From assembly GCA_963855995.1 (NCBI GenBank), contig OY979717.1, positions 3,796,728 to 3,860,727 of the forward strand: DNA of 64,000 bases. The letters run 5' to 3'. Position numbers and translations under genes: made by a program. The number at the start of each line of letters is the position of its first letter. Positions within the stretch are counted from its first letter, which is position 1. A model generated the notes under the pieces. It worked only from the letters and a program-made list of their open reading frames with translations. It did no database searches and had not been told where the DNA came from. The stretch comes from Muricea muricata. Its lineage: Eukaryota; Cnidaria; Anthozoa; Malacalcyonacea; Plexauridae. This document shows positions 1 to 64,000 of the stretch, in pieces.

Positions 1-266
1 GGGACTCGTGAAAAAATTCGTTACAAAAAGAATTTGTAGTTGCAGGGAAATATTTTTTAAGAATTACTATGGTGTTACAAACACAGTTTTCCAGCCAATT
101 TGCAACCAATTTTTAAAAATCTATAAGGCTTATATGTTCCTGATTGTTTTAGGCTCAACATTAAGCTTGGATCTGACTATATAGCACGTAAATATTAAAG
201 CTTTTCATACAAGAAAGTATTATTTACAATATATGTGCAAAAAAAGTATCATTTACAATATATGAA

Positions 267-770
267 CTACGAAAAGTTAAGGTTAAGTTTCCTCTTCAGT
301 TCCCTCTTGTGCGATTCTTTTAAAAAAGGTTTTAAATCAGTAGGAATTTGTACCAATCCGGGCACGAAAAATGCATTTTTGACAGCAACGCAGTCCGGAT
401 TGACATGAAAATATATGTTAGACAGCTCGCTCGAGATGACTTTTTCTCCGTTTTTCCAATATTCTCTCCTTGCTCTGCCGACAATTACCAAATCTTCAGG
501 TTCACGTGGTATGGATTGGTTTGGTTTCAGCGGTTGTCTACAGTCGTAACAGGTGGATATCTTTGGGTCCAAAAACCGCAGATTTCCAATCAAAAATGTA
601 CCGAATGCTGGCAAGGGCCTGTCTGGCTTTGGAGGGCTGTTGTCAGAGGGCTGTTTTGGAGAACTGCTGTTTGCAAATCGACTAATGACTCTCTCACATG
701 GTACTGCTTCAGAGGCTTTGTTTGCCTTTCCTTTTCTGATTTCTGTTGATTTAGCTTTCTTTCCACTTGT
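267..770 (-). pseudogene. C-terminal Cys-rich exon of the SWIM-family protein
   Basis: The frame runs from a putative acceptor (CCTTAG, exon top about 770) to a stop at 267. It contains CYDC, then an LVIVGRARREYW segment and a YFHVNPDCV motif, suggesting a CxxC...HxxxxC metal-binding domain. A diverged homologue with the same order (CFGC, LVIV, VYFH, GCV) lies on the plus strand at 13.8-14.1 kb, so this is a repeated protein family rather than a chance ORF. The frame does not join the SWIM exon cleanly across the proposed splice (phase mismatch), so the copy is probably broken. Function unknown. Confidence 0.5.
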
Positions 771-870
771 CTAAGGCAAACCAACGTTGGACAGTCCAAC
801 AGATATTCAAATTAAGAGGTAGATAAACAAACAAGCAAACAAGCAAACAAGAAATAAAACAAAACGGTAC

Positions 871-1173
871 CTGTTAGGTTTGTCCCACGTTTTCCCTTGC
901 GATGCCACTTTACAAAGTTATTAAGCGTTCCGTTTTGCTCAGTGACAACAATAGAATGAGCACAAATGCTGTGTGCTTGATAGTTTGGACATCCTTTATC
1001 GCACTCCACTCGGCCATTCGTAAAAACCTTTACTGTATGGGGTGTTCTGGGGTTGGATTTGCTCGCCACCATCCATAAACCTTCAGCGCCATCAACTTTC
1101 CAAAGTTTTTCTGTTAGGGTCTTTGCCTTGGAAAACGCTGACTCCAGAATTTGAAATGGTACACTGATGATAC
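871..1173 (-). pseudogene. SWIM zinc-finger exon
   Basis: The exon is bounded by a strong acceptor (a T-run then CACTTCAG) and a donor (AACAG|GTACCG). The translation contains CDKGCPNYQAHSICAHSIVV, matching the SWIM pattern CxCx(n)CxH in relaxed form. SWIM domains occur in MuDR/MULE transposases and in chromatin proteins; here the context is a TIR transposon. It lies between the upstream exon at 1542-1996 and the Cys-rich exon at 267-770, all on the minus strand, consistent with one spliced gene. No catalytic domain accompanies it. Confidence 0.55.
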
Positions 1174-1541
1174 CTGAAGTGAAAAAAAAGATCAAGCTTC
1201 GTGTATTTTTATCCAATCTAGATTAATAAAAATGACTATTTAACAGTCATTAATTGTTCTTGAACTAGTTGCGGTTTGGTTAGAAAAATATTTTTTTAAC
1301 TGATCAAAATCACAATTATTACGTCCCTTTATTTTGGCAATCGCTGCACAGTTAATGCAATTCTTTGAGCATAATGTTTGAAATAGAAAGAGAAACTATT
1401 TTTAGAAAAAACCCCTTAAAAATGCAAAGTAAGACGTCTGAATTGGAACCCAAAATAAATAGGCATGTAGAATAATAAAATGAAATAAAAGTGCAAACTT
1501 TTCGCAACCCGTAGATCACAGTTTATACCTGTTTCACTTAC

Positions 1542-1996
1542 TTCAATGGAAAAAGATGAATTTCTGGATGCATTCGTTGTAGTTTCCGTTCTTGGCTTGT
1601 GAGCGTCGGAAACTGAAGCTGTAAAAAAGCGCTTTCTTACTCTGTCTTTCTGAGCTTGAAACATTCTATAATATGCGTTTTCCTTTTCACGTTGATATTG
1701 GAATCGTTCTGTTAGCCTATATGTTTCTCTTCCTATCACAGCTAAAAACTGCTCGTCGAACTGACGTTTCACAACGGAAGAAATGTTTTTAACAACTTCG
1801 ACCAGTGAACTATTTACTTCTTTGCGCGTTCTTTTTTACAAGTGAGGCAGTGAGCCATACAAACACGAAATACTTTTATAGATTTTGTAACTAACGCATC
1901 GCTTGAAAGCTTGTATAATCTTCTGTGGATGATCGCACGTATTGCAATAAATTCTTTGGACTTTGGAGCCTTGCAATACATAAAAGCGCCGCTCAA
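1542..1996 (-). pseudogene. Upstream exon of the SWIM-family gene, frameshifted
   Basis: Two overlapping minus-strand frames join through a one-base shift near 1830: an upstream piece ending in CMAHCLTCKK and a downstream piece rich in charged residues (RQFDEQFLAVIG, then RLTERFQYQREKENAYYRMF). It ends at a consensus donor (TTGAA|GTAAGT). I do not recognise the domain. The position upstream of the SWIM exon and the splice signal suggest it belongs to the same gene. The frameshift marks it as degenerate. Confidence 0.4.
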
Positions 1997-2568
1997 AGCT
2001 TGTCAAGGTGTTGTGTTTCAACATATGGTCGGTTGAAGTTTTTGTATCGCTAATATATTTCCTGTGCGAAAATTGGGCGAAATTTGGAACCTTATAATGC
2101 GTAATCATCAGATTCCAGATGATGACAAAATAAGGTCGAAACGTTAAATCAATAAAAATGTTGTCGTTGTTCGTACTTACAGTAGTTGTGTATAATGCGT
2201 ACGCTTGTCAAAGTATTGTGGTCCAAGAAAATAGCGCATGATGCCGGTAAAATGATATGATGCGAAAATTGTGCGTAAGTGCAGAACTTGCCTTCAACTA
2301 GCATAAGAAGATCTTGTAGGAAAGGCTAAGCATGTAAATATTAAAGCCTTAAAGGCTATGTAATCAGATCCAAGCTTAATATTGAGCCTAAAACAATCAG
2401 GAACATATAAGCCTTATAGATTTTTACAAATTGGTTGCAAATTGGCTGGAAAACTGTGTTTGTTAATTGTAACACCATAGTAATTCTTAAAAAATATTTC
2501 CCTGCAACTACAAATTCTTTTTGTAACGAATTTTTTCACGAGTCCGAGTTCGAGTCCCGGTTATGCAG

Positions 2569-2745
2569 TATGCCATACCAGGTGCTGCTTCATGCGTACG
2601 GTTGACGTCAACAACACAAGTAAATTCGATATCAGGTGACGGTAGTTTGGCACAAACTCCCGACTCAAATCTAACTTACTGGCGACTAAGAAGTCCCATT
2701 CGCTTCCAGTATGCATTGTATACATGGGATTTTTCCTGCGATTGA
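2569..2745 (-). mobile_element. Ty3/gypsy protease-linker fragment
   Basis: About 70 bp starting ATACCAGGTGCTGCTTCATG matches 20770-20839, and the following stretch (GTTTGGCACAAA, then GGCGACTAAGAAGTCCCA) matches 21130-21242, with an internal deletion. This is a scrap of the same gypsy family that fills 4-28 kb. It lacks the 285-bp insert present at 20840-21124 and so serves as an empty-site reference for that insert. Confidence 0.75.
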
Positions 2746-2849
2746 AACTTCCCCTAAATCCGAAGAATGCTCGTACATAACGCTAGCATCTGTTTCGCGA
2801 ACACCAAGCGTTAATAAATGACGCGTTCACAATTGATCTAACGAGCTCC

Positions 2850-3083
<234 letters not shown>

Positions 3084-3089
3084 TTTATC

Positions 3090-3580
3090 AAAATGTTTAA
3101 CTTATTTACCTTTTAACAAACTAATTGGTGACATTATTTAGCTATACTTATTAAATTATAATTATATCCCTAAACATTCTTATTCTCTACGAAGGTCACA
3201 GCAATTACAATTATTGCTAACCAAACTCAGGATATCCATAGTACGTATTAGATTTTTAAAACTATTTAAGCTAGGTGCAGTCCGAAGATTTACTGGCAAC
3301 TTTGACCACAAAAACGGTCCGAAGTAGCGCAACGAGTGTTTCCCATATTTTTCTGTATTAACCCTCGGAATGTTAAAGTCGCTATTTCTCAATGAATAAT
3401 TTGATCCTTTTATAGTAAAAATATCTGTAACACTGGAAGGCTGAAGATCGTTTTTAACTTTATACATCAACGCAGGAATATCTTGTAGCCGCCTGTTTAA
3501 TAAAGTAGGTAACTTAGCTCTTTCTAAGAGATTTTCATAAGACTCTGTTTTGTTCCTATTCCTGAATACGTTCTACTTTT
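3090..3580 (-). pseudogene. 5'-truncated LINE, C-terminus of reverse transcriptase
   Basis: The minus-strand frame contains the post-RT signature of CR1/L2-like non-LTR retrotransposons: a LLNRRLQDI motif, LMYKVKN, then RYFGPFLWSKLP and SLNSFKNLIR before the stop at 3180. Only the last 130 or so residues remain. The element runs leftward into the ATT microsatellite as its tail. There is no start, endonuclease or RT core. Confidence 0.75.
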
Positions 3581-3735
3581 CTACTGTCCGATGATTTACG
3601 GAAGTGCCATACTAGTTGACAATATATATTAAATGGGGTAATATAGATGCTCCATGCTTTGTTAGCTTTCGATTCACCAAAATTGCTACTAACTTGTACC
3701 TAAACTTACTAGAAGCGTTTTAAATCTTTACTTAC

Positions 3736-3886
3736 ATGGATATAAGCTGATTTCATTACTTGGATAACTTGGACTGGTTTTATTTTCGTTAAAAGGACCA
3801 GATTGATCTGGATTATATTCCACAAGTGTCGCAAACAAGATGATCAAGATGATCTGGAATACTATTGCCACAATAGAAAACTTCAT
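3736..3886 (-). CDS. Possible first exon of an Rh-type ammonium transporter
   Basis: The ATG at 3886-3884 opens a 50-codon-plus-1-nt exon ending at a consensus donor (CCAT|GTAAGT). The peptide begins MKFSIVAIVFQIILIILF, a transmembrane helix, followed by VEYNPDQSG and an extracellular stretch with an N-glycosylation sequon (NKT) ending NEISLYP. Vertebrate Rh glycoproteins (RhBG/RhCG) have the same plan: a first helix, a VxYDxD-like turn, then NEFYYRYP at about residue 50-60. The rest of the gene would lie left of this exon and is not recognisable in the window. Rh proteins conduct NH3/CO2 across plasma membranes. Identification rests on one exon; the paralogous exon at 52.2 kb supports that it is real. 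Confidence 0.45.
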
Positions 3887-4239
3887 TTTGCTGTTAGATG
3901 TAATCAGCTGTCTGTGGTGGTGGATAACGCACACTGCACAGAGCGCTGGAATGTTTCAGTACAAGTTCAGCTTGAAGAGCGACGTTTCTGATTGGTTACC
4001 CACAAATTAATTGTAGCAAATCGAACAGGACGCAAAACGTATCATATAACAGCTTGAGAGATCATCTAACGCGCACATACACATATTATGAGGTGAGAGA
4101 TGAGGAAATAACAAGCCAAGCTATATCTACGTAGAACGCATGTCCACCTCTCGAAACAAAGTTTACGATTTGTACAGCGAATGACTGCAGAAAAATCAAA
4201 GGTTATTGCTGTTTAACATTACTTCAATAATCAGGCTCT

Positions 4240-4489
4240 ATGCATGCTGTGGACACGTACACATCATGCCAGGCTGTGTGACGTGCACGAGCTTTCGTAC
4301 AACAACTCCGTCACACGTTCAGAGTTCAACTCATTTATTTTTTTCTTTTCTTTAATTATTTAATTACATTTCATTACGTTTGTCAATCAATGTCCCTCAG
4401 CATTAATTCGAATCGATTTCCTCTTGATCAAAGTTCGTTTAGTTAACACCAATACAATTTATCTTAGTTTACACGCTATACTATCCCCC
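4240..4489 (-). repeat. Candidate 3' LTR of the gypsy element
   Basis: Next to the gypsy integrase tail, the minus strand shows a purine run (AAAGAGGGGGA) that could be the polypurine tract, followed by AT-rich sequence of LTR-like length. I could not find the matching 5' LTR, so the boundaries are a guess. The flanking 3590-3735 and 3890-4240 show no gene. Confidence 0.3.
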
Positions 4490-4960
4490 TCTTTATTTTT
4501 TTCGTCCTCGAAAACTAAAACTCATCTTTTAGATGGAATATCTTAGTCGTAACCATACCGAAGGGGCGGCCGAACATTTTGCCGCAAGCAAGCTTCCCTA
4601 ACCCTGGGTTGAATGGGCCTAACAACTTCCCCATTTTCGAACCTCTTGCCGAGGTTCTGGCACATGTTGCACCACCCGTAGATCACCGGATTCAGGAGTT
4701 TGTGGTGTGACGAACTCGACCTTTTCCAAACGGAATATGACTTATCTTTAAGTGGTCATGGCGAACTACACTAACCTTTCCTACTTTACTTCTAATAATC
4801 TTGTAATTTACTCCCATCCTTTGCATAATCTCATGCGGCCCTATCTATTTTGGTCCAAACTTCCAAGATTTGGGCCTCTTTAACCAAACTGCCTGGCTAA
4901 CAATAAAGAGTTTCGCTCGTGATTCTGCCTATATCGGGAATTGTTTTTTCCCAGCACTAA
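4490..4960 (-). pseudogene. Gypsy integrase C-terminal region
   Basis: The minus-strand frame reads RPKSWKFGPK, stop, IGPHEIMQRMGVNYKI, then KVGKVSVVRHDHLKISH, the C-terminal small-barrel region that follows the catalytic core of Ty3/gypsy integrases. It breaks off at the upstream (right) side where the second SWIM-family transposon begins. The core resumes at 15829, so this is the displaced end of the same gypsy pol gene. It carries at least one in-frame stop. Confidence 0.65.
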
Positions 4961-5149
4961 AGATTCACACTAAGACTTGGTTTTTATGGTTTTTATTCGC
5001 TACAATGATCACTCCTCGCTCACCGGCTCTTCACGTCAACTCTCTCACTCTCGCAATACTCTCAGATTATATCTATCTCTCACGCTCGTACTTATCTTGT
5101 CAATCAACTGTTACTTGTCTAATTGCAAAAGGCATGTACCGGATAGCGG

Positions 5150-5245
5150 TTACCGGGTATAGAAAACGCGGGTATGGAAAACGCGGATAATCATGGAAAA
5201 CGCGGGTAATCATGGAAAACGCGGGTAGTCATGCAAAACGCGGGA
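5150..5245 (+). repeat. AAAACGCGGGTA subterminal minisatellite, left end
   Basis: Five tandem units of about 17-19 bp, each containing GGAAAACGCGGGTA(A/G)TCAT or a close variant. The block is the inverted counterpart of 14622-14745. Similar GGTAAAACGCGGATA units form the ends of the kinase-fragment element at 44.9-48.5 kb. Confidence 0.85.
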
Positions 5246-5544
5246 CATGCAACTAGGTAGCAAACAAATATTGATTATTAACATAATAACATTGTTTCTA
5301 TCAACTGGCACAGGCAAATATTTCACTGTTGGGCAATTGAGCCGAAAATTCAAGCATTGTCCGGGCGAAACATAAATTAGTAGAGCTTCTGCTAAAGCAG
5401 TCAATACATGATCATTTGAGAATAGTGGCAATTGAAACACCAGGCGGAAAGCGTAATCTGAATATGAATATTAATGCACAGCAAGTAATTCTAAATGCAT
5501 ACATATCAAACAATTCAAGTTTATATTAAATTTAATTTGCTAAC

Positions 5545-5573
5545 GTTTCGTCGCTACATCGCAACATCATCAG
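5545..5573 (-). ncRNA. Hammerhead-like core, inverted copy
   Basis: Minus-strand copy of the core at 7048-7076, with identical CTGATGA, stem II and GAAAC elements, inside the 3' arm of the Penelope element. The two copies face each other in the inverted repeat. Confidence 0.4.
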
Positions 5574-5772
5574 AGCTATATATATAAGGAATAAACATAA
5601 GTTGTATTTATATATACATGATCACTAAGTATTATATTACAAACGGTAAAAATTTAAAAAGAAGGGACGAATAGTAAAAGAGTTAGAAAAACAATATGTC
5701 AAAGTAAGAATTGAGTGATTAGATATTACCGGTATATCAAAATACCAGGTCAAGTTCGAGTGGGATTAGTGA

Positions 5773-6063
5773 TTAAGATAGATTAAGTGGCATGGAGGAA
5801 ATATTATTATTAAGGATAGGTTTTAATTTGGAAATGAGGAGACTTTCACGCATTTCAAGATCAAACTTGGAGTTGCCTGACGTCAGTATACTAAAGTCAG
5901 AGTCAGAAATGTTATGTCCAGAGAGATGATGGTGAGTCAGAACAGCCGACATTTGCGAGACTGAAAGCTTATTTCCAGTTTTGGACGAAACTCCCATATG
6001 TTGACCAACATACAATGCGCCACAGCATTGACTCTTATATTTATACACAACGTGCGATCTCAT
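5773..6063 (-). pseudogene. Penelope GIY-YIG endonuclease domain
   Basis: The frame begins VVYKYKSQCCGALYVGQ, the GIY-YIG core with the Cys pair typical of Penelope endonucleases, then THHHLSGH, DFSIL and RESLLISKLKPILNNN, ending in PLNLS and a stop. This domain nicks target DNA to prime reverse transcription. It is separated from the RT frame by frameshifts near 6060-6300, where the linker (FFPFKDRIPF-like) can still be followed. Confidence 0.8.
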
Positions 6064-6206
6064 TGCAAAAGGAATTCGGTCCTTGAATGGAAAAAGTCAG
6101 ACAGTCTGCACGTAGGACGAAAGACAAAGCGAATAGATATATGTGGGTAAGCAGATGAGAGTAATCTGTAGAGTTGTGTGCGTATTTGTAAACCATGTAG
6201 ACCAGT

Positions 6207-6788
6207 TTATGGAATGCAAAAGAAAAGAATCTTTTTAGAGCAGGAATGAACAGGCGGTTTAGGCGAAAATATTTTGTCGAGAAAACTCCTAATGCAGTTA
6301 TCAATAAGAGAGATTGGATAACCGTTGCGAGAAAATATTTGTTTTAGGTTCTGAAGTTCACAGTGAAAAGACTGATAAGACGAGCAGATACTAAAGTAGC
6401 GTGAGATCAAAGAAAGGAGCAGACCTTTCTTATATGTCATTGGGATGAAGCTGTTAAAGTTGGTAAAGAGTCCTGTTGAGGTTGGTTTGTGAAATACAGA
6501 AGTGGAAAAATGACCGTTTGTTCGTGTGATGTTGATGTCAAGAAATGGTAGAGAACCATTATTTTCTAACTCATGTGTAAACTGGATATTAGGATGTTTA
6601 GAGTTGAGATAGTCAAGGAACGGAATGACTTGTTCTTTAGATTGAAAGATAAGGAAACAATCATCAACATAACGCCTATAGAACATCGGTTTAAAGGTAT
6701 GAGGACAGTCTGCTAACCAAGTACGTTCATGAAATGACAAGAATATGTTGGCGAATAAAAGTCCAAGAAGAGAGCCCATAGCAACACC
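6207..6788 (-). pseudogene. Penelope reverse transcriptase, C-terminal half
   Basis: Contains GVAMGSLLGLLFANIFLS and the catalytic FYRRYVDD, then FLDINITR and downstream thumb motifs. The usual GSPLGPLFA is changed to GSLLGLLFA (two Pro to Leu). The first 14 codons of the open frame (to 6830) are not RT: they are the antisense of the protein's own C-terminus, created by the inverted arm joining in frame. The fingers domain is absent. It ends in a frameshift before the linker. Confidence 0.8.
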
Positions 6789-7047
6789 ATCCAAATTAAA
6801 ACCTATCCTTAATAATAATATTTCCTCCATGCCACTTAATCTATCTTAATCACTAATCCCACTCGAACTTGACCAGTATTTTGATATACCGGTAATATCT
6901 AATCACTCAATTCTTACTTTGACATATTGTTTTTCTAACTCTTTTACTATTCGTCCCTTCTTTTTAAATTTTTACCGTTTGTAATATAATACTTAGTGAT
7001 CATGTATATATAAATACAACTTATGTTTATTCCTTATATATATAGCT

Positions 7048-7076
7048 CTGATGATGTTGCGATGTAGCGACGAAAC
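7048..7076 (+). ncRNA. Hammerhead ribozyme-like core in Penelope repeat
   Basis: CTGATGA at 7048-7054 and GAAAC at 7072-7076 bracket a possible stem II (GTTGC/GCGAC, five pairs including one G-U, six-base loop). Penelope pLTRs are known to carry hammerhead motifs. I cannot identify stem III or a cleavage site, so activity is not shown. Confidence 0.4.
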
Positions 7077-7499
7077 GTTAGCAAATTAAATTTAATATAA
7101 ACTTGAATTGTTTGATATGTATGCATTTAGAATTACTTGCTGGACATTAATATTCATACTCATTTGTTTACAAAAGTAAACCCAAAATTGTATATATGTT
7201 TGATGTAGCATATTATACACTAGCAGTCGCGCAAACCAATATTGTGCCCCTCTAAACAAGATAAGGCCCGTTCCCCCATGCTTGCTTTGAAAACTATATG
7301 AGTATGTCACACAAAATGGTTTATGGTCTTTAATGAAAAAACTCTTCGAAATGTATCTTAACTTTTTAAAAATGTTCATTTTCATCGAATGTTGAATATG
7401 TTCCAGCATTTATCACACCAACACCATTCACCCACTTGTCAGAAGCTTCTTATGGCCCACGTTTGTCCCAGCTCAGCACAGACCGCCATACACTGTTAA

Positions 7500-7775
7500 T
7501 TTCAGGGAGTAATTTTAACTCCACGTGGGGAGTCAAAATAACTCCTTATAGGAGAGTAAAACTAGTGGAGTTAAATGTACTCTAAAAATGGAGTTAAAAC
7601 TACTCTAGAATCCAAACTTTACTCCACCAAGAGTAAATTTAACTCCACTAAAGGAGTAAAAATAACTACAACTAATGGAGTAGAAATACCAGAGTAATTT
7701 TTACTCCAAAAAAATTACTCCCGGAGTTATTTTGACTCCACTATACATTGTAGTAAAAGGAGTACATTTACAGAA
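7500..7775. repeat. Self-complementary GGAGTAAAA array, left
   Basis: About 16-20-bp units such as GGAGTTAAAACTACTC and ACTCCACTAAAGGAGTAAAA, each a small palindrome built from ACTCC and GGAGT. It lies just inside the left terminus of the ACACTG element. Confidence 0.85.
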
Positions 7776-8902
7776 TACTCTGTGTAGAGATCTACAGACA
7801 TGTATTCATTTATAATTACGATAAATGCACCATATGCATGTCACAAAGACGACTCAAAATATCGGGCATAGATTTGTTTTCGCAAGATTGCGTTATTTGT
7901 GCAGCCAAAATGTGATTGAATCTCTTGTAAGTTCGTGATGAAAAGAATATATGTCGTCCGTTTGTCCAATAGCAGTATGATATGAATATTGTTGATTAAA
8001 AAATATAAACTATTTTGATTACGCTGACAAGTAGCTTTGTGTCCAGTTACTTACACAGACCAGTGGCAGTGCTACGCGCGCAAAGCTCGGCGGGATAGCG
8101 TCACTTCGAAGCGACGCCATATTTTATATTTTCCACAATTAAAAGGTTTTATACAGCGAAGAAAGATACCATTTTAACCAAGATGAACGATGAAATAACT
8201 CCGTATACATCACGAAGGACAACGTAAAACTCCGGTAAGCAAATTCTTGTGGTTTTTGTACAGATAAAACAATTTGAATGTTTGATATTTACTGCCTTCC
8301 ATGAGTCCATCGAAACACGTGTTCCATATTATAAATTTGAATTTCGCGCGATAGTATTTGATTTAAAAGGAATTTATACGTTTAAATAAATAAATGCCTT
8401 TTACTTTCCTTGATGCATGGAATTCGGCTCAATATTATTAGGATCAGTACTGTTATAACCTTATCTTGTATTCCTAACTGTTAGAACCTTATATTGTAAT
8501 GTGGCCATGACACAATGACTGAGTGCCAATCTAATGGGGAAGCCGGCGATAGTATGTGCATTATTTCGTGAGTGTGTTGTTGCGTGTCATGGAAGTATAG
8601 CCAAAATTTGTTAGCTACCCAGCTTAAGGTAATATTGTAGCAGGGAAATTTGTGTGTTGCTAATTTGCTATGATGACTCAGCTTTAATGTGCTCAACCAT
8701 TTCCTTCTCAGCAAAACACTAGAATACTATCTTTATATATCTTGTTATACAGTGTATTTTGTATTTTTGATTCCCAAGGCTCTCCTCTTGATGAGCAAAA
8801 TTCTCTGCTATAAAAGATACAGCAAAATATAATAACAATCAAAACTATTTATACTGTTAATTATCCTATTAGCATTGCTGCTGATGTTACTGATATTATT
8901 AA

Positions 8903-11917
<3,015 letters not shown>

Positions 11918-13509
11918 TTAAATAGGAGAACAATGTTCATGAGTATTATAAGTAAGACTTGCATAACAAGAAAAGAGATATAAGTAATATATTTACCCAA
12001 GGAGCTGCAACCTCCAAGAAGTGATATGAAATCACCAAGTTTAAAAGTAACAAAATACTAATTGCCCTATTGTCAACATCTTATTACTGAATAGTCCTTA
12101 ATGCGATCCATGTTTTACACCACACTACTTGAATTCGGGTCATTCCAATAAAGATTTGCAGGCCCTCTGGTAAAATTTGCTGCCCTTTAGGGAGGAAAGG
12201 AATAACATTGACTCATGGTAATAATGGAAGACAGTGGAACATGTAATTCACCATTAATTAGTCTCACTGCACTTTTAGAAGTGCCAGTAGTGCATCTTGT
12301 GTGTGACAATATAAAGCTTTATGCCATACTGTATTTTTTTCACTCTCGGTCTCATATACTGGATTTGTTACCGGGCCAATTTGTCTGACAGCAGACTATT
12401 CTACTAATCAATAAAAGTGCTACTTTTTAAACTTTTAACCAAGCAGTCTGTTAATGTAAACTTTGCTATTTTATTCTATTTAATATAAAATGATTGTACT
12501 AGGAAAAGTGCTGACACACTAGAACATTTTGCATAGAAAAATTTATGATTGCCTCATGTATTATTGCATTAAAAGGTCATTCCAGAAAAGATCTATACCC
12601 CTCAGAGGAAATTTCTGCCATTCAAGGAGGGGGGGGGGGTGTCTTAACATGCCCAAAGGGGAAGGGAGGCATGTATAAGTTTGTCCAAGGGGTTACACTT
12701 TGTAAAAAGCCATTGTATTTATCAAGCAAAATGTTTGTAAATTTAAACCAAGAATAAATTGAATCATAGATGATGATGATGCCCTGGAAGGGGGGAGGTT
12801 GAATACCTGTGTGATATCTGAAGAGGCTGGGGGTATTTTTAATTTCCTCTGTGCAGGATCTTTTCTGGAATGATCCAATGACCAAGATATATCCTGTAAT
12901 GTATGGTAGATAGCTATTTGATTATCTTAACTTACGACTTTACTTATCTTATTGCAGCCTTACAAAATTTTGATTACATACAACTGCCTGGAAACACCAT
13001 TGGTTGAAAGGAGTCAAAGCTAATGATGCAAGGCTTGGACAATTGGATGCAATATATTTTGATTTATGAAAGATACTCAGCCTTGGAAAATATGGAGCTC
13101 ATGTAAGCAGTTTCACAGTATTCGAACAGCTACTTGGAATGTATGAGACAATAAAACATTTCAAAATCTGCAATAGTTAGCAATAACCTAATAATATTGT
13201 TATAATTACTTATTCATAGTTAACTGATAAACCTAAAGCCATTGAACAGTATGATATACATGCATGTGAGACAACCAGTTTTATCAAAGAAACTAATATG
13301 TTGATCAAATTGTCTATAAATTAATAGGTTTAAAACAGCCCAAAAACATTTCATGTGTTGGATGATTATGTTTAGAACTGTATTTTATAGTTCTGTAGAA
13401 TAGCATAAAGTGACTTAATTAAGTGTATATAAAAACTCAATTCTTTCTTTTTTGAATAAATGTTCACAATATTTCATCTGATTTTATAAGTATTGAAATT
13501 ATTGCAATT

Positions 13510-13770
13510 TTTACTCCACATACTAGTTTAAGAGTAATTTCTGGAGTCAATATTACTCCACTTATGAGTGTAAAATTCACTCTCCCAAGGGGAGTACATT
13601 TTTAATAGGAGTAATAATGACTCCTATCAGTAGTAAAATTCACTCTACTTTTGGAGTAAAAATTACTCTGAAAAGAGAGTTAAAATACCGGAGTAAAAAG
13701 TACTCTCAAATTGGAGTGAACTGGGGCCTTTTTTTTTTACTCCACTTTTGGAGTCAAATCTACTCCTTGA
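13510..13770. repeat. Self-complementary GGAGTAAAA array, right
   Basis: Same kind of units (ACTCCACTTTTGGAGT, GGAGTAAAAATTACTC) just inside the right terminus. Paired with 7500-7775 it forms extended inverted ends with many internal hairpins. Confidence 0.85.
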
Positions 13771-13784
13771 AAATAACAGTGTAT

Positions 13785-14115
13785 CCCTCTCCTTATCCAA
13801 ACTCATTTTTAACTCCTTGGCTTTTGCCCAGTGCAAACTTCCGTCTGTTTTGGTTGTGGAAGCTCATTTAAACCAGGAGGGCAAATTGGCAACCCTCCAG
13901 CAGACCTTGTAATTGTGTCGAACATGCACAGGGAATGAAGACAGGATGGCGAAACTCGTAGAAAAGCAGCGAATGTGTATTTTCATTGCATTCTTGGTTG
14001 TGTACGGCAAAAGCAGCCCTTTTTTCAGCCAAATCAATGCACTGTGGCAGAGCAGATGGTACACTTTTTCACCCAGGAACATAAACTATACCTCGCACAA
14101 AAATTTGGCAATTTG
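13785..14115 (+). pseudogene. Cys-rich C-terminal exon, second copy
   Basis: After the ACACTG element the plus strand reads SPYPNSFLTP, a frameshift, then CFGCGSSFKPGGQ, ADLVIV, a stop, and VYFHCILGCV with FFTQEHKLYLAQKFG near the end. It is homologous in order to the exon at 267-770. The part upstream of the insertion (7403-7489) reads FTHLSEASYGPRLSQLSTDR. One frameshift and one stop show decay. A possible remnant of the SWIM exon (YTLAVAQTN) lies near 7210. Confidence 0.5.
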
Positions 14116-14621
14116 ACGATTTCGTAGACATGTACATAGTTATCTTGTTTTTTTCTACTATTAGGGGGGAAACAATATTATTGATATTACGGAACACTAT
14201 TCATATTATCTGAAATAGTTTTTTATGTGTTTATAAGATGGGATTTGATTTTGCAATATAGGTCAAGACAATGTATCAATGACCACAGTAACTTTACATT
14301 TAAGAGGATTTTGTATTCGTTGTGTTTATCGTAAAGTTTATACGACATAAAACTGTTTATTGCGCATAGAAAGATCTCAATGGCACCTGAATTCCGAAAA
14401 AATCTTAACAGTGACTTCTTAATTTAACGTCGCTCACTAGGTCTTTGACATTTTATCGTTTGAAACCTCGTCTTAGGTACAATGAAAAGACGTTTTTCAT
14501 TTAGGACAATGAACTTTTTTGTGTCAAATACTTATATGCATTTCAGGAAAAGTTATAGAAATAATGTTAATTGATAATTATATTATCTTAAGGAGTTGTG
14601 TTCATTAAAGAAAACTCGCTT

Positions 14622-14745
14622 ATACCCGCGTTTTCCATTATTACCCGCGTTTTCCATTACTACCCGCGTTTTCCATGACTACTCGCGTTTTCCATGACTA
14701 CCCGCGTTTTCCATACCCGGTACCCGGTACCTGCTATTTGGTACC
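14622..14745 (-). repeat. AAAACGCGGGTA subterminal minisatellite, right end
   Basis: Five units of TACCCGCGTTTTCCAT(T/G)A type followed by a GGTACC-rich stretch, the reverse complement of the block at 5150-5245. This is the right terminus of the second SWIM-family element. From 14116 to 14621 I see only non-coding 3' sequence. Confidence 0.85.
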
Positions 14746-14839
14746 CGCGTTTTCTGGTTAACCTTATTAATAAAAAGTTTAATTTCTGTTGATACATAAT
14801 CCTATATACTATCCCTAATTAATCAGTCAACTTTCCAAC

Positions 14840-15819
14840 GGCATAGTACAAAACGAGGACTGGACTTGTGGACTTGTGGACTCGTGGACCCGTGGACTGA
14901 TTTTTTTCTGAATTTTAATAAAATACAAAAAAAAAGCATCGCGGCACTGAATATGATTTTCCTATTAATATGTACTATGCCGCATTGCCGCGCTTTACCA
15001 GAAAGAATGATTTGATATATTCCTTGAGCTTTGTCTTATACAATATTTATTCGTTGCGAATAAACCAAAGGCAAGGCGTTGTCGGCACTTAACAAAATAG
15101 CACTTTGCTGCGAGGTTTCTCCTCGGTGTTAGCAGTGTAAGAATGAAAACAAATTACTTCGACTATGAAATGACAAACTAAAAAGTTAAAACTATACGAC
15201 ATGGGCACATGACCCTTGGTCAAATCCTACCAAAACATAATACTTAACAAAAATTGTAATGCCTTTTCGCAACTATAAATCGGTTATTAAATTGTTTTTC
15301 TTCATAAAATGCAATGAACGGCATTAGCGCATCTATATATACTCTCAATAAATACACAATATATATACACTCAATATATACCTACGGTATCTGTAACTAG
15401 CAAGTGGCTTTTCAGCCTTGCGTCCACACTTATGAGGTAATAACTCGACAGGCGTATTCGAAATCTATAGCATGGTAAGCTGTAAAACATGGAGTAAATC
15501 TGTTTACCTGTAGACGGGACCTTATTTTACTTACACTGAAATCTATGTTACCTGAAACCCAATAATTAGAGAATAGTCCAACGCGTCGACAACGGAAACA
15601 CCTTGCCTTTGGTTTATTCGCAACGAATAAATATTGTATAAACAAAGCTCATGGAATATATCAAATCATTCTTTCTGGTAAAGCGTGGCAATGCGGCATG
15701 GTACATATTAATAGGAAAATCATATTCAGTGCCGCGATGCTTTTTTTTTCATTTTAGTAAAATTTAGAAAAAAATCAGTCCACGAGTCCACGAGTCCAGT
15801 CCTTGTTTTGTACTATTCC
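14840..15819. mobile_element. 980-bp TIR element with 9-bp duplication
   Basis: Left terminus GGCATAGTACAAAACGAGG and right inverse GGAATAGTACAAAACAAGG; arms extend about 240 bp each (14840-15090 and 15590-15819), including a (GTGGACTC)n-type block and TGCCGCG-rich sequence. CTTTCCAAC is duplicated exactly at 14831-14839 and 15820-15828. A 9-bp duplication with long TIRs is typical of MULEs. No gene in the 500-bp centre. Confidence 0.8.
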
Positions 15820-15828
15820 CTTTCCAAC

Positions 15829-16740
15829 ACCTATTTTGTCTCTTCCTAGCCTGTTCTAGATTAACCTTGGCTATTTCTCTTATACTTCGTATTTTACTTC
15901 GAAAAGAACGAGTGTATTCCGAATGTTTACTCGGGTTGGTAAGTGGTATTCCACATTCAAGCTCTATTGGCATGCGTGGAGTACGTCCAAGTATCAATTC
16001 GTATGGCAAGTACGTACCCTGTTGATTCATGACAACTGGTATTATACGCAAAAACAACGGAATCAATCCATAAATCCCAGTCGTCTCTATGTTCTGAGGC
16101 AAATGCAGAGTCCTATTCTGGCGCTCGACTTGGCCGTCACATTGCGGGTGATAGGCTGTGGTTCGTGTTTTCGCTATGCCATTAAATCGCATATGTCATG
16201 CAACAGATTACTCTCGAAATTTGCACCCTGGTCGGAATAGAGTACCACTGGAGGTCCGAAACGACTAAATACCTTATTAAGCAAATATTTCATACGGTGG
16301 TAGCTTCCTGATCTTTAAATGCTTCACACCATTTATTAAAATGATCCATGGCGACTAAAATATGTCGATTGCCGCGCGATGTTTCGGGTAGAGGGCCCAT
16401 ATAATCCACAGCCCAAAAAGTAAACGGTTCACCTACTTCAATTGTTTGTTGAGGGGCTTAGTTGTTATTATTGGGAGTTTTTCGTTATGTACATGGAGTG
16501 CATTGTACACTGCATCGTATGCCTGGCCAGAAAAATCTCTGTCTAATGCGGTCTTCGGTACGCGCAACCCCCATATGTCCCGCAAATGGATTATCGTGCA
16601 TAGCTTGTACGATATTCCTAATAAGAGACTTTGGCACTACAGCAACGTAATAAGGATGCTGCCGCCTTTCACCTAATGCCCTAACTAAAATGCCGTCGGG
16701 CAAAAATAGCCGATTATAAAATCTTAACATCTTATGCAAG
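15829..16740 (-). pseudogene. Gypsy integrase zinc finger and catalytic core
   Basis: From right to left on the minus strand: a His-Cys zinc-finger region (AMHDNPFAGHMG, RFFWPG), the first catalytic Asp in AVDYMGPLPETSRGN, the second in VVLYSDQGANFES, and the Glu in AYHPQCDGQVERQN. Order and spacing are those of Ty3/gypsy integrases. Frames shift several times. It ends at 15829 against the 9-bp-duplication element; the C-terminal tail is at 4490-4960. Confidence 0.8.
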
Positions 16741-16799
16741 TATGGGTCGTGAGTATTTAGTTTATGCGCATTTTTCTAACCATTTTTCTTCACGTAATT

Positions 16800-17272
16800 T
16801 TGCTAAACTAGGATCTTGTTCCTGAGCGTCTCTAATGTTACGTCTGCTGAAGGTTTGTTGTTAACTTGATGTTGGCAAGGCAAAAGCCGCGACAAAGCGT
16901 CTGCATTGTTATGCACGCGACCCGATTTGTATTTAACAATAAAATCAAATTCTTGCAAGTCCATCAGCCAGCGAGCAACTCTTCCTTTTGGTTCTATTTG
17001 ATTTAGCCATTTCAGAGCATTATGGTCCATAATAATGGTAAATTTGCGTCCTACTAAATAAACTCGAAAATGTTGTGAGCCAAATTGTATTGCAAAAGCT
17101 TCCTTTTCCGTAGTCGAGTAATTACGTTCTCGAGGTGAGAGCGCCTTTGATGAATAACGTAACACAGGGGCGCTACAAAGCAGATCCTTTAATTTTGTAG
17201 ACGACTTATCGCATTCTTCTGTCCAGCTGCACTTATTTTGGTACTCCTTTGTTGTGAGTTGTGTTAACGGCG
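16800..17272 (-). pseudogene. Gypsy RNase H, internally deleted
   Basis: Contains SKALSPRERNYSTTEKEAFA, IIMDHNALKWL and the end motif HNNADALSR, all standard for gypsy RNase H. The preceding text jumps from LKDLLCSAPVLRY straight to SSKALS, so about 30-35 residues that normally hold the first catalytic Asp (the TDAS motif) are missing. The upstream end adjoins the 1.8-kb element; the open frame beyond 17283 is repeat artefact. Confidence 0.75.
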
Positions 17273-17348
17273 CCGCCACCGTGGCTATCTGTAAAACAAG
17301 GAACGGGGAATCGGGGAACGGAACAAGGAACGGAACGAGGAACGAGAA

Positions 17349-17456
17349 AACCAGGAACATGAAAAGCCGGAATCTGTAAAACCAGGAACATGAAAAGCCG
17401 GAATCTGTAAAACCAGGAACATGAAAAGCCGGAATCTGTAAAACCAGGAACATGAA
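17349..17456 (-). repeat. 31-bp repeats, left end, 3 copies
   Basis: Three full units and one partial unit of CCAGGAACATGAAAAGCCGG plus AATCTGTAAAA, the inverse of the array at 18686-19026. Confidence 0.9.
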
Positions 17457-18110
17457 AGCATTTCGTATATTAAAGCTCTTAGTAAAATCGCCAAGTAACT
17501 CATTTTTAATGATATCGTGATAAATCGTAAACCAGTGTCCACACACAAATATATGAAAATTTACAATTAAATGCGGGGTATAAAGCCTGTCATGTTTCTT
17601 CGTATTAAAAACATATAAAATGTATGTATATACAGACCAAATTTTCCAACTAGATTTCGGTAAAAGCTGAATTTCTCGCAAATTAAATTCAAATTTAACA
17701 GATTAGCTATTGGTATAAATTGAATTGTAGTGCTCTCAAGCGATTTATACAGTAGCTACTTCCACGCTTGAATTTGGTGTAGAATCTAAGATTGCGTTTT
17801 TATAATACACCCTGCATATTTTATATACTGCGCCAAAATTGAATTGCCGTGTCTGTGGACGCTGTCTGGCAACTGTGATATTGTAGAGCCTTTTAACGAT
17901 GTCGTTTTAGTTTTGAATACTATGGTGTTATGGCTATATATGTAATATAACTCTATTTTGTTGGTGTCGGACAACAGTGTCACTAACCAACCATTTCCGT
18001 GTATTCTTTTCTTTGATAATTAGCAGGTTCTCTTCTCTCGTCTAGCTCATATTACTTACACCTCAACTTACATAGTCGTTCTTGCCTCATAAGGCTGATT
18101 TAAATAGTGG

Positions 18111-18350
18111 TTAAGAAGGTCCACAAACATATAAATAACTATTTTTTATGGAACCTGCAAATTTAATAACGTCCGGCAATCTGCAGTGACCTGCTGGCGG
18201 CAGTTCGATCATGGCTTCTAAAATGCCGAAAACGGCAATGTATCTTAACACGATATCCTCGGTTCTATTCTGGTCTTCTAGCAATAAGTCCAGCTTTTCA
18301 AGCATTCCTGCACCAAGAGCACGGGCATAGCTTGGCGGAAGCTGGCGTAG
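18111..18350 (-). CDS. Exon-like ORF inside the 31-bp-repeat element
   Basis: The minus strand is open from a possible acceptor (GGCTAG|CTACGC) near 18350 to a possible donor (TTTGCAG|GTTCC) near 18165. The translation has coding-like composition: QLPPSYARALGAG, MLEKLDLLLEDQNRTEDIVL, RYIAVFGILEAMIELPPAGH. Repeats and TIR surround it, as in Pack-MULEs that carry host exons. I do not recognise the parent gene. It could be chance; a homology search would decide. Confidence 0.35.
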   Translation of the reverse strand, partial: LRQLPPSYARALGAGMLEKLDLLLEDQNRTEDIVLRYIAVFGILEAMIELPPAGHCRLPDVIKFAGSIKNSYLYVCGPS

Positions 18351-18685
18351 CTAGCCAGGCCCAAACAACTGCATTTAATGTTGTATGAACAATCACTGTT
18401 ATGTTTTATGTTTCATCGTTTAGTTTTTAATACGTTTATTGCATATACAGGGTAAAGCAAAAAATGTAGACATTTGCCAAATCTGCTTTAGATTACGCCA
18501 ATCTTCTCAACAACTTGCGTAAATATGGGGGTTTTATGGTATTTTAGAGCATGCTACACGAAATTGATTTTAAAGGCGACCTTTGAAGTTAATGGGGATT
18601 GTTGGGTCTTAAAGTTAATGGGGATTGATTAAAGTTTAAGACAGTTTGTTAAAAATTACTCCCAACGAGCAGTTATTATTTTACA

Positions 18686-19026
18686 GATTCCGGCTTTTCA
18701 TGTTCCTGGTTTTACAGATTCCGGCTTTTCATGTTCCTGATTTTACAGATTCCGGCTTTTCATGTTCCTGGTTTTACAGATTCCGGCTTTTCATGTTCCT
18801 GGTTTTACATATTCCGGCTTTTCATGTTCCTGGTTTTACAGATTCCGGCTTTTCATGTTCCTGATTTTACAGATTCCGGCTTTTCATGTTCCCGGTTTTA
18901 CAGATTCCGGCTTTTCATGTTCCTGGTTTTACAGATTCCGGCTTTTCATGCTCCTAGTTTTACAGATTCCGGCTTTTCATGTTCCTGGTTTTACAGATTC
19001 CGGCTTTTCATGTTTCTGGTTTTCTC
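18686..19026 (+). repeat. 31-bp repeats, right end, 11 copies
   Basis: Eleven head-to-tail units of GATTCCGGCTTTTCATG followed by TTCCTGGTTTTACA at an exact 31-bp step from 18686, with single-base variants. Because 31 is not a multiple of 3 and the unit has no stop in any forward frame, it creates long spurious ORFs in all three frames. Confidence 0.95.
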
Positions 19027-19178
19027 GTTCCTCGTTCCGTCCCCCGATTCCCCGTTCCTTGTTTTACAGATAGCCCCGCCGCCGTCGCGTATTGAGGCAC
19101 AAACCGGCGGTAAAAGCCAGTTAAGCCAAGAAAACTGCGCAATTGTTTGAGGTCACTAGGTGGCAATATACTTTTTAA

Positions 19179-19547
19179 TGAGGTTATGTAATAACCAAGG
19201 TTAATATCATAGGAGCCGCGCGCAGTCTAAAGCGACCGGTAATAGAGAGCGCCAAGCGGGCACACAGAACATTAGCTATCAGACAGCCAGCAGGAGCGGT
19301 GCACTGAATAGAGGAAAAGCCAGAGCTCAAATATTAGAATGTTTTTTTTCTTTCTTTCTTAATGCAATTAGTCCAGTCATGACTTAACTTCCACTGAACA
19401 ATGTTCGGTGTGATAAGGTGCAGACGTTCCTGCATGGACAGGTCAAAGTGAGTTGGACCTGATTCCAAGTAACTCGAATCCCCAGATAATTAGCGGAACA
19501 CGTCTGCACCTAACCATCCACATGGGTAAGTATGGCGACGACAGATA
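19179..19547. mobile_element. 369-bp TTAA-flanked insert in gypsy RT
   Basis: TTAA at 19175-19178 and 19548-19551 brackets a segment that interrupts gypsy RT after DPAKIDAV; coding resumes with SDLKQLRSFLGL. The ends (TGAGGTTATG and the inverse TATCTGTCGT) are not evident TIRs, so this could be an internally deleted piggyBac/Kolobok-type element or another insertion. Confidence 0.45.
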
Positions 19548-19551
19548 TTAA

Positions 19552-20475
19552 CCGCATCAATTTTTGCAGGGTCTAGCGCAATACCTTGTTGCGAAATGAC
19601 ATACCGCAAATAACAAACTTGTTTTGCTGCAAATACACATTTAGAAAGCTTCACTTTTAGATTAAACTCCCTAAAACGCTTTAAAACCATTCGTAACCGG
19701 CTATTATGCTCTTTTAAGTCGCGACCAAACACTATCACGTCATCCAAATAGCACAAGCAGGTTTCAAAAGTCAGCCCAGCTAACGCAATTTCCATGGCTC
19801 TTTGAAATCTGGCTGGTGCGGTTTTCAAACCGAACGGCATTCGCGTGAATTCGTTCAAGCTACCGTCTGTGTGGCCAAAGCGGTTTTTTTGACAGTCTTC
19901 CGGTTCTACTGGTATTTGCCAATAACCACTACGCAAATCCAATGTTGAGAAATATTTAGCGTCATTGACCGAATCTAAAAGGTCCAAAATTCTCGGTAAA
20001 GGATGTGCATCGTTGCGGGTAATTTGGTTTAATTTTAATAATCGACACAAAATCTAAGTTCTCCGTACTTTTTATAGACCAAAACGATAGGACTTGACCA
20101 TGGACTCACACTTTGTCGAATAACCTTTTCATCTAGCATTTGCTTAATTTGCCGCTCTGCTTCTTCGCGATGTGCATAGGGACGATACGGTAAACGGCGC
20201 GGTCGTTGTTGTATCGGCATTGCATTCTCAGTATTAATCTTGTGTTTAGTGATCATGCATTCAGTTATTTGGTCGTTAAAAACGTCAGTGAAATCATCTA
20301 ATAACGCTTTTAGTTTACGCTTATCTCTGTCATTAAGATGTGGACTAATAGCTTTTTCAACTTGCGACTGAAAAGAGTCGGAGAGAGCCGTTCCACATGC
20401 AAAATTTTTTGTGCCGCTGTAAATCGCATTCGCCTCTTCGGATCGTATTTCTGTCAGCTGCTGAAAAATTAGCAA
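19552..20475 (-). pseudogene. Gypsy reverse transcriptase
   Basis: Contains the entry motif SPWSSPIVLVYKK, FSTLDLRSGYWQI (first catalytic Asp), FTRMPFGLKTAPARF and the active site CLCYLDDVIVFG, then LKVKLSKCVF and QQGIALDPAKID. A frameshift near 20045 splits it into two frames. After the TTAA insert it continues at 19076-19174 (LRSFLGLTGFYRRFVPQY) up to the 1.8-kb element. Confidence 0.9.
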
Positions 20476-20835
20476 TTTTTTGGCCTTTCATTACTTCTAT
20501 GGGCTCTTCTGAGCTGTTCAGTACCCTTATAGGGACTTGCCTATCTTCAGGACTAACTACAATATTTGCGACATGAATATGCGACTGATCTAATTCTGGA
20601 CTGGATGATATTATACCTGTTTTGCATGCAACTTTCTTTTCTAACCGACCTTTTAATATGATTTCCATTCTACCTGGAATTATCACATCCTCGACAAGAG
20701 TAACATTCGTTGGGGATCTTATCCGTGATTCAAAGAGCAAAGTTGATTCCTTCTCACTCCCAGATTCGGGGATACCAGGTGCTGCTTCATGCGTCCGGTT
20801 GACGTCAACAACACCAGTAAATTCGATATCAGGTG
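20357..20835 (-). pseudogene. Gypsy protease-to-RT linker
   Basis: Minus-strand frame with PGRMEIILKGRLEKK, NIVVSPEDRQVPIRVLNSSE and VMKGQKIANFS, typical of the spacer between the aspartic protease and RT in gypsy polyproteins. It overlaps the RT frame end and stops against the solo LTR at 20840. A shorter copy lies at 2569-2640. Confidence 0.7.
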
Positions 20836-20839
20836 ACGG

Positions 20840-21124
20840 TGTTGGAAATGTAGTGTGTAGTCGCAACACTATTCACAAGCCACAAGTTTTCTTTAGTTTA
20901 TTAAAAAATATAAATCACAATCACACGCCCAGTATGGCTCTCGATTCTCATCCCTTGCTGTCTCACACTCACTGATCACTTCACAAGTGCTCAAAATATG
21001 TCCACCTACGGCTATAAATGGATTATATCTCTGGCATGCAAATAATGTGTCCATCTCTAATCTGCAATCAACGTCGTCATTGTTATACAATCAACTAATT
21101 GATGACTCCTGATAATATTTAACA
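20840..21124 (-). mobile_element. 285-bp solo LTR with 4-bp duplication ACGG
   Basis: On the minus strand it begins TGTTAAATATTATCAGGAG and ends TTCCAACA, with ACGG at 20836-20839 and 21125-21128. The fragment at 2569-2745 shows the uninterrupted site (GGTGACGG then TAGTTTGGCAC). An LTR with no partner and a short duplication is the usual footprint of LTR-LTR recombination. The parent family is not in the window. Confidence 0.75.
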
Positions 21125-21374
21125 ACGGTTGTTTGGCACAAAGTCGAGTTTTCCCGTGCCGGCTCCTTAGGAGATAGCAACTATTTCCCTCTGAGTTTTC
21201 CCAACTCAAATCTAACTCATATTGGCGACTAAGAAGTCCCATCCCAGAACGCAATCATATTGGATATTATTACTGATTAGAAAATTACAATTATACGTTA
21301 GCTAACTCGAAGGAAACTTTATATTTCCTTGGGGAAGCTACCTTAAATTTCATGTCCGCGAACCCTCGGTCTAA

Positions 21375-22180
21375 TAGTTATCATAGCTTATTATGGTTTA
21401 ATGCATATGCCATGTTGTATATAATTTTAAAACTCATAGCATGGGCTACACAAATAGCATTACTGATGACCCACCCAGTGGCGTAACCAGCTTCGATAAT
21501 TGGAGGGGCGAATATTCATATATTTGTGTTCACAGACCTTAAAAACAATCAATTTCAAAAGAAATTAATGATGCAAAACATGATACATGAATATTCGCCC
21601 CTCCAATTATCGACGCTGGCTACGCCACTGGACCCACCGGACAAAACCATCAAAGTAAAACATCCTAGGAAAGGCAAAAAAGTGATTATTTTGCCTAGCC
21701 ATCTTTAAATTCTATCTAGTCAAAAACTAAACATCACAAAGTGGTGATTTTCACTGGTGAAGTAGATTACATCCCTGCCAAGAAATTAATGGATGCTTTT
21801 GGCACTGCACTGCATTTTGATTTCATGGCAAGAAATATTATGAGAGGATCTCATTCATCTTGACTCATTTTGGTAAAGAACACTCAATTTTTATGATAGG
21901 CCAAAAAGCATCCATTTATTTCTTGGCAGAGATGTAATCTACCTCACCAGTGAAAATCACCTCTTTGTGATGTTTAGTTTTTGACTAGATAGAATTTAAA
22001 GATGGCCAGGCAAAATACTGATCACTTTTTTGCCTTTCCTAGGATTTTTACATTGATGGTTTTGTCTGGTGGGTCATCTGTAATGCTATTTGTGTAGCCC
22101 ATGCTATGAGCTTTAAAATGATATATAACATGTTGCATATGCATTAAAATAATAAGATATGATAACTATTAGAGCTTCCC
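21375..22180. mobile_element. About 800-bp foldback element in the gypsy protease
   Basis: The arms are near-complete reverse complements: TCTAATAGTTATCATA at both ends, then GCATGGGCTACACAAATAGC, GACTAGATAGAATTTAAAGA and GATGCTTTTGGC-type centre. Arm length is about 320 bp once the nested hAT MITE is discounted. The duplication is not clear (TA is possible). No coding content. Confidence 0.75.
21476..21630. mobile_element. 155-bp hAT-like MITE, 8-bp duplication
   Basis: Termini CAGTGGCGTAACCAGC and the inverse CAGTGGCGTAGCCAGC; GACCCACC is duplicated exactly at 21468-21475 and 21631-21638. The other arm of the host foldback element (near 22070) gives the empty site with a single GACCCACC. 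Eight-base duplication and a CAGTGGCG end are typical of hAT MITEs. Confidence 0.9.
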
Positions 22181-22453
22181 CCCTTAATCCGCCCTAAAAT
22201 ATCCAACGAGCCCCCTGTAATGGAGCGGCATTTTTCTTTATCAATTCTAACACTACTAAAGTCCATTATTGTGTGAACATTTTTGTTGATAAACGACCGC
22301 ATAGATCCCGCATCTACCAATGCTTTTATTTCTATGCCCTCAATAAAACATGTCACAAATGGATGAATGGGAATTTGATTGTTTTAATGCATCAGATGTC
22401 TTGGGGCGGTCGATCTCCCCCCTGTTGATACCGCCCCTTGTCCGTTTCAATTA

Positions 22454-22965
22454 CTACCATTTGCATTCAATCGTTACACCGCGCCGCGAAATGAAAGTTG
22501 TTTCGAGTTTTCCAACGCGTGTTATCGTTATACAACTTTACGTTTTATATTTCAAACTTCAAATTAGGGGGCGTGAACGTTTGCAACCGTCAGCAACCAG
22601 CCGAAAATAGTTCGACTGACACGTCAGTTTTATGTTACATGATCACGAAGCTGAAATTGTTCAGTTTCGAATTTTGTCGTTCAATATTAATATATTTGCT
22701 TTACAAAGAGATGATTGAATGGTTTTCAAGACAATTTAGTGATAATTATTGCAAAAGAACGATTTAATATATATTTGTTTACGTTAGCGGTTGCTATTTA
22801 TAGCGGTTCGCCGGATATAATTGCAAAAACGGTTGTAAACGTTCACGCCCCCTAATTAGAAGTTTGAAATGTAAAACGTAAAGTTGTCCAATTATAACAC
22901 GCGTTGGAAAACTCGAAACAACTTTCATTTCGCGGCGCGGTGTAACGATTGAATGCAAATGGTAG
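22454..22965. mobile_element. 512-bp TA-flanked MITE between gag and protease
   Basis: Arms of about 150 bp (CTACCATTTGCATTCAATCG and inverse) with TA on both sides (22452-22453 and 22966-22967). Subtracting the insert and one TA continues the gypsy frame from RDCPN to NGQGAV. TA duplication suggests Tc1/mariner ancestry. The centre is non-coding. Confidence 0.8.
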
Positions 22966-23898
22966 TATTTGGACAATCGCGAGACATGTGTCCGTACCCT
23001 CTACATGAAAAACATTGAATTGGCTTACTTTCCTCTTGTGCACAGTCTTTAGCGATGTGACCCGGTCTTCCACATTTGTAACAAATGATTGGCGGTTTAT
23101 TTCGTCTTCTCCAGCGTGTAGCGTTGGGTTTGTTGTCTGGTTGTTGACTGTTCTAGTTTACTGCCGCTGTCAAACACTCCTCCAACTTTTGTTGCTTACA
23201 AGCGACTGCGTTGACCATGGTCACCAGTTCGTCAATTTTTTTTTTCGACGATTCAGCTACATCACAGTAATCTTTGGAGCTACCTTGTCCTTGGATCGCG
23301 CGATACCGTTGTACAAAGGCGATCTTGTTGGCTAATGTCGGAATCGGGTTATTTTCTAGTATTCGTATCTTTAGGTTTCTCGGGAGGCCTCTCATGAACT
23401 GGTGCAAGAGGAGAGCTTCCTTGGCTTGACCATCGAGGAGTGGGTCCGCTTCAAGCAACTTTTGTTCAAGGTCCCATTTATACACAGCTGGATCCTCTCC
23501 CGGTCGTAGCGTTCTTTCTTCGAACTCCGCGTAAAAAATATCTCGTTGGGCTGTAGGGCACATGGCACCAATGAGCATTTTGACTGCATCTTATCCGGTA
23601 GAAATGACTGGCCGCGGGCAATTTCTTGATCTTGTCTTCTTCTTTCCAGTCGTTTGCTAGTGAACACCACTGAGCTCTACTAATATATCTGGAGATCGGG
23701 CTCTAATACCTCGCCAGTCAAAAAAGTGTCCCCAAAAACATGGCGGCTTTTGGCCAAAAATACGTCATTTTTACGTCACAAATTTATGGTATAGACCACT
23801 GACCAGCTATGAATGTGGAAAAAGGGGTTAAAAATAAAATATTTTCACCCCCCTGGCGTTTTTTATACAATATTTTGTATGATTTGAGAAAAAACAAA

Positions 23899-26370
23899 AT
23901 GCCCAATTCTTGCTCCGTCTTTTGGTGTTGGAAGGCTGGAAAAGGAAAACATTTATCTCTTCATCGGTATGCATAAATACTGAATAGTTTTGACTGCTAT
24001 TTGTATATTTTTTGTAAAAAGTAATCACGCATGCACGACTTTTTTTAATCGCTTGACAGTTGACGACTTGACATCAAAGTTTCTACGCATGCAATATCCA
24101 TTTGTACTTTCCAGATTCTGTGAAAAATCCAGAGTTGTACACTGTATAGCATATGGGTAAAAAAAATGTAAACGAAGGTGTACCAGCCAAATTTGTTCCG
24201 GTGAAAGATAGCCGTATATGTTCAGAGCACTGACATGTTTGAAGAAGATGGCCCTGGTGGAAAAGCAGTACGTATTGAAGGCATATGCTGTACCCACAAT
24301 CTTTAAGTGGCTTGCTGAGGTTGGTGCTGTACCTTGTTCTCGTGTCATATTACATTTACTATATCCAATAAGATGCCATTGAATGGCATATAAACATTGA
24401 GAATTCCATAGGTCACATATGACCCACTAGATTAGACAATGCACACATGATATTTCCATAGGTTATTTCACTATATAAAAACAATATTTACAAACAGGAC
24501 ATCAAGGTTACAAGTGAAGGTTGTTTGTCAGGAAGGTCACTTTGTTTGACATATTAAAAATATCAGTTTACAACCCCAAACCCATTCATGGCCATTATCA
24601 ATTGGGGTCAAATATAACCCAAAACTTGTAGTTTTTCAACCATGTTTTCAAAAGTGTCTGTACTGAAACTAACCCCTTAGGGTTAATACAGCAGATAAAG
24701 GAACAAATTAAAATAATTCTGACGACTAATTGTCTTATGGAACAATTCCATTTTGCCTTTTATTTGTACCTTTTCAGGTCTGATAAGTGCATTTCCGATT
24801 TTATTAAATATACCTAAAAAATTGTTATGCTGTCAAGAATGTGATATTTCAGGTTACAGTAATTAGTACAGAAACAAAACATGCATTATCAGAAATTTCA
24901 TTAATAACTATTTCATATAAGACAATTAAACAGCAATTTTGATTTTTTAAGTTCTTGTTGAATTAAGAGCCTTTGAAAGTTATGTATATCCAGGTTAGTC
25001 CACACAAATTTTGCAAGATTTTATTCTTTTTGTATGTTTCGGATTTGTGTATATAGTTGGTAGAACTGTTTTATGTAAAAATGTTTTAAAATTGCCTGAA
25101 AGATTAATTTAGCACTGCTGAATACTGAGTAGGTTGGTCAATTTTAAAATAATCTACAATAATTATAATAAACAATTATTGTCACTGTCCAGCTGAAACA
25201 AATAAATATCTATTGTGTAGGTAGAAAAACAAAAGGTGCCTAGTGGTTTGAAGGAAACAGTTCTTGTGACTGAGGAATTTGAAGCTGCATCCACAGAGCC
25301 AGGTTGTGTTGAAGTTGTTACTGCATGATGGTAATGACAACTTAGGAATGAAGGTTTTCAATATTGTAAGTAGCCAGCCAGGAAAAAAAGGAAACAACCT
25401 GATGAGTGTCAAAGTAAAGTGGGTAGTAATGAGGCAAGTGATTAAGATCATTCCTACTTTATAAGATCTTCTTCTAGATTAAGAAGAAAAGTTGATGATC
25501 TTATGGACCAGGTTGAAAGTTTGAAGAAGAAATTGAATATATCTCAGAAAAAAAAAAGAAAACCTTGTCAGTAGTGACTGTGCTAATATTCTGGAAAAAA
25601 CTTTTTATGGAGTTACTAGAGGGTGCTAAAGGGGGGGGGGGTGTCGGATGGGTGTCGGATCACGTTTCATGAGAGGAAAAACAGCCATTTCACATTTCAC
25701 AGGTAAAAAATTAGTAATTTCACGAAATTTAATGAACTCGTTTTAAACAGTGTAAATTTAACCCCTTTCTTAACCCGTCAGCCTATTTTTACGCTGTAGG
25801 AAGTAAAAGCACCATTGAAAGCTCAAATTCGGACGAATTTTTGTAAAAACAGCCAATATATGTAGAAAAGAATGAAGAAAATAAATGCATTTAGTAAAAT
25901 TGTTGTTGCCAATGCATTGTACTTTGTTCTTTAGCTCTTATCCCTACTCGTCCAGCTGCCAATCATGGCTCAGATATAGGCATGTAAATCACATTTCACG
26001 ACACAAAAATTTGTCAAATCTCATTTCACAACAACAAATATTGGCAATTCACGGTTCACGAAAAACCCTTTACCACCCTCTTACTAAGGAACTTATGAAA
26101 AGGTTAGTCACACAGAAGAAAAGTCCAGGTGCATAATCCAGGATGATATGTCTATACACAAGCATGTCTAGTGGGATGGTAAGGCAGGCAAGTATTGCGG
26201 GTTTGTTAACTATGGCTTTGATGTCGACTACGACTCGTTGCCAGAAGCTTCAGACACACTAGTGTTTATGGTAGTCTCCTTAAATTCCAACTGGAAAGTA
26301 CCATGTGGATATTTTCTGGTGAATGGTCTCACAGGGGAAGAGAAAGCAAACTTGAACATTGTAAAATTGA
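23899..26370 (+). pseudogene. P-element transposase (THAP9-like), broken
   Basis: Exon 1 (23899-23966) reads MPNSCSVFWCW...LSLHR to a donor CATCG|GTATGC. Exon 2 (24115 to about 24345, acceptor TTTCCAG) gives NPELYTV, FVPVKDSRICSEH and the THAP-closing AYAVPTIF. Near 25465-25560 a coiled coil (RLRRKVDDLMDQVESLKKK) follows, then VTKELMKRLVTQKK split by a MITE, then from 26142 DDMSIHKHV, LVFMVVSLNSNWKVPCGYF and VNGLTGEEKANL, the conserved start of the P-type RNase H-like domain. Stops replace several Trp/Glu codons, and the C-terminal half is missing. DNA-binding and part of the catalytic domain only. Confidence 0.8.
25619..26080. mobile_element. 462-bp MITE in P transposase exon, TTACTA duplication
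   Basis: Termini GAGGGTGCTAAAGGG and the inverse GAGGGTGGTAAAGGG; TTACTA at 25613-25618 and 26081-26086.  Subtracting it restores the P transposase frame (FYGVTKELMK). The interior has direct and inverted TTTCAC/GTGAA-rich motifs. A 6-bp duplication does not identify a superfamily. Confidence 0.75.
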
Positions 26371-28199
26371 ACATTGAATTGTAAATTTTTTAGGCTATTA
26401 CCAGTATTTATTAATTTCATATTAATAGCAAGTCTATTTTCTATTAACAATGTCTATTTCTATTAAGTCAATTTTTAATTAAGTCTTCATCTATTAACAG
26501 CAACTGAATTTTCTCTTTACTCTACATTTTAATTGGATGATTACAGTTTGACAATTTCTGGCTGTCCTGAATTTTTGGGCATCTAGAGGCCTGAATCTAT
26601 AAAAGTGAAGTATATATTCAATTATTAGAGGCAGATCAATTCTCATCTGACAGGAGAGGTGCAGATGTTCCTAAGGGGAGGGGCATTAGTACACACCCCT
26701 ACCAACCCCCATCCCCCCTCCCCTAAAATCTGCCCTTGTCAATTATCATGTTTTTTTTTCACTAAACAGGAATGAAATGCTGGTGCTGCATAATTTAAAT
26801 CTTATAAATATATATATGTATATAATAATTATATATGTTAATACTGGTATTGTTTTGATTAATAAAATCATTGTTCATTAATATAGTTGTTTTTTATTAT
26901 ATATCAAGTATCATAATTAGACATACATATGATAACAATTAATTGTTATGACCCTTTAAGTGTTAATGGCATGACACTGCTCTGGATAGCCCAAATATAT
27001 ATTGTTCAGGTGAGGACACTATCTTGCTGAAATAGTCTAGGTATGCAATTTGTAACTCAGGCAAATGTTCCTTGGGATCCCAATCTATTGAGAACACACT
27101 AATTTAAATTTATACGTGTAGATTGAGAGAGTACTTTGATTTATGTTGATGAAAATATGAAAAAAATTCTTACCTTCCTGGCCTTGTCCCTGTCATATTG
27201 ACTGCCATGTGGGCTAACATTTATCTGGTGAATTAGCAATGTTCAGTACAATTCCCCTGAAAAGTGAAAAGCATTCACTATGACATGTATAAAATTTATT
27301 ACCACTTATATTAAACTAAACAGAAATTTAAGAAAAAAGTGGTAAAAACGAATTTGTGAAACAGTTTTATTGAAGATGTACATTTTTTTGTACGTTAAAT
27401 TTGATGCAAGTTGTTTTCTTTTAAGTTGTGTTTACAATTTATACAATTGTTGAGCAAAACCAAACACAGGTTCTTTCAGCCCAAGACAACTGACCTCTGA
27501 TCGGAAAGCATGCTGTTTTAAATAAAGCATGGACATATGTATAAATTTTGTTGTACTGATATGATGGTATCATGGCATCTGAGTACTAAATATTAAAGTA
27601 TGGGTCACTGGGTCAGGTTTTATGTTGTTCAAGTTCACTAGCCATGTAAAATATAAAACTTTACCTAAGTCCTTTCATATCTTTCGTCCTGTTTCCCGCT
27701 GTTGGCTGCAGAGGCTATCAACGGCGCACAGTATTTTCATTTCATATTCGCAGGCGGTTTAAATGTCTTGACCATAAATTCACAAATGAAACGACGATAT
27801 CAATTTTTTAATACACGATGTATTAAAAAAATATTTTCAATCGCTAAACCAGGGGGGGAATTTCGTGTCGCCCGCAAGTAAATGAGCCCTGGTCAGTGGT
27901 AAACCGCATTAACGGCGTACCCCAGCTGTACCCCAGTGACGTCAAATCCGCCATGTTTTTGGGGACACTTTGAAGTCGAGAGCCCGATCTCCAGATATAT
28001 AGTATAGCTCAGTGGTGAACACGCTCAAATTCTCGCAGCCACGTGGCCAGATCTGAGCTTCCATCAAATTTTCCAGGTAGAATGGATGTCATTTTCATTA
28101 ACACCAATACAATTGATATCTTTGTCATCAAGCGTCGCGGGAGTATTGCGCATGTGCTAATCCATGGATTTGGCGTGAAAACCAACGGGAGGCGCTAAT

Positions 28200-28510
28200 A
28201 GACCCTTCCAAGGTTAGCGACGCCATTTTGCAGGGGGTGCAAAACTGCTGGGGCGAGCGCGCGGTCAGCTATTTTCGCCATATAATTTTATATTGAGTGA
28301 ACCAATATATCGTGTGGAAATTTGGTTGGTTTTCTGATAAGGTATCATAAAATCGTCAAAGTTTTTGTTCTATGGATGGTCTATTTGCTTTTGTCAAACG
28401 TCAGAAAGAAATTTGAATGAATTTGATGAGGTATAATGTCTTCATACTTTGTTTGCTACGACACCTTCTTACGACTTGTTTATTTTGCGCTATTCATAAC
28501 AAAAGCGCGT
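28200..28510 (+). repeat. Left 311-bp TIR of the ISL2EU element
   Basis: Starts AGACCCTTCCAAGGTTAGCG. The first 100 or more bases are identical to the right TIR; over the full length about a dozen differences are visible. Confidence 0.95.
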
Positions 28511-28782
28511 TTAACAAAGCAGTATTTTGAGAAAACCACTTAACCACACACGAGAGTTTGCAAAGGAAGCTTGACAAAGGTGCCGCCGCATATGAAAGCG
28601 TAAACAGTTTCCAGGTGCGAGTTTAAAAACCGCAATATCAAATATCACTTGTTAACGCCGGCTGTTTGGAGTGTTTCATGCTGTTTAGAAACAACTTTTC
28701 TCTGGTCAAAGCTTTGTCTTATATTCTGTGCCAATAACACTTTTTAAAGATAATATTACGATTAGCACTGTGGCATGGCTTA

Positions 28783-31002
28783 ATGGCTACAAACCAGCCT
28801 GAAGAAAAACTAAAATACGACGATTTTCTTCACCTGACAGCATCGTCACTAAAGGACTTTTTAGCTTTACGAGGTCTGAAACAAACTGGAAGAAAGGCTG
28901 AACTTATTGCCCGAGCATTTGGAGCTTACGAACTAAATGCTCCTAAAAAGTTCTCTCAAGAGCAAATATACGAGAAGATTCGGGAAGAGTATGCGAAAAG
29001 GTTAAAATCCAACTTGATAGAAACTGACCCTAAAGCGTTACCAGATTCAGCATGGGCTGACGACGTTCAACAGTGGCCAAAAATCGACGATGGAAAATTA
29101 TTTAGTTACATTTTGAGAATAAAGGCGGTAGATGTCGACTATATCGGAAAGTATAAAGATCAAAAAGCATATTCGTACTGGATGAGTGGTTTTGTTGACA
29201 CTGTTTTTGTTGCCAAATGTCCCTCAAACATTAAATTAATTTTTCTGAAGGGAAAGGTGTCTCCATCCCAAAGATTAAACGAGGATCCACATGAAGTGTG
29301 GGTGTGTATTGAAAACAGCAACACTGATTGCAGGATTGTAACTTCATGGTGTACATGCACTGCAGGAACTGCAGAAGCATGTAACCATGTTATTGCTCTC
29401 TTGTATAAGGTGAACTATGCTTGCCACAAGGATTATATCTCACCGGCTTGTACAAGCATCCCACAAGGCTGGAATAAGGGCACAAAAAAAGAAGTCATGC
29501 CAGAAAAACTTAAAAATTTAACTTTTCGCAAGGATAAAAAAACCAAGAAACCTAGCCAAAGGGACAGTGAAATGAACCAATCGCTAAGAAAAGATTTTGA
29601 TCCACGAAAGCTGCAAGAGAGACAGTTAACCAATGAAAGAGTGTCAGAATTTTTTAACAGCATCAAAGAATGTGTACCCTCTGCTTGTGTACTATACTCC
29701 ATTGAACATGCAAAAGATAATGGTCTTCCCCCACCTTTACTAGAAAAAGCTATTGATTTCATGTCCAGTGAAGAAATAAAAAACAAGTCAGTGGAAGAGG
29801 CTGTACCCCTGTTCATTTGTACATCCCAAATTACAAGTGAGCAAGTCATGAGGGTTGAGCATGAGACAAGAGGACAGCATGCTAGTGATACTTGGAGACA
29901 ACAGCGAATTGGAAGAATTACTGCATCAAATTTTCATAAAGTGTACACTAAATCGGAAACAATTATGAAGACCAGACAAAATTAAAAAAAAAAGCCACAG
30001 TACAGTCCCACCGTATTTGACCTTGTTAATGAGTCAGAGGATATTTCACACCTTCCACAAATAAAATGGGGGATTGAGCGTGAGAAAGATGGTGTCAAAA
30101 GCTTTATGTCAGATATTGCCAGCCAACATGATGGCGGTCTAGAAGGTTTTAGAACGTGTGGTTTATATATTAAGGGTGACTACCAATATCTTGCTGGCTC
30201 ACCAGATGGGCTCTTTACATGCAAATGTTGTACTCCTGCTACGCTGGAAATTAAGTGTCCATACTCTGTGAGGAATGATAACATTATGGAGAAAGAAATT
30301 TATGAGAAGGTGGATTTTTTGGAAGACAACAATGGTATCCCACAGTTAAAGCGAACCCATCGGTATTATACTCAAGTGCAGGCACAGATGTGGCTATGTG
30401 GTGTTAAGCATGCTTTCTTCGTGGTGTGGACAATGGGTGGTAAGCCGTTTTACGAGAAAATTAAGTTTGACCAAGCCTTTATTACAAAGGTAGTGAACAG
30501 TCTAACCTTGTTTTATAAAGCATATGCATTGCCATGTATACTTGGCTATCGAGAGCTTTTTCAATGTCCCAAGTGTGAAAAAGTTATTTTGGAGAAGGAA
30601 GAAATAAACAATCCTTCAACAGAAAACAGCATTTGTTGTAATGTTTGTGGTACTTGGTGGCATCTTTCTTGTGCAGGTCTAACTGAGCTACTGGAGCACA
30701 TATCAGACTCATGGCTGTGTTTCAGTTGTCTTGTTGATAATGTTGATTCCCCCAATGATGCAAGCAGCAGTGATGACGAAAGCAATGTAGGCGAGATAAG
30801 TGGTCCCTCAACTTCAAAAGGCTCTGTACAATCTGACAAGGCAACAAACAATGTATGCAGTGTTTGTCATCTCAAAGCCATTCCTGTGGGAGGGGAGCAT
30901 GTGTGTTCTGTTTGCAGAAATGCTGTGCATGCCTGGTGCAGTAATCATGAAGATGTATCAAGCTCAGCTGACTTGGTTTGCTTATTCTGTCTGAAGGTAT
31001 AG
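28783..31002 (+). pseudogene. SAP-SWIM-YqaJ-PHD nuclease with one in-frame stop
   Basis: A single 740-codon frame interrupted only by TAA at 29983-29985 (codon 401), just before an A10 run. Domains in order: SAP (SLKDFLALRGLKQTGRKAEL, about residues 18-50); SWIM (CTCTAGTAEACNHV, about 195-210); YqaJ/lambda-exonuclease-like core with RIGRITASNFHKV, the Asp in LAGSPDGLF, Glu-Lys in LEIKCPYS and Gln in YYTQVQAQMW; a PHD finger (CPKCEKV to WLCFSC); and a final Cys-rich finger (CSVCHLK to LVCLFC). YqaJ is a 5'-3' exonuclease fold; its role in ISL2EU transposition is unknown. The gene converges on the transposase, 1.6 kb away. The stop could be a real mutation or an assembly error beside the homopolymer. 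Confidence 0.85.
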
Positions 31003-31498
31003 TTTAGGAAAAGACATCTTAAACTTTTCTATCAAACATTTTTTTATATGAATTATGAACAAAAAGGATTTGAAAGATTGTACATTATAAATTAATGCTT
31101 TTAGATTTGAATTATAGTCTGTAAATTAGCATGCCACATTGGACCAAACAGAAAAATGGCCACAACAGGGTTTAAACCAGACCCCTGAGGTTAAGATACA
31201 AAAATGTTTTATTTTGTGGCCTTTAACCCTAACAAGAGGTTGCCTGTCAAGTCCTGCTATAGTTAAACATCAAGCAAAGTTTTTTCTTAGTACTATGTGG
31301 TGCTTAACATATCAGTGATTTAACTGATCTATTTTAAATTGTATTTCACTCAAGTGCAGTAATTGATATTTCAACTTTCAAGATTTGTTTGATGTTTTAA
31401 TTAGCTAATAGTTTATTAGAGATTATATACATGATTTAATCTTTATACTGTAATATGTCAAAATTTCAACATGTTTTTCATATTTGTTTCTATACAAA

Positions 31499-31652
31499 GG
31501 CTGCGAAAGATCGATAAGTGGGGGAAGGGCACGTATTCATATATTTGTGTTGTGCATCATTAATTTCTTTTTAAATTGATTGTTTTTAAAGTCTGTGAAC
31601 ACGAATATATGAATATATGCCCCTCCCCCAATTATCAAACTTCTGCAGCCTC
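31499..31652. mobile_element. 154-bp palindromic MITE inside ISL2EU
   Basis: GGCTGC...AAG ends with an internal palindrome (ATTCATATATTTGTG, TTAAATTGATTGTTTTTAAAG) closely related to the core of the hAT MITE at 21476-21630. It sits between the two convergent genes. The rest of 31003-32587 is non-coding intergenic and 3'-UTR sequence. Confidence 0.7.
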
Positions 31653-32587
31653 TGTTTTTATAAACTTAAGCTGTCAATTTTAGCAAGTATATTTTTAATG
31701 AAATAAATAGAATGGCCTAATGGTAATACCATTTTTGTACTGGTAATAAAGTTGTCAAGATTTTTATAACAAGAAAATGAAGGCCATCTTTTACTTATTC
31801 CACAAACCAATTTACAAACACTTGCTTACTGGAATCACTTTTATCTATAATCACAATGTCTGACAGTTTATCACTTAATAAATGTGTTACTAGTTTGTAT
31901 TAAGCTTGTGATTGCTTTTTTCATTAGAAAAGAAAAAAATTAGACCAATCAACCATTTCAAAATCAGACTTTAAATTGTTTTAAGGGTTTGTACGTTCCA
32001 AAATTTAATTAAATCAAGGACTCTTCAAGGAATTTTAAGGCCATGCTTTAGGAAATTTAAAGATCAATGAGCTAAAAAATGCCTGGTGAAGCATCATTAG
32101 CAACCATGAAAGGTCACAACAAAGAACTGAAAAACATGTTGTAGTCCTAGTGTAGAGCAAAAATAACTTGCCATTGGTTAACAATTCAGGGCTTTTCAAT
32201 CACTTTAGAAATTTAAGGACTTTTGAGGCCCTGCATTATTTGTTTTTTATTCAAGCATATTCACAGACAGTCAAGTTTTGTATGAACCTTTTTTTTATTC
32301 CCTTTTATCAAAATATTGTGCTGTTGGTAATAGGGATAAAGAAACCAGGATCCAGTTGCTCTAAAGGAAATATTCATGCAGCATATTTTTATGTTAACAA
32401 AAATTTTTCAAAAATCTTTTTTGAGATTATTAGTTTTTTGATTTTATATTTTCAACACAAACAGATTATGTAAAATACAGAAATTAAAACAATGAAATAA
32501 ACTTTAATATATCCTAGATTAGCGCTTAGCTGCATTAATTAAACAGCCAGCCACAAAAATACTCTAACACAAGTTCAGAAAGTTATT

Positions 32588-33997
32588 TCACACACACAGA
32601 GGAGGTAACAGATTGCACAGAGAACAACAAACACGAACAATGTCGTCAGCCTCAGACAATAAGCTAATGGGGAGCTCATGCTTTAGTATACTAAACACTT
32701 TCATCCGTCCGATGGCTTGTTCAACATAAATCCTTACGTTCGCTATGTTTGATGTCTTCTTAACATCAGCAGGAAGCATTTGCATTGATGCAGCTTTGCT
32801 AGGGGGTATACAAAGTGATGCCATTCTCATCATAAGCTCTTCCTTTATCTTAAATCCCCTATCAGCCATGACTTCATCAAATGGCTGTAAAAGGTCTAAA
32901 AATCCACTGTCTTTTACAATAAAAATGTCAGTAGCTCTGCCGCCATATGTAGGTGAGACATATGAAATTGCTCCATTAGGCGTTATGGCTACCAAAGCTT
33001 TGAAAGTATAATGATGTTTATACTCACTCCACATTGTAGCTGCTATGTCTAGTCCACTTGGTGTTTCAGTGAAGCACTCAAAGCAATCGATAATACATCG
33101 TACTTTTGGATAGAGCTTAGCAAAACAACTAGGAAGGGTTTTCCTCACCTGACTTCTGCTCGGCCAAATAATAAGCACGGACAATTCTTTTGACATAAGT
33201 TTTATCCATGTAATGAAGATGCTACTGGCTGTTGCTGATGACACGTCAAATCTAAATGCTAAGTCCTCAGTCAGTAGTGCCAGGCGCAGCTTCATTAAAG
33301 TTAATAGTATCTCCTGTTCCAGAGATAGTTTTCTTGGTGGACCACTCTTTTTCCCAGTACCAGCAAATAGTTGAAAAGGTGTAGCAGTTCCCTTAGGTGC
33401 TTCCTTTTCTGTCTGCTTTGCACCTCGCCAATATTGCATGTTTTGAGCTTTTGGCAGGAGAAAGTTAAACACACATTTAAAACTTTCAGTAGAGTTCAAA
33501 CCAGTGTAAAGTTTTACCTCAAACTCTCTTGTAAATTGCTCAAAACGAAGGGGAACCTTAACTGCAATATCAGTATCAACTCCTGGATTTTCTTCCATAT
33601 GGTCGTCACTATCTGAATCAGATGAAATCTGTTTAGAACTCGTTGCTTCGTCTTTCTCTTGCATTTTGTTTCGTTTGCGCTTTTTAGGAGTGCTAGCATG
33701 GTGGTAGTCTGAAAGCGTTAAAAAAACAGAAGGAAAGTCCGTTGCAGGATTGTTTGGGGTTCTGTTTCCCAACGGAAAATGATTTGAACAAACAAAAGTG
33801 CCTTGAGCTCCTGGGGTCGGATTGAATGCGTCACTTCTGCTCTTCGCGATTTGCTTACGCCAAACTTCAGCCAACTGAGGGTCTTTTGGCCACTTGTGGA
33901 ACACAAGAGTGTCCACATGAGATCTTTTTTGTTGAAGATCAGTATATCGTTTGTCATTATCACAATATCCAACAGCACAGCGAGCGTGTTTTGGCAT
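32588..33997 (-). CDS. ISL2EU transposase, THAP and DDE (IS5-like)
   Basis: An uninterrupted 469-residue ORF. The N-terminal THAP zinc finger has C7 and C12, a VFHKWP motif and CSNHF, ending near FPSVFLT. After an acidic Ser-rich linker comes a helix-turn-helix (LSLEQEILLTLMKLRL, TEDLAFRFDVS), then a DDE_Tnp_4-type core with the Asp in RCIIDCFE, the second Asp in DEVMADRGFK and the Glu in RIYVEQAIGRMK. THAP would bind the TIRs; DDE cuts and joins DNA. The length and all catalytic residues are consistent with an active enzyme. The start was chosen because the THAP Met-Pro opening is at the first ATG. Confidence 0.92.
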   Translation of the reverse strand: MPKHARCAVGYCDNDKRYTDLQQKRSHVDTLVFHKWPKDPQLAEVWRKQIAKSRSDAFNPTPGAQGTFVCSNHFPLGNRTPNNPATDFPSVFLTLSDYHHASTPKKRKRNKMQEKDEATSSKQISSDSDSDDHMEENPGVDTDIAVKVPLRFEQFTREFEVKLYTGLNSTESFKCVFNFLLPKAQNMQYWRGAKQTEKEAPKGTATPFQLFAGTGKKSGPPRKLSLEQEILLTLMKLRLALLTEDLAFRFDVSSATASSIFITWIKLMSKELSVLIIWPSRSQVRKTLPSCFAKLYPKVRCIIDCFECFTETPSGLDIAATMWSEYKHHYTFKALVAITPNGAISYVSPTYGGRATDIFIVKDSGFLDLLQPFDEVMADRGFKIKEELMMRMASLCIPPSKAASMQMLPADVKKTSNIANVRIYVEQAIGRMKVFSILKHELPISLLSEADDIVRVCCSLCNLLPPLCV

Positions 33998-34164
33998 ATT
34001 TGATGTGCAGCTTTATGCATGGACCTCATATTTATATTAGTTTTTTGGACTTTTGCACCTGGAAACTGATTATGAACTGCGGCGGCACTTTTGTCTAGCT
34101 TCCTTTGCAAACCTTCGTGTGCGGTTTTTGCAAAATACGGCATTGTTAAACCGCATAGGTTCAT

Positions 34165-34475
34165 ACGCGCTTTTGTTATGAATAGCACAAAGTAAACAAG
34201 TCGTACAAAGGTGTCGTAGCAAACAAGGCATGAAGACATTATACCTCATCAAATTCATTCAAATTTCTTTCTGATGTTTGACAAAAGCAAATAGACCATC
34301 CGTAGAGCAAAAACTTTGACGATTTTATCATATCTTATCAGAAAACCAACCAAATTTCCACACGATATATTGGTTCACTCAATATAAAATTATATGGCGA
34401 AAATAGCTGACCGCGCGCTCGCCCCAGCAGTTTTGCACCCCCTGCAAAATGGCGTCGCTAACCTTGGAAGGGTCT
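34165..34475 (-). repeat. Right 311-bp TIR of the ISL2EU element
   Basis: Reverse complement of 28200-28510, ending CGCTAACCTTGGAAGGGTCT. Both TIRs end inward at AAAAGCGCGT. Confidence 0.95.
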
Positions 34476-34971
34476 ATTGGTTTTCTAACAGTGAAATCAG
34501 ATTAATAAAAATATAGTAAAATGCCTAAAAATAAATGTCATTTGTCGCCAGAGTATTTACTTTTTCCAGTTTTTTTTTGTTTTGAAGCATTGCAGATAAC
34601 ACAAAGTTAGAATTTTTTGGGCTGAATAGGCCAAGTTTAATAAAATACACTTGCGAGAACACAAGGTATAAACATGTATTTTGCGCCGTGTGGCGGTATT
34701 TTTATGACTATATATCGACATCGTCAACAAGAATTACATACAAAGCAAAAATTGTGCAATGTATCTTCTGTGAACGCGTTAATGATATATATAACAAGGT
34801 TATCCGTATATATTATAGCAAGGGCAAAGACCTGAAGCGCGAATGAGGAAAATCTATGTGTCAATGCGCATGGTATACAGTCATATTCACATTAGCATTG
34901 TTTTGCGCTTTATGGTTTATTGCATACAAGATGGAAATTAGTCTCGAGAAAAAATTTACATCGATGAAAAT

Positions 34972-35074
34972 GCTCAGTTGAAAAGATTTCTGCAAGATCG
35001 CGGTGTTAGTGTGAACAGCCAACTTAAGCTAGGGTTAGTCGCTATCGCTTGTGCTGTTGAAAGCATGAAACTGT
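34972..35074 (+). pseudogene. SAP-like exon fragment, copy A
   Basis: Reads LKRFLQDRGVSVNSQLKLGL then VAIACAVESMKL, the leucine/arginine/glycine pattern of a SAP DNA-binding motif. It is cut at its 3' side by the BEL element; the start is disrupted by a small indel compared with copy B at 43946. Parent gene not recognised. Confidence 0.5.
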
Positions 35075-36009
35075 CGAGAATGTTGCCTCCAAACTGTAGT
35101 CCTCGACAAAATCACTCACTTGGTATTTTAAATGTATTTATTAAGCTACACAAAACAATAGCGCACGGGCTTCAGGGGCGGATCTAGACTTTTTCCTCAG
35201 TAGTTTCCAATTTTTTTATTGTAACATTAGGGCCCCCCCCCTGGAGGACATTTTCCCGACCCCCACTTAAAACAAAAAGTATTCATTGAAACAACAGTGC
35301 TTTAATTGAAGATAAATCTATACCTTCATTAACAACATTTGCCACACAAGACCATGCAAATATATATTTAATATTACAAATTTATTCCTGTTGAACTACT
35401 GTAGTGTTGGAGTAAGTTTGTGATGGACTTGTGTGTTAAATCACTGAATAAGTACAACAGATTTATATCAGAAAAATTCCAAACTTGCCCCTTATTCAAT
35501 GGAGATTGTTGACAAATGTTACCAGCATATGAACTGTATACAGTTATCTCTTGGTTTTTGCAACATCCACCACCTCAATACCACAGCCTGCCAAAAGATG
35601 AGCAAACTTCATTGCAGCTACAGAAATATTGATTAACAATATGAACTACATAAAGTTATACCTGACATCTCAGTCAGTTTCTTTTAAAAATATTTAATAA
35701 CAGCAACAACAAGTAATCTAAAAGATGATACAATGAATAATAAATACATGAAAAATGAACACCATTATAATTAAAGATAATTAAACTTTATTGTGAGTAA
35801 AATAAAGATTATGTATGTAGCTGTATGGTGTAAAATATATACCTGATATTTTCCTGGTAGACAGCAAGGATCAACAATCAATGAAAGTAAAGAACAGGAA
35901 GGAATTCACATAACAACACAGAGTCCATGAGAACAAATGTCAGCAAATAAAGGGAAGCAAATACATGTGTAGCAAATTGATACCAGCTTTTTTGCCTCTG
36001 TACTGTTCA

Positions 36010-36899
36010 CTGTCAGTTTAAGGATTAAAAAATCCATACAGTTCATAACTCACAAGTACTCTAGAAACAGCTAGTGAAATAAGAAAAAGCAATGTATCTA
36101 ATCTTCCAAGACATTTGCCATCCTCATTCTTCTGGGGTGTAGGTTGGAATAAATCAATGAGTTCATTGAGATCCAGCTCAATCTCTGCATGAATGTCCAT
36201 GAGTGCTAATCAATTGAGTCTATCATGGCTCATTGTGTTCCTCAAGTAGTTTTTTAGGTTTCGAAGAGTTGAAATAGATCTTTCACAATTACAACTTAAG
36301 GATGAAAATGGAATAGTTGCCAATACTTGTAGGACAGCAAAAATATTATAAAACATTCTTTGTCAATGAATTTTATTAAGGCACTACTTAGTCTGTCAGG
36401 ATACTTCTTCTTTTGCTTTTTTTTCCTTCCACAATCTATGCACACAGGATTAATTCTGCTTCTAAGCCAGCTATGTTTGTTACTGTACGTCTTGATTGTA
36501 GCTCTCACAAAATTCTCTCACATTATTTTTCCAATCCTGGGGTTGTCCAAGCAAAATTGATGGAATTATTGACAATCCTTTATAGCAAATATGTACTTGA
36601 GCTTTAAATCTGATGTCAAGTTGTTGAATTGCATGGTCCAAGAACACTCTTGTCAAATTTATCTTGTAATACTGCTTTGGTGCTGCAGCTGGAGCATTGG
36701 CTCGACGAATTTGTCTGTTAATAATTATCATTAGCATGGTTGGATCACTTTGAATACTCCCCGCTAATTCAGCTGCTTCTGTATATAGTAAATGATGCGC
36801 GCAAAATGATCGTAACTCCAATGTATCAGAAAAAGCACTAGACAAGTATTCTTCCCAGTAATATATCGAACGTAGATCGACCAAAATCATTGAAATCAC
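36010..36899 (-). pseudogene. hAT transposase, C-terminal part
   Basis: One block (36899 to about 36490) reads LTRVFLDHAIQQLDIRF, VHICYKGLSIIPSILL and QPQDWKNNVREF. A second (36340 to 36010) contains LATIPFSSLSCNCERSIST and LRNLKNYLRNTMS, the hAT dimerisation motif, then a stop and HAEIELDLNELIDLF. The N-terminal zinc finger and catalytic core are absent, so the element depends on another source of transposase. Confidence 0.75.
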
Positions 36900-37009
36900 A
36901 CTTATTATAACTAGCGTGTGCTAGCGTTCTGTTTGAAGGGAGTGTAGTTAAACCTGAGTAGAACACATCTAACAAAACAGACGACGCAGGGTGGTAGGCT
37001 TGGGTATTT

Positions 37010-37400
37010 ATACTTTTCTCGGTAGTTTCCTCAGTAGTTTCCGACCAATCAGAGCTCGAGGCTCAGTAGTTTCCAAATGAATCTTGCTGACGCAGTAGTT
37101 TCCAAAGGCAAATCTTGCTGACGCAGTAGTTTCCAATCGCCATATATGGAAACCTCAGTAGTTTCCTAATAGTTTCCTTATAAACGCGAGTGTTTCCCAC
37201 TGGTTCCCAGTATCCCAGCAGGAAAATGCGATGAAAAGCAGCAAAATTTGCGCGAAATTTTTAAAAATTCGTTCAAAAAATGGCCAGAAATACGATATTT
37301 GAGAAGAATATTCTGTATTCTATTTATTTTGGTGAAGATTCTTAAACTGACGGTGGTGATTAAACTTTCTCGTCGAAAAATTCTCAGTAGTTTCCGGAAA
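37010..37400 (+). repeat. hAT subterminal CAGTAGTTTCC motif cluster
   Basis: Six exact CAGTAGTTTCC copies plus degenerate ones within 390 bp of the right end, with one more near the left end (35200). Repeated subterminal motifs are transposase-binding sites in Ac and other hAT elements; the function here is inferred. Confidence 0.7.
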
Positions 37401-37592
37401 CTACGGAAACTACCCTAGATCCGCCCCTGGGCTTCACGTCACAGACTCACTATCAACTCTAACTTACACACTCGTCGCATCCTTATATACAGAGCCGTGT
37501 CGAGGCTCCTACGTCATACATGGCTGTATTAAATGTCAACTAATTAACTAACCGGATATATATTAATTAAAATTAGACACCAGTCTCCAACA

Positions 37593-37602
37593 CACTCCCC
37601 CA
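37593..37602 (-). promoter_or_regulatory. BEL polypurine tract
   Basis: Minus-strand TGGGGGAGTG immediately before the 3' LTR start (TGTTGG). A purine run at this place primes plus-strand DNA synthesis. Between here and the pol stop at 37766 is a short 3' UTR. Confidence 0.6.
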
Positions 37603-37765
37603 TATAGTTCATAGATGAGCTATATGACAAGTTGAGACTGAGTTCGAGAACGTTCGTTTGACGCTGTAAACAAAACAAGTAATCTATAATAAACTATATA
37701 CGTTATGCGTTCTATTTATGTTCATTCACGCGTATACTTAGCTATCATTCAAAGTTCGTTGAATG

Positions 37766-40492
37766 TTACTGTTCATCGTTCTTTACGATATCTTGCATGC
37801 GTAGTCTTGCTGCGGCTGCTGCGTCTCTCGTTGTTCGTGGGACAAATGTGGGTGCCGTGGGATCAGGTTTCTTGAAGTTCTCTACGTCGCAGGTTAGTTC
37901 TAGGGGGTAAAGGTATTGAATTGGTCTTTCAAGCTCCCCGTTCACTGTTTTGACTCTCGCTCCTCGTACAATTCCGTCTTTTCCTTTGATGGTTTCTCTC
38001 ACAACTCCGAGCTTCCATGTGTTCCTGTTCTTGTTCTTGTTCTCGTCCTTGATGATCACAGCTGTTCCTCGTCGTGGTGTGATGGTCTGCTTGCCTCCCC
38101 CGTTCACGTGACGTTCACGCAGACTTTTGACGTACTCCCGAGACCATCGATTCCACACTGATTCCTTGCATTTAATCATAAACTTCGCACGCTTCCGTAA
38201 ATCTCGGTTGTCAATATGGTGGGGTTTTAACTCAGGCAGAACACTTGGGTTGATGTTCAGCATGGAACTAGGGGTTAGTACCGGAAGTTCAACATCGTCC
38301 TCGATATAACTTAAGGGTCGGTTGTTCAACGCAACCTCGACATCCAGTACCACTTCTGACAACTCTTCCCATGACAACGTATTGTTCCCGATAGCCTTGT
38401 AAAAGACTCGTTTGAAAAGACCGATTAGCCGCTCAAACTGTCCTCCCCACCACGGGGCTCGACTTAGATTGAATCTCCAATGGATCGCACGATCTGCAAG
38501 AAACGCGTGGAACTTTTCGTCTGTTCGAACCTTGTTGAGCCACTTGTCTGCTGCTTTGAAAGTCGCGGCGTTGTCTGAGTAGATAATTTCTGGGCGACCA
38601 CGTCTCGCGATTAATCTTTTGAGGCTAAGTAGGAATTCTTCAACTCCCAGAGACTGTAAAACTTCGAGGTGGACTGCCCTCGTTAAACTACAACCGTATA
38701 GCACCAGGTATGCCTTCTTTTGGGCTCTCGTTTTTGATTGGTAGCGAATTGGTCCTGCGAAGTCTACCCCCAGGACCTGGAAAGGCGCCGAGCCTTCTGT
38801 TCGCGTAGCTGGTAGATTTCCAGGTGGTGGTTTTTGGTACGCTTGGCTTCTAAATTTCACACAGCCAAAACAATCACTTCGAGCCTTTTTCACCATTCGA
38901 CGTAACTTTGGTACCCAATATCGTTCTCTGACTCGTGCCATGGTTGAAGCCACTCCACCGTGGAGTGTTGTGAGATGAGCTTGTTCTACGACTTTTCTCG
39001 TAAATTCGCTCTTTTCTGGAAGAAATATTGGATACTGCCCCGCAATTCTCCCTCTACACTCGAGGACTCCCGTGTCGTTAGGTTGCAGATTCAACAGCAC
39101 TTTCACGCCTTCGATCTCCCCTCTTCTGTCTGCTTCTTGCTGCACACGTTTGATCCACCAAGTCGTTTGGTGTTCAATTTCATTTGTCTTCAATGGGCCA
39201 TATTCACGCTCAGCACTGGGACTTCGACAGTTACGGATGAAACGTTGTATCCACGCTCCGATTCTGAGCACTTTTCGCAGTCGATAAGACTCTAGTAACT
39301 CGTCGAACTCGTCGCGTTGTGGGCTTGCTGTTACTAACGCGTGAACTTGGCGTGTGTGCTTCAATTCGTCGGTTGTTTCCTTGCTTGGCTTCAACGCTAT
39401 TTGTAGTGGCCACTTCGTTTTATCACTCAACCAACTCGGACCATGTTGCCACAACTCGTTGTTGGTCACGTATCCGCCACGACTTCCGAGATCAGCCGGG
39501 TTCTGATCAGTCGTTACATGGTGCCATATTACTCGTTCGTGCTCGCGGATCTTCTTCACACGGTTGGCCACGAATTGACGATACTCGCCCTGACCGTTGA
39601 TCCAGTACAAGGCTACTGTAGAGTCCAGCCAGCAATGCACTTCCGTAACTTTCTCGACTCCAATCGCTGCTTCAACATTTGTTACGAGATTCACCGCCAT
39701 ATGCCCTGCTACAAGTTCCAACCGTGGAATAGTGAGGTTTTGTTTTGCTAATCGAGCCTTGGCACACACCAGACCTCGCGTAGTTGCTTGATCTTGTTCG
39801 ACGACAGCGTAAACAGCCGCGGAGACTCCCTTTTTGCTGGCATCACCAAACGCATGTAGGGTTATTGCCTTGACAGGTTGTTGACGAGGGACCAATGATC
39901 GCGGTATTTCGAACCGTTGTGGTAATTGTAGACACCAGTCTCTCCATTGTTTCGCGATTTCTACCGGAAGTTCGGTGTCCCAGGAATGATGAGCTTCACA
40001 CATTTTACGATAAAGGACCTTTCCAAGTAGCGTTGTGGGGGAAATCAACCCGAGAGGATCATACACACTGGCGAGCTGCGAAAGGGCACTTCTTTTCGTT
40101 GTTGCTGGTTCTTTGTTTACCGTATCGACGCTTAAGGTGTCTTCTTTCTTGTTCCAAGGAAGTCCAAACAACTTTGTCTCAACGTGTCTCGGTCCCAGTT
40201 GCTGTTTAGCAAAGGTGGATTGGTAGTCGTTTATCGCGTTCTCCTTCGAATTACGTTCGTCACTTTCGAGGGTTTCTACATTGGAATGCCATTTGTGCAA
40301 TTTGAAGGTTGCGTCTTCGAAGATTTCGACTGCTTTTGTCTTCTTTTCTCTCACTTCGGTCGTGGTTGTTCCTCCTGTCATCAAATCGTCGACGTAAGCC
40401 CTTTCTGGAGTTCTTCTACGAGATGTGGGTACCGCTCTTTCCATGATTTTAAATGTTCGTTCAGGACTCCACCCAGCAGAAATGGAGAACAC
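37766..40492 (-). CDS. BEL pol: RT active site, RNase H, integrase
   Basis: Opens through the RT active site (RAYVDDLMTGG), the BEL motif PTRRSALSQLASVYDPLGL-like segment, RNase H (HAFGDASKKGVSAAVY with Asp; CWLDSTVALYWI; DQNPADLGSRG), an HHCC zinc finger (HLTTLHGGVA to CFGCVKFRSQ) and integrase core with the Asp in LGVDFAGPIRY, the second in IIYSDNAATFK and the Glu in WWGGQFERLIG. A C-terminal GTAVIIKDENK region ends at 37766. Only the first few codons are out of frame with the 5' RT segment. Otherwise intact over about 900 residues. Confidence 0.92.
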   Translation of the reverse strand: MFSISAGWSPERTFKIMERAVPTSRRRTPERAYVDDLMTGGTTTTEVREKKTKAVEIFEDATFKLHKWHSNVETLESDERNSKENAINDYQSTFAKQQLGPRHVETKLFGLPWNKKEDTLSVDTVNKEPATTKRSALSQLASVYDPLGLISPTTLLGKVLYRKMCEAHHSWDTELPVEIAKQWRDWCLQLPQRFEIPRSLVPRQQPVKAITLHAFGDASKKGVSAAVYAVVEQDQATTRGLVCAKARLAKQNLTIPRLELVAGHMAVNLVTNVEAAIGVEKVTEVHCWLDSTVALYWINGQGEYRQFVANRVKKIREHERVIWHHVTTDQNPADLGSRGGYVTNNELWQHGPSWLSDKTKWPLQIALKPSKETTDELKHTRQVHALVTASPQRDEFDELLESYRLRKVLRIGAWIQRFIRNCRSPSAEREYGPLKTNEIEHQTTWWIKRVQQEADRRGEIEGVKVLLNLQPNDTGVLECRGRIAGQYPIFLPEKSEFTRKVVEQAHLTTLHGGVASTMARVRERYWVPKLRRMVKKARSDCFGCVKFRSQAYQKPPPGNLPATRTEGSAPFQVLGVDFAGPIRYQSKTRAQKKAYLVLYGCSLTRAVHLEVLQSLGVEEFLLSLKRLIARRGRPEIIYSDNAATFKAADKWLNKVRTDEKFHAFLADRAIHWRFNLSRAPWWGGQFERLIGLFKRVFYKAIGNNTLSWEELSEVVLDVEVALNNRPLSYIEDDVELPVLTPSSMLNINPSVLPELKPHHIDNRDLRKRAKFMIKCKESVWNRWSREYVKSLRERHVNGGGKQTITPRRGTAVIIKDENKNKNRNTWKLGVVRETIKGKDGIVRGARVKTVNGELERPIQYLYPLELTCDVENFKKPDPTAPTFVPRTTRDAAAAARLRMQDIVKNDEQ

Positions 40493-41060
40493 GTAAGACC
40501 GAACAACGCTCTTGTGAACCGATACACGACCGTGTCATCACTTCCGGGGGACTTCCAATGAAACCTCAAGGCGTCACGTTCCTCTTCTTTGATCCTGATC
40601 TGCAGGAACGCTTTCTCGAGGTCACCTGTGAGCAGAATGGGAAGGAATCGTGCCCGGACGAGTATGGACCAAAGTAGGTTTTGAAGCGTCGGACCAGGAT
40701 TAAGACAATCGTTTAACGACGGTTGTGTGTTAGATTCCTTCGCTGATGCGTCGTACACGATGCGCAGTTTTGTACTCTCTGCATCTTGTTTCGCGACTCC
40801 TTTATGAGGAATGTAAAACTCTTTCTTTGTTGGATTTGGTGGCGCTGTCTCGATGACTCCTTGTTTTAACTGATCCTGGATGATTTCGTCATATTGCTCG
40901 TAAGTTCCATTTCTTTCGAGTCGTTTCACGAGATTGGCAAGTCTCCGTTTACTTCCGGCTTCGTTTGTTGGTAGGTCTGGATAATTGGGCTTCCACGGAA
41001 GATTAGTCTCATACCATCCCGCAGAGTCTCTCTCAAGTCGTTCTTTGAAGTCCTCGTACT
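40405..41060 (-). pseudogene. BEL reverse transcriptase, N-terminal part
   Basis: Reads EYEDFKERLERD, then QGVIETAPP, KLRIVYDASAKES, LTGDLEKAFLQI (first catalytic Asp) and ALFGLTCSPFLL. It is in a different frame from gag and from the rest of pol. Because gag and the downstream pol share a frame, the two indels (near 41062 and 40405) compensate each other. Confidence 0.85.
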
Positions 41061-42892
41061 CGCGGCGCCTCAGGGGTGTCAGCGAGACCTAGGATGTCCA
41101 GACGACAGAGATCTTCGAAATCAGCGCGAGAAGTTTGCGTGAACAGCATGGTGCCTTTGTCAAACTCGGCCCCAGGGCTCATGATCGACCACCCGAACTT
41201 CGTTTGTTCCGCCACAGGTTCCCCAGGACCACCCACGAGAGGTTTTGAGCACGTCTTGATTCGTGCGTACTCGCTTATACCAAGTATAACGTGGATTGGT
41301 AACTTATCTTTCGTGTCGTTGTCGTCCATTCGAACAGGGTTGAGATGTTGATATCGTGCAATTAAAACATCATATTCCGGATTGTTAATTGTCAAAAGTT
41401 CACTTTTGCTGACCTTAGTTAATTTCGCATCTAATTCAAAGTTTCCGTCTATCGAGCTAATTTTCGCGTCAAAAATTTCCATTAGCGCAGTTTTCGAGTT
41501 CATTAACATGTCAATTCGCTGACGCTTAGTCTCGCTTGGTTTTATCTTGATGGTTTCAATCAACTTAGCAGATACATATGAGCTCCCGGCGCCTGAGTCA
41601 ATTAGAGCTCGACACTTAAATCCATTAATTTTGACTACTACCGGGAATATGCCGTCACCACTTACACCATCCGTCATCAGCTTCGCATTATCATGAGATT
41701 CATCATTCTTCTGCTCGCAAATGGAAGTATGATGACGTCTGCTGCAATGGCCGCAGGATATTTTGCTAGAACATTCCGAGGCACGGTGCTTTTTAGTTGC
41801 GCAGTTAAAGCAAAGTCCGTTTTTTGCTAGGATCCCTTTTCGCGCTTTTACGTCAGTGATTTTCATGCATTGGTTTGCTTTATGCCCCACGTCTCCACAA
41901 TAAACACAACCCCGGGGTTTAAAATCACCGTCTCTGGTGTGGAATAATTTTTTCCGATTGGGCTCGTCCCGTTCATTGGCGGATATGGGGTTCCTTTTCA
42001 CCCATTGTTTCAAAGCTTCAGTCAGGTTTCTAAAATCCCAAGTCTCCCATTCAGGGTCAGTGCGCACGAGATCCCCCCGAATTCCTGACAGTTTATCCAA
42101 GGTCATCGACACGTTTCCGCTGATAAGGTCTAGTTTTCCTATTGTCTCAAGGGCTTGGACTGAATGAGAAAGTTTTTCGTAAAATTCCGCTATTTTACGA
42201 GGGTTGGCACTAGTTATATACGGTAATTCAACAATCTCCTTCACGTAACACTTTACTATCTCGGATTGTTTACCATACTTGTCTTCGAGAATGGCTTTCG
42301 CACGATTATAGCCTTCGGCTGTGAAGGGCAGGGCTTCAACACTACGTTTAACTTTGGGTTCAAGCAATTCCAACAAGTACGTTAGTTTACTAATCGGAGC
42401 GATAGAACTTTTATCAATTGCCTCAGAGAATTGACCCCAAAATCTGGGCCAATCCATAAAAGATCCATCGAATTTAGATATCACAAGTTTTGGCAGTTTG
42501 GCAACTCTAATATCAGATGTTTCGCATTCCACGGTTTCCGGATTTTTTTCAGACACGCAAAGTTCAGCTTGCATCTTCAACTTTTTCTCATGCATTTCCA
42601 TTTCTAATTTAAACAACTCCTCTTGTGCTACAAACTTCTCATTACGTTCGGCGTCAGCTAGCCATTGTTTTAGCCGCGTCACTTCTGTATCTGCGATTTC
42701 TAGTTTGGCTTCGATTTCAACGTTCCACTCATCGATTTTTGAAATATCTTCTTTATCGTTAATTTTTTGCGCTTCAACAGTGCCTTTGCACTGGTTTGCT
42801 TCTTTAATGATTGTTTGTAGCGTTTCGAGATGCCGTTTAATGGATTCACGCTTACCTGCATCCAGAATCTTGCCTGTTCTTTTGACTGCCAT
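41033..42892 (-). CDS. BEL gag and aspartic protease
   Basis: The start ATG at 42892 (MAVKRTGK) was chosen because the frame upstream runs into the LTR. An N-terminal coiled coil is followed by a BEL gag (DUF1759-type) region with VISKFDGSFMDWPRFWGQF, three Cys/His knuckles (CVYCGDVGHKANQC, CFNCATKKHRASEC, CGHCSRRHHTSIC) and a retropepsin with catalytic ALIDSGAGSSYV. It ends QTKFGWSIMSPG and TSRADFEDLC, typical of BEL. A one-base shift near 41062 separates it from RT. Confidence 0.9.
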   Translation of the reverse strand: MAVKRTGKILDAGKRESIKRHLETLQTIIKEANQCKGTVEAQKINDKEDISKIDEWNVEIEAKLEIADTEVTRLKQWLADAERNEKFVAQEELFKLEMEMHEKKLKMQAELCVSEKNPETVECETSDIRVAKLPKLVISKFDGSFMDWPRFWGQFSEAIDKSSIAPISKLTYLLELLEPKVKRSVEALPFTAEGYNRAKAILEDKYGKQSEIVKCYVKEIVELPYITSANPRKIAEFYEKLSHSVQALETIGKLDLISGNVSMTLDKLSGIRGDLVRTDPEWETWDFRNLTEALKQWVKRNPISANERDEPNRKKLFHTRDGDFKPRGCVYCGDVGHKANQCMKITDVKARKGILAKNGLCFNCATKKHRASECSSKISCGHCSRRHHTSICEQKNDESHDNAKLMTDGVSGDGIFPVVVKINGFKCRALIDSGAGSSYVSAKLIETIKIKPSETKRQRIDMLMNSKTALMEIFDAKISSIDGNFELDAKLTKVSKSELLTINNPEYDVLIARYQHLNPVRMDDNDTKDKLPIHVILGISEYARIKTCSKPLVGGPGEPVAEQTKFGWSIMSPGAEFDKGTMLFTQTSRADFEDLCRLDILGLADTPEAPRVRGLQRTT

Positions 42893-42976
42893 AGTCAGTT
42901 GGGTAAGTTTATTTGTCCAGATTCGTCTCCATACTGGCGAGTTCTTCCAAATAACTGGCGGTACAGCTATCCCGTC

Positions 42977-42986
42977 GGAGGTGCCA
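42977..42986 (-). promoter_or_regulatory. BEL primer-binding site
   Basis: Three bases after the 5' LTR the minus strand reads TGGCACCTCCGACGGG, beginning with the TGG expected opposite a tRNA 3' CCA. The tRNA was not identified. Confidence 0.55.
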
Positions 42987-42989
42987 CTA

Positions 42990-43250
42990 TGTCGAGAATG
43001 TTGCCTCCAAACTGTAGTCCTCGACAAAATCACTCACTTGGTATTTTAAATGTATTTATTAAGCTACACAAAACAATAGCGCACGGGCTTCACGTCACAG
43101 ACTCACTATCAACTCTAACTTACACACTGGTCGCATCCTTATATACAGAGCCGTGTCGAGGCTCCTACGTCATACATGGCTGTATTAAATGTCAACTAAT
43201 TAACTAACCGGATATATATTGATTAAAATTAGACACCAGTCTCCAACACA
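42990..43250 (-). repeat. BEL 5' LTR
   Basis: 261 bp; in element orientation it begins TGTTGGAGACTGG (possibly two bases inside the listed limit) and ends CATTCTCGACA. It contains an AATACATTTAAAATACC-type AT block. Confidence 0.9.
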
Positions 43251-43945
43251 ACTTCCCGGAAAAAATCGGGTAATATTGATATACCTATACGCTGGTATAA
43301 CTGATATATATTCTTACATTTTCACGACTTTTTACTGCAGATATAGGGTCCGGGTGTTCCATCGTTGATCCATTTTCACCGACAAAATGTAAGCTACGAC
43401 CGATATAGCTGTTTTTAGTGCATTCAAAATTATCACCTCGAATGATGACAAGCTTTTATCCATCTTTGTCGTCTCTCTCCTTCATATCGAGCAGAAGGAA
43501 AGCGAATAAAAAAATATATCATCGCCGTTCGCATTTCGCTTCCATAAATGAGGAAACCGTTCATCGTTTCTACACGTACCCCAAGTGCATTTTTGTAAAC
43601 TTGGCCTACTCAGCCCAAAAAATTGTAATTTTGTGTTATCTGCAATGCTTCAAAACAAAAAAAAGAAAAAATAAATACTCTGGCGACAAATGGCATTTAT
43701 TTTCAGGGATTTTACTATATTTTTATTAAGGAATCTGATTTGACTGTAAGAAAAACCAATTAGCGCCCCCCGTTGGTTTTCACGCCAAATCCATGGATTG
43801 GAAAAGTACGACAAACATCAGTTGTAGGCTTATACTTATAGCTAGTATAGCGCAATCACGATATTTAAAAGCGTTCTAGCTATAAGCTCGGGTTACTCCT
43901 TATGATATGGATTAAGACAGTTTAGAAAACAAGTTCAAGACCATG

Positions 43946-44040
43946 AAAATGTCAGAGTTGAAAAAGTTTCTGCAGGATCGCGGAATTACGGTAAATAGTT
44001 ATTTAAAGCCTGGCCTCGTGGCTATTAGAAGAAAAGCTTA
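43946..44040 (+). pseudogene. SAP-like exon fragment, copy B
   Basis: MKMSELKKFLQDRGITVNSY then LKPGLVAI, after which the 80-bp deletion fuses to RRKA and a stop. SAP-like helix-hinge-helix pattern. Same family as copies A and C. Confidence 0.5.
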
Positions 44041-44519
44041 ACATGCACATGTATGGTTGTCTATTTGTTTCAAAATGGGTTCGTGATATATGGGCTCTAA
44101 TCTAAAGTATATTTTTCACTTTAATGTGCAATATCTTACAATAACTCACCATTCCACTTTGCTTTTCTCCTAGCTTTCTGATCAAAATCCTTTGCGTCGA
44201 ATTGGTAATGCCCGCCAATGAGACACGCAGTTCACTGGTACTCAGATATATGGGTGTTTCGTACGCAATTATAAGCGTGTTTTGCACGCATATATATGCG
44301 TGTTTTGTACCCCCATATATATGCGTGTTTAGCAAAAGCGCATATACATGTGCGTCAAAAATACGCATATACACGCGTCCAAAAGACACATATATACCCG
44401 TTAAAAGTGCTTAGTGAAAAATACACATTAGATTAGAGCCCATGTATCACGAACCCATTTTGAAACAAATGGCCAACCATACATGTACTTGTTAAGCTTT
44501 TCTTTTGCCTCAGTGGTCT

Positions 44520-44641
44520 GACATTGTGGCGGTAAATTACTAAATTCATTTCCTCGACAGCGCAAGCAATAGCCACGAGGCCAGGCTTTAAATAACTATT
44601 TATCGTAATTCCGCGATCCTGCAGAAACTTTTTCAACTCAA
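44520..44641 (-). pseudogene. SAP-like exon fragment, copy C
   Basis: ELKKFLQDRGITINSYLKPG then LVAIACAVEEMNL, opposite in strand to copy B. It retains the sequence deleted in copy B. Confidence 0.5.
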
Positions 44642-46011
44642 CTATTCATATTATAAGGAGTAACCCGAGCTTATAGAACGCTTTTAAATATCGTGATTGC
44701 GCTATACTAGCTATAGGCCTACAAACTCAGCCTAAACCTAGGCCTTTACTCCGTCGCTTGCAAAATGGTGGTTGGAAAATCGGGCAGCAGCAGCATTTGC
44801 AGTTCCGATAAAAATAAAAATATAAAAATTTAAGGCCTAGGACTAGGCTGCCTACAACTGATGTTTGTTCTAGTTTTCCAATTAGCACATGCGCAATTCC
44901 CCCCCCCCCCCGCGACGCTTGCCTCGTCCACGGTAAGGGTAAAACGCGGATACGGACGGGCGGACGGATGGACGGACAGACGGACGGATGGATGTCCGGA
45001 CGGATGTCCGGACGGATGCTCGGACGAATATCCGGACGGACGAGAGGGTAAAACACGGATATGGAGTAAAACGCGGATGAAAGGGTAAAACGTGGATATG
45101 ACAGTAAAACGCGGATGAGAGGGTAAAAAGCGGATATGAGGGTAAAACGTGGATAACATTGGTAATCATAACATTGGTAATCATCATTATAACATTTTAA
45201 GGGACCAATTATATTGGCGAGTTGTCCTGCAAAGTGAGTTGAACTCGGGCACGGGAGTGATTTTAATCTTGAAAATGTAAACAAATATAAGCCATGAAAC
45301 TCAAAATAGCAAATGAATGATGTTTTATGTTTCAATACATGCTTTAATAACATTTTGGACTGCAAAATTAAAACATTTTACGAAAACCGAAATCGTAAAA
45401 TTGAAAAGCGAAAAACCGATCGGTGCCAATAGCTACTAAACAAAATTATCGCGGCTAAAACTTCCTTCTATACGTAAGGAAGTCATAACATGCAATATAC
45501 AAATCATTATATATTAATAATTTTGAAACGATACGATTAATGCGTTTTTGAGCCATCCCGGCACATGTAATCGCAATTTACAAGTCAACTCTCTGCAAGG
45601 CGAGTCAACTCACTTAGCTCCTTAAAGACGGTTGACCGTAATTAAGACGGCATGACATGTAGAGCACAAATCTAAGGGGAGGGGGGGGAGGAAATGATTG
45701 GTTTTCTTGTCACAATGGAAAATATCTACAGAAATGAGCACATTACACCCGTTTTCATAATTATAATACCTAATCCCAACTATTGGAATTTAGCGGCTGG
45801 CTATGCAAGCACATGGACCGACTTGTCGGCTGTCGATCGCAAGTGAAATTCCCGAAATGTAGCAAAATCTCCCTGTAAAATTAGTTGGATGGAATACACA
45901 GCCAAATACTTCTCTAGTTCTGTAATAAATGTCACGTGCAAGTGAAATTCCCGAGATGTAGCAAAATCTCCTTGTAAAATTAAGTTGGAATAAAAAGCTA
46001 AATAATTCTGC

Positions 46012-46332
46012 GTGCTCATTAAAGTAAAATGTCACTCTTCGGAAACTTGGTGCGGGCAGACTAAATCCGATTTAGATTTTAGAGAACTGCCTATTTTTTC
46101 ATACAAAAATTTGGTCGATAAAGAGGAAATTGGAGTCGGCGCATTTGCGGTTGTTTTCACGGCGAAGCTTCCTGACAAAAGCAAAGTTGTTAAAAAGTTG
46201 ATAAGTGCTGACGAAGAAACTAAGAAATCTCTAACTAAAGAAGCGCGATTGCTCCAAAACCTTCGCCATGCTAATGTCGTAGAGTTTAAGGGGATATGTA
46301 CGGACCAGCTTTCTTTACAACAGTTGCTTTGA
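46012..46332 (+). pseudogene. Protein kinase N-lobe fragment, left arm
   Basis: Contains the glycine loop GVGAFAVVFTAKL, the VAIK-like lysine (VVKKL), the alpha-C Glu in LTKEARLLQNL and RHANVVEFKGI. It lacks the C-lobe (no HRD, no DFG). Plus strand; mirrored by the minus-strand copy in the right arm. The type of kinase is not identified. Confidence 0.7.
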
Positions 46333-46808
46333 TGCAGGTACTTTAAACCAGACGCTACGTCAAATGCTGCGTGAGCAAATACTGCAACATTCATCCCATC
46401 GCAACTAGACTGCTCGCAAACCGCTAGAAATTCAGCAAGGCTGTGAGTCTGAATATCGCATCCAAATGGACTGAAATCAAAATATGCATATTCCAGCAGT
46501 AAAGAAAGCTGGTCCGTGCATATCCCCTTAAACTCTACGACATTAGCATGACGAAGGTTTTGGAGCAATCGCGCTTCTTTAGTTAGAGATTTCTTAGTTT
46601 CTTCGTCAGCACTTATCCACTTTTTAACAACGACTCTGCTTCTGTCAGGAAGCTTCGCCGTGAAAACAACCGCAAATGCGCCGACTCCAATTTCCTCTTT
46701 ATCGACCAAATTTTTGTATGAAAAAATAGGCAGTTCTCTAATATCTAAGTCGGATTTAGTCTGCCCGCACCAAGTTTCCGAAGAGTGAGATTTTACTTTA
46801 ATGAGCAC
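46330..46808 (-). pseudogene. Protein kinase N-lobe fragment, right arm, longer
   Basis: Same N-lobe with VVVKKW lysine and a few substitutions, continuing through the unique centre with LLLEYAYFDFSPFG (hinge), HSLAEFLAVCEQ and VASGLKYLHQ (alpha-E) before running into the inverted arm. No catalytic HRD or DFG. A minus-strand transcript would contain kinase sense followed by kinase antisense. Confidence 0.7.
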
Positions 46809-47063
46809 GCAGAATTATTTAGCTTTTTATTCCAAGTTAATTTCACAGGGAGATTTAACTACATCTCGGGAATTTCACTTGCACGTGACATTTATTACAG
46901 AACTACAGAAGTATTTGGCTGTGTATTCCATCCAACTAATTTTACAGGGAGATTTTGCTACATTTCGGGAATTTCACTTGCAATCGACAGCCGACAAGTC
47001 GGTCCATGTGCTTGCATAGCCAGCCGCTAAATTCCAATAGTTGGGATTAGATATTATAATTAT

Positions 47064-47688
47064 ATCAGGCAGAAAGAACTCAACGACGTGCGACAAAGTA
47101 TGTCAAGACCTACCCTTCCGCTGTGCCACCACCTACCAACAACGGCTCTTATTGTTAGACCTTATTCCATTATGTTATTGGCATGAGTTCTTAGACATTG
47201 TTTTATTCTACAAACTAATACATGGTCATGTAAGCGTTGACACTAACTTACTACCATCAACTAGAAATAATAACAGAAGAGAAACCAGATCATCCGACAC
47301 TGATCATTTAGCATTTTCGACAAACCGATGCAAGACCACCACATACCAAAGATCATATTTGAACAGAACAACCAGACTTTGGAATATCCTGCCAAAGGAA
47401 CTGACAGGCATTAACATCAGCTTAACCCAGTTTAAATCTGGTCTTTATAAATATTACCAACTAGCTGTTAAAAACGTTTTCGATGTAGATGATCCAAGAA
47501 CATGGAAATCTGTATGTTTGTCCTGTAACAAGTGTCGTAATCTGTCCTGTGAAATCTCGTGTTGTTATTAGTTTTATTGTTTGTTGTACCATATTTATAT
47601 AGAGGGCCGCTGTAATTGGCGCAAGCTGTAGCGTGTACCCTGCCAATTGTCTATATTTGTGAACGTAATGTGCTGTTTGTTCATTGGC

Positions 47689-47723
<35 letters not shown>

Positions 47724-47726
47724 TAT
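47064..47726 (+). mobile_element. 5'-truncated LINE with (AAAT)n tail
   Basis: The plus-strand frame gives the RT C-terminus: LCYWHEFLDIVLFYKLIHGH, KTTTYQRSYLNRTTRLWN, LTQFKSGLYKYYQ and DDPRTWKSVCLSC. A short 3' UTR and (AAAT)n at 47696-47722 follow. It lies in only one arm of the kinase palindrome; the other arm (about 45752-45775) shows the empty site ATTATAATTATGAAAACGGG. Confidence 0.85.
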
Positions 47727-48966
47727 GAAAACGGGTGTAATGTGCTCATTTCTGTAGATATTTTCCATTGTGACAAGAAACCAATCATTTCCTCCCCCCC
47801 CCCCCCTCCCCCTAGATTTGTGCTCTACATGTCATGCCGTCTTAATTACGGTCAACCGTCTTTAAGGAGCTAAGTGAGTTGACTCGCCTTGCAGAGTTGA
47901 CTTGTAAATTGCGATTACATGTGCCGGGATGGCTCAAAAACGTATTAAGATTAAAAATGCACAACACTCGAAAAATCATTGCAAAATTTTTATTAATATG
48001 ATGATTTGTATATTGCATGTTATGACTTCCTTACGTAAAGAAGGAAGTTTTAGCCGCGATAATTTTGTTTAGTAGCTATTGGCCCCGATCGGTTTTTCGC
48101 TTTCCAATTTTACGATTTCGCTTTTTCGTAAAATGCTTTAATTTTGCAGTCCAAAATGTTATAAAAGCGTGTATTGAAACATAAAACATCATTCATTTGC
48201 TATTTTGAGTTTCATGACTTATATTTGTTTACATTTTCAAGATTAAAATTAAATCACTCCTGTGCCCGAGTTCAACTCACTTTGCAGGACAACTCGCCAA
48301 TGTAATCGGTACCTTAAAATGTTACAATGATGATTACCAATGTTATGATTACCAATGTTATTCACGTTTTACCCTCATATCCGCGTTTTACCCACTCATC
48401 TACGTTTTACTGTCATATCCGCGTTTTACCCTTTCATCCGCGTTTTACTCTCATTTCCGTCCGTCCGTGCATCCGTCCGGACATCCGTCTGTCCGTCCAT
48501 CCGTATCCGCGTTTTACCCTTACCCGTCCCGTCCAACAGTCCACTCCAAATGTCATGTCCTGTTCATGTTCTGTATTATGTCATTTTAACCATATATTTT
48601 AGATTTTGATAACTATAGATTTCATGATACGGATATATAGATATATACAATTCTTCTTAAATTCATCAATAATTCATGAGCAATTTAGTCAATGACAAAC
48701 GCCCATTTCATCACGAGATGCGCCTTGGATAACCCGGTCAAACACCATCAAACAGAACACAACAATAGCTTATTGTTGCATTCGTAATTAGAATATTTGA
48801 TGAAAACTCTAGTGATCTTCCTCAAATATTTACGCATGCAAAATAATCAATGTTTGTCGTCTACAACATATATAATGCGATAATTACGATATCCTTGGTT
48901 AGAAATTCTATTCAAATCAGCAAACCAAAACATTCTGTTACGTCTCGATTCATTTGAGAAGCCATA

Positions 48967-49108
48967 TGAACAACTCGAGCTCGTGTCCCACCGGGATATC
49001 CAAACACTCGAAAATACTGAACAAAAACACTCGCGCTTCGCGCTCGTGTATTCACCATTATTTTCTCGTGTTTGGATATCCCGGTGAAACACTCGCTCTC
49101 GTTGTTCA
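48967..49108. mobile_element. 142-bp palindromic MITE, TA flanked
   Basis: TGAACAACTCGAGCTCGTG at the left and the inverse at the right with TA on each side (48965-48966, 49109-49110). The arms share GGATATCC and AAACACTCG motifs. Non-coding. Confidence 0.75.
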
Positions 49109-49223
49109 TATATTACATGAAATAATCGAAAATGACAGCATACATTTATTTACTAAAGGAAAAGAAAGGAATTTTGTTATAGAATGGTCTGTCTTTGAGA
49201 CTCGGGCGCTTTCCCATGCAGCG

Positions 49224-49250
49224 TTAGGGTTAGGGTTAGGGTTAGGGTTA
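49224..49250 (+). repeat. Interstitial telomeric repeat (TTAGGG)4.5
   Basis: Four and a half perfect TTAGGG units. This is the telomere repeat of most metazoans outside arthropods and nematodes. Confidence 0.9.
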
Positions 49251-49259
49251 AATTTACAA

Positions 49260-52160
49260 TCACAAAAATTTTATTAGCTAAGTGGTTGCGTGGGCCAATA
49301 CAAACACAAAACAATAGTCGATCACTTTGAAGATTTTTTCGTGATAGTCATGACTGCATCCTGGTAATAACGCGGTTTTAGTTTATGTCGTCAAAAGTCG
49401 GTCAAAACTCAAAACTTCGCCGCTCTTCAAACAGGCATTTTAACTGCTAACTGTAAAAATAAGTGCTGAATGATCCCACTTTATTATTCAATTATAATCC
49501 TAATTTAGAAAAAGTGATCACCGCAGAAATCCTATTTATCACCTAAAACTCCAGGTTGCATGAAAATCGCCGTGGAGAACTCCTCAATGTCAAAGTCCAC
49601 CGCCCCGTATATATCGTCATGTAAACGCTCACGAATGTATCGCTTTTTTATACTGCTCTTGACATGTCCGGTTTCCGGCTGTGAATTCTGAATAAAAGCA
49701 GTAGGTACAGCAGACAGTATCTGCTATGTATTAAAATTGTCACAGCATGAACGTCTAAAATACAAATTTACCTACTGAGCAATATTGATATATCTCAGGA
49801 ACTATCGAGACGATTCTGTTCAGGGGGGGGGGGGGATAAGGGAGGGTCCCTCACAGACAACAACAACAATTCTTTGTTTCACTCACATATAAAAAAATTT
49901 TTACATCACGCATCACAGACTTTTTGGTTTGCCAACCATATAATAAATTCTGTTGAAATCCTCTCAATTGTAAACACTTTATCTTTTAGATGTATACACG
50001 CACGCTCTTATTATTTAATAAATATTCATTTATAAACTATCTAGATATAGGTTCGTGTTAAGTACACAATTCAGTACTATACTAATATTGGTAATGTTAG
50101 TTCGGAATGTTGGATTATGTAATTTTATTCATAAAATAAACAAAAAGGTTTACAAAAGGTTTTTCGCAATATGGCAGACATTTTTAACGTAAACGTAATA
50201 ATCACGTGTCCGTGATTTAATTTATGCAATACTATTAACTATATATAGTTAGCCAGCTTGAAGTATTCCTGTCAAAATAACCGAAACAGTCTTGCCAATG
50301 TATTATTTCATGCCTTCATTAAAAATGTGGACAATATTTTAATAAAAAAGGTCCACGTACGCACCAATTTATTATATATCTTTAATAAAAAAGTAGATTA
50401 TCAAATGGATCCTCATTCATATGTTAAACAAAATCCTCCTTCATTGAAATCGAAATGCCATTTTTAATCATAGAGTGAATTGCGTGTTTTAATATATCAG
50501 TACGTGTATTTTAAGTTATGTACACTTTTAGTTTTGGTTCGAGTTATGCTATCGACGAAGTTCTACAGATCTGTGGAATCATTGACATTGCGATGCAGAT
50601 GAATCATTATTCAGTGATTTTAACAACATTTCGACATGTGAAAGACTGCACCTGTAGTGTTGAAGTGAATTGAGTCTATTTTCTCGGTCTTGAATATCCG
50701 GGAACTTTTTTAGTTTTCAGACACTTTCATTCAAGTTTAACAACTAGCTCAACTCCTTGATTTGCTTTTTAAAAAATAAAACTTCACTATCACTTAGACC
50801 GCGTTCAAGATATCGTAGAATGTGGCTAATCAGATTGGGGAAAAGCATTTCATGTGCATGTGTCAGTGTGCAAGCCACATTGTATGGTACCATTCTTCGA
50901 CAGTTAATCTGACCTGCTCTTGATAATCAAGAACAGATATGGTGATGAAATTATCAGTTACCGGTATTTTTTATGTATGTCTAATTAACTTACAGCGAGA
51001 TTGCACGTTTATAGCACTGATTATGGCATCGTGGTCCGATTAAAAAGCGATACATCGTCATCGAGCCGTGGAGCCATGACTGCCATGTATGCATTTATAC
51101 AAATTATTGAACCATAGCTATTGGATACAGCTTGGTAAATTTTTCTGGTCATGGTTCAAAAATATATATGTGCAAACTTAAGGCTCTTTTTCATTAAACG
51201 CGCAATCTCGCTGCGAGTGCTTCCGCAAAACATTGAAATTAACTATCAAGAACCGCATGTGATTGGATCACTCGCAGCTTGGTATTTGCCATGAATGGAA
51301 AAGAGTACGGATTGAATACGGATTTTGTTTGAGAGAGATTTGCATGTTGTGTATCGATTTTGTACGTGACTTGAAGATTAACTAACAAAATCGGCGCTGT
51401 TAAACTGGAGTAAGTGCTGTTGCATGTACACTGATTTTAATAATATAATAAACGGCTTCTTCTAATATCTCTTAACAGTCACTTTGCCGAAGAGAATACT
51501 GAATTAACAAAATAAATTTAAATATGTAGATTATTCAGTTCTGATGATGCTCGGCTACTTCAGTTAGTTCAGTACATATAAGCTGCGGGGGTGTGGACTG
51601 GAGCATGCACGCCGCCTCTATATGATATGATAATATCTGGTCAGTTACAGTTCGACTTATCAGTTAAACTTATCTAAAAAAGAATTTCATAAAAACAATC
51701 TAATATACTCTGCTACTCTTCTAATGACTCGTCTTTTTTGCATTATAAAGATATTAAATTTACACATATATGCCATATGGTGGCCCAAAATAAAAATAAA
51801 TAAGCCGCCCAGAAAGTGTTATAGCAAATACTTTCTATAACTCCTATGGTACCACTAAATTGAAAGCAACATTTCTCTAAATGCCCTCGGCTCAAGCTTC
51901 GGCTCAATGTATCGCCACTAGCCCATTGACACTGGTATACCAATATATAGTCTGGCAAAGCATGAATAATTCTTTACACATGAAGAAAGCACAGCTAAAC
52001 ATAAATCGGAAGTGTGTTTTAGGATAGCCTGTACGTGAGCACTAGCAGAGAGACAGACTCAGAGACCTATTAGTATATAGGTGTGGCTCATTGCGATGTG
52101 GCGAAAAAGTACCGATTTTCATCACGTTAGCTCATCCGCAATACTTAGAGTGAAACTGTG
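49260..52160. other. No recognisable gene
   Basis: AT-rich sequence with only short ORFs (the longest about 70 codons at 50258-50467, without recognisable motifs) and a G13 run at 49827. It could contain introns or regulatory DNA of the Rh-like gene whose first exon lies at 52170-52307. I see no further Rh exon. Confidence 0.6.
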
Positions 52161-52169
52161 TTTACTCAC

Positions 52170-52307
52170 ATGCATATAACCGTATAATTGTCCACTAGAA
52201 TTTGCACCAGTCTGAGGTCCAGTTTTCTTAGGATCATATCTTGCAAGTGAAGCAAAAAATATGAACAGTAAAATTTGGAACGAGATAGCTGCAATCGAAA
52301 ATTTCAA
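52170..52307 (-). pseudogene. Second Rh-like first exon, start codon lost
   Basis: LKFSIAAISFQILLFIFFAS then LARYDPKKTG aligns with the exon at 3736-3886, and the nucleotides before the donor match (TTATATGCAT|GTGAGT against TTATATCCAT|GTAAGT). The ATG of the first copy is TTG here, no in-frame ATG precedes it before a TGA, and the frame at the donor is off by one relative to copy 1. It is probably a decayed paralogue, or an exon whose start lies elsewhere. Confidence 0.45.
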
Positions 52308-52775
52308 ATCTGAATGTGGCCGCAAGGAACTGAAACTCAAGTATACCCTGTTTAAGATGGATCATATATGCCGAATATCACATTTCCCAGTGTCCAGAGC
52401 CTGTGTATGGCATCATGCAAGTAATTCCGAGTATTTGCAGTTGTTTTTTCTATGTAAAACAATACATAATAGATAACGAAGGTGTCTGGACATGCTGGAA
52501 ATGAAATATATCAGAGTACCGAATAGTGCGAATTTTGAACACGTGTTCAAAACGCTTCAGAATAGTTAGAAAAGCACGAACAGGAATTCCCTTTTTTATT
52601 GGTCATTATTGACTCCATGTTTCCATCTATTATTATCAGCTATTTTATGCCAATATTGACGCAATGTGAATGAGCTCCAGAGTACCCTACTTATTTTTTA
52701 CTAGTCTAGTTTTTAGGAGGGACTTTAGCACCGAAGTGGTTAAGAAACTTGCCTTCTACCATTAAGGTGGCGAGA

Positions 52776-52829
52776 TCGTAGTAGTAGCAGTAGCAGTAGC
52801 AGTAGCAGTAGCAGTAGCAGTAGCAGTAA
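52776..52829. repeat. (GTAGCA)n tail of the LINE
   Basis: About nine GTAGCA hexamers directly after the LINE 3' UTR (minus-strand AAATAAAGTTTTTACTGC). This is the microsatellite-type tail of the CR1-like element. Confidence 0.9.
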
Positions 52830-52993
52830 AAACTTTATTTAAAAATCACACGCTAGCCTAGTCAACTACATAGCTGGTTTCCACTAGGGGCGTGTGTACA
52901 TATAACATATAGTTATATTTACATTACATTACATTCTATACTAACGTTTCACAACACAATTATAATAAGACATGCGTAGATAATTAACACTTA

Positions 52994-53121
52994 TTGACTG
53001 AGACCGAGGGAAACAGTATGTTTTGTGGACCAGAGACTGCCGATGTCCCCGAGGCGAAGCCGAGGGAAACATCGACAGTCGAGGGTCCAAAAACATACTG
53101 CTTTCCCGAGGTCTCAGTCAA
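52994..53121. mobile_element. 128-bp palindromic MITE in LINE 3' UTR, TA flanked
   Basis: TTGACTGAGACCGAGGGAAA and its inverse; TA at 52992-52993 and 53122-53123. The central GAGGCGAAGCCGAGGG is itself repetitive. 53125-53410 is non-coding LINE 3' region or further insert. Confidence 0.65.
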
Positions 53122-53411
53122 TAAGTATTTTGTTATATAGTATATGTGTTAAAGTGTAAATAATACACTAAAATTTCAAAAACAGCAAACTCTGAATGAA
53201 CTTTGGACCTTTACGGTTGACGCGCATGCGCTCTTCAATCATTTTAATGTTGACCGGTCAAAAAATGTTTTAATGCTGCCCTGTCGCCATAGCAATTGAT
53301 TAAACATGACGTTTTGCGGACCGGCACGTGATGTGCTTTTGTCCAATCAGGAGACAGAAAAATTGAACTTTGACACTAGCTATATAACAATAAATATTAA
53401 AAGTAGATCAA

Positions 53412-54475
53412 CTACTTATGAGCGCAATGACGAGTTTTAAATATTGTAAATGTAGCTGAACCACGCACATCTGCTGATAAAGAATTCCAAACTTTTGCTC
53501 CATCATAAGAAAAACTTTTCTTTAACTTTTCAGTTTTGGGTTGAGGCAACTGCAGCGAGATAGAAGATCCCCAGAGGTTATACTGAGTAATATTTCTCTT
53601 ATGTTCAAACAGCTTCTCTAGCGGACTCGGAGCCAGTTTATTTAGAACTTTGTACATTGTTTTTGCTTTTGTTTTGGCTCGTCGAGTAACAAGATTTTCC
53701 CACCCTAATGCATTCAATGCCTCTGGTCCTGGAATATCATTACTATAGTTCATAATTACCCTCGCAGCTCTATTTTGAAGTTTCTGAAGCCTGTTTAAAA
53801 GTCCGACACCCATGGTATCCCATACCTGACTACAATAGTCAAAATGAGGATTGATTAAGGCATTGTACACACTTATCAGAGTTTCTCGACCAACAACGTC
53901 ACGAATCTTTCTATAGCTCCTATTCCTGACGTAACTTTTTTGGCAACTTTGTCAATAATGACTATCCCACGATAATCTATCATCGATTTCAACTCCAAGT
54001 ACAGTTGCATTACCGACTTGATTTATCTTAACTTGATTAATTTCAATATTTGGCTGTATAACAATGCTGTTTAATTTTTGAGCTGAGCCAATAAGTATAA
54101 ATTCTGTTTTAACAACATTAAGACTCTGTTTGTTTGCCAAAAGCCACTCATTTACATATGCAAGATCTCTATTCATGTTCGATTCAATTTCCTGTATGCT
54201 TCACCAGCCACTGTTAAATTTGTATCATCAGCAAACAGCCGGGCAGTAGCATGATTTAAGCACTGAGGAAGATCATTAATATATATATAAGGAAAAAGAG
54301 CGGGCCCAAAATAGACCCTTGAGGAATACCACATTCAATACGCCTTGCAGTTGACGTGTTGTCACGCAACTGACATTTTTTATTACGACCAGATAAATAT
54401 GAGCGTATCATAGCCAAAGCATTTCTCGTTATACCATAAAGTTCTCATTTGCTTAACAATATACTATGATCAATA
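53412..54475 (-). pseudogene. LINE RT, catalytic and C-terminal part
   Basis: Reads GIPQGSILGPLFF, the catalytic box ARLFADDTNLTVAG, LNVVKTEFILIGS, then INPHFDYCSQVW and the C-terminal RAARVIMNYSNDIP. FADD is the LINE form of YXDD. Frames shift at least three times. The 5' part continues at 55310 across an insertion. Confidence 0.85.
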
Positions 54476-54479
54476 TTAT

Positions 54480-55308
54480 AATATAGCATTTGTAAATTCT
54501 GAACGCTGATTGGCTAAGAGCCGTGTTGATATAACTCTATGTCAACACGGAAAATTTCCCGCCACTCTTCTGTTAAAGTTCTTTGTGCTACATCATAAAA
54601 GAAATATAAAACATTTTTTCGGTATTGATATGTATAGGTTATCATATGAGAGGCGAGGTGATATCAGTTTTATCGCTCGAGAGACGATATCATATTTTGT
54701 CACGAGTGAGCGCAGCGAACGAGGGACAAAATATGATATCGTAACGAGAGCGATAAAACTGATATTACCGAGTCTCGAATGTGATAACCTATTTATCACA
54801 TACTTGTGCCTTTATCTAGAGCAAAAACCAGATTACATTTTCAAATTATTTATACTTCGAGTACATTTTGAAATGAATTCAAAATTATTGTTTAAAATAC
54901 GCTAAACAGGTAGAAATTGCAAAAACAAACCAAAAATAACTTATCTTTTAATAGCTGCAAATTTCTTTGTGTTATTTTCCTTGTATCATTTTATATTTTT
55001 ATTGTTATCTCTCAATCGATCCTTCAGTCGGACGCCATCTTTGTTTTGAGCGGGACAAAAAACGATATCGCCGGACAAAAAACGATATCACGGGACATAT
55101 CGTTTTTATGTCACCGTGTTATCGCCCGGATAAAGGCGCAAGTATGTGATAAACAGTTATATATCAACACTCGTGAAAATTGGAAAAACTCGAAATTGTG
55201 TGAAACACTCTGCCTTGCGGGCGTCGTGTTTCCACACAATTTTTCGTTTTTCCAATTTCCACTCGTGTTGATATAACTGTATATTAACACGGAAAATGTT
55301 TTATATTT
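54480..55308. mobile_element. Composite palindromic insertion in LINE RT
   Basis: It separates KKAFDT (55310) from IDHSIL (about 54472). It contains a 146-bp palindrome at 54648-54793 (AGGTTATCA(T)..., CGATATCATATTTTGTC, GAGCGCAGCGAACGAG centre), a second at about 55150-55290 (AACACTCGTG..., AATTGGAAAAACTCGAAA), and CGTGTTGATATAACT motifs near both ends. Several MITEs may be nested; boundaries and duplication are unclear. Confidence 0.55.
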
Positions 55309-55309
55309 C

Positions 55310-56445
55310 TTAAGTATCAAATGCCTTCTTAAGATCAAACAAAACAACCAAATTGAACATTTTACGGTCCATATTAACATACCAGCTATTTGTATTATCA
55401 AGCAGAGCCGAAACAGTTGAGTGCATTTTACGAAAACCGTATTGGTGTTCAGTGAGCAAAGAATTATCACTAAGATATTGATATATCTGTTCGTACAATA
55501 TTATTTCCATTATTTTACTGATAACGGGCAAGATTGATATTGGCCTGTAATTTTCGATTAAATTCCGAGGCCCTTTTTTGTGGATTGGTACAAGCCGTGC
55601 CATTTTCCACTCATCTGGAAACAGTTTAAAATCAAACCGTGATTGAAAATATGCGTAAATGAAGAAGCAATACTATTTGCTGCAACTTTTAGAATTCGAC
55701 CAGATATTTTGTCTAAACCAGTTACTTTACAATTAGATAACCCATTCAGAAGTTTAATTACTCTGCTCACTGAAACCAACTTGAAACGATCCAATTTAGA
55801 TTTGGCAGGTTTAACGAACTGTCTAAACGAGGTTAGGACCAATATTGGTAAAATATTCATTAAAGCCATTAGCCATTTCTTGCGTGGAAGTAATATTAAA
55901 ACCATCGATACTTAGCTCATTTATGGTGGTGTCACTAGAAGATCGGCCTAATAAGTCATTAATTGTTTTCCATGCCTCTTTAGGATTCTTATTTTGTTGG
56001 GCTGTCTTGTTACGATAATATTCGGATTTACCACGTCGTAAAGCAATGTTGACTCGGTTTCTGGATGTTTTGTATGCATCCCAATCAACACTTTGTTTTG
56101 TCACCATTGCTTTACGTTTCATTTTATCTCTATCAAATATAAGTTTTTTTATATCTGCAGTTATCCACGGGACACCATGCACAAGACCGTTTCCTAATTT
56201 GTCGAATTGGAGCATGTTTATCGAGTACTTCCAAAAATAGCTCCTTCCAACAAATCCACATCGAATTAGTATCTGTTTTTAACACTATCCGTTCCCATGG
56301 CATGTTCAAAAGATCCTCATTAAACCGCTCTCTGTAAAACCTTTTCATATTTCTAACTTCAATCTTTTTTTGCTTTTTTACGAGTATTTAAAACAGGATT
56401 TACTTTCCTAACACCATAGATTATGTTATGGTCGCTAATTGCTGT
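55310..56445 (-). pseudogene. LINE RT, N-terminal part and linker
   Basis: Contains WKTINDLLGRSSSD, CKVTGLDKISGRILK, RLVPIHKKGPRNLIENYRPI, SILPVISKIMEIIL, HQYGFRKMHSTVSALL and VLFDLKKAFDT (first catalytic Asp). At its upstream end the endonuclease finishes with AISDHNIIYGVRKVN next to the palindrome at 56447. Confidence 0.85.
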
Positions 56446-56446
56446 A

Positions 56447-58702
56447 TAGTCCAGGACCTGTATAGGAGTTTGTATGCATTTCATTTGCCACAAGTAATCT
56501 CAACTGTTTTAGCGTAAAATGACCATGCCGGTCAACATAGCATATGTGCCAAAACCTGAATCCGGGGCAAAAGTCCTCAAAATGACCCCGCCTTGAAACG
56601 GCAGTGTTGACATAGCTCTAACCTCAGACCAATGCAAGCAACAGCATTTCTGAAGTGCCTATAGTGTTTAGAAAAGTTGCTTATGGGGGTGGTTATTAGA
56701 AGCAAAACATTGCCTAACTGTAATATTTTCCAAGAAAATCACCACTCAACATGCTAGGTCAGCAGCTAATTATGCATAAAATCACTAAAATTGCTGGCAG
56801 AAATTAAATTTTCATATTTCCTAAAAAAAATTATTATAACATGAAAAACCATGCTCAATTGTATCCAATTCTTGCAGATTTCAAAAGGATTGACACTATT
56901 TTGTTGATATACAAGGCACTGTATTTCACTTACCCCCCGCAAAAACACGATTTCAGCCATATTTTCGGTCTTGTTTGCTTTTTTATCGCCGACCAGCCGA
57001 AGTCTCACACAATTCTTGCACTTTTCCGTAATCACAGATGACTAAAGAAAAATTCAGCCCAGTTTCGACTTGTTCTGAGCCTGTGCCATCTACTTTATCT
57101 CCGATTTTCCATCCTCGACAATTAGCCAAAATTGCCGCCATTACGAAGTCTTGCCGCTTTTCTGTCCAATAAATGTGACTTCTTCGTCTTTGTGCGTATT
57201 TATACTATGTAATCCAACAATAGTTTATACTATTGTATTTCTGAAGGTCATTTTGTTAAATTTGATCAAATTTCAATATAAAAATCCACCCACATAAAAT
57301 CGAGTCTCTTCGAGCTTCAAAATAATTTGAAAGTCACGCGCAATCGTCACGAAAATTCCTCGTGGGCGACCATACCGGAGGGAGTGAATATTTTCACGAA
57401 TGCGTTTGCATGTTTATATTTGCGTATTATTTTGTTTTTAAGCTTTAACTGCAAAAAAATCTGACAGTTATGCATTTCTCCCATGTTTATTTTGAGGGCT
57501 ATGCCAGTGCAGATACGTACGTTTCAATTTTAAAATCTTAGTGGGCTAATAGTGGCTTTTAGTGGCTTAGACGCTTAGTTATTTTAAGCTTTGGCATAAT
57601 AGAAATCGCCCTTTAAATAAAAATAGGGAAATGCGTAAGTCTGTCTGATTTTCTTTTAGTTGAAGCTTAAAAACAAAACAATACGCAAATATACATGAAC
57701 ATAGAATAATATGAAATGTTTACTTGGCTTGCTGTGGAAACGAGCAAACGTATTCGTGAAAATATTCACTCCCCCGGTATGATCGCCCACGAGGAATTTT
57801 CGTGATGATTGCCCGTGACTTTCAAAATATTTCGAAGCTTGAAGACACTCGATTTTATGTGGGTGGATTTTTATATTGAAAATTGATAGAAGTTTACAAA
57901 ATCACCTTTAGGAATTCAGTAGTATAAAGTACTGTTGGATTACTTAATATAAATACACATAAGGACGAAGAAGTCACATTTATCGGACACAAAAGCGGCA
58001 AGACTTCGTAATGGCGGCAATTTTGGCTAATTGTCGAGGATACAAAATCGAGGATAAAGTAGATAGCACAGTCTCAGAACAAGTCGAAAATGGGATGAGT
58101 TGTTCTTTAGTCATCTGTGATTATGGGAAAGTACAAGAATTGCCAGACTTCCGCTACTCGGCGATAAAAAAGCGAACAAGATGGAAAATATGGCTGAAAT
58201 CGTGTTTTTGCGGGGGTAAGTGAAATACAATGTCTTGTATATCAACAAAATAGTGTCAATCCTTTTGAAATCTGTAAGAATTTGATTCAATTGAACATGG
58301 TTTTTCATGTTATAATAATTTTTTTTAGGAAATATGAAAATTTAATTTCTGCCAGCAATTTTAGTGATTTTATGCATAATTAGCTGCTGACCTGGCATGT
58401 TGAATGATGATTTTCTTGGAAAATATTACAGTTAGGCAATGTTTTGTTTCTAATAACCACCCCTATAAACAACCCTTCTAAACATTATAGGCACTTCAGA
58501 AAGACCGTTGCTCGCATTGGTCTGAGGTTAGAGCTATGTCGACACTGCCGTTTCAAGGCGGAGTCATTTTGAGGACTTTCGCCCCGGTTTCGGGTTTTGG
58601 CACATATGCCATGTTGATCGGCATGGTCATTTTACCCTATAACAGTTGAGATTACTTGTGGCAAATGAAATGCATACAAACTCCTATACAGGTCCTGGAC
58701 TA
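56447..58702. mobile_element. 2.26-kb palindromic element carrying a first exon
   Basis: Arms of about 1.1 kb begin AGTCCAGGACCTGTATAGG at both ends. GTA (or GTAT) is repeated at 56444 and 58703; subtraction restores the LINE endonuclease frame (GVIHT to AISDHN). Each arm carries an ATG-plus-donor exon. A 3-4-bp duplication does not match MULE or hAT; the superfamily is unassigned. The remaining arm sequence is non-coding. Confidence 0.8.
58011..58216 (+). pseudogene. Captured first exon, right arm (mirror at 57139-56937)
   Basis: MAAILANCRGYKIEDKVDST, EQVENGMSCSLVICDYGKVQ then a GGG|GTAAGT donor. The mirrored minus-strand copy in the left arm (start about 57140) reads MAAILANCRGWKIGDKVDGT and then diverges by stops. 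The Met-Ala start, an upstream 5' UTR and the donor suggest a promoter-proximal exon of a host gene. I do not recognise the gene. Confidence 0.4.
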
Positions 58703-59320
58703 GTATGTATTACTCCAGAGCGGACAATTTTTTCAGGTGTAGATGTTATATAGTGGTCAATGAGAGAACAGGAATTAGCCGTTACTCGCGTAGGCTCTGT
58801 AATCAGTTGTGATAGCTGATATGTTTCAAGTATTTCTTTGAGTTTTTTAGTTTGTTGATTTATAGTATTAGTTAGAATATTACAATTTAGGTCTCCCAGG
58901 ATGTGAAATTCTTTATCTTCGTCATCAATCATTTTAATAGTTTCTTCAAATGCTACGAAAAACTCTTGTGCGGAGCTCGGTGGACGATAAACGGATGCAG
59001 CAATAAAGTTTCGGCAATTTGGCTTTGAAATTTCTGTACAAATTGCTTCAATATCATCAGGAACCAGATCATTTCGAATTTTAAAATTAATAGTATTACG
59101 GAGGTAGATGCAGTCACCTCCCCCTGTACGCGATCTGTCCTTTCGCACAATATCGTAACCACGAATTTTGACTAGACCATCCGAAATTGACGAACCAGTC
59201 TAGTTTCACTTAAAGCAAGCAAATCAAAATGGAGAAAAAGCTCAGATATGCGCAATTCACCAACCGTGTTTCGGTAGATTAACTATATTAAGAAATGCCA
59301 TTTTAAATCCTCTAGTTTTT
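58703..59320 (-). pseudogene. LINE AP endonuclease
   Basis: Reads NIVNLPKHGW near the start, SISDGLVKIRGYDIV, GGGDCIYLRNTINF, VYRPPSSAQEFF, EFHILGDLNCNIL and SCSLIDHYITSTPEKI. These are the conserved blocks of apurinic-type LINE endonucleases (YRPP, GDxN, SxIDH). The last block (SDHN) lies beyond the palindrome. Confidence 0.85.
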
Positions 59321-59499
59321 ATACAACTTGGAATTGAGTTCGGGGTTACATTAGGAATAAGCTCACTCAAACTTGCACCCACACACTCAGGCTGTCATAA
59401 ATTAGAAATAACAAGCTTAAAGTTGTTTTGCAGTAATAGACTGCCGGGGGAATTCAACTGCAATCCTCTGGCATTTAAATGTGCGGTCTTAAGATTTAT

Positions 59500-61267
59500 G
59501 TCAGGTATAAAAATCCAATTTTTCTGATTACACACAGATTTAACCAATTCATTCGTTAAATCATCTGATCTTGAGATGATCTTGAGATGATTCCCGAAAC
59601 AATGATCTCAGTATCTGGACACTGCTGCTCAATCGACTGTGCATGATTGATTATTCCATCAGTAACAGACTTAGCATCACCTTTACGCAAGTTATTTGTT
59701 CCTATGTGCAGGATAAGTGGCGCCTGATAATGATTTAACCGTAACACGGTTAGTCGCACTATATAGGGTGTCCCAAAAAACCCAAAAAACTATTGAAATC
59801 ACCTATCATTAACATTTCAATGCCCTAGCACTTGTTAAGAATTAAAATATCTTTGTAAAGTATGCTTGTTTTGCATTACAAATATTGATAAAGACCAAAT
59901 TGAATAGGCTAAAATAACCCATGCGTAAAATTTGATTGCATTTTTAATATGCACTCGCAGGTTTAGTATTTTGTCTGTCATTACTATTAATTATGACGGT
60001 TATGTCAATAGTTTATCGACTTGTGGGTTCAATTTAGTGCTAGGCATTGAAATTCTAACAATAGATCATTTTCAATAGTTTTTGGGTTTTTTGGGACACC
60101 CTGTACATCTCCCATCCCTTTACATGTTTGATCATTGAGTCACCAACAATGACCGTATTAGTTTTTGTTCCTTTGTTACGCCTCCTCTTTTTATTAAAAG
60201 CTGATCCTTCAAGCTCGACTTACCGCTAGTAGATTGACTATTTTCTCTGTCTTGCTTGGCACCTATGTCTTCGCTTTTCTCCAAGTTTTCTTCGTCCTCT
60301 ACACGCAAAACAGAATATTTGTATTTTAAGGGTAAAGACTGTTGCTGACTTGCCTGACTACAGTTGCTTTTAGAATTTGAGCTTGAAGTAGCCGCGTGCC
60401 AAGGGTTAGCTGCTTGATTCACTTGGTTTGATTCATTTGAAGTAATTGGGCTGTTAACGTTAGCATGATTAAAAGCTCGATCGTCATTTAATAATCGAAT
60501 AGCTGTTAATAAGCTGGCTTTATCGTTTTCGGCAGCTATTAATTTTTTATTTAACTCAGACACGACACACTTTAAGTTATCTAACTCTTCTTTGAGTAAG
60601 TTATTCTCTCGTTTCATTGATGTATTTTCCTGAGCTATATAGTCTTTACTGTTCGAATTTTTTAATACTTCAAGTGTAGTCATCACATCATCTAAAACAA
60701 TACTTGATTCGGTTTTATGCTTCTCGAACCGATCGGTCAGCGAGTCTGGCCGTCTTGCAACATCGCGAAGAGAAGATACACCGATGGTTTCCTCAGTTAT
60801 CTTGATCGATTCGCCACAACTTAAGTTGCTGCTGGTTACATGAGATTCATCAGCTTTCTCCTGCTGAGCCATTTCCGACAAATTTGAGTTGTTTGAGCAT
60901 GATAAAGAATTGTTACCATGAACTTATCAAAATAATAATTATTCTGAAGCAAGGGCAAATGCGGAGGCGTACATTCAACATCGCCAACACCCATGTTGAG
61001 CTCTTTCTGCGAGGAAATCATCGCTACTTGTTCTAGTATCTTTCGATATTCATCAACCATAGGCCCTTCCAGCAATACACTTCTATTTTCATAAAGTCGT
61101 AAGGTGATATTGGCCGTTTTTATCTGTTTACAACCGCCACGAGGAGAAGTCCACTTGCCGGTAATCTTTAATATGTCTTCGACAAATTCTTTAAATAAAT
61201 TAAAATCTCCTTGCCACTTAAACTTTGCATTACTTTGATCAACTAGCGGATTGATAGTCTCATTCAT
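59500..61267 (-). pseudogene. LINE ORF1 with coiled coil and SGNH esterase
   Basis: The N-terminal part (61267-60836) is MNETINPLVDQ... with KTANITLRLYENRSVLLEG, a DNA/RNA-binding-like domain. A coiled coil follows (ENTSMKRENNLLKEELDNL). The esterase begins VIVGDSMIKHV (GDS block) and continues after a MITE with LILHIGTNNLRKGDAKSV and EIIVSGIISRS (SGNH blocks). Several frameshifts. Confidence 0.8.
59764..60103. mobile_element. 340-bp mariner-like MITE in the esterase
   Basis: Inverted TAGGGTGTCCCAAAAAAC and CAGGGTGTCCCAAAAAAC with TA at 59762-59763 and 60104-60105; AAACTATTGAAA follows in both arms. TA target and GGGTGTCCC end fit Tc1/mariner MITEs. Confidence 0.85.
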
Positions 61268-61362
61268 ATCTTATTTTTAAGCCTTTACGATAGATTGTGG
61301 TTCTTTTTTGAGATTATACTTAAGCTGTGTTCATGCACTCCACAATCAATGCAAGTGTATTC

Positions 61363-61507
61363 CAGGGTTGCCAGATTGCATGAATAAATTAGCCAAACTT
61401 TTAACAATGCTGTTTGTTTTTCATTGTATTTGCCTTTTGTTTTCTTTGTTTTTTTGACAGCACTAATGATGGTTTGGCTTAATTATTCAAGAAATCTGGC
61501 AACCCTG
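61363..61507. mobile_element. 145-bp hAT-like MITE, 8-bp duplication
   Basis: Ends CAGGGTTGCCAGATT and inverse, GTGTATTC duplicated exactly at 61355-61362 and 61508-61515. The internal TAAATTAGCCAAAC arms are inverted. Just upstream (5') of the LINE ORF1. Confidence 0.9.
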
Positions 61508-61515
61508 GTGTATTC

Positions 61516-64000
61516 TCCCGCCACAGGGAAAGTTTAAATGGGTGGGGTAATCAACATCTGTTGTTCTGGTGCAGCGCTCTCGCAACTAATTTCCATATCC
61601 TTTTTTCTAGAGGGGAAGGGTGGTTGGGAATTAGCCGAACAATAAAATTTTGAAAGGAATGCATAATATCCTAATGCCACCCCCATAGAAACAGCATGAA
61701 TCTAAGGAAATGTCCTCAGATTGTGAGAACCCTGTTCTGGTGAGCCTCTAAATAGAATGAAATAAAAAATGCCCCCAATTGATATTTGAGTTATTTTCGT
61801 TAGATAATACGGATCGATATGCGTGCATGCATATGTTATGCCCCAAGTGGGGTCATTTTAATATTGACAATCGGACAACGGCGATCAGAACGAAACTGAC
61901 ACTCGTTTATACTTGCTATTTGATACGACACATTTACAACATACGGACAGTTCACACTGTTCAGTCAAAATACCTCTTGTCATCTAAAACCTGTCAAAGC
62001 TTTTATTGATAATTTTAGAAGTTTTGTTCAATGAATAAAGGCTAAAGTTCTTTGATTTCAACCACAGCTTCGAGCATGGGTGTATTAACCATGCTGAACG
62101 CTGAGGAGGAGGTTCAACTAGGAGCCGAGGGGAGGGGTTAGGACTGCGTTGGTTCAAAACAACGCCTGCTAACCCTTGGTCAAACCCACTGTTTTTTTTT
62201 GTGTTTCTGCATGTCCTTCTATTTCAACACTTTACTGAATCAAAACTACTATTTCTTATATTTTTCTCCGTACAATTTTCAATATAGTTGAGTTCTTTTC
62301 ATCTCAGTTTTTCATCTGTACGTGCATTACTTGCGTATACGCAATATTTTCATTACCGTTGCATGCTATTTGTCATTAATAAGGCCCGTTTAACCCTACA
62401 TATATATACATGGAGTTTACCGCATTGATCACCACATCATTGGGTGATCAAGAGGCTTGGGAAAGACGATGTTATTTGAATGTACTGTAAATGTGGTTTA
62501 GCGGAAATGGTTAAGTTCAGTATAAAATCATGTCAGAAAAATACTATTATATAATAATATATTAACATTTTAAAATATCTGTCATATTAATTAATTACTG
62601 CTCGGAGTTTCTGATTCCAAAGTTTATGTATATTCGTCGGTTTCAAATCAAATCAACATTAGTGATGTATTGTTGCGAAAAAACAACATACTTTAGTTGG
62701 TTGAGAGATTCGTTTACCAGGCAACTATGGGATTGATATGCTTATTGTCAGTACCTGTCGCTGACAATATTTCTCTACAAGCTTTGCGCAGAATTGAGAG
62801 CATTCAAATCTGTTAGTTATATTAGGTATATTAGGTATATGCATAGGCATAGCATGCAACTGTTCTAATCTTTTTTTAGGGGATTATTTGCTGTAACAAG
62901 TATAGAATACTTAACCACTATTATAAAGTCGTCCTAGGTGTATAGCTGTTATATTTATTGAATACTTTACCAAGAGGCCCGTGTTATAGGCAAAGTAAAT
63001 TAATTTAAAGTCTTTACCAGAACCTTTTCACACACGAATCGAGTCCAATACAATACTTATGTGATGAGCTAAAAATAAGATTATTGCAGCATTATATTAC
63101 GAGTGCCTTTAGCCAGCTTGGGATTTAGTACAAGTGTAAACACAAACATTTAAGGAGGAATAAACCGCCAGTCAGTCAAATGTCATTATGGTTCAACAGA
63201 AATTTAAATTCGTATTCATTTGCATTAAGTAGTACATCCTTTTGATAAGCGAGCTGAAGACGTGAATTTCCTGTGGGAGGGAAATGATCAGTACCAAAGT
63301 ACGAATGTATGAATTACATTGAATTCACTGGGAGCGCGCAGAAGAGATACAGAAGTGAGTCTTTGTCCAACCGATCTGAATTTAAACATATATTCTGGCA
63401 AGTAAGGTATATTTATATTCACATGCAATGTAAATTGATAGTGAGCATGTTGAGATCAAACTGTTCGAAGCAAGTAAACATCAACATGTTTTCATTCCTA
63501 TAGATGTTAAAAAGATGTTTTAAGAGGCAACATATCTTAAAACGTTAGAGAAGTACGTGGTGTCGTTTTTTTCGCGAATATTAATGATGGAAACCATGCT
63601 GATTCATGGCATACACTTTTAAGAAATAGCCTAATTAATAAATTAGTAATCAAATAACGTTTCTAGCATTTGAGGTTTTGGTAAATTTATTTATATCTGG
63701 TATAAACTGCTCGCTGCATGAATTACCAAAGCCAAAAGACATTGCATTAGAATAAACTGAAAATATATAATGTAGATTTTTTTATTAGGTCTGGATAGAG
63801 TCTACGCTGAAATATTCTAACTTCGAAAATAGCGCTTATCTTGGAAGTCCACTGTATAGAAACGAGACGTCGCACTGATCACCGAAAGTGTCCAAAAGAC
63901 CAAGACTATGTTACGAAAATTAAACTGTAATCTGTGTTTTCATTCAGTATGTATTTTGTTTAATATCTTAATTGATAAATTAATGTGCCAGTGATATAAT
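61516..64000. other. No recognisable gene
   Basis: AT-rich sequence with short ORFs only (60-76 codons, no motifs). No TIRs or tandem arrays stand out apart from a duplicated TATATTAGG at about 62820. Confidence 0.6.

Follow-up and report, generated by a model that had tools for sequence, protein, structure and literature searches.

The element and its two genes

The window, the whole 64,000-nucleotide stretch of DNA analysed here, contains a 6276-bp DNA transposon of the ISL2EU type that is bounded by long terminal inverted repeats (TIRs) and a duplicated AT (Table 1). The target reads A/AT/T, with the AT present on both sides of the element. Aligned without gaps, the TIRs have 11 mismatches over 311 bp and none in the first 142 bp; with gaps, the match extends to positions 391/398 (E 2e-151). 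Within these ends lie two convergent genes, one for a transposase and one for a protein with SAP and YqaJ domains.

The transposase frame (33997-32588, minus strand) encodes 469 residues with zero internal stops, and its THAP (Pfam E 5.5e-8), HTH_Tnp_4 (5.5e-15) and DDE_Tnp_4 (5.9e-43) domains all pass their cut-offs. D304, D379 and E426 form the candidate catalytic triad. The second gene occupies a single frame from 28783 to 31002, with one internal stop at 29983, whereas the other two frames have 38 and 65. Its YqaJ domain is recognized by Pfam (E 1.4e-8; 35.5 bits versus a cut-off of 22) and by a RecE-like PHROG (E 4.2e-10), and no Myb match is listed among its domain matches. The earlier note had described 311-bp TIRs, an exact AT duplication, an intact 469-residue THAP-DDE transposase and an almost intact YqaJ gene; the boundaries and length that it gave were exact, and its account of both genes holds. 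Relatives of the transposase were not found in viral_contigs, genome_contigs or phages, nor relatives of the YqaJ remainder in viral_contigs. Structure predictions of the transposase and of the YqaJ remainder, each made without an alignment, had a mean pLDDT of 36.3 and were set aside.

Table 1. Positions in the window of the ISL2EU-type element, its parts and the surrounding host transposon.
Feature	Positions	Strand	Basis or remark
ISL2EU-type DNA transposon, 6276 bp	28200..34475	.	TIRs, AT duplication, empty site, sister copies
Left AT target-site duplication	28198..28199	.	
Right AT target-site duplication	34476..34477	.	
Left TIR, 311 bp, CpG o/e 1.30	28200..28510	+	
Right TIR, 311 bp, CpG o/e 1.17	34165..34475	-	
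First piece of second gene, 400 aa, with a SAP domain, a SWIM finger scoring below cut-off and the beginning of the nuclease region	28783..29985	+	
In-frame stop in YqaJ gene, common to sister L009	29983..29985	+	relatives coding here
Second gene, remainder, 338 aa: YqaJ / RecE-like nuclease, then PHD-like zinc finger; first Met 30106	29986..31002	+	
Nested small inverted repeat, MITE-like, lying between the two genes	31494..31655	.	in both full-length sisters too
Intact transposase, 469 aa: THAP, HTH_Tnp_4, DDE_Tnp_4	32588..33997	-	ORF + Pfam
Outer part of host transposon left arm, cut by the ISL2EU insertion	28159..28199	+	
Rest of host transposon left arm	34476..34653	+	
Host transposon right arm	43582..43799	-	
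Empty target site GGCGCTAATTGG, opposite arm of host transposon	43756..43767	-	

Host site, sister copies and age of the insertion

The sequence GGCGCTAATTGG, read on the minus strand from 43767 to 43756, holds one AT and no insert. The repeat around it matches the left flank of the element at 40/41 positions over 41 bp (E 8e-15) and the right flank at 162/183 over 183 columns (E 4e-63), values so significant for both flanks that a chance match is excluded. The single AT retained at the empty site also rules out a parse of the element with a TA duplication or with none. The empty site belongs to the opposite terminal repeat of another DNA transposon, and it is the left arm of that transposon that took the ISL2EU insertion. 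Among the genome matches to this host arm, 37 of 41 cross the insertion point without an insert.

The closest sister of the window copy (locus L009, on C15) likewise measures 6276 bp and, aligned without gaps, shows 8 substitutions. A second full-length copy (L010, on C1) is 99.65% identical, and a further copy is internally deleted, with segments 96-98% identical. The four closest copies have 1-kb flanks without mutual similarity at E 1e-5. Of the 22 substitutions that separate the three full-length copies, only 2 are found in the window copy alone, a count that excludes gap columns and 5 sites in the damaged left tip of L010. (A comparison with L057 was left out because the frame chosen had no real match.) Taken together, the near-identical sister, the unrelated flanks and the scarcity of private substitutions indicate that the insertion in the window is recent. 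Two other features were considered as signs of age and rejected. The same 11 mismatches between left and right TIR occur in L009, and all 11 are present in L010, so they cannot date this insertion and TIR divergence does not serve as a clock; the inverted repeat nested between the genes is likewise present in both sisters.

These results agree with the empty copy of the target near 43770 and with recent, as distinct from present, mobility, one of two possibilities that the earlier note had raised. The identity of the empty site as an arm of a host transposon, the stop held in common with a sister and the low copy number go beyond that note. The expectation of many copies above 97% identity was upheld only in part: the two other full-length copies are at least 99.65% identical, but such copies are few, and the family of the window copy is, by its matches in the assembly, a low-copy one.

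Probable movement after a break in the YqaJ gene

Across the genome, merged transposase matches fall in 84 places; in 45 a YqaJ match lies within 6 kb, and in 39 there is none at that distance. All 45 pairs are convergent (tail to tail), compared with about 0.29 expected for random places. Two relatives, L019 and L024, retain long open YqaJ frames of 720 and 775 aa. Between the window copy and their families, YqaJ differs with pN of 0.21-0.27 and pS of 0.78-0.82, the silent sites being saturated. (The transposase row of L034 was left out of the comparison, as it was in the wrong reading frame.) Divergence is much lower at sites that alter an amino acid than at silent sites, so the gene has been kept by selection over the long term.

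In the lineage of the window copy the gene is broken: the sister on C15 has the same stop, and the copy on C1 is frameshifted at the same spot by one extra base. Six relative loci (L019, L024, L035, L046, L054 and L056; about four families, judged by eye) code through this region free of stops, for which reason the stop is very probably a real lesion. Since it is common to the window copy and its nearest sister, at least one jump would postdate the break in this lineage's YqaJ gene. We are highly confident of the following reading: a two-gene, cut-and-paste ISL2EU transposon inserted recently into the left arm of an older and different transposon, its stop predates the split from its nearest sister, and one or both of these two insertions took place without a full-length YqaJ protein encoded by this sequence. 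In the mechanism we envisage, the transposase would use its THAP domain to bind the long TIRs, and the DDE domain would cut the element out and join it to an A/AT/T target, where filling-in of the AT on both sides would leave the duplication that is observed.

A jump after the break implies that movement either does not need the nuclease or drew on a supply in trans. That YqaJ is needed, and that the lineage was mobilized by nuclease encoded in an intact relative or in an allele missing from the assembly, falls only a little short of an even chance. The long open frames of L019 and L024 and the long-term selection on the gene speak for such a source. Our scope is one assembly of one genome, and an intact allele may exist elsewhere. 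However, both relatives are distant from the window copy, with YqaJ pieces 57-67% identical and TIR tips about 75-79% identical over the matched 73-110 bp. No intact YqaJ of the element's own family was seen, and a search with the YqaJ remainder gave, among the 119 of 283 candidates scored, three matches at 99-100%, all of them broken copies. The other possibility, that the window holds a natural YqaJ knockout whose lineage kept transposing after the break, so that transposition does not depend on full-length YqaJ encoded by the element itself even though selection maintains the gene across ISL2EU families of this genome, we put at even odds. If it is correct, YqaJ would act outside the cutting and joining steps, perhaps by helping copy number, repair or long-term survival. 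According to PMC4482050, in its remarks on the second ORFs of these transposons, their functions and any bearing on transposition are unknown, and among the open-licence papers listed we recognized no test of YqaJ in transposition. In this genome YqaJ accompanies the transposase at 45 of the 84 places, yet the gene is broken in a very young lineage that has spread nonetheless, and the need for YqaJ in jumping thereby becomes directly testable.

It is improbable that the stop is harmless, lying within a short intron or bypassed by recoding, with the nuclease produced all the same. Removal of any of five GT...AG stretches around it, 54 to 99 bp long, would preserve the frame, and an A-run, a classic slippage site, is present there. 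Yet introns this short are unusual, and the six loci named above code through the region without interruption, so we judge an intron unlikely even though in-frame GT...AG stretches exist; the stop sits at the start of the A-run, and slippage within the run would leave it in place. That the window and C15 copies go back to a single insertion, doubled through a segmental duplication or in the assembly, which would make the shared stop uninformative on movement, has their gapless near-identity over 6276 bp in its favour but is hardly credible given their dissimilar 1-kb flanks and an AT duplication of each copy's own.

Comparison with ISL2EU and related groups

Groups of the PHIS superfamily are defined in PMC4482050 (Han et al. 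2015) by their target-site duplications, and the traits that it gives for ISL2EU are an AT duplication within A/AT/T, a transposase with THAP, HTH and DDE domains, and a YqaJ second gene. The element in the window has all three, its YqaJ gene being interrupted by one stop, and assignment to ISL2EU, which the earlier note had also made, is supported. It differs from the 25 families of that paper in its 311-bp TIRs (6-259 bp published), in TIRs that start with AG where GG is usual, and in a length of 6276 bp versus an average of about 4840 bp; the TIR range and the GG start are a reported range and tendency, not a rule for grouping. Intact ends of relatives in the same genome likewise start with AG. 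The outer ends read AAT/AG...CT/ATT in 6 of the 7 copies with both tips intact in one locus, and single intact ends adjoin AAT or ATT in 20/23 cases (exceptions: L014 left, L016 right and L027 right), with L015 (misplaced boundary) and the degraded left tips of L010, L012, L016, L018, L024 and L025 excluded from these counts.

Membership of another PHIS group (Spy, Pangu or PIF/Harbinger), or of an unnamed sister group, is very unlikely. The AG start, reported for Pangu in PMC4482050, and TIRs beyond the published ISL2EU range point that way, but the 2-bp AT duplication, THAP domain and YqaJ gene are ISL2EU traits. The same paper lists no duplication for Spy, ANT for Pangu, and TWA with a Myb gene for PIF/Harbinger. 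Spy, placed as the sister clade of ISL2EU in PMC11304231, has a related DDE transposase but an AAATTT target and one gene; the duplicated AT and the second gene rule it out. A 3-bp Pangu duplication is ruled out because the flanks, AAT and ATT, have only AT in common and the empty site has one AT, and PIF/Harbinger, whose second gene is of the Myb/SANT type, is ruled out by the AT duplication and a second gene with SAP and YqaJ domains.

Mutation-accumulation lines of Daphnia magna showed one gain and one loss among PIF-ISL2EU elements, as recorded in PMC8594854, so the ISL2EU group can move today. Those elements belong to the same group by the annotation given there; the host differs, and the comparison is at the level of the group. 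The element in the window is a fresh member of the already known ISL2EU group and, apart from its broken YqaJ gene, an ordinary, well-delimited copy.

The element and its target site

The ISL2EU-type element is flanked by ...CTAAT/AGACCC on the left and GGGTCT/ATTGG on the right, and its terminal inverted repeats (TIRs) align without gaps over 311 bp, differing at 11 positions that all lie beyond the first 142 bp. These 11 left/right differences are identical in a full-length sister, C15, and all 11 are found in another, C1; they are therefore a family trait. A reverse copy of the target at 43767-43756 reads GGCGCTAATTGG, with one AT only; the repeat around it aligns at 98% with 41 bp of the left flank and, across 183 columns, at 89% with the right flank. 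A TA duplication would predict CTAATATTGG at this site; because the actual sequence differs, the AT parse is settled. The alignment and the single-AT empty site thus bear out the boundaries, 311-bp TIRs and exact AT duplication claimed in the earlier note, which also reported the transposase as intact and the YqaJ gene as almost intact, as both proved to be.

Features of the window element and its host transposon
Feature	Position	Strand	Basis or remark
ISL2EU element	28200-34475		TIRs, flanks and empty site
Left TIR	28200-28510
Right TIR	34165-34475
Second gene (SAP-YqaJ nuclease) frame	28783-31002	plus	Single internal stop at 29983
Transposase ORF, 469 aa	33997-32588	minus	Open frame and Pfam domains
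Host transposon	about 28159-43799		Paired inverted arms

The empty site, placed by the earlier note in the same window, is real. A query of 43570-43810 gave at least 41 genomic matches; by their coordinates, 37 of the 41 listed run uninterrupted across the point of insertion (among them the right arm in the window itself), one corresponds to the left arm that ISL2EU interrupts, and three start past that point and are uninformative. Besides the window's, at least ten pairs of arms lie inverted within 9 kb (by eye). The four fetched pairs are DNA transposons of about 1.3-1.5 kb, each of which retains GCGCTAATTGG unbroken in one arm or both; the left arms of three (L059, L060 and L061) start with AATCCATGGA, and the outside flanks of the window host transposon are also found in L061. 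These inverted pairs and uninterrupted arms place the empty site in the right arm of a single host transposon whose left arm holds the ISL2EU element.

Within the host interval, insertions are stacked: the older TIR transposon has been entered by ISL2EU and also by a BEL/Pao retrotransposon, which has Pao peptidase and integrase zinc-binding domains on the minus strand within 37766-40534. A 2.25-kb insert with GGGCTTCA at its flanks appears to divide the left LTR of the BEL/Pao element, at 35174/37429. A MITE-like inverted repeat (31494-31655) is nested in the ISL2EU element and has a relative at 21492-21613. Tandem arrays lie at 2850-3082 and 18678-19023, the latter with a plus-strand open frame of repeated FTDSGFSCSWF-like peptide. 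Each ISL2EU TIR has 14-15 CpGs (o/e 1.17-1.30), against a CpG-poor interior (0.43-0.54 in the two genes, 0.18 between them); the corresponding values are 0.49-0.59 for the element flanks and 1.13-1.17 for two stretches of retroelement sequence in the window. Such TIRs could possibly be promoter-like, less methylated ends.

Sister copies and age

In the one assembly searched (453 Mb), a 401-bp left-end query found 38 matches. C15 is 6276 bp long and differs from the window copy by 8 substitutions and no gaps; C1 is 99.65% identical. A third copy, C7 (3116 bp), has internal deletions, segments at 96-98%, no YqaJ region and stops in its transposase. The 1-kb flanks of these four closest copies showed no similarity to one another at E 1e-5. 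Leaving out gap columns and the damaged tip of C1, the three full-length copies differ by 22 substitutions, of which the window copy alone carries 2, C15 alone 6 and C1 alone 14; five of the C1 changes look ancestral, since C7 or an older copy has them too, with mixed evidence for one of the five. At that tip (L010, 1414-1433), five of the first six left bases are changed and the left AT is missing; the right end is intact.

Close sisters and few private substitutions show that the insertion in the window is recent. The suggestion that the copy is, or recently was, mobile is thus upheld as to recent movement, given the 8-substitution sister, the unrelated flanks and the 2 of 22 private changes; of the many copies above 97% that were predicted, only two other full-length ones appeared, beside the 96-98% segments of C7. 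Two further ISL2EU ends about 35 kb apart (L012 and L013, C1:49205623-49240370) may belong to one older copy, perhaps swollen by later insertions.

The two genes

The transposase frame is open throughout, and its THAP, HTH_Tnp_4 and DDE_Tnp_4 domains all exceed the Pfam cut-off. D304, D379 and E426 are candidates for the catalytic residues, and C7, C12, C70 and H73 for the THAP zinc ligands.

The other two frames of the second gene contain 38 and 65 stops. Its first piece holds a SAP domain that passes the Pfam cut-off and a SWIM finger that does not; the remainder carries the YqaJ domain, matches phage RecE-like exonucleases and has a PHD-like finger that falls short of the Pfam threshold but matches the MLL5 PHD structure at E 9.8e-6. 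The first Met past the stop, codon 442, lies downstream of the WGIE motif at codon 429, presumably part of the nuclease site. C15 has the same stop, and C1 has one extra base at the same place. Among more distant relatives, the stretch is coding in L019, L024, L035, L046, L054 and L056 and open in L041 (with an upstream stop) and L044; L026 is broken downstream of it, and the older L012 has decayed and carries upstream stops. Searching the genome with the YqaJ remainder, with 119 of 283 candidates scored, yielded no intact YqaJ of this family: of the 120 matches listed, the three at 99-100% all come from the broken copies.

When the window copy is compared with L019 or L024, YqaJ has pN 0.21-0.27 and pS 0.78-0.82; for the transposase against L035 the values are 0.36 and 0.79, silent sites being saturated in both genes. 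Low pN relative to pS, with the breaks at one place in the sisters, points to a YqaJ gene conserved long-term and then broken in the sublineage of the window copy, which still moved at least once more. Private substitutions among the full-length copies change the amino acid in 8 of 9 cases in YqaJ, as expected of a gene no longer constrained, but the number is small; in the transposase 3 of 4 do so.

Comparison with other ISL2EU elements

Across the genome, at least 94 transposase matches merged to 84 places; because only the best candidates were scored, these and the pairing counts are lower bounds. At least 45 of the 84 are accompanied by a YqaJ match no more than 6 kb away, all 45 convergent, against about 0.29 expected by chance; among the matches scored, 39 have none. 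Restricted to the 26 places whose match reaches 50% identity or more, the count is at least 16.

Movement of PIF-ISL2EU has been counted in Daphnia magna mutation-accumulation lines, with one gain and one loss (PMC8594854). For ISL2EU, with 25 families from 14 animal species, PMC4482050 describes an AT duplication in A/AT/T, a THAP, HTH and DDE transposase, a second gene encoding YqaJ, TIRs that usually start GG and measure 6-259 bp, and an average length of 4840 bp; it gives the function of the second ORFs as unknown. The window element agrees with this description in its duplication, transposase architecture and YqaJ second gene, in keeping with the family link first proposed, whereas its TIRs exceed the reported range in length and depart from the usual first bases.
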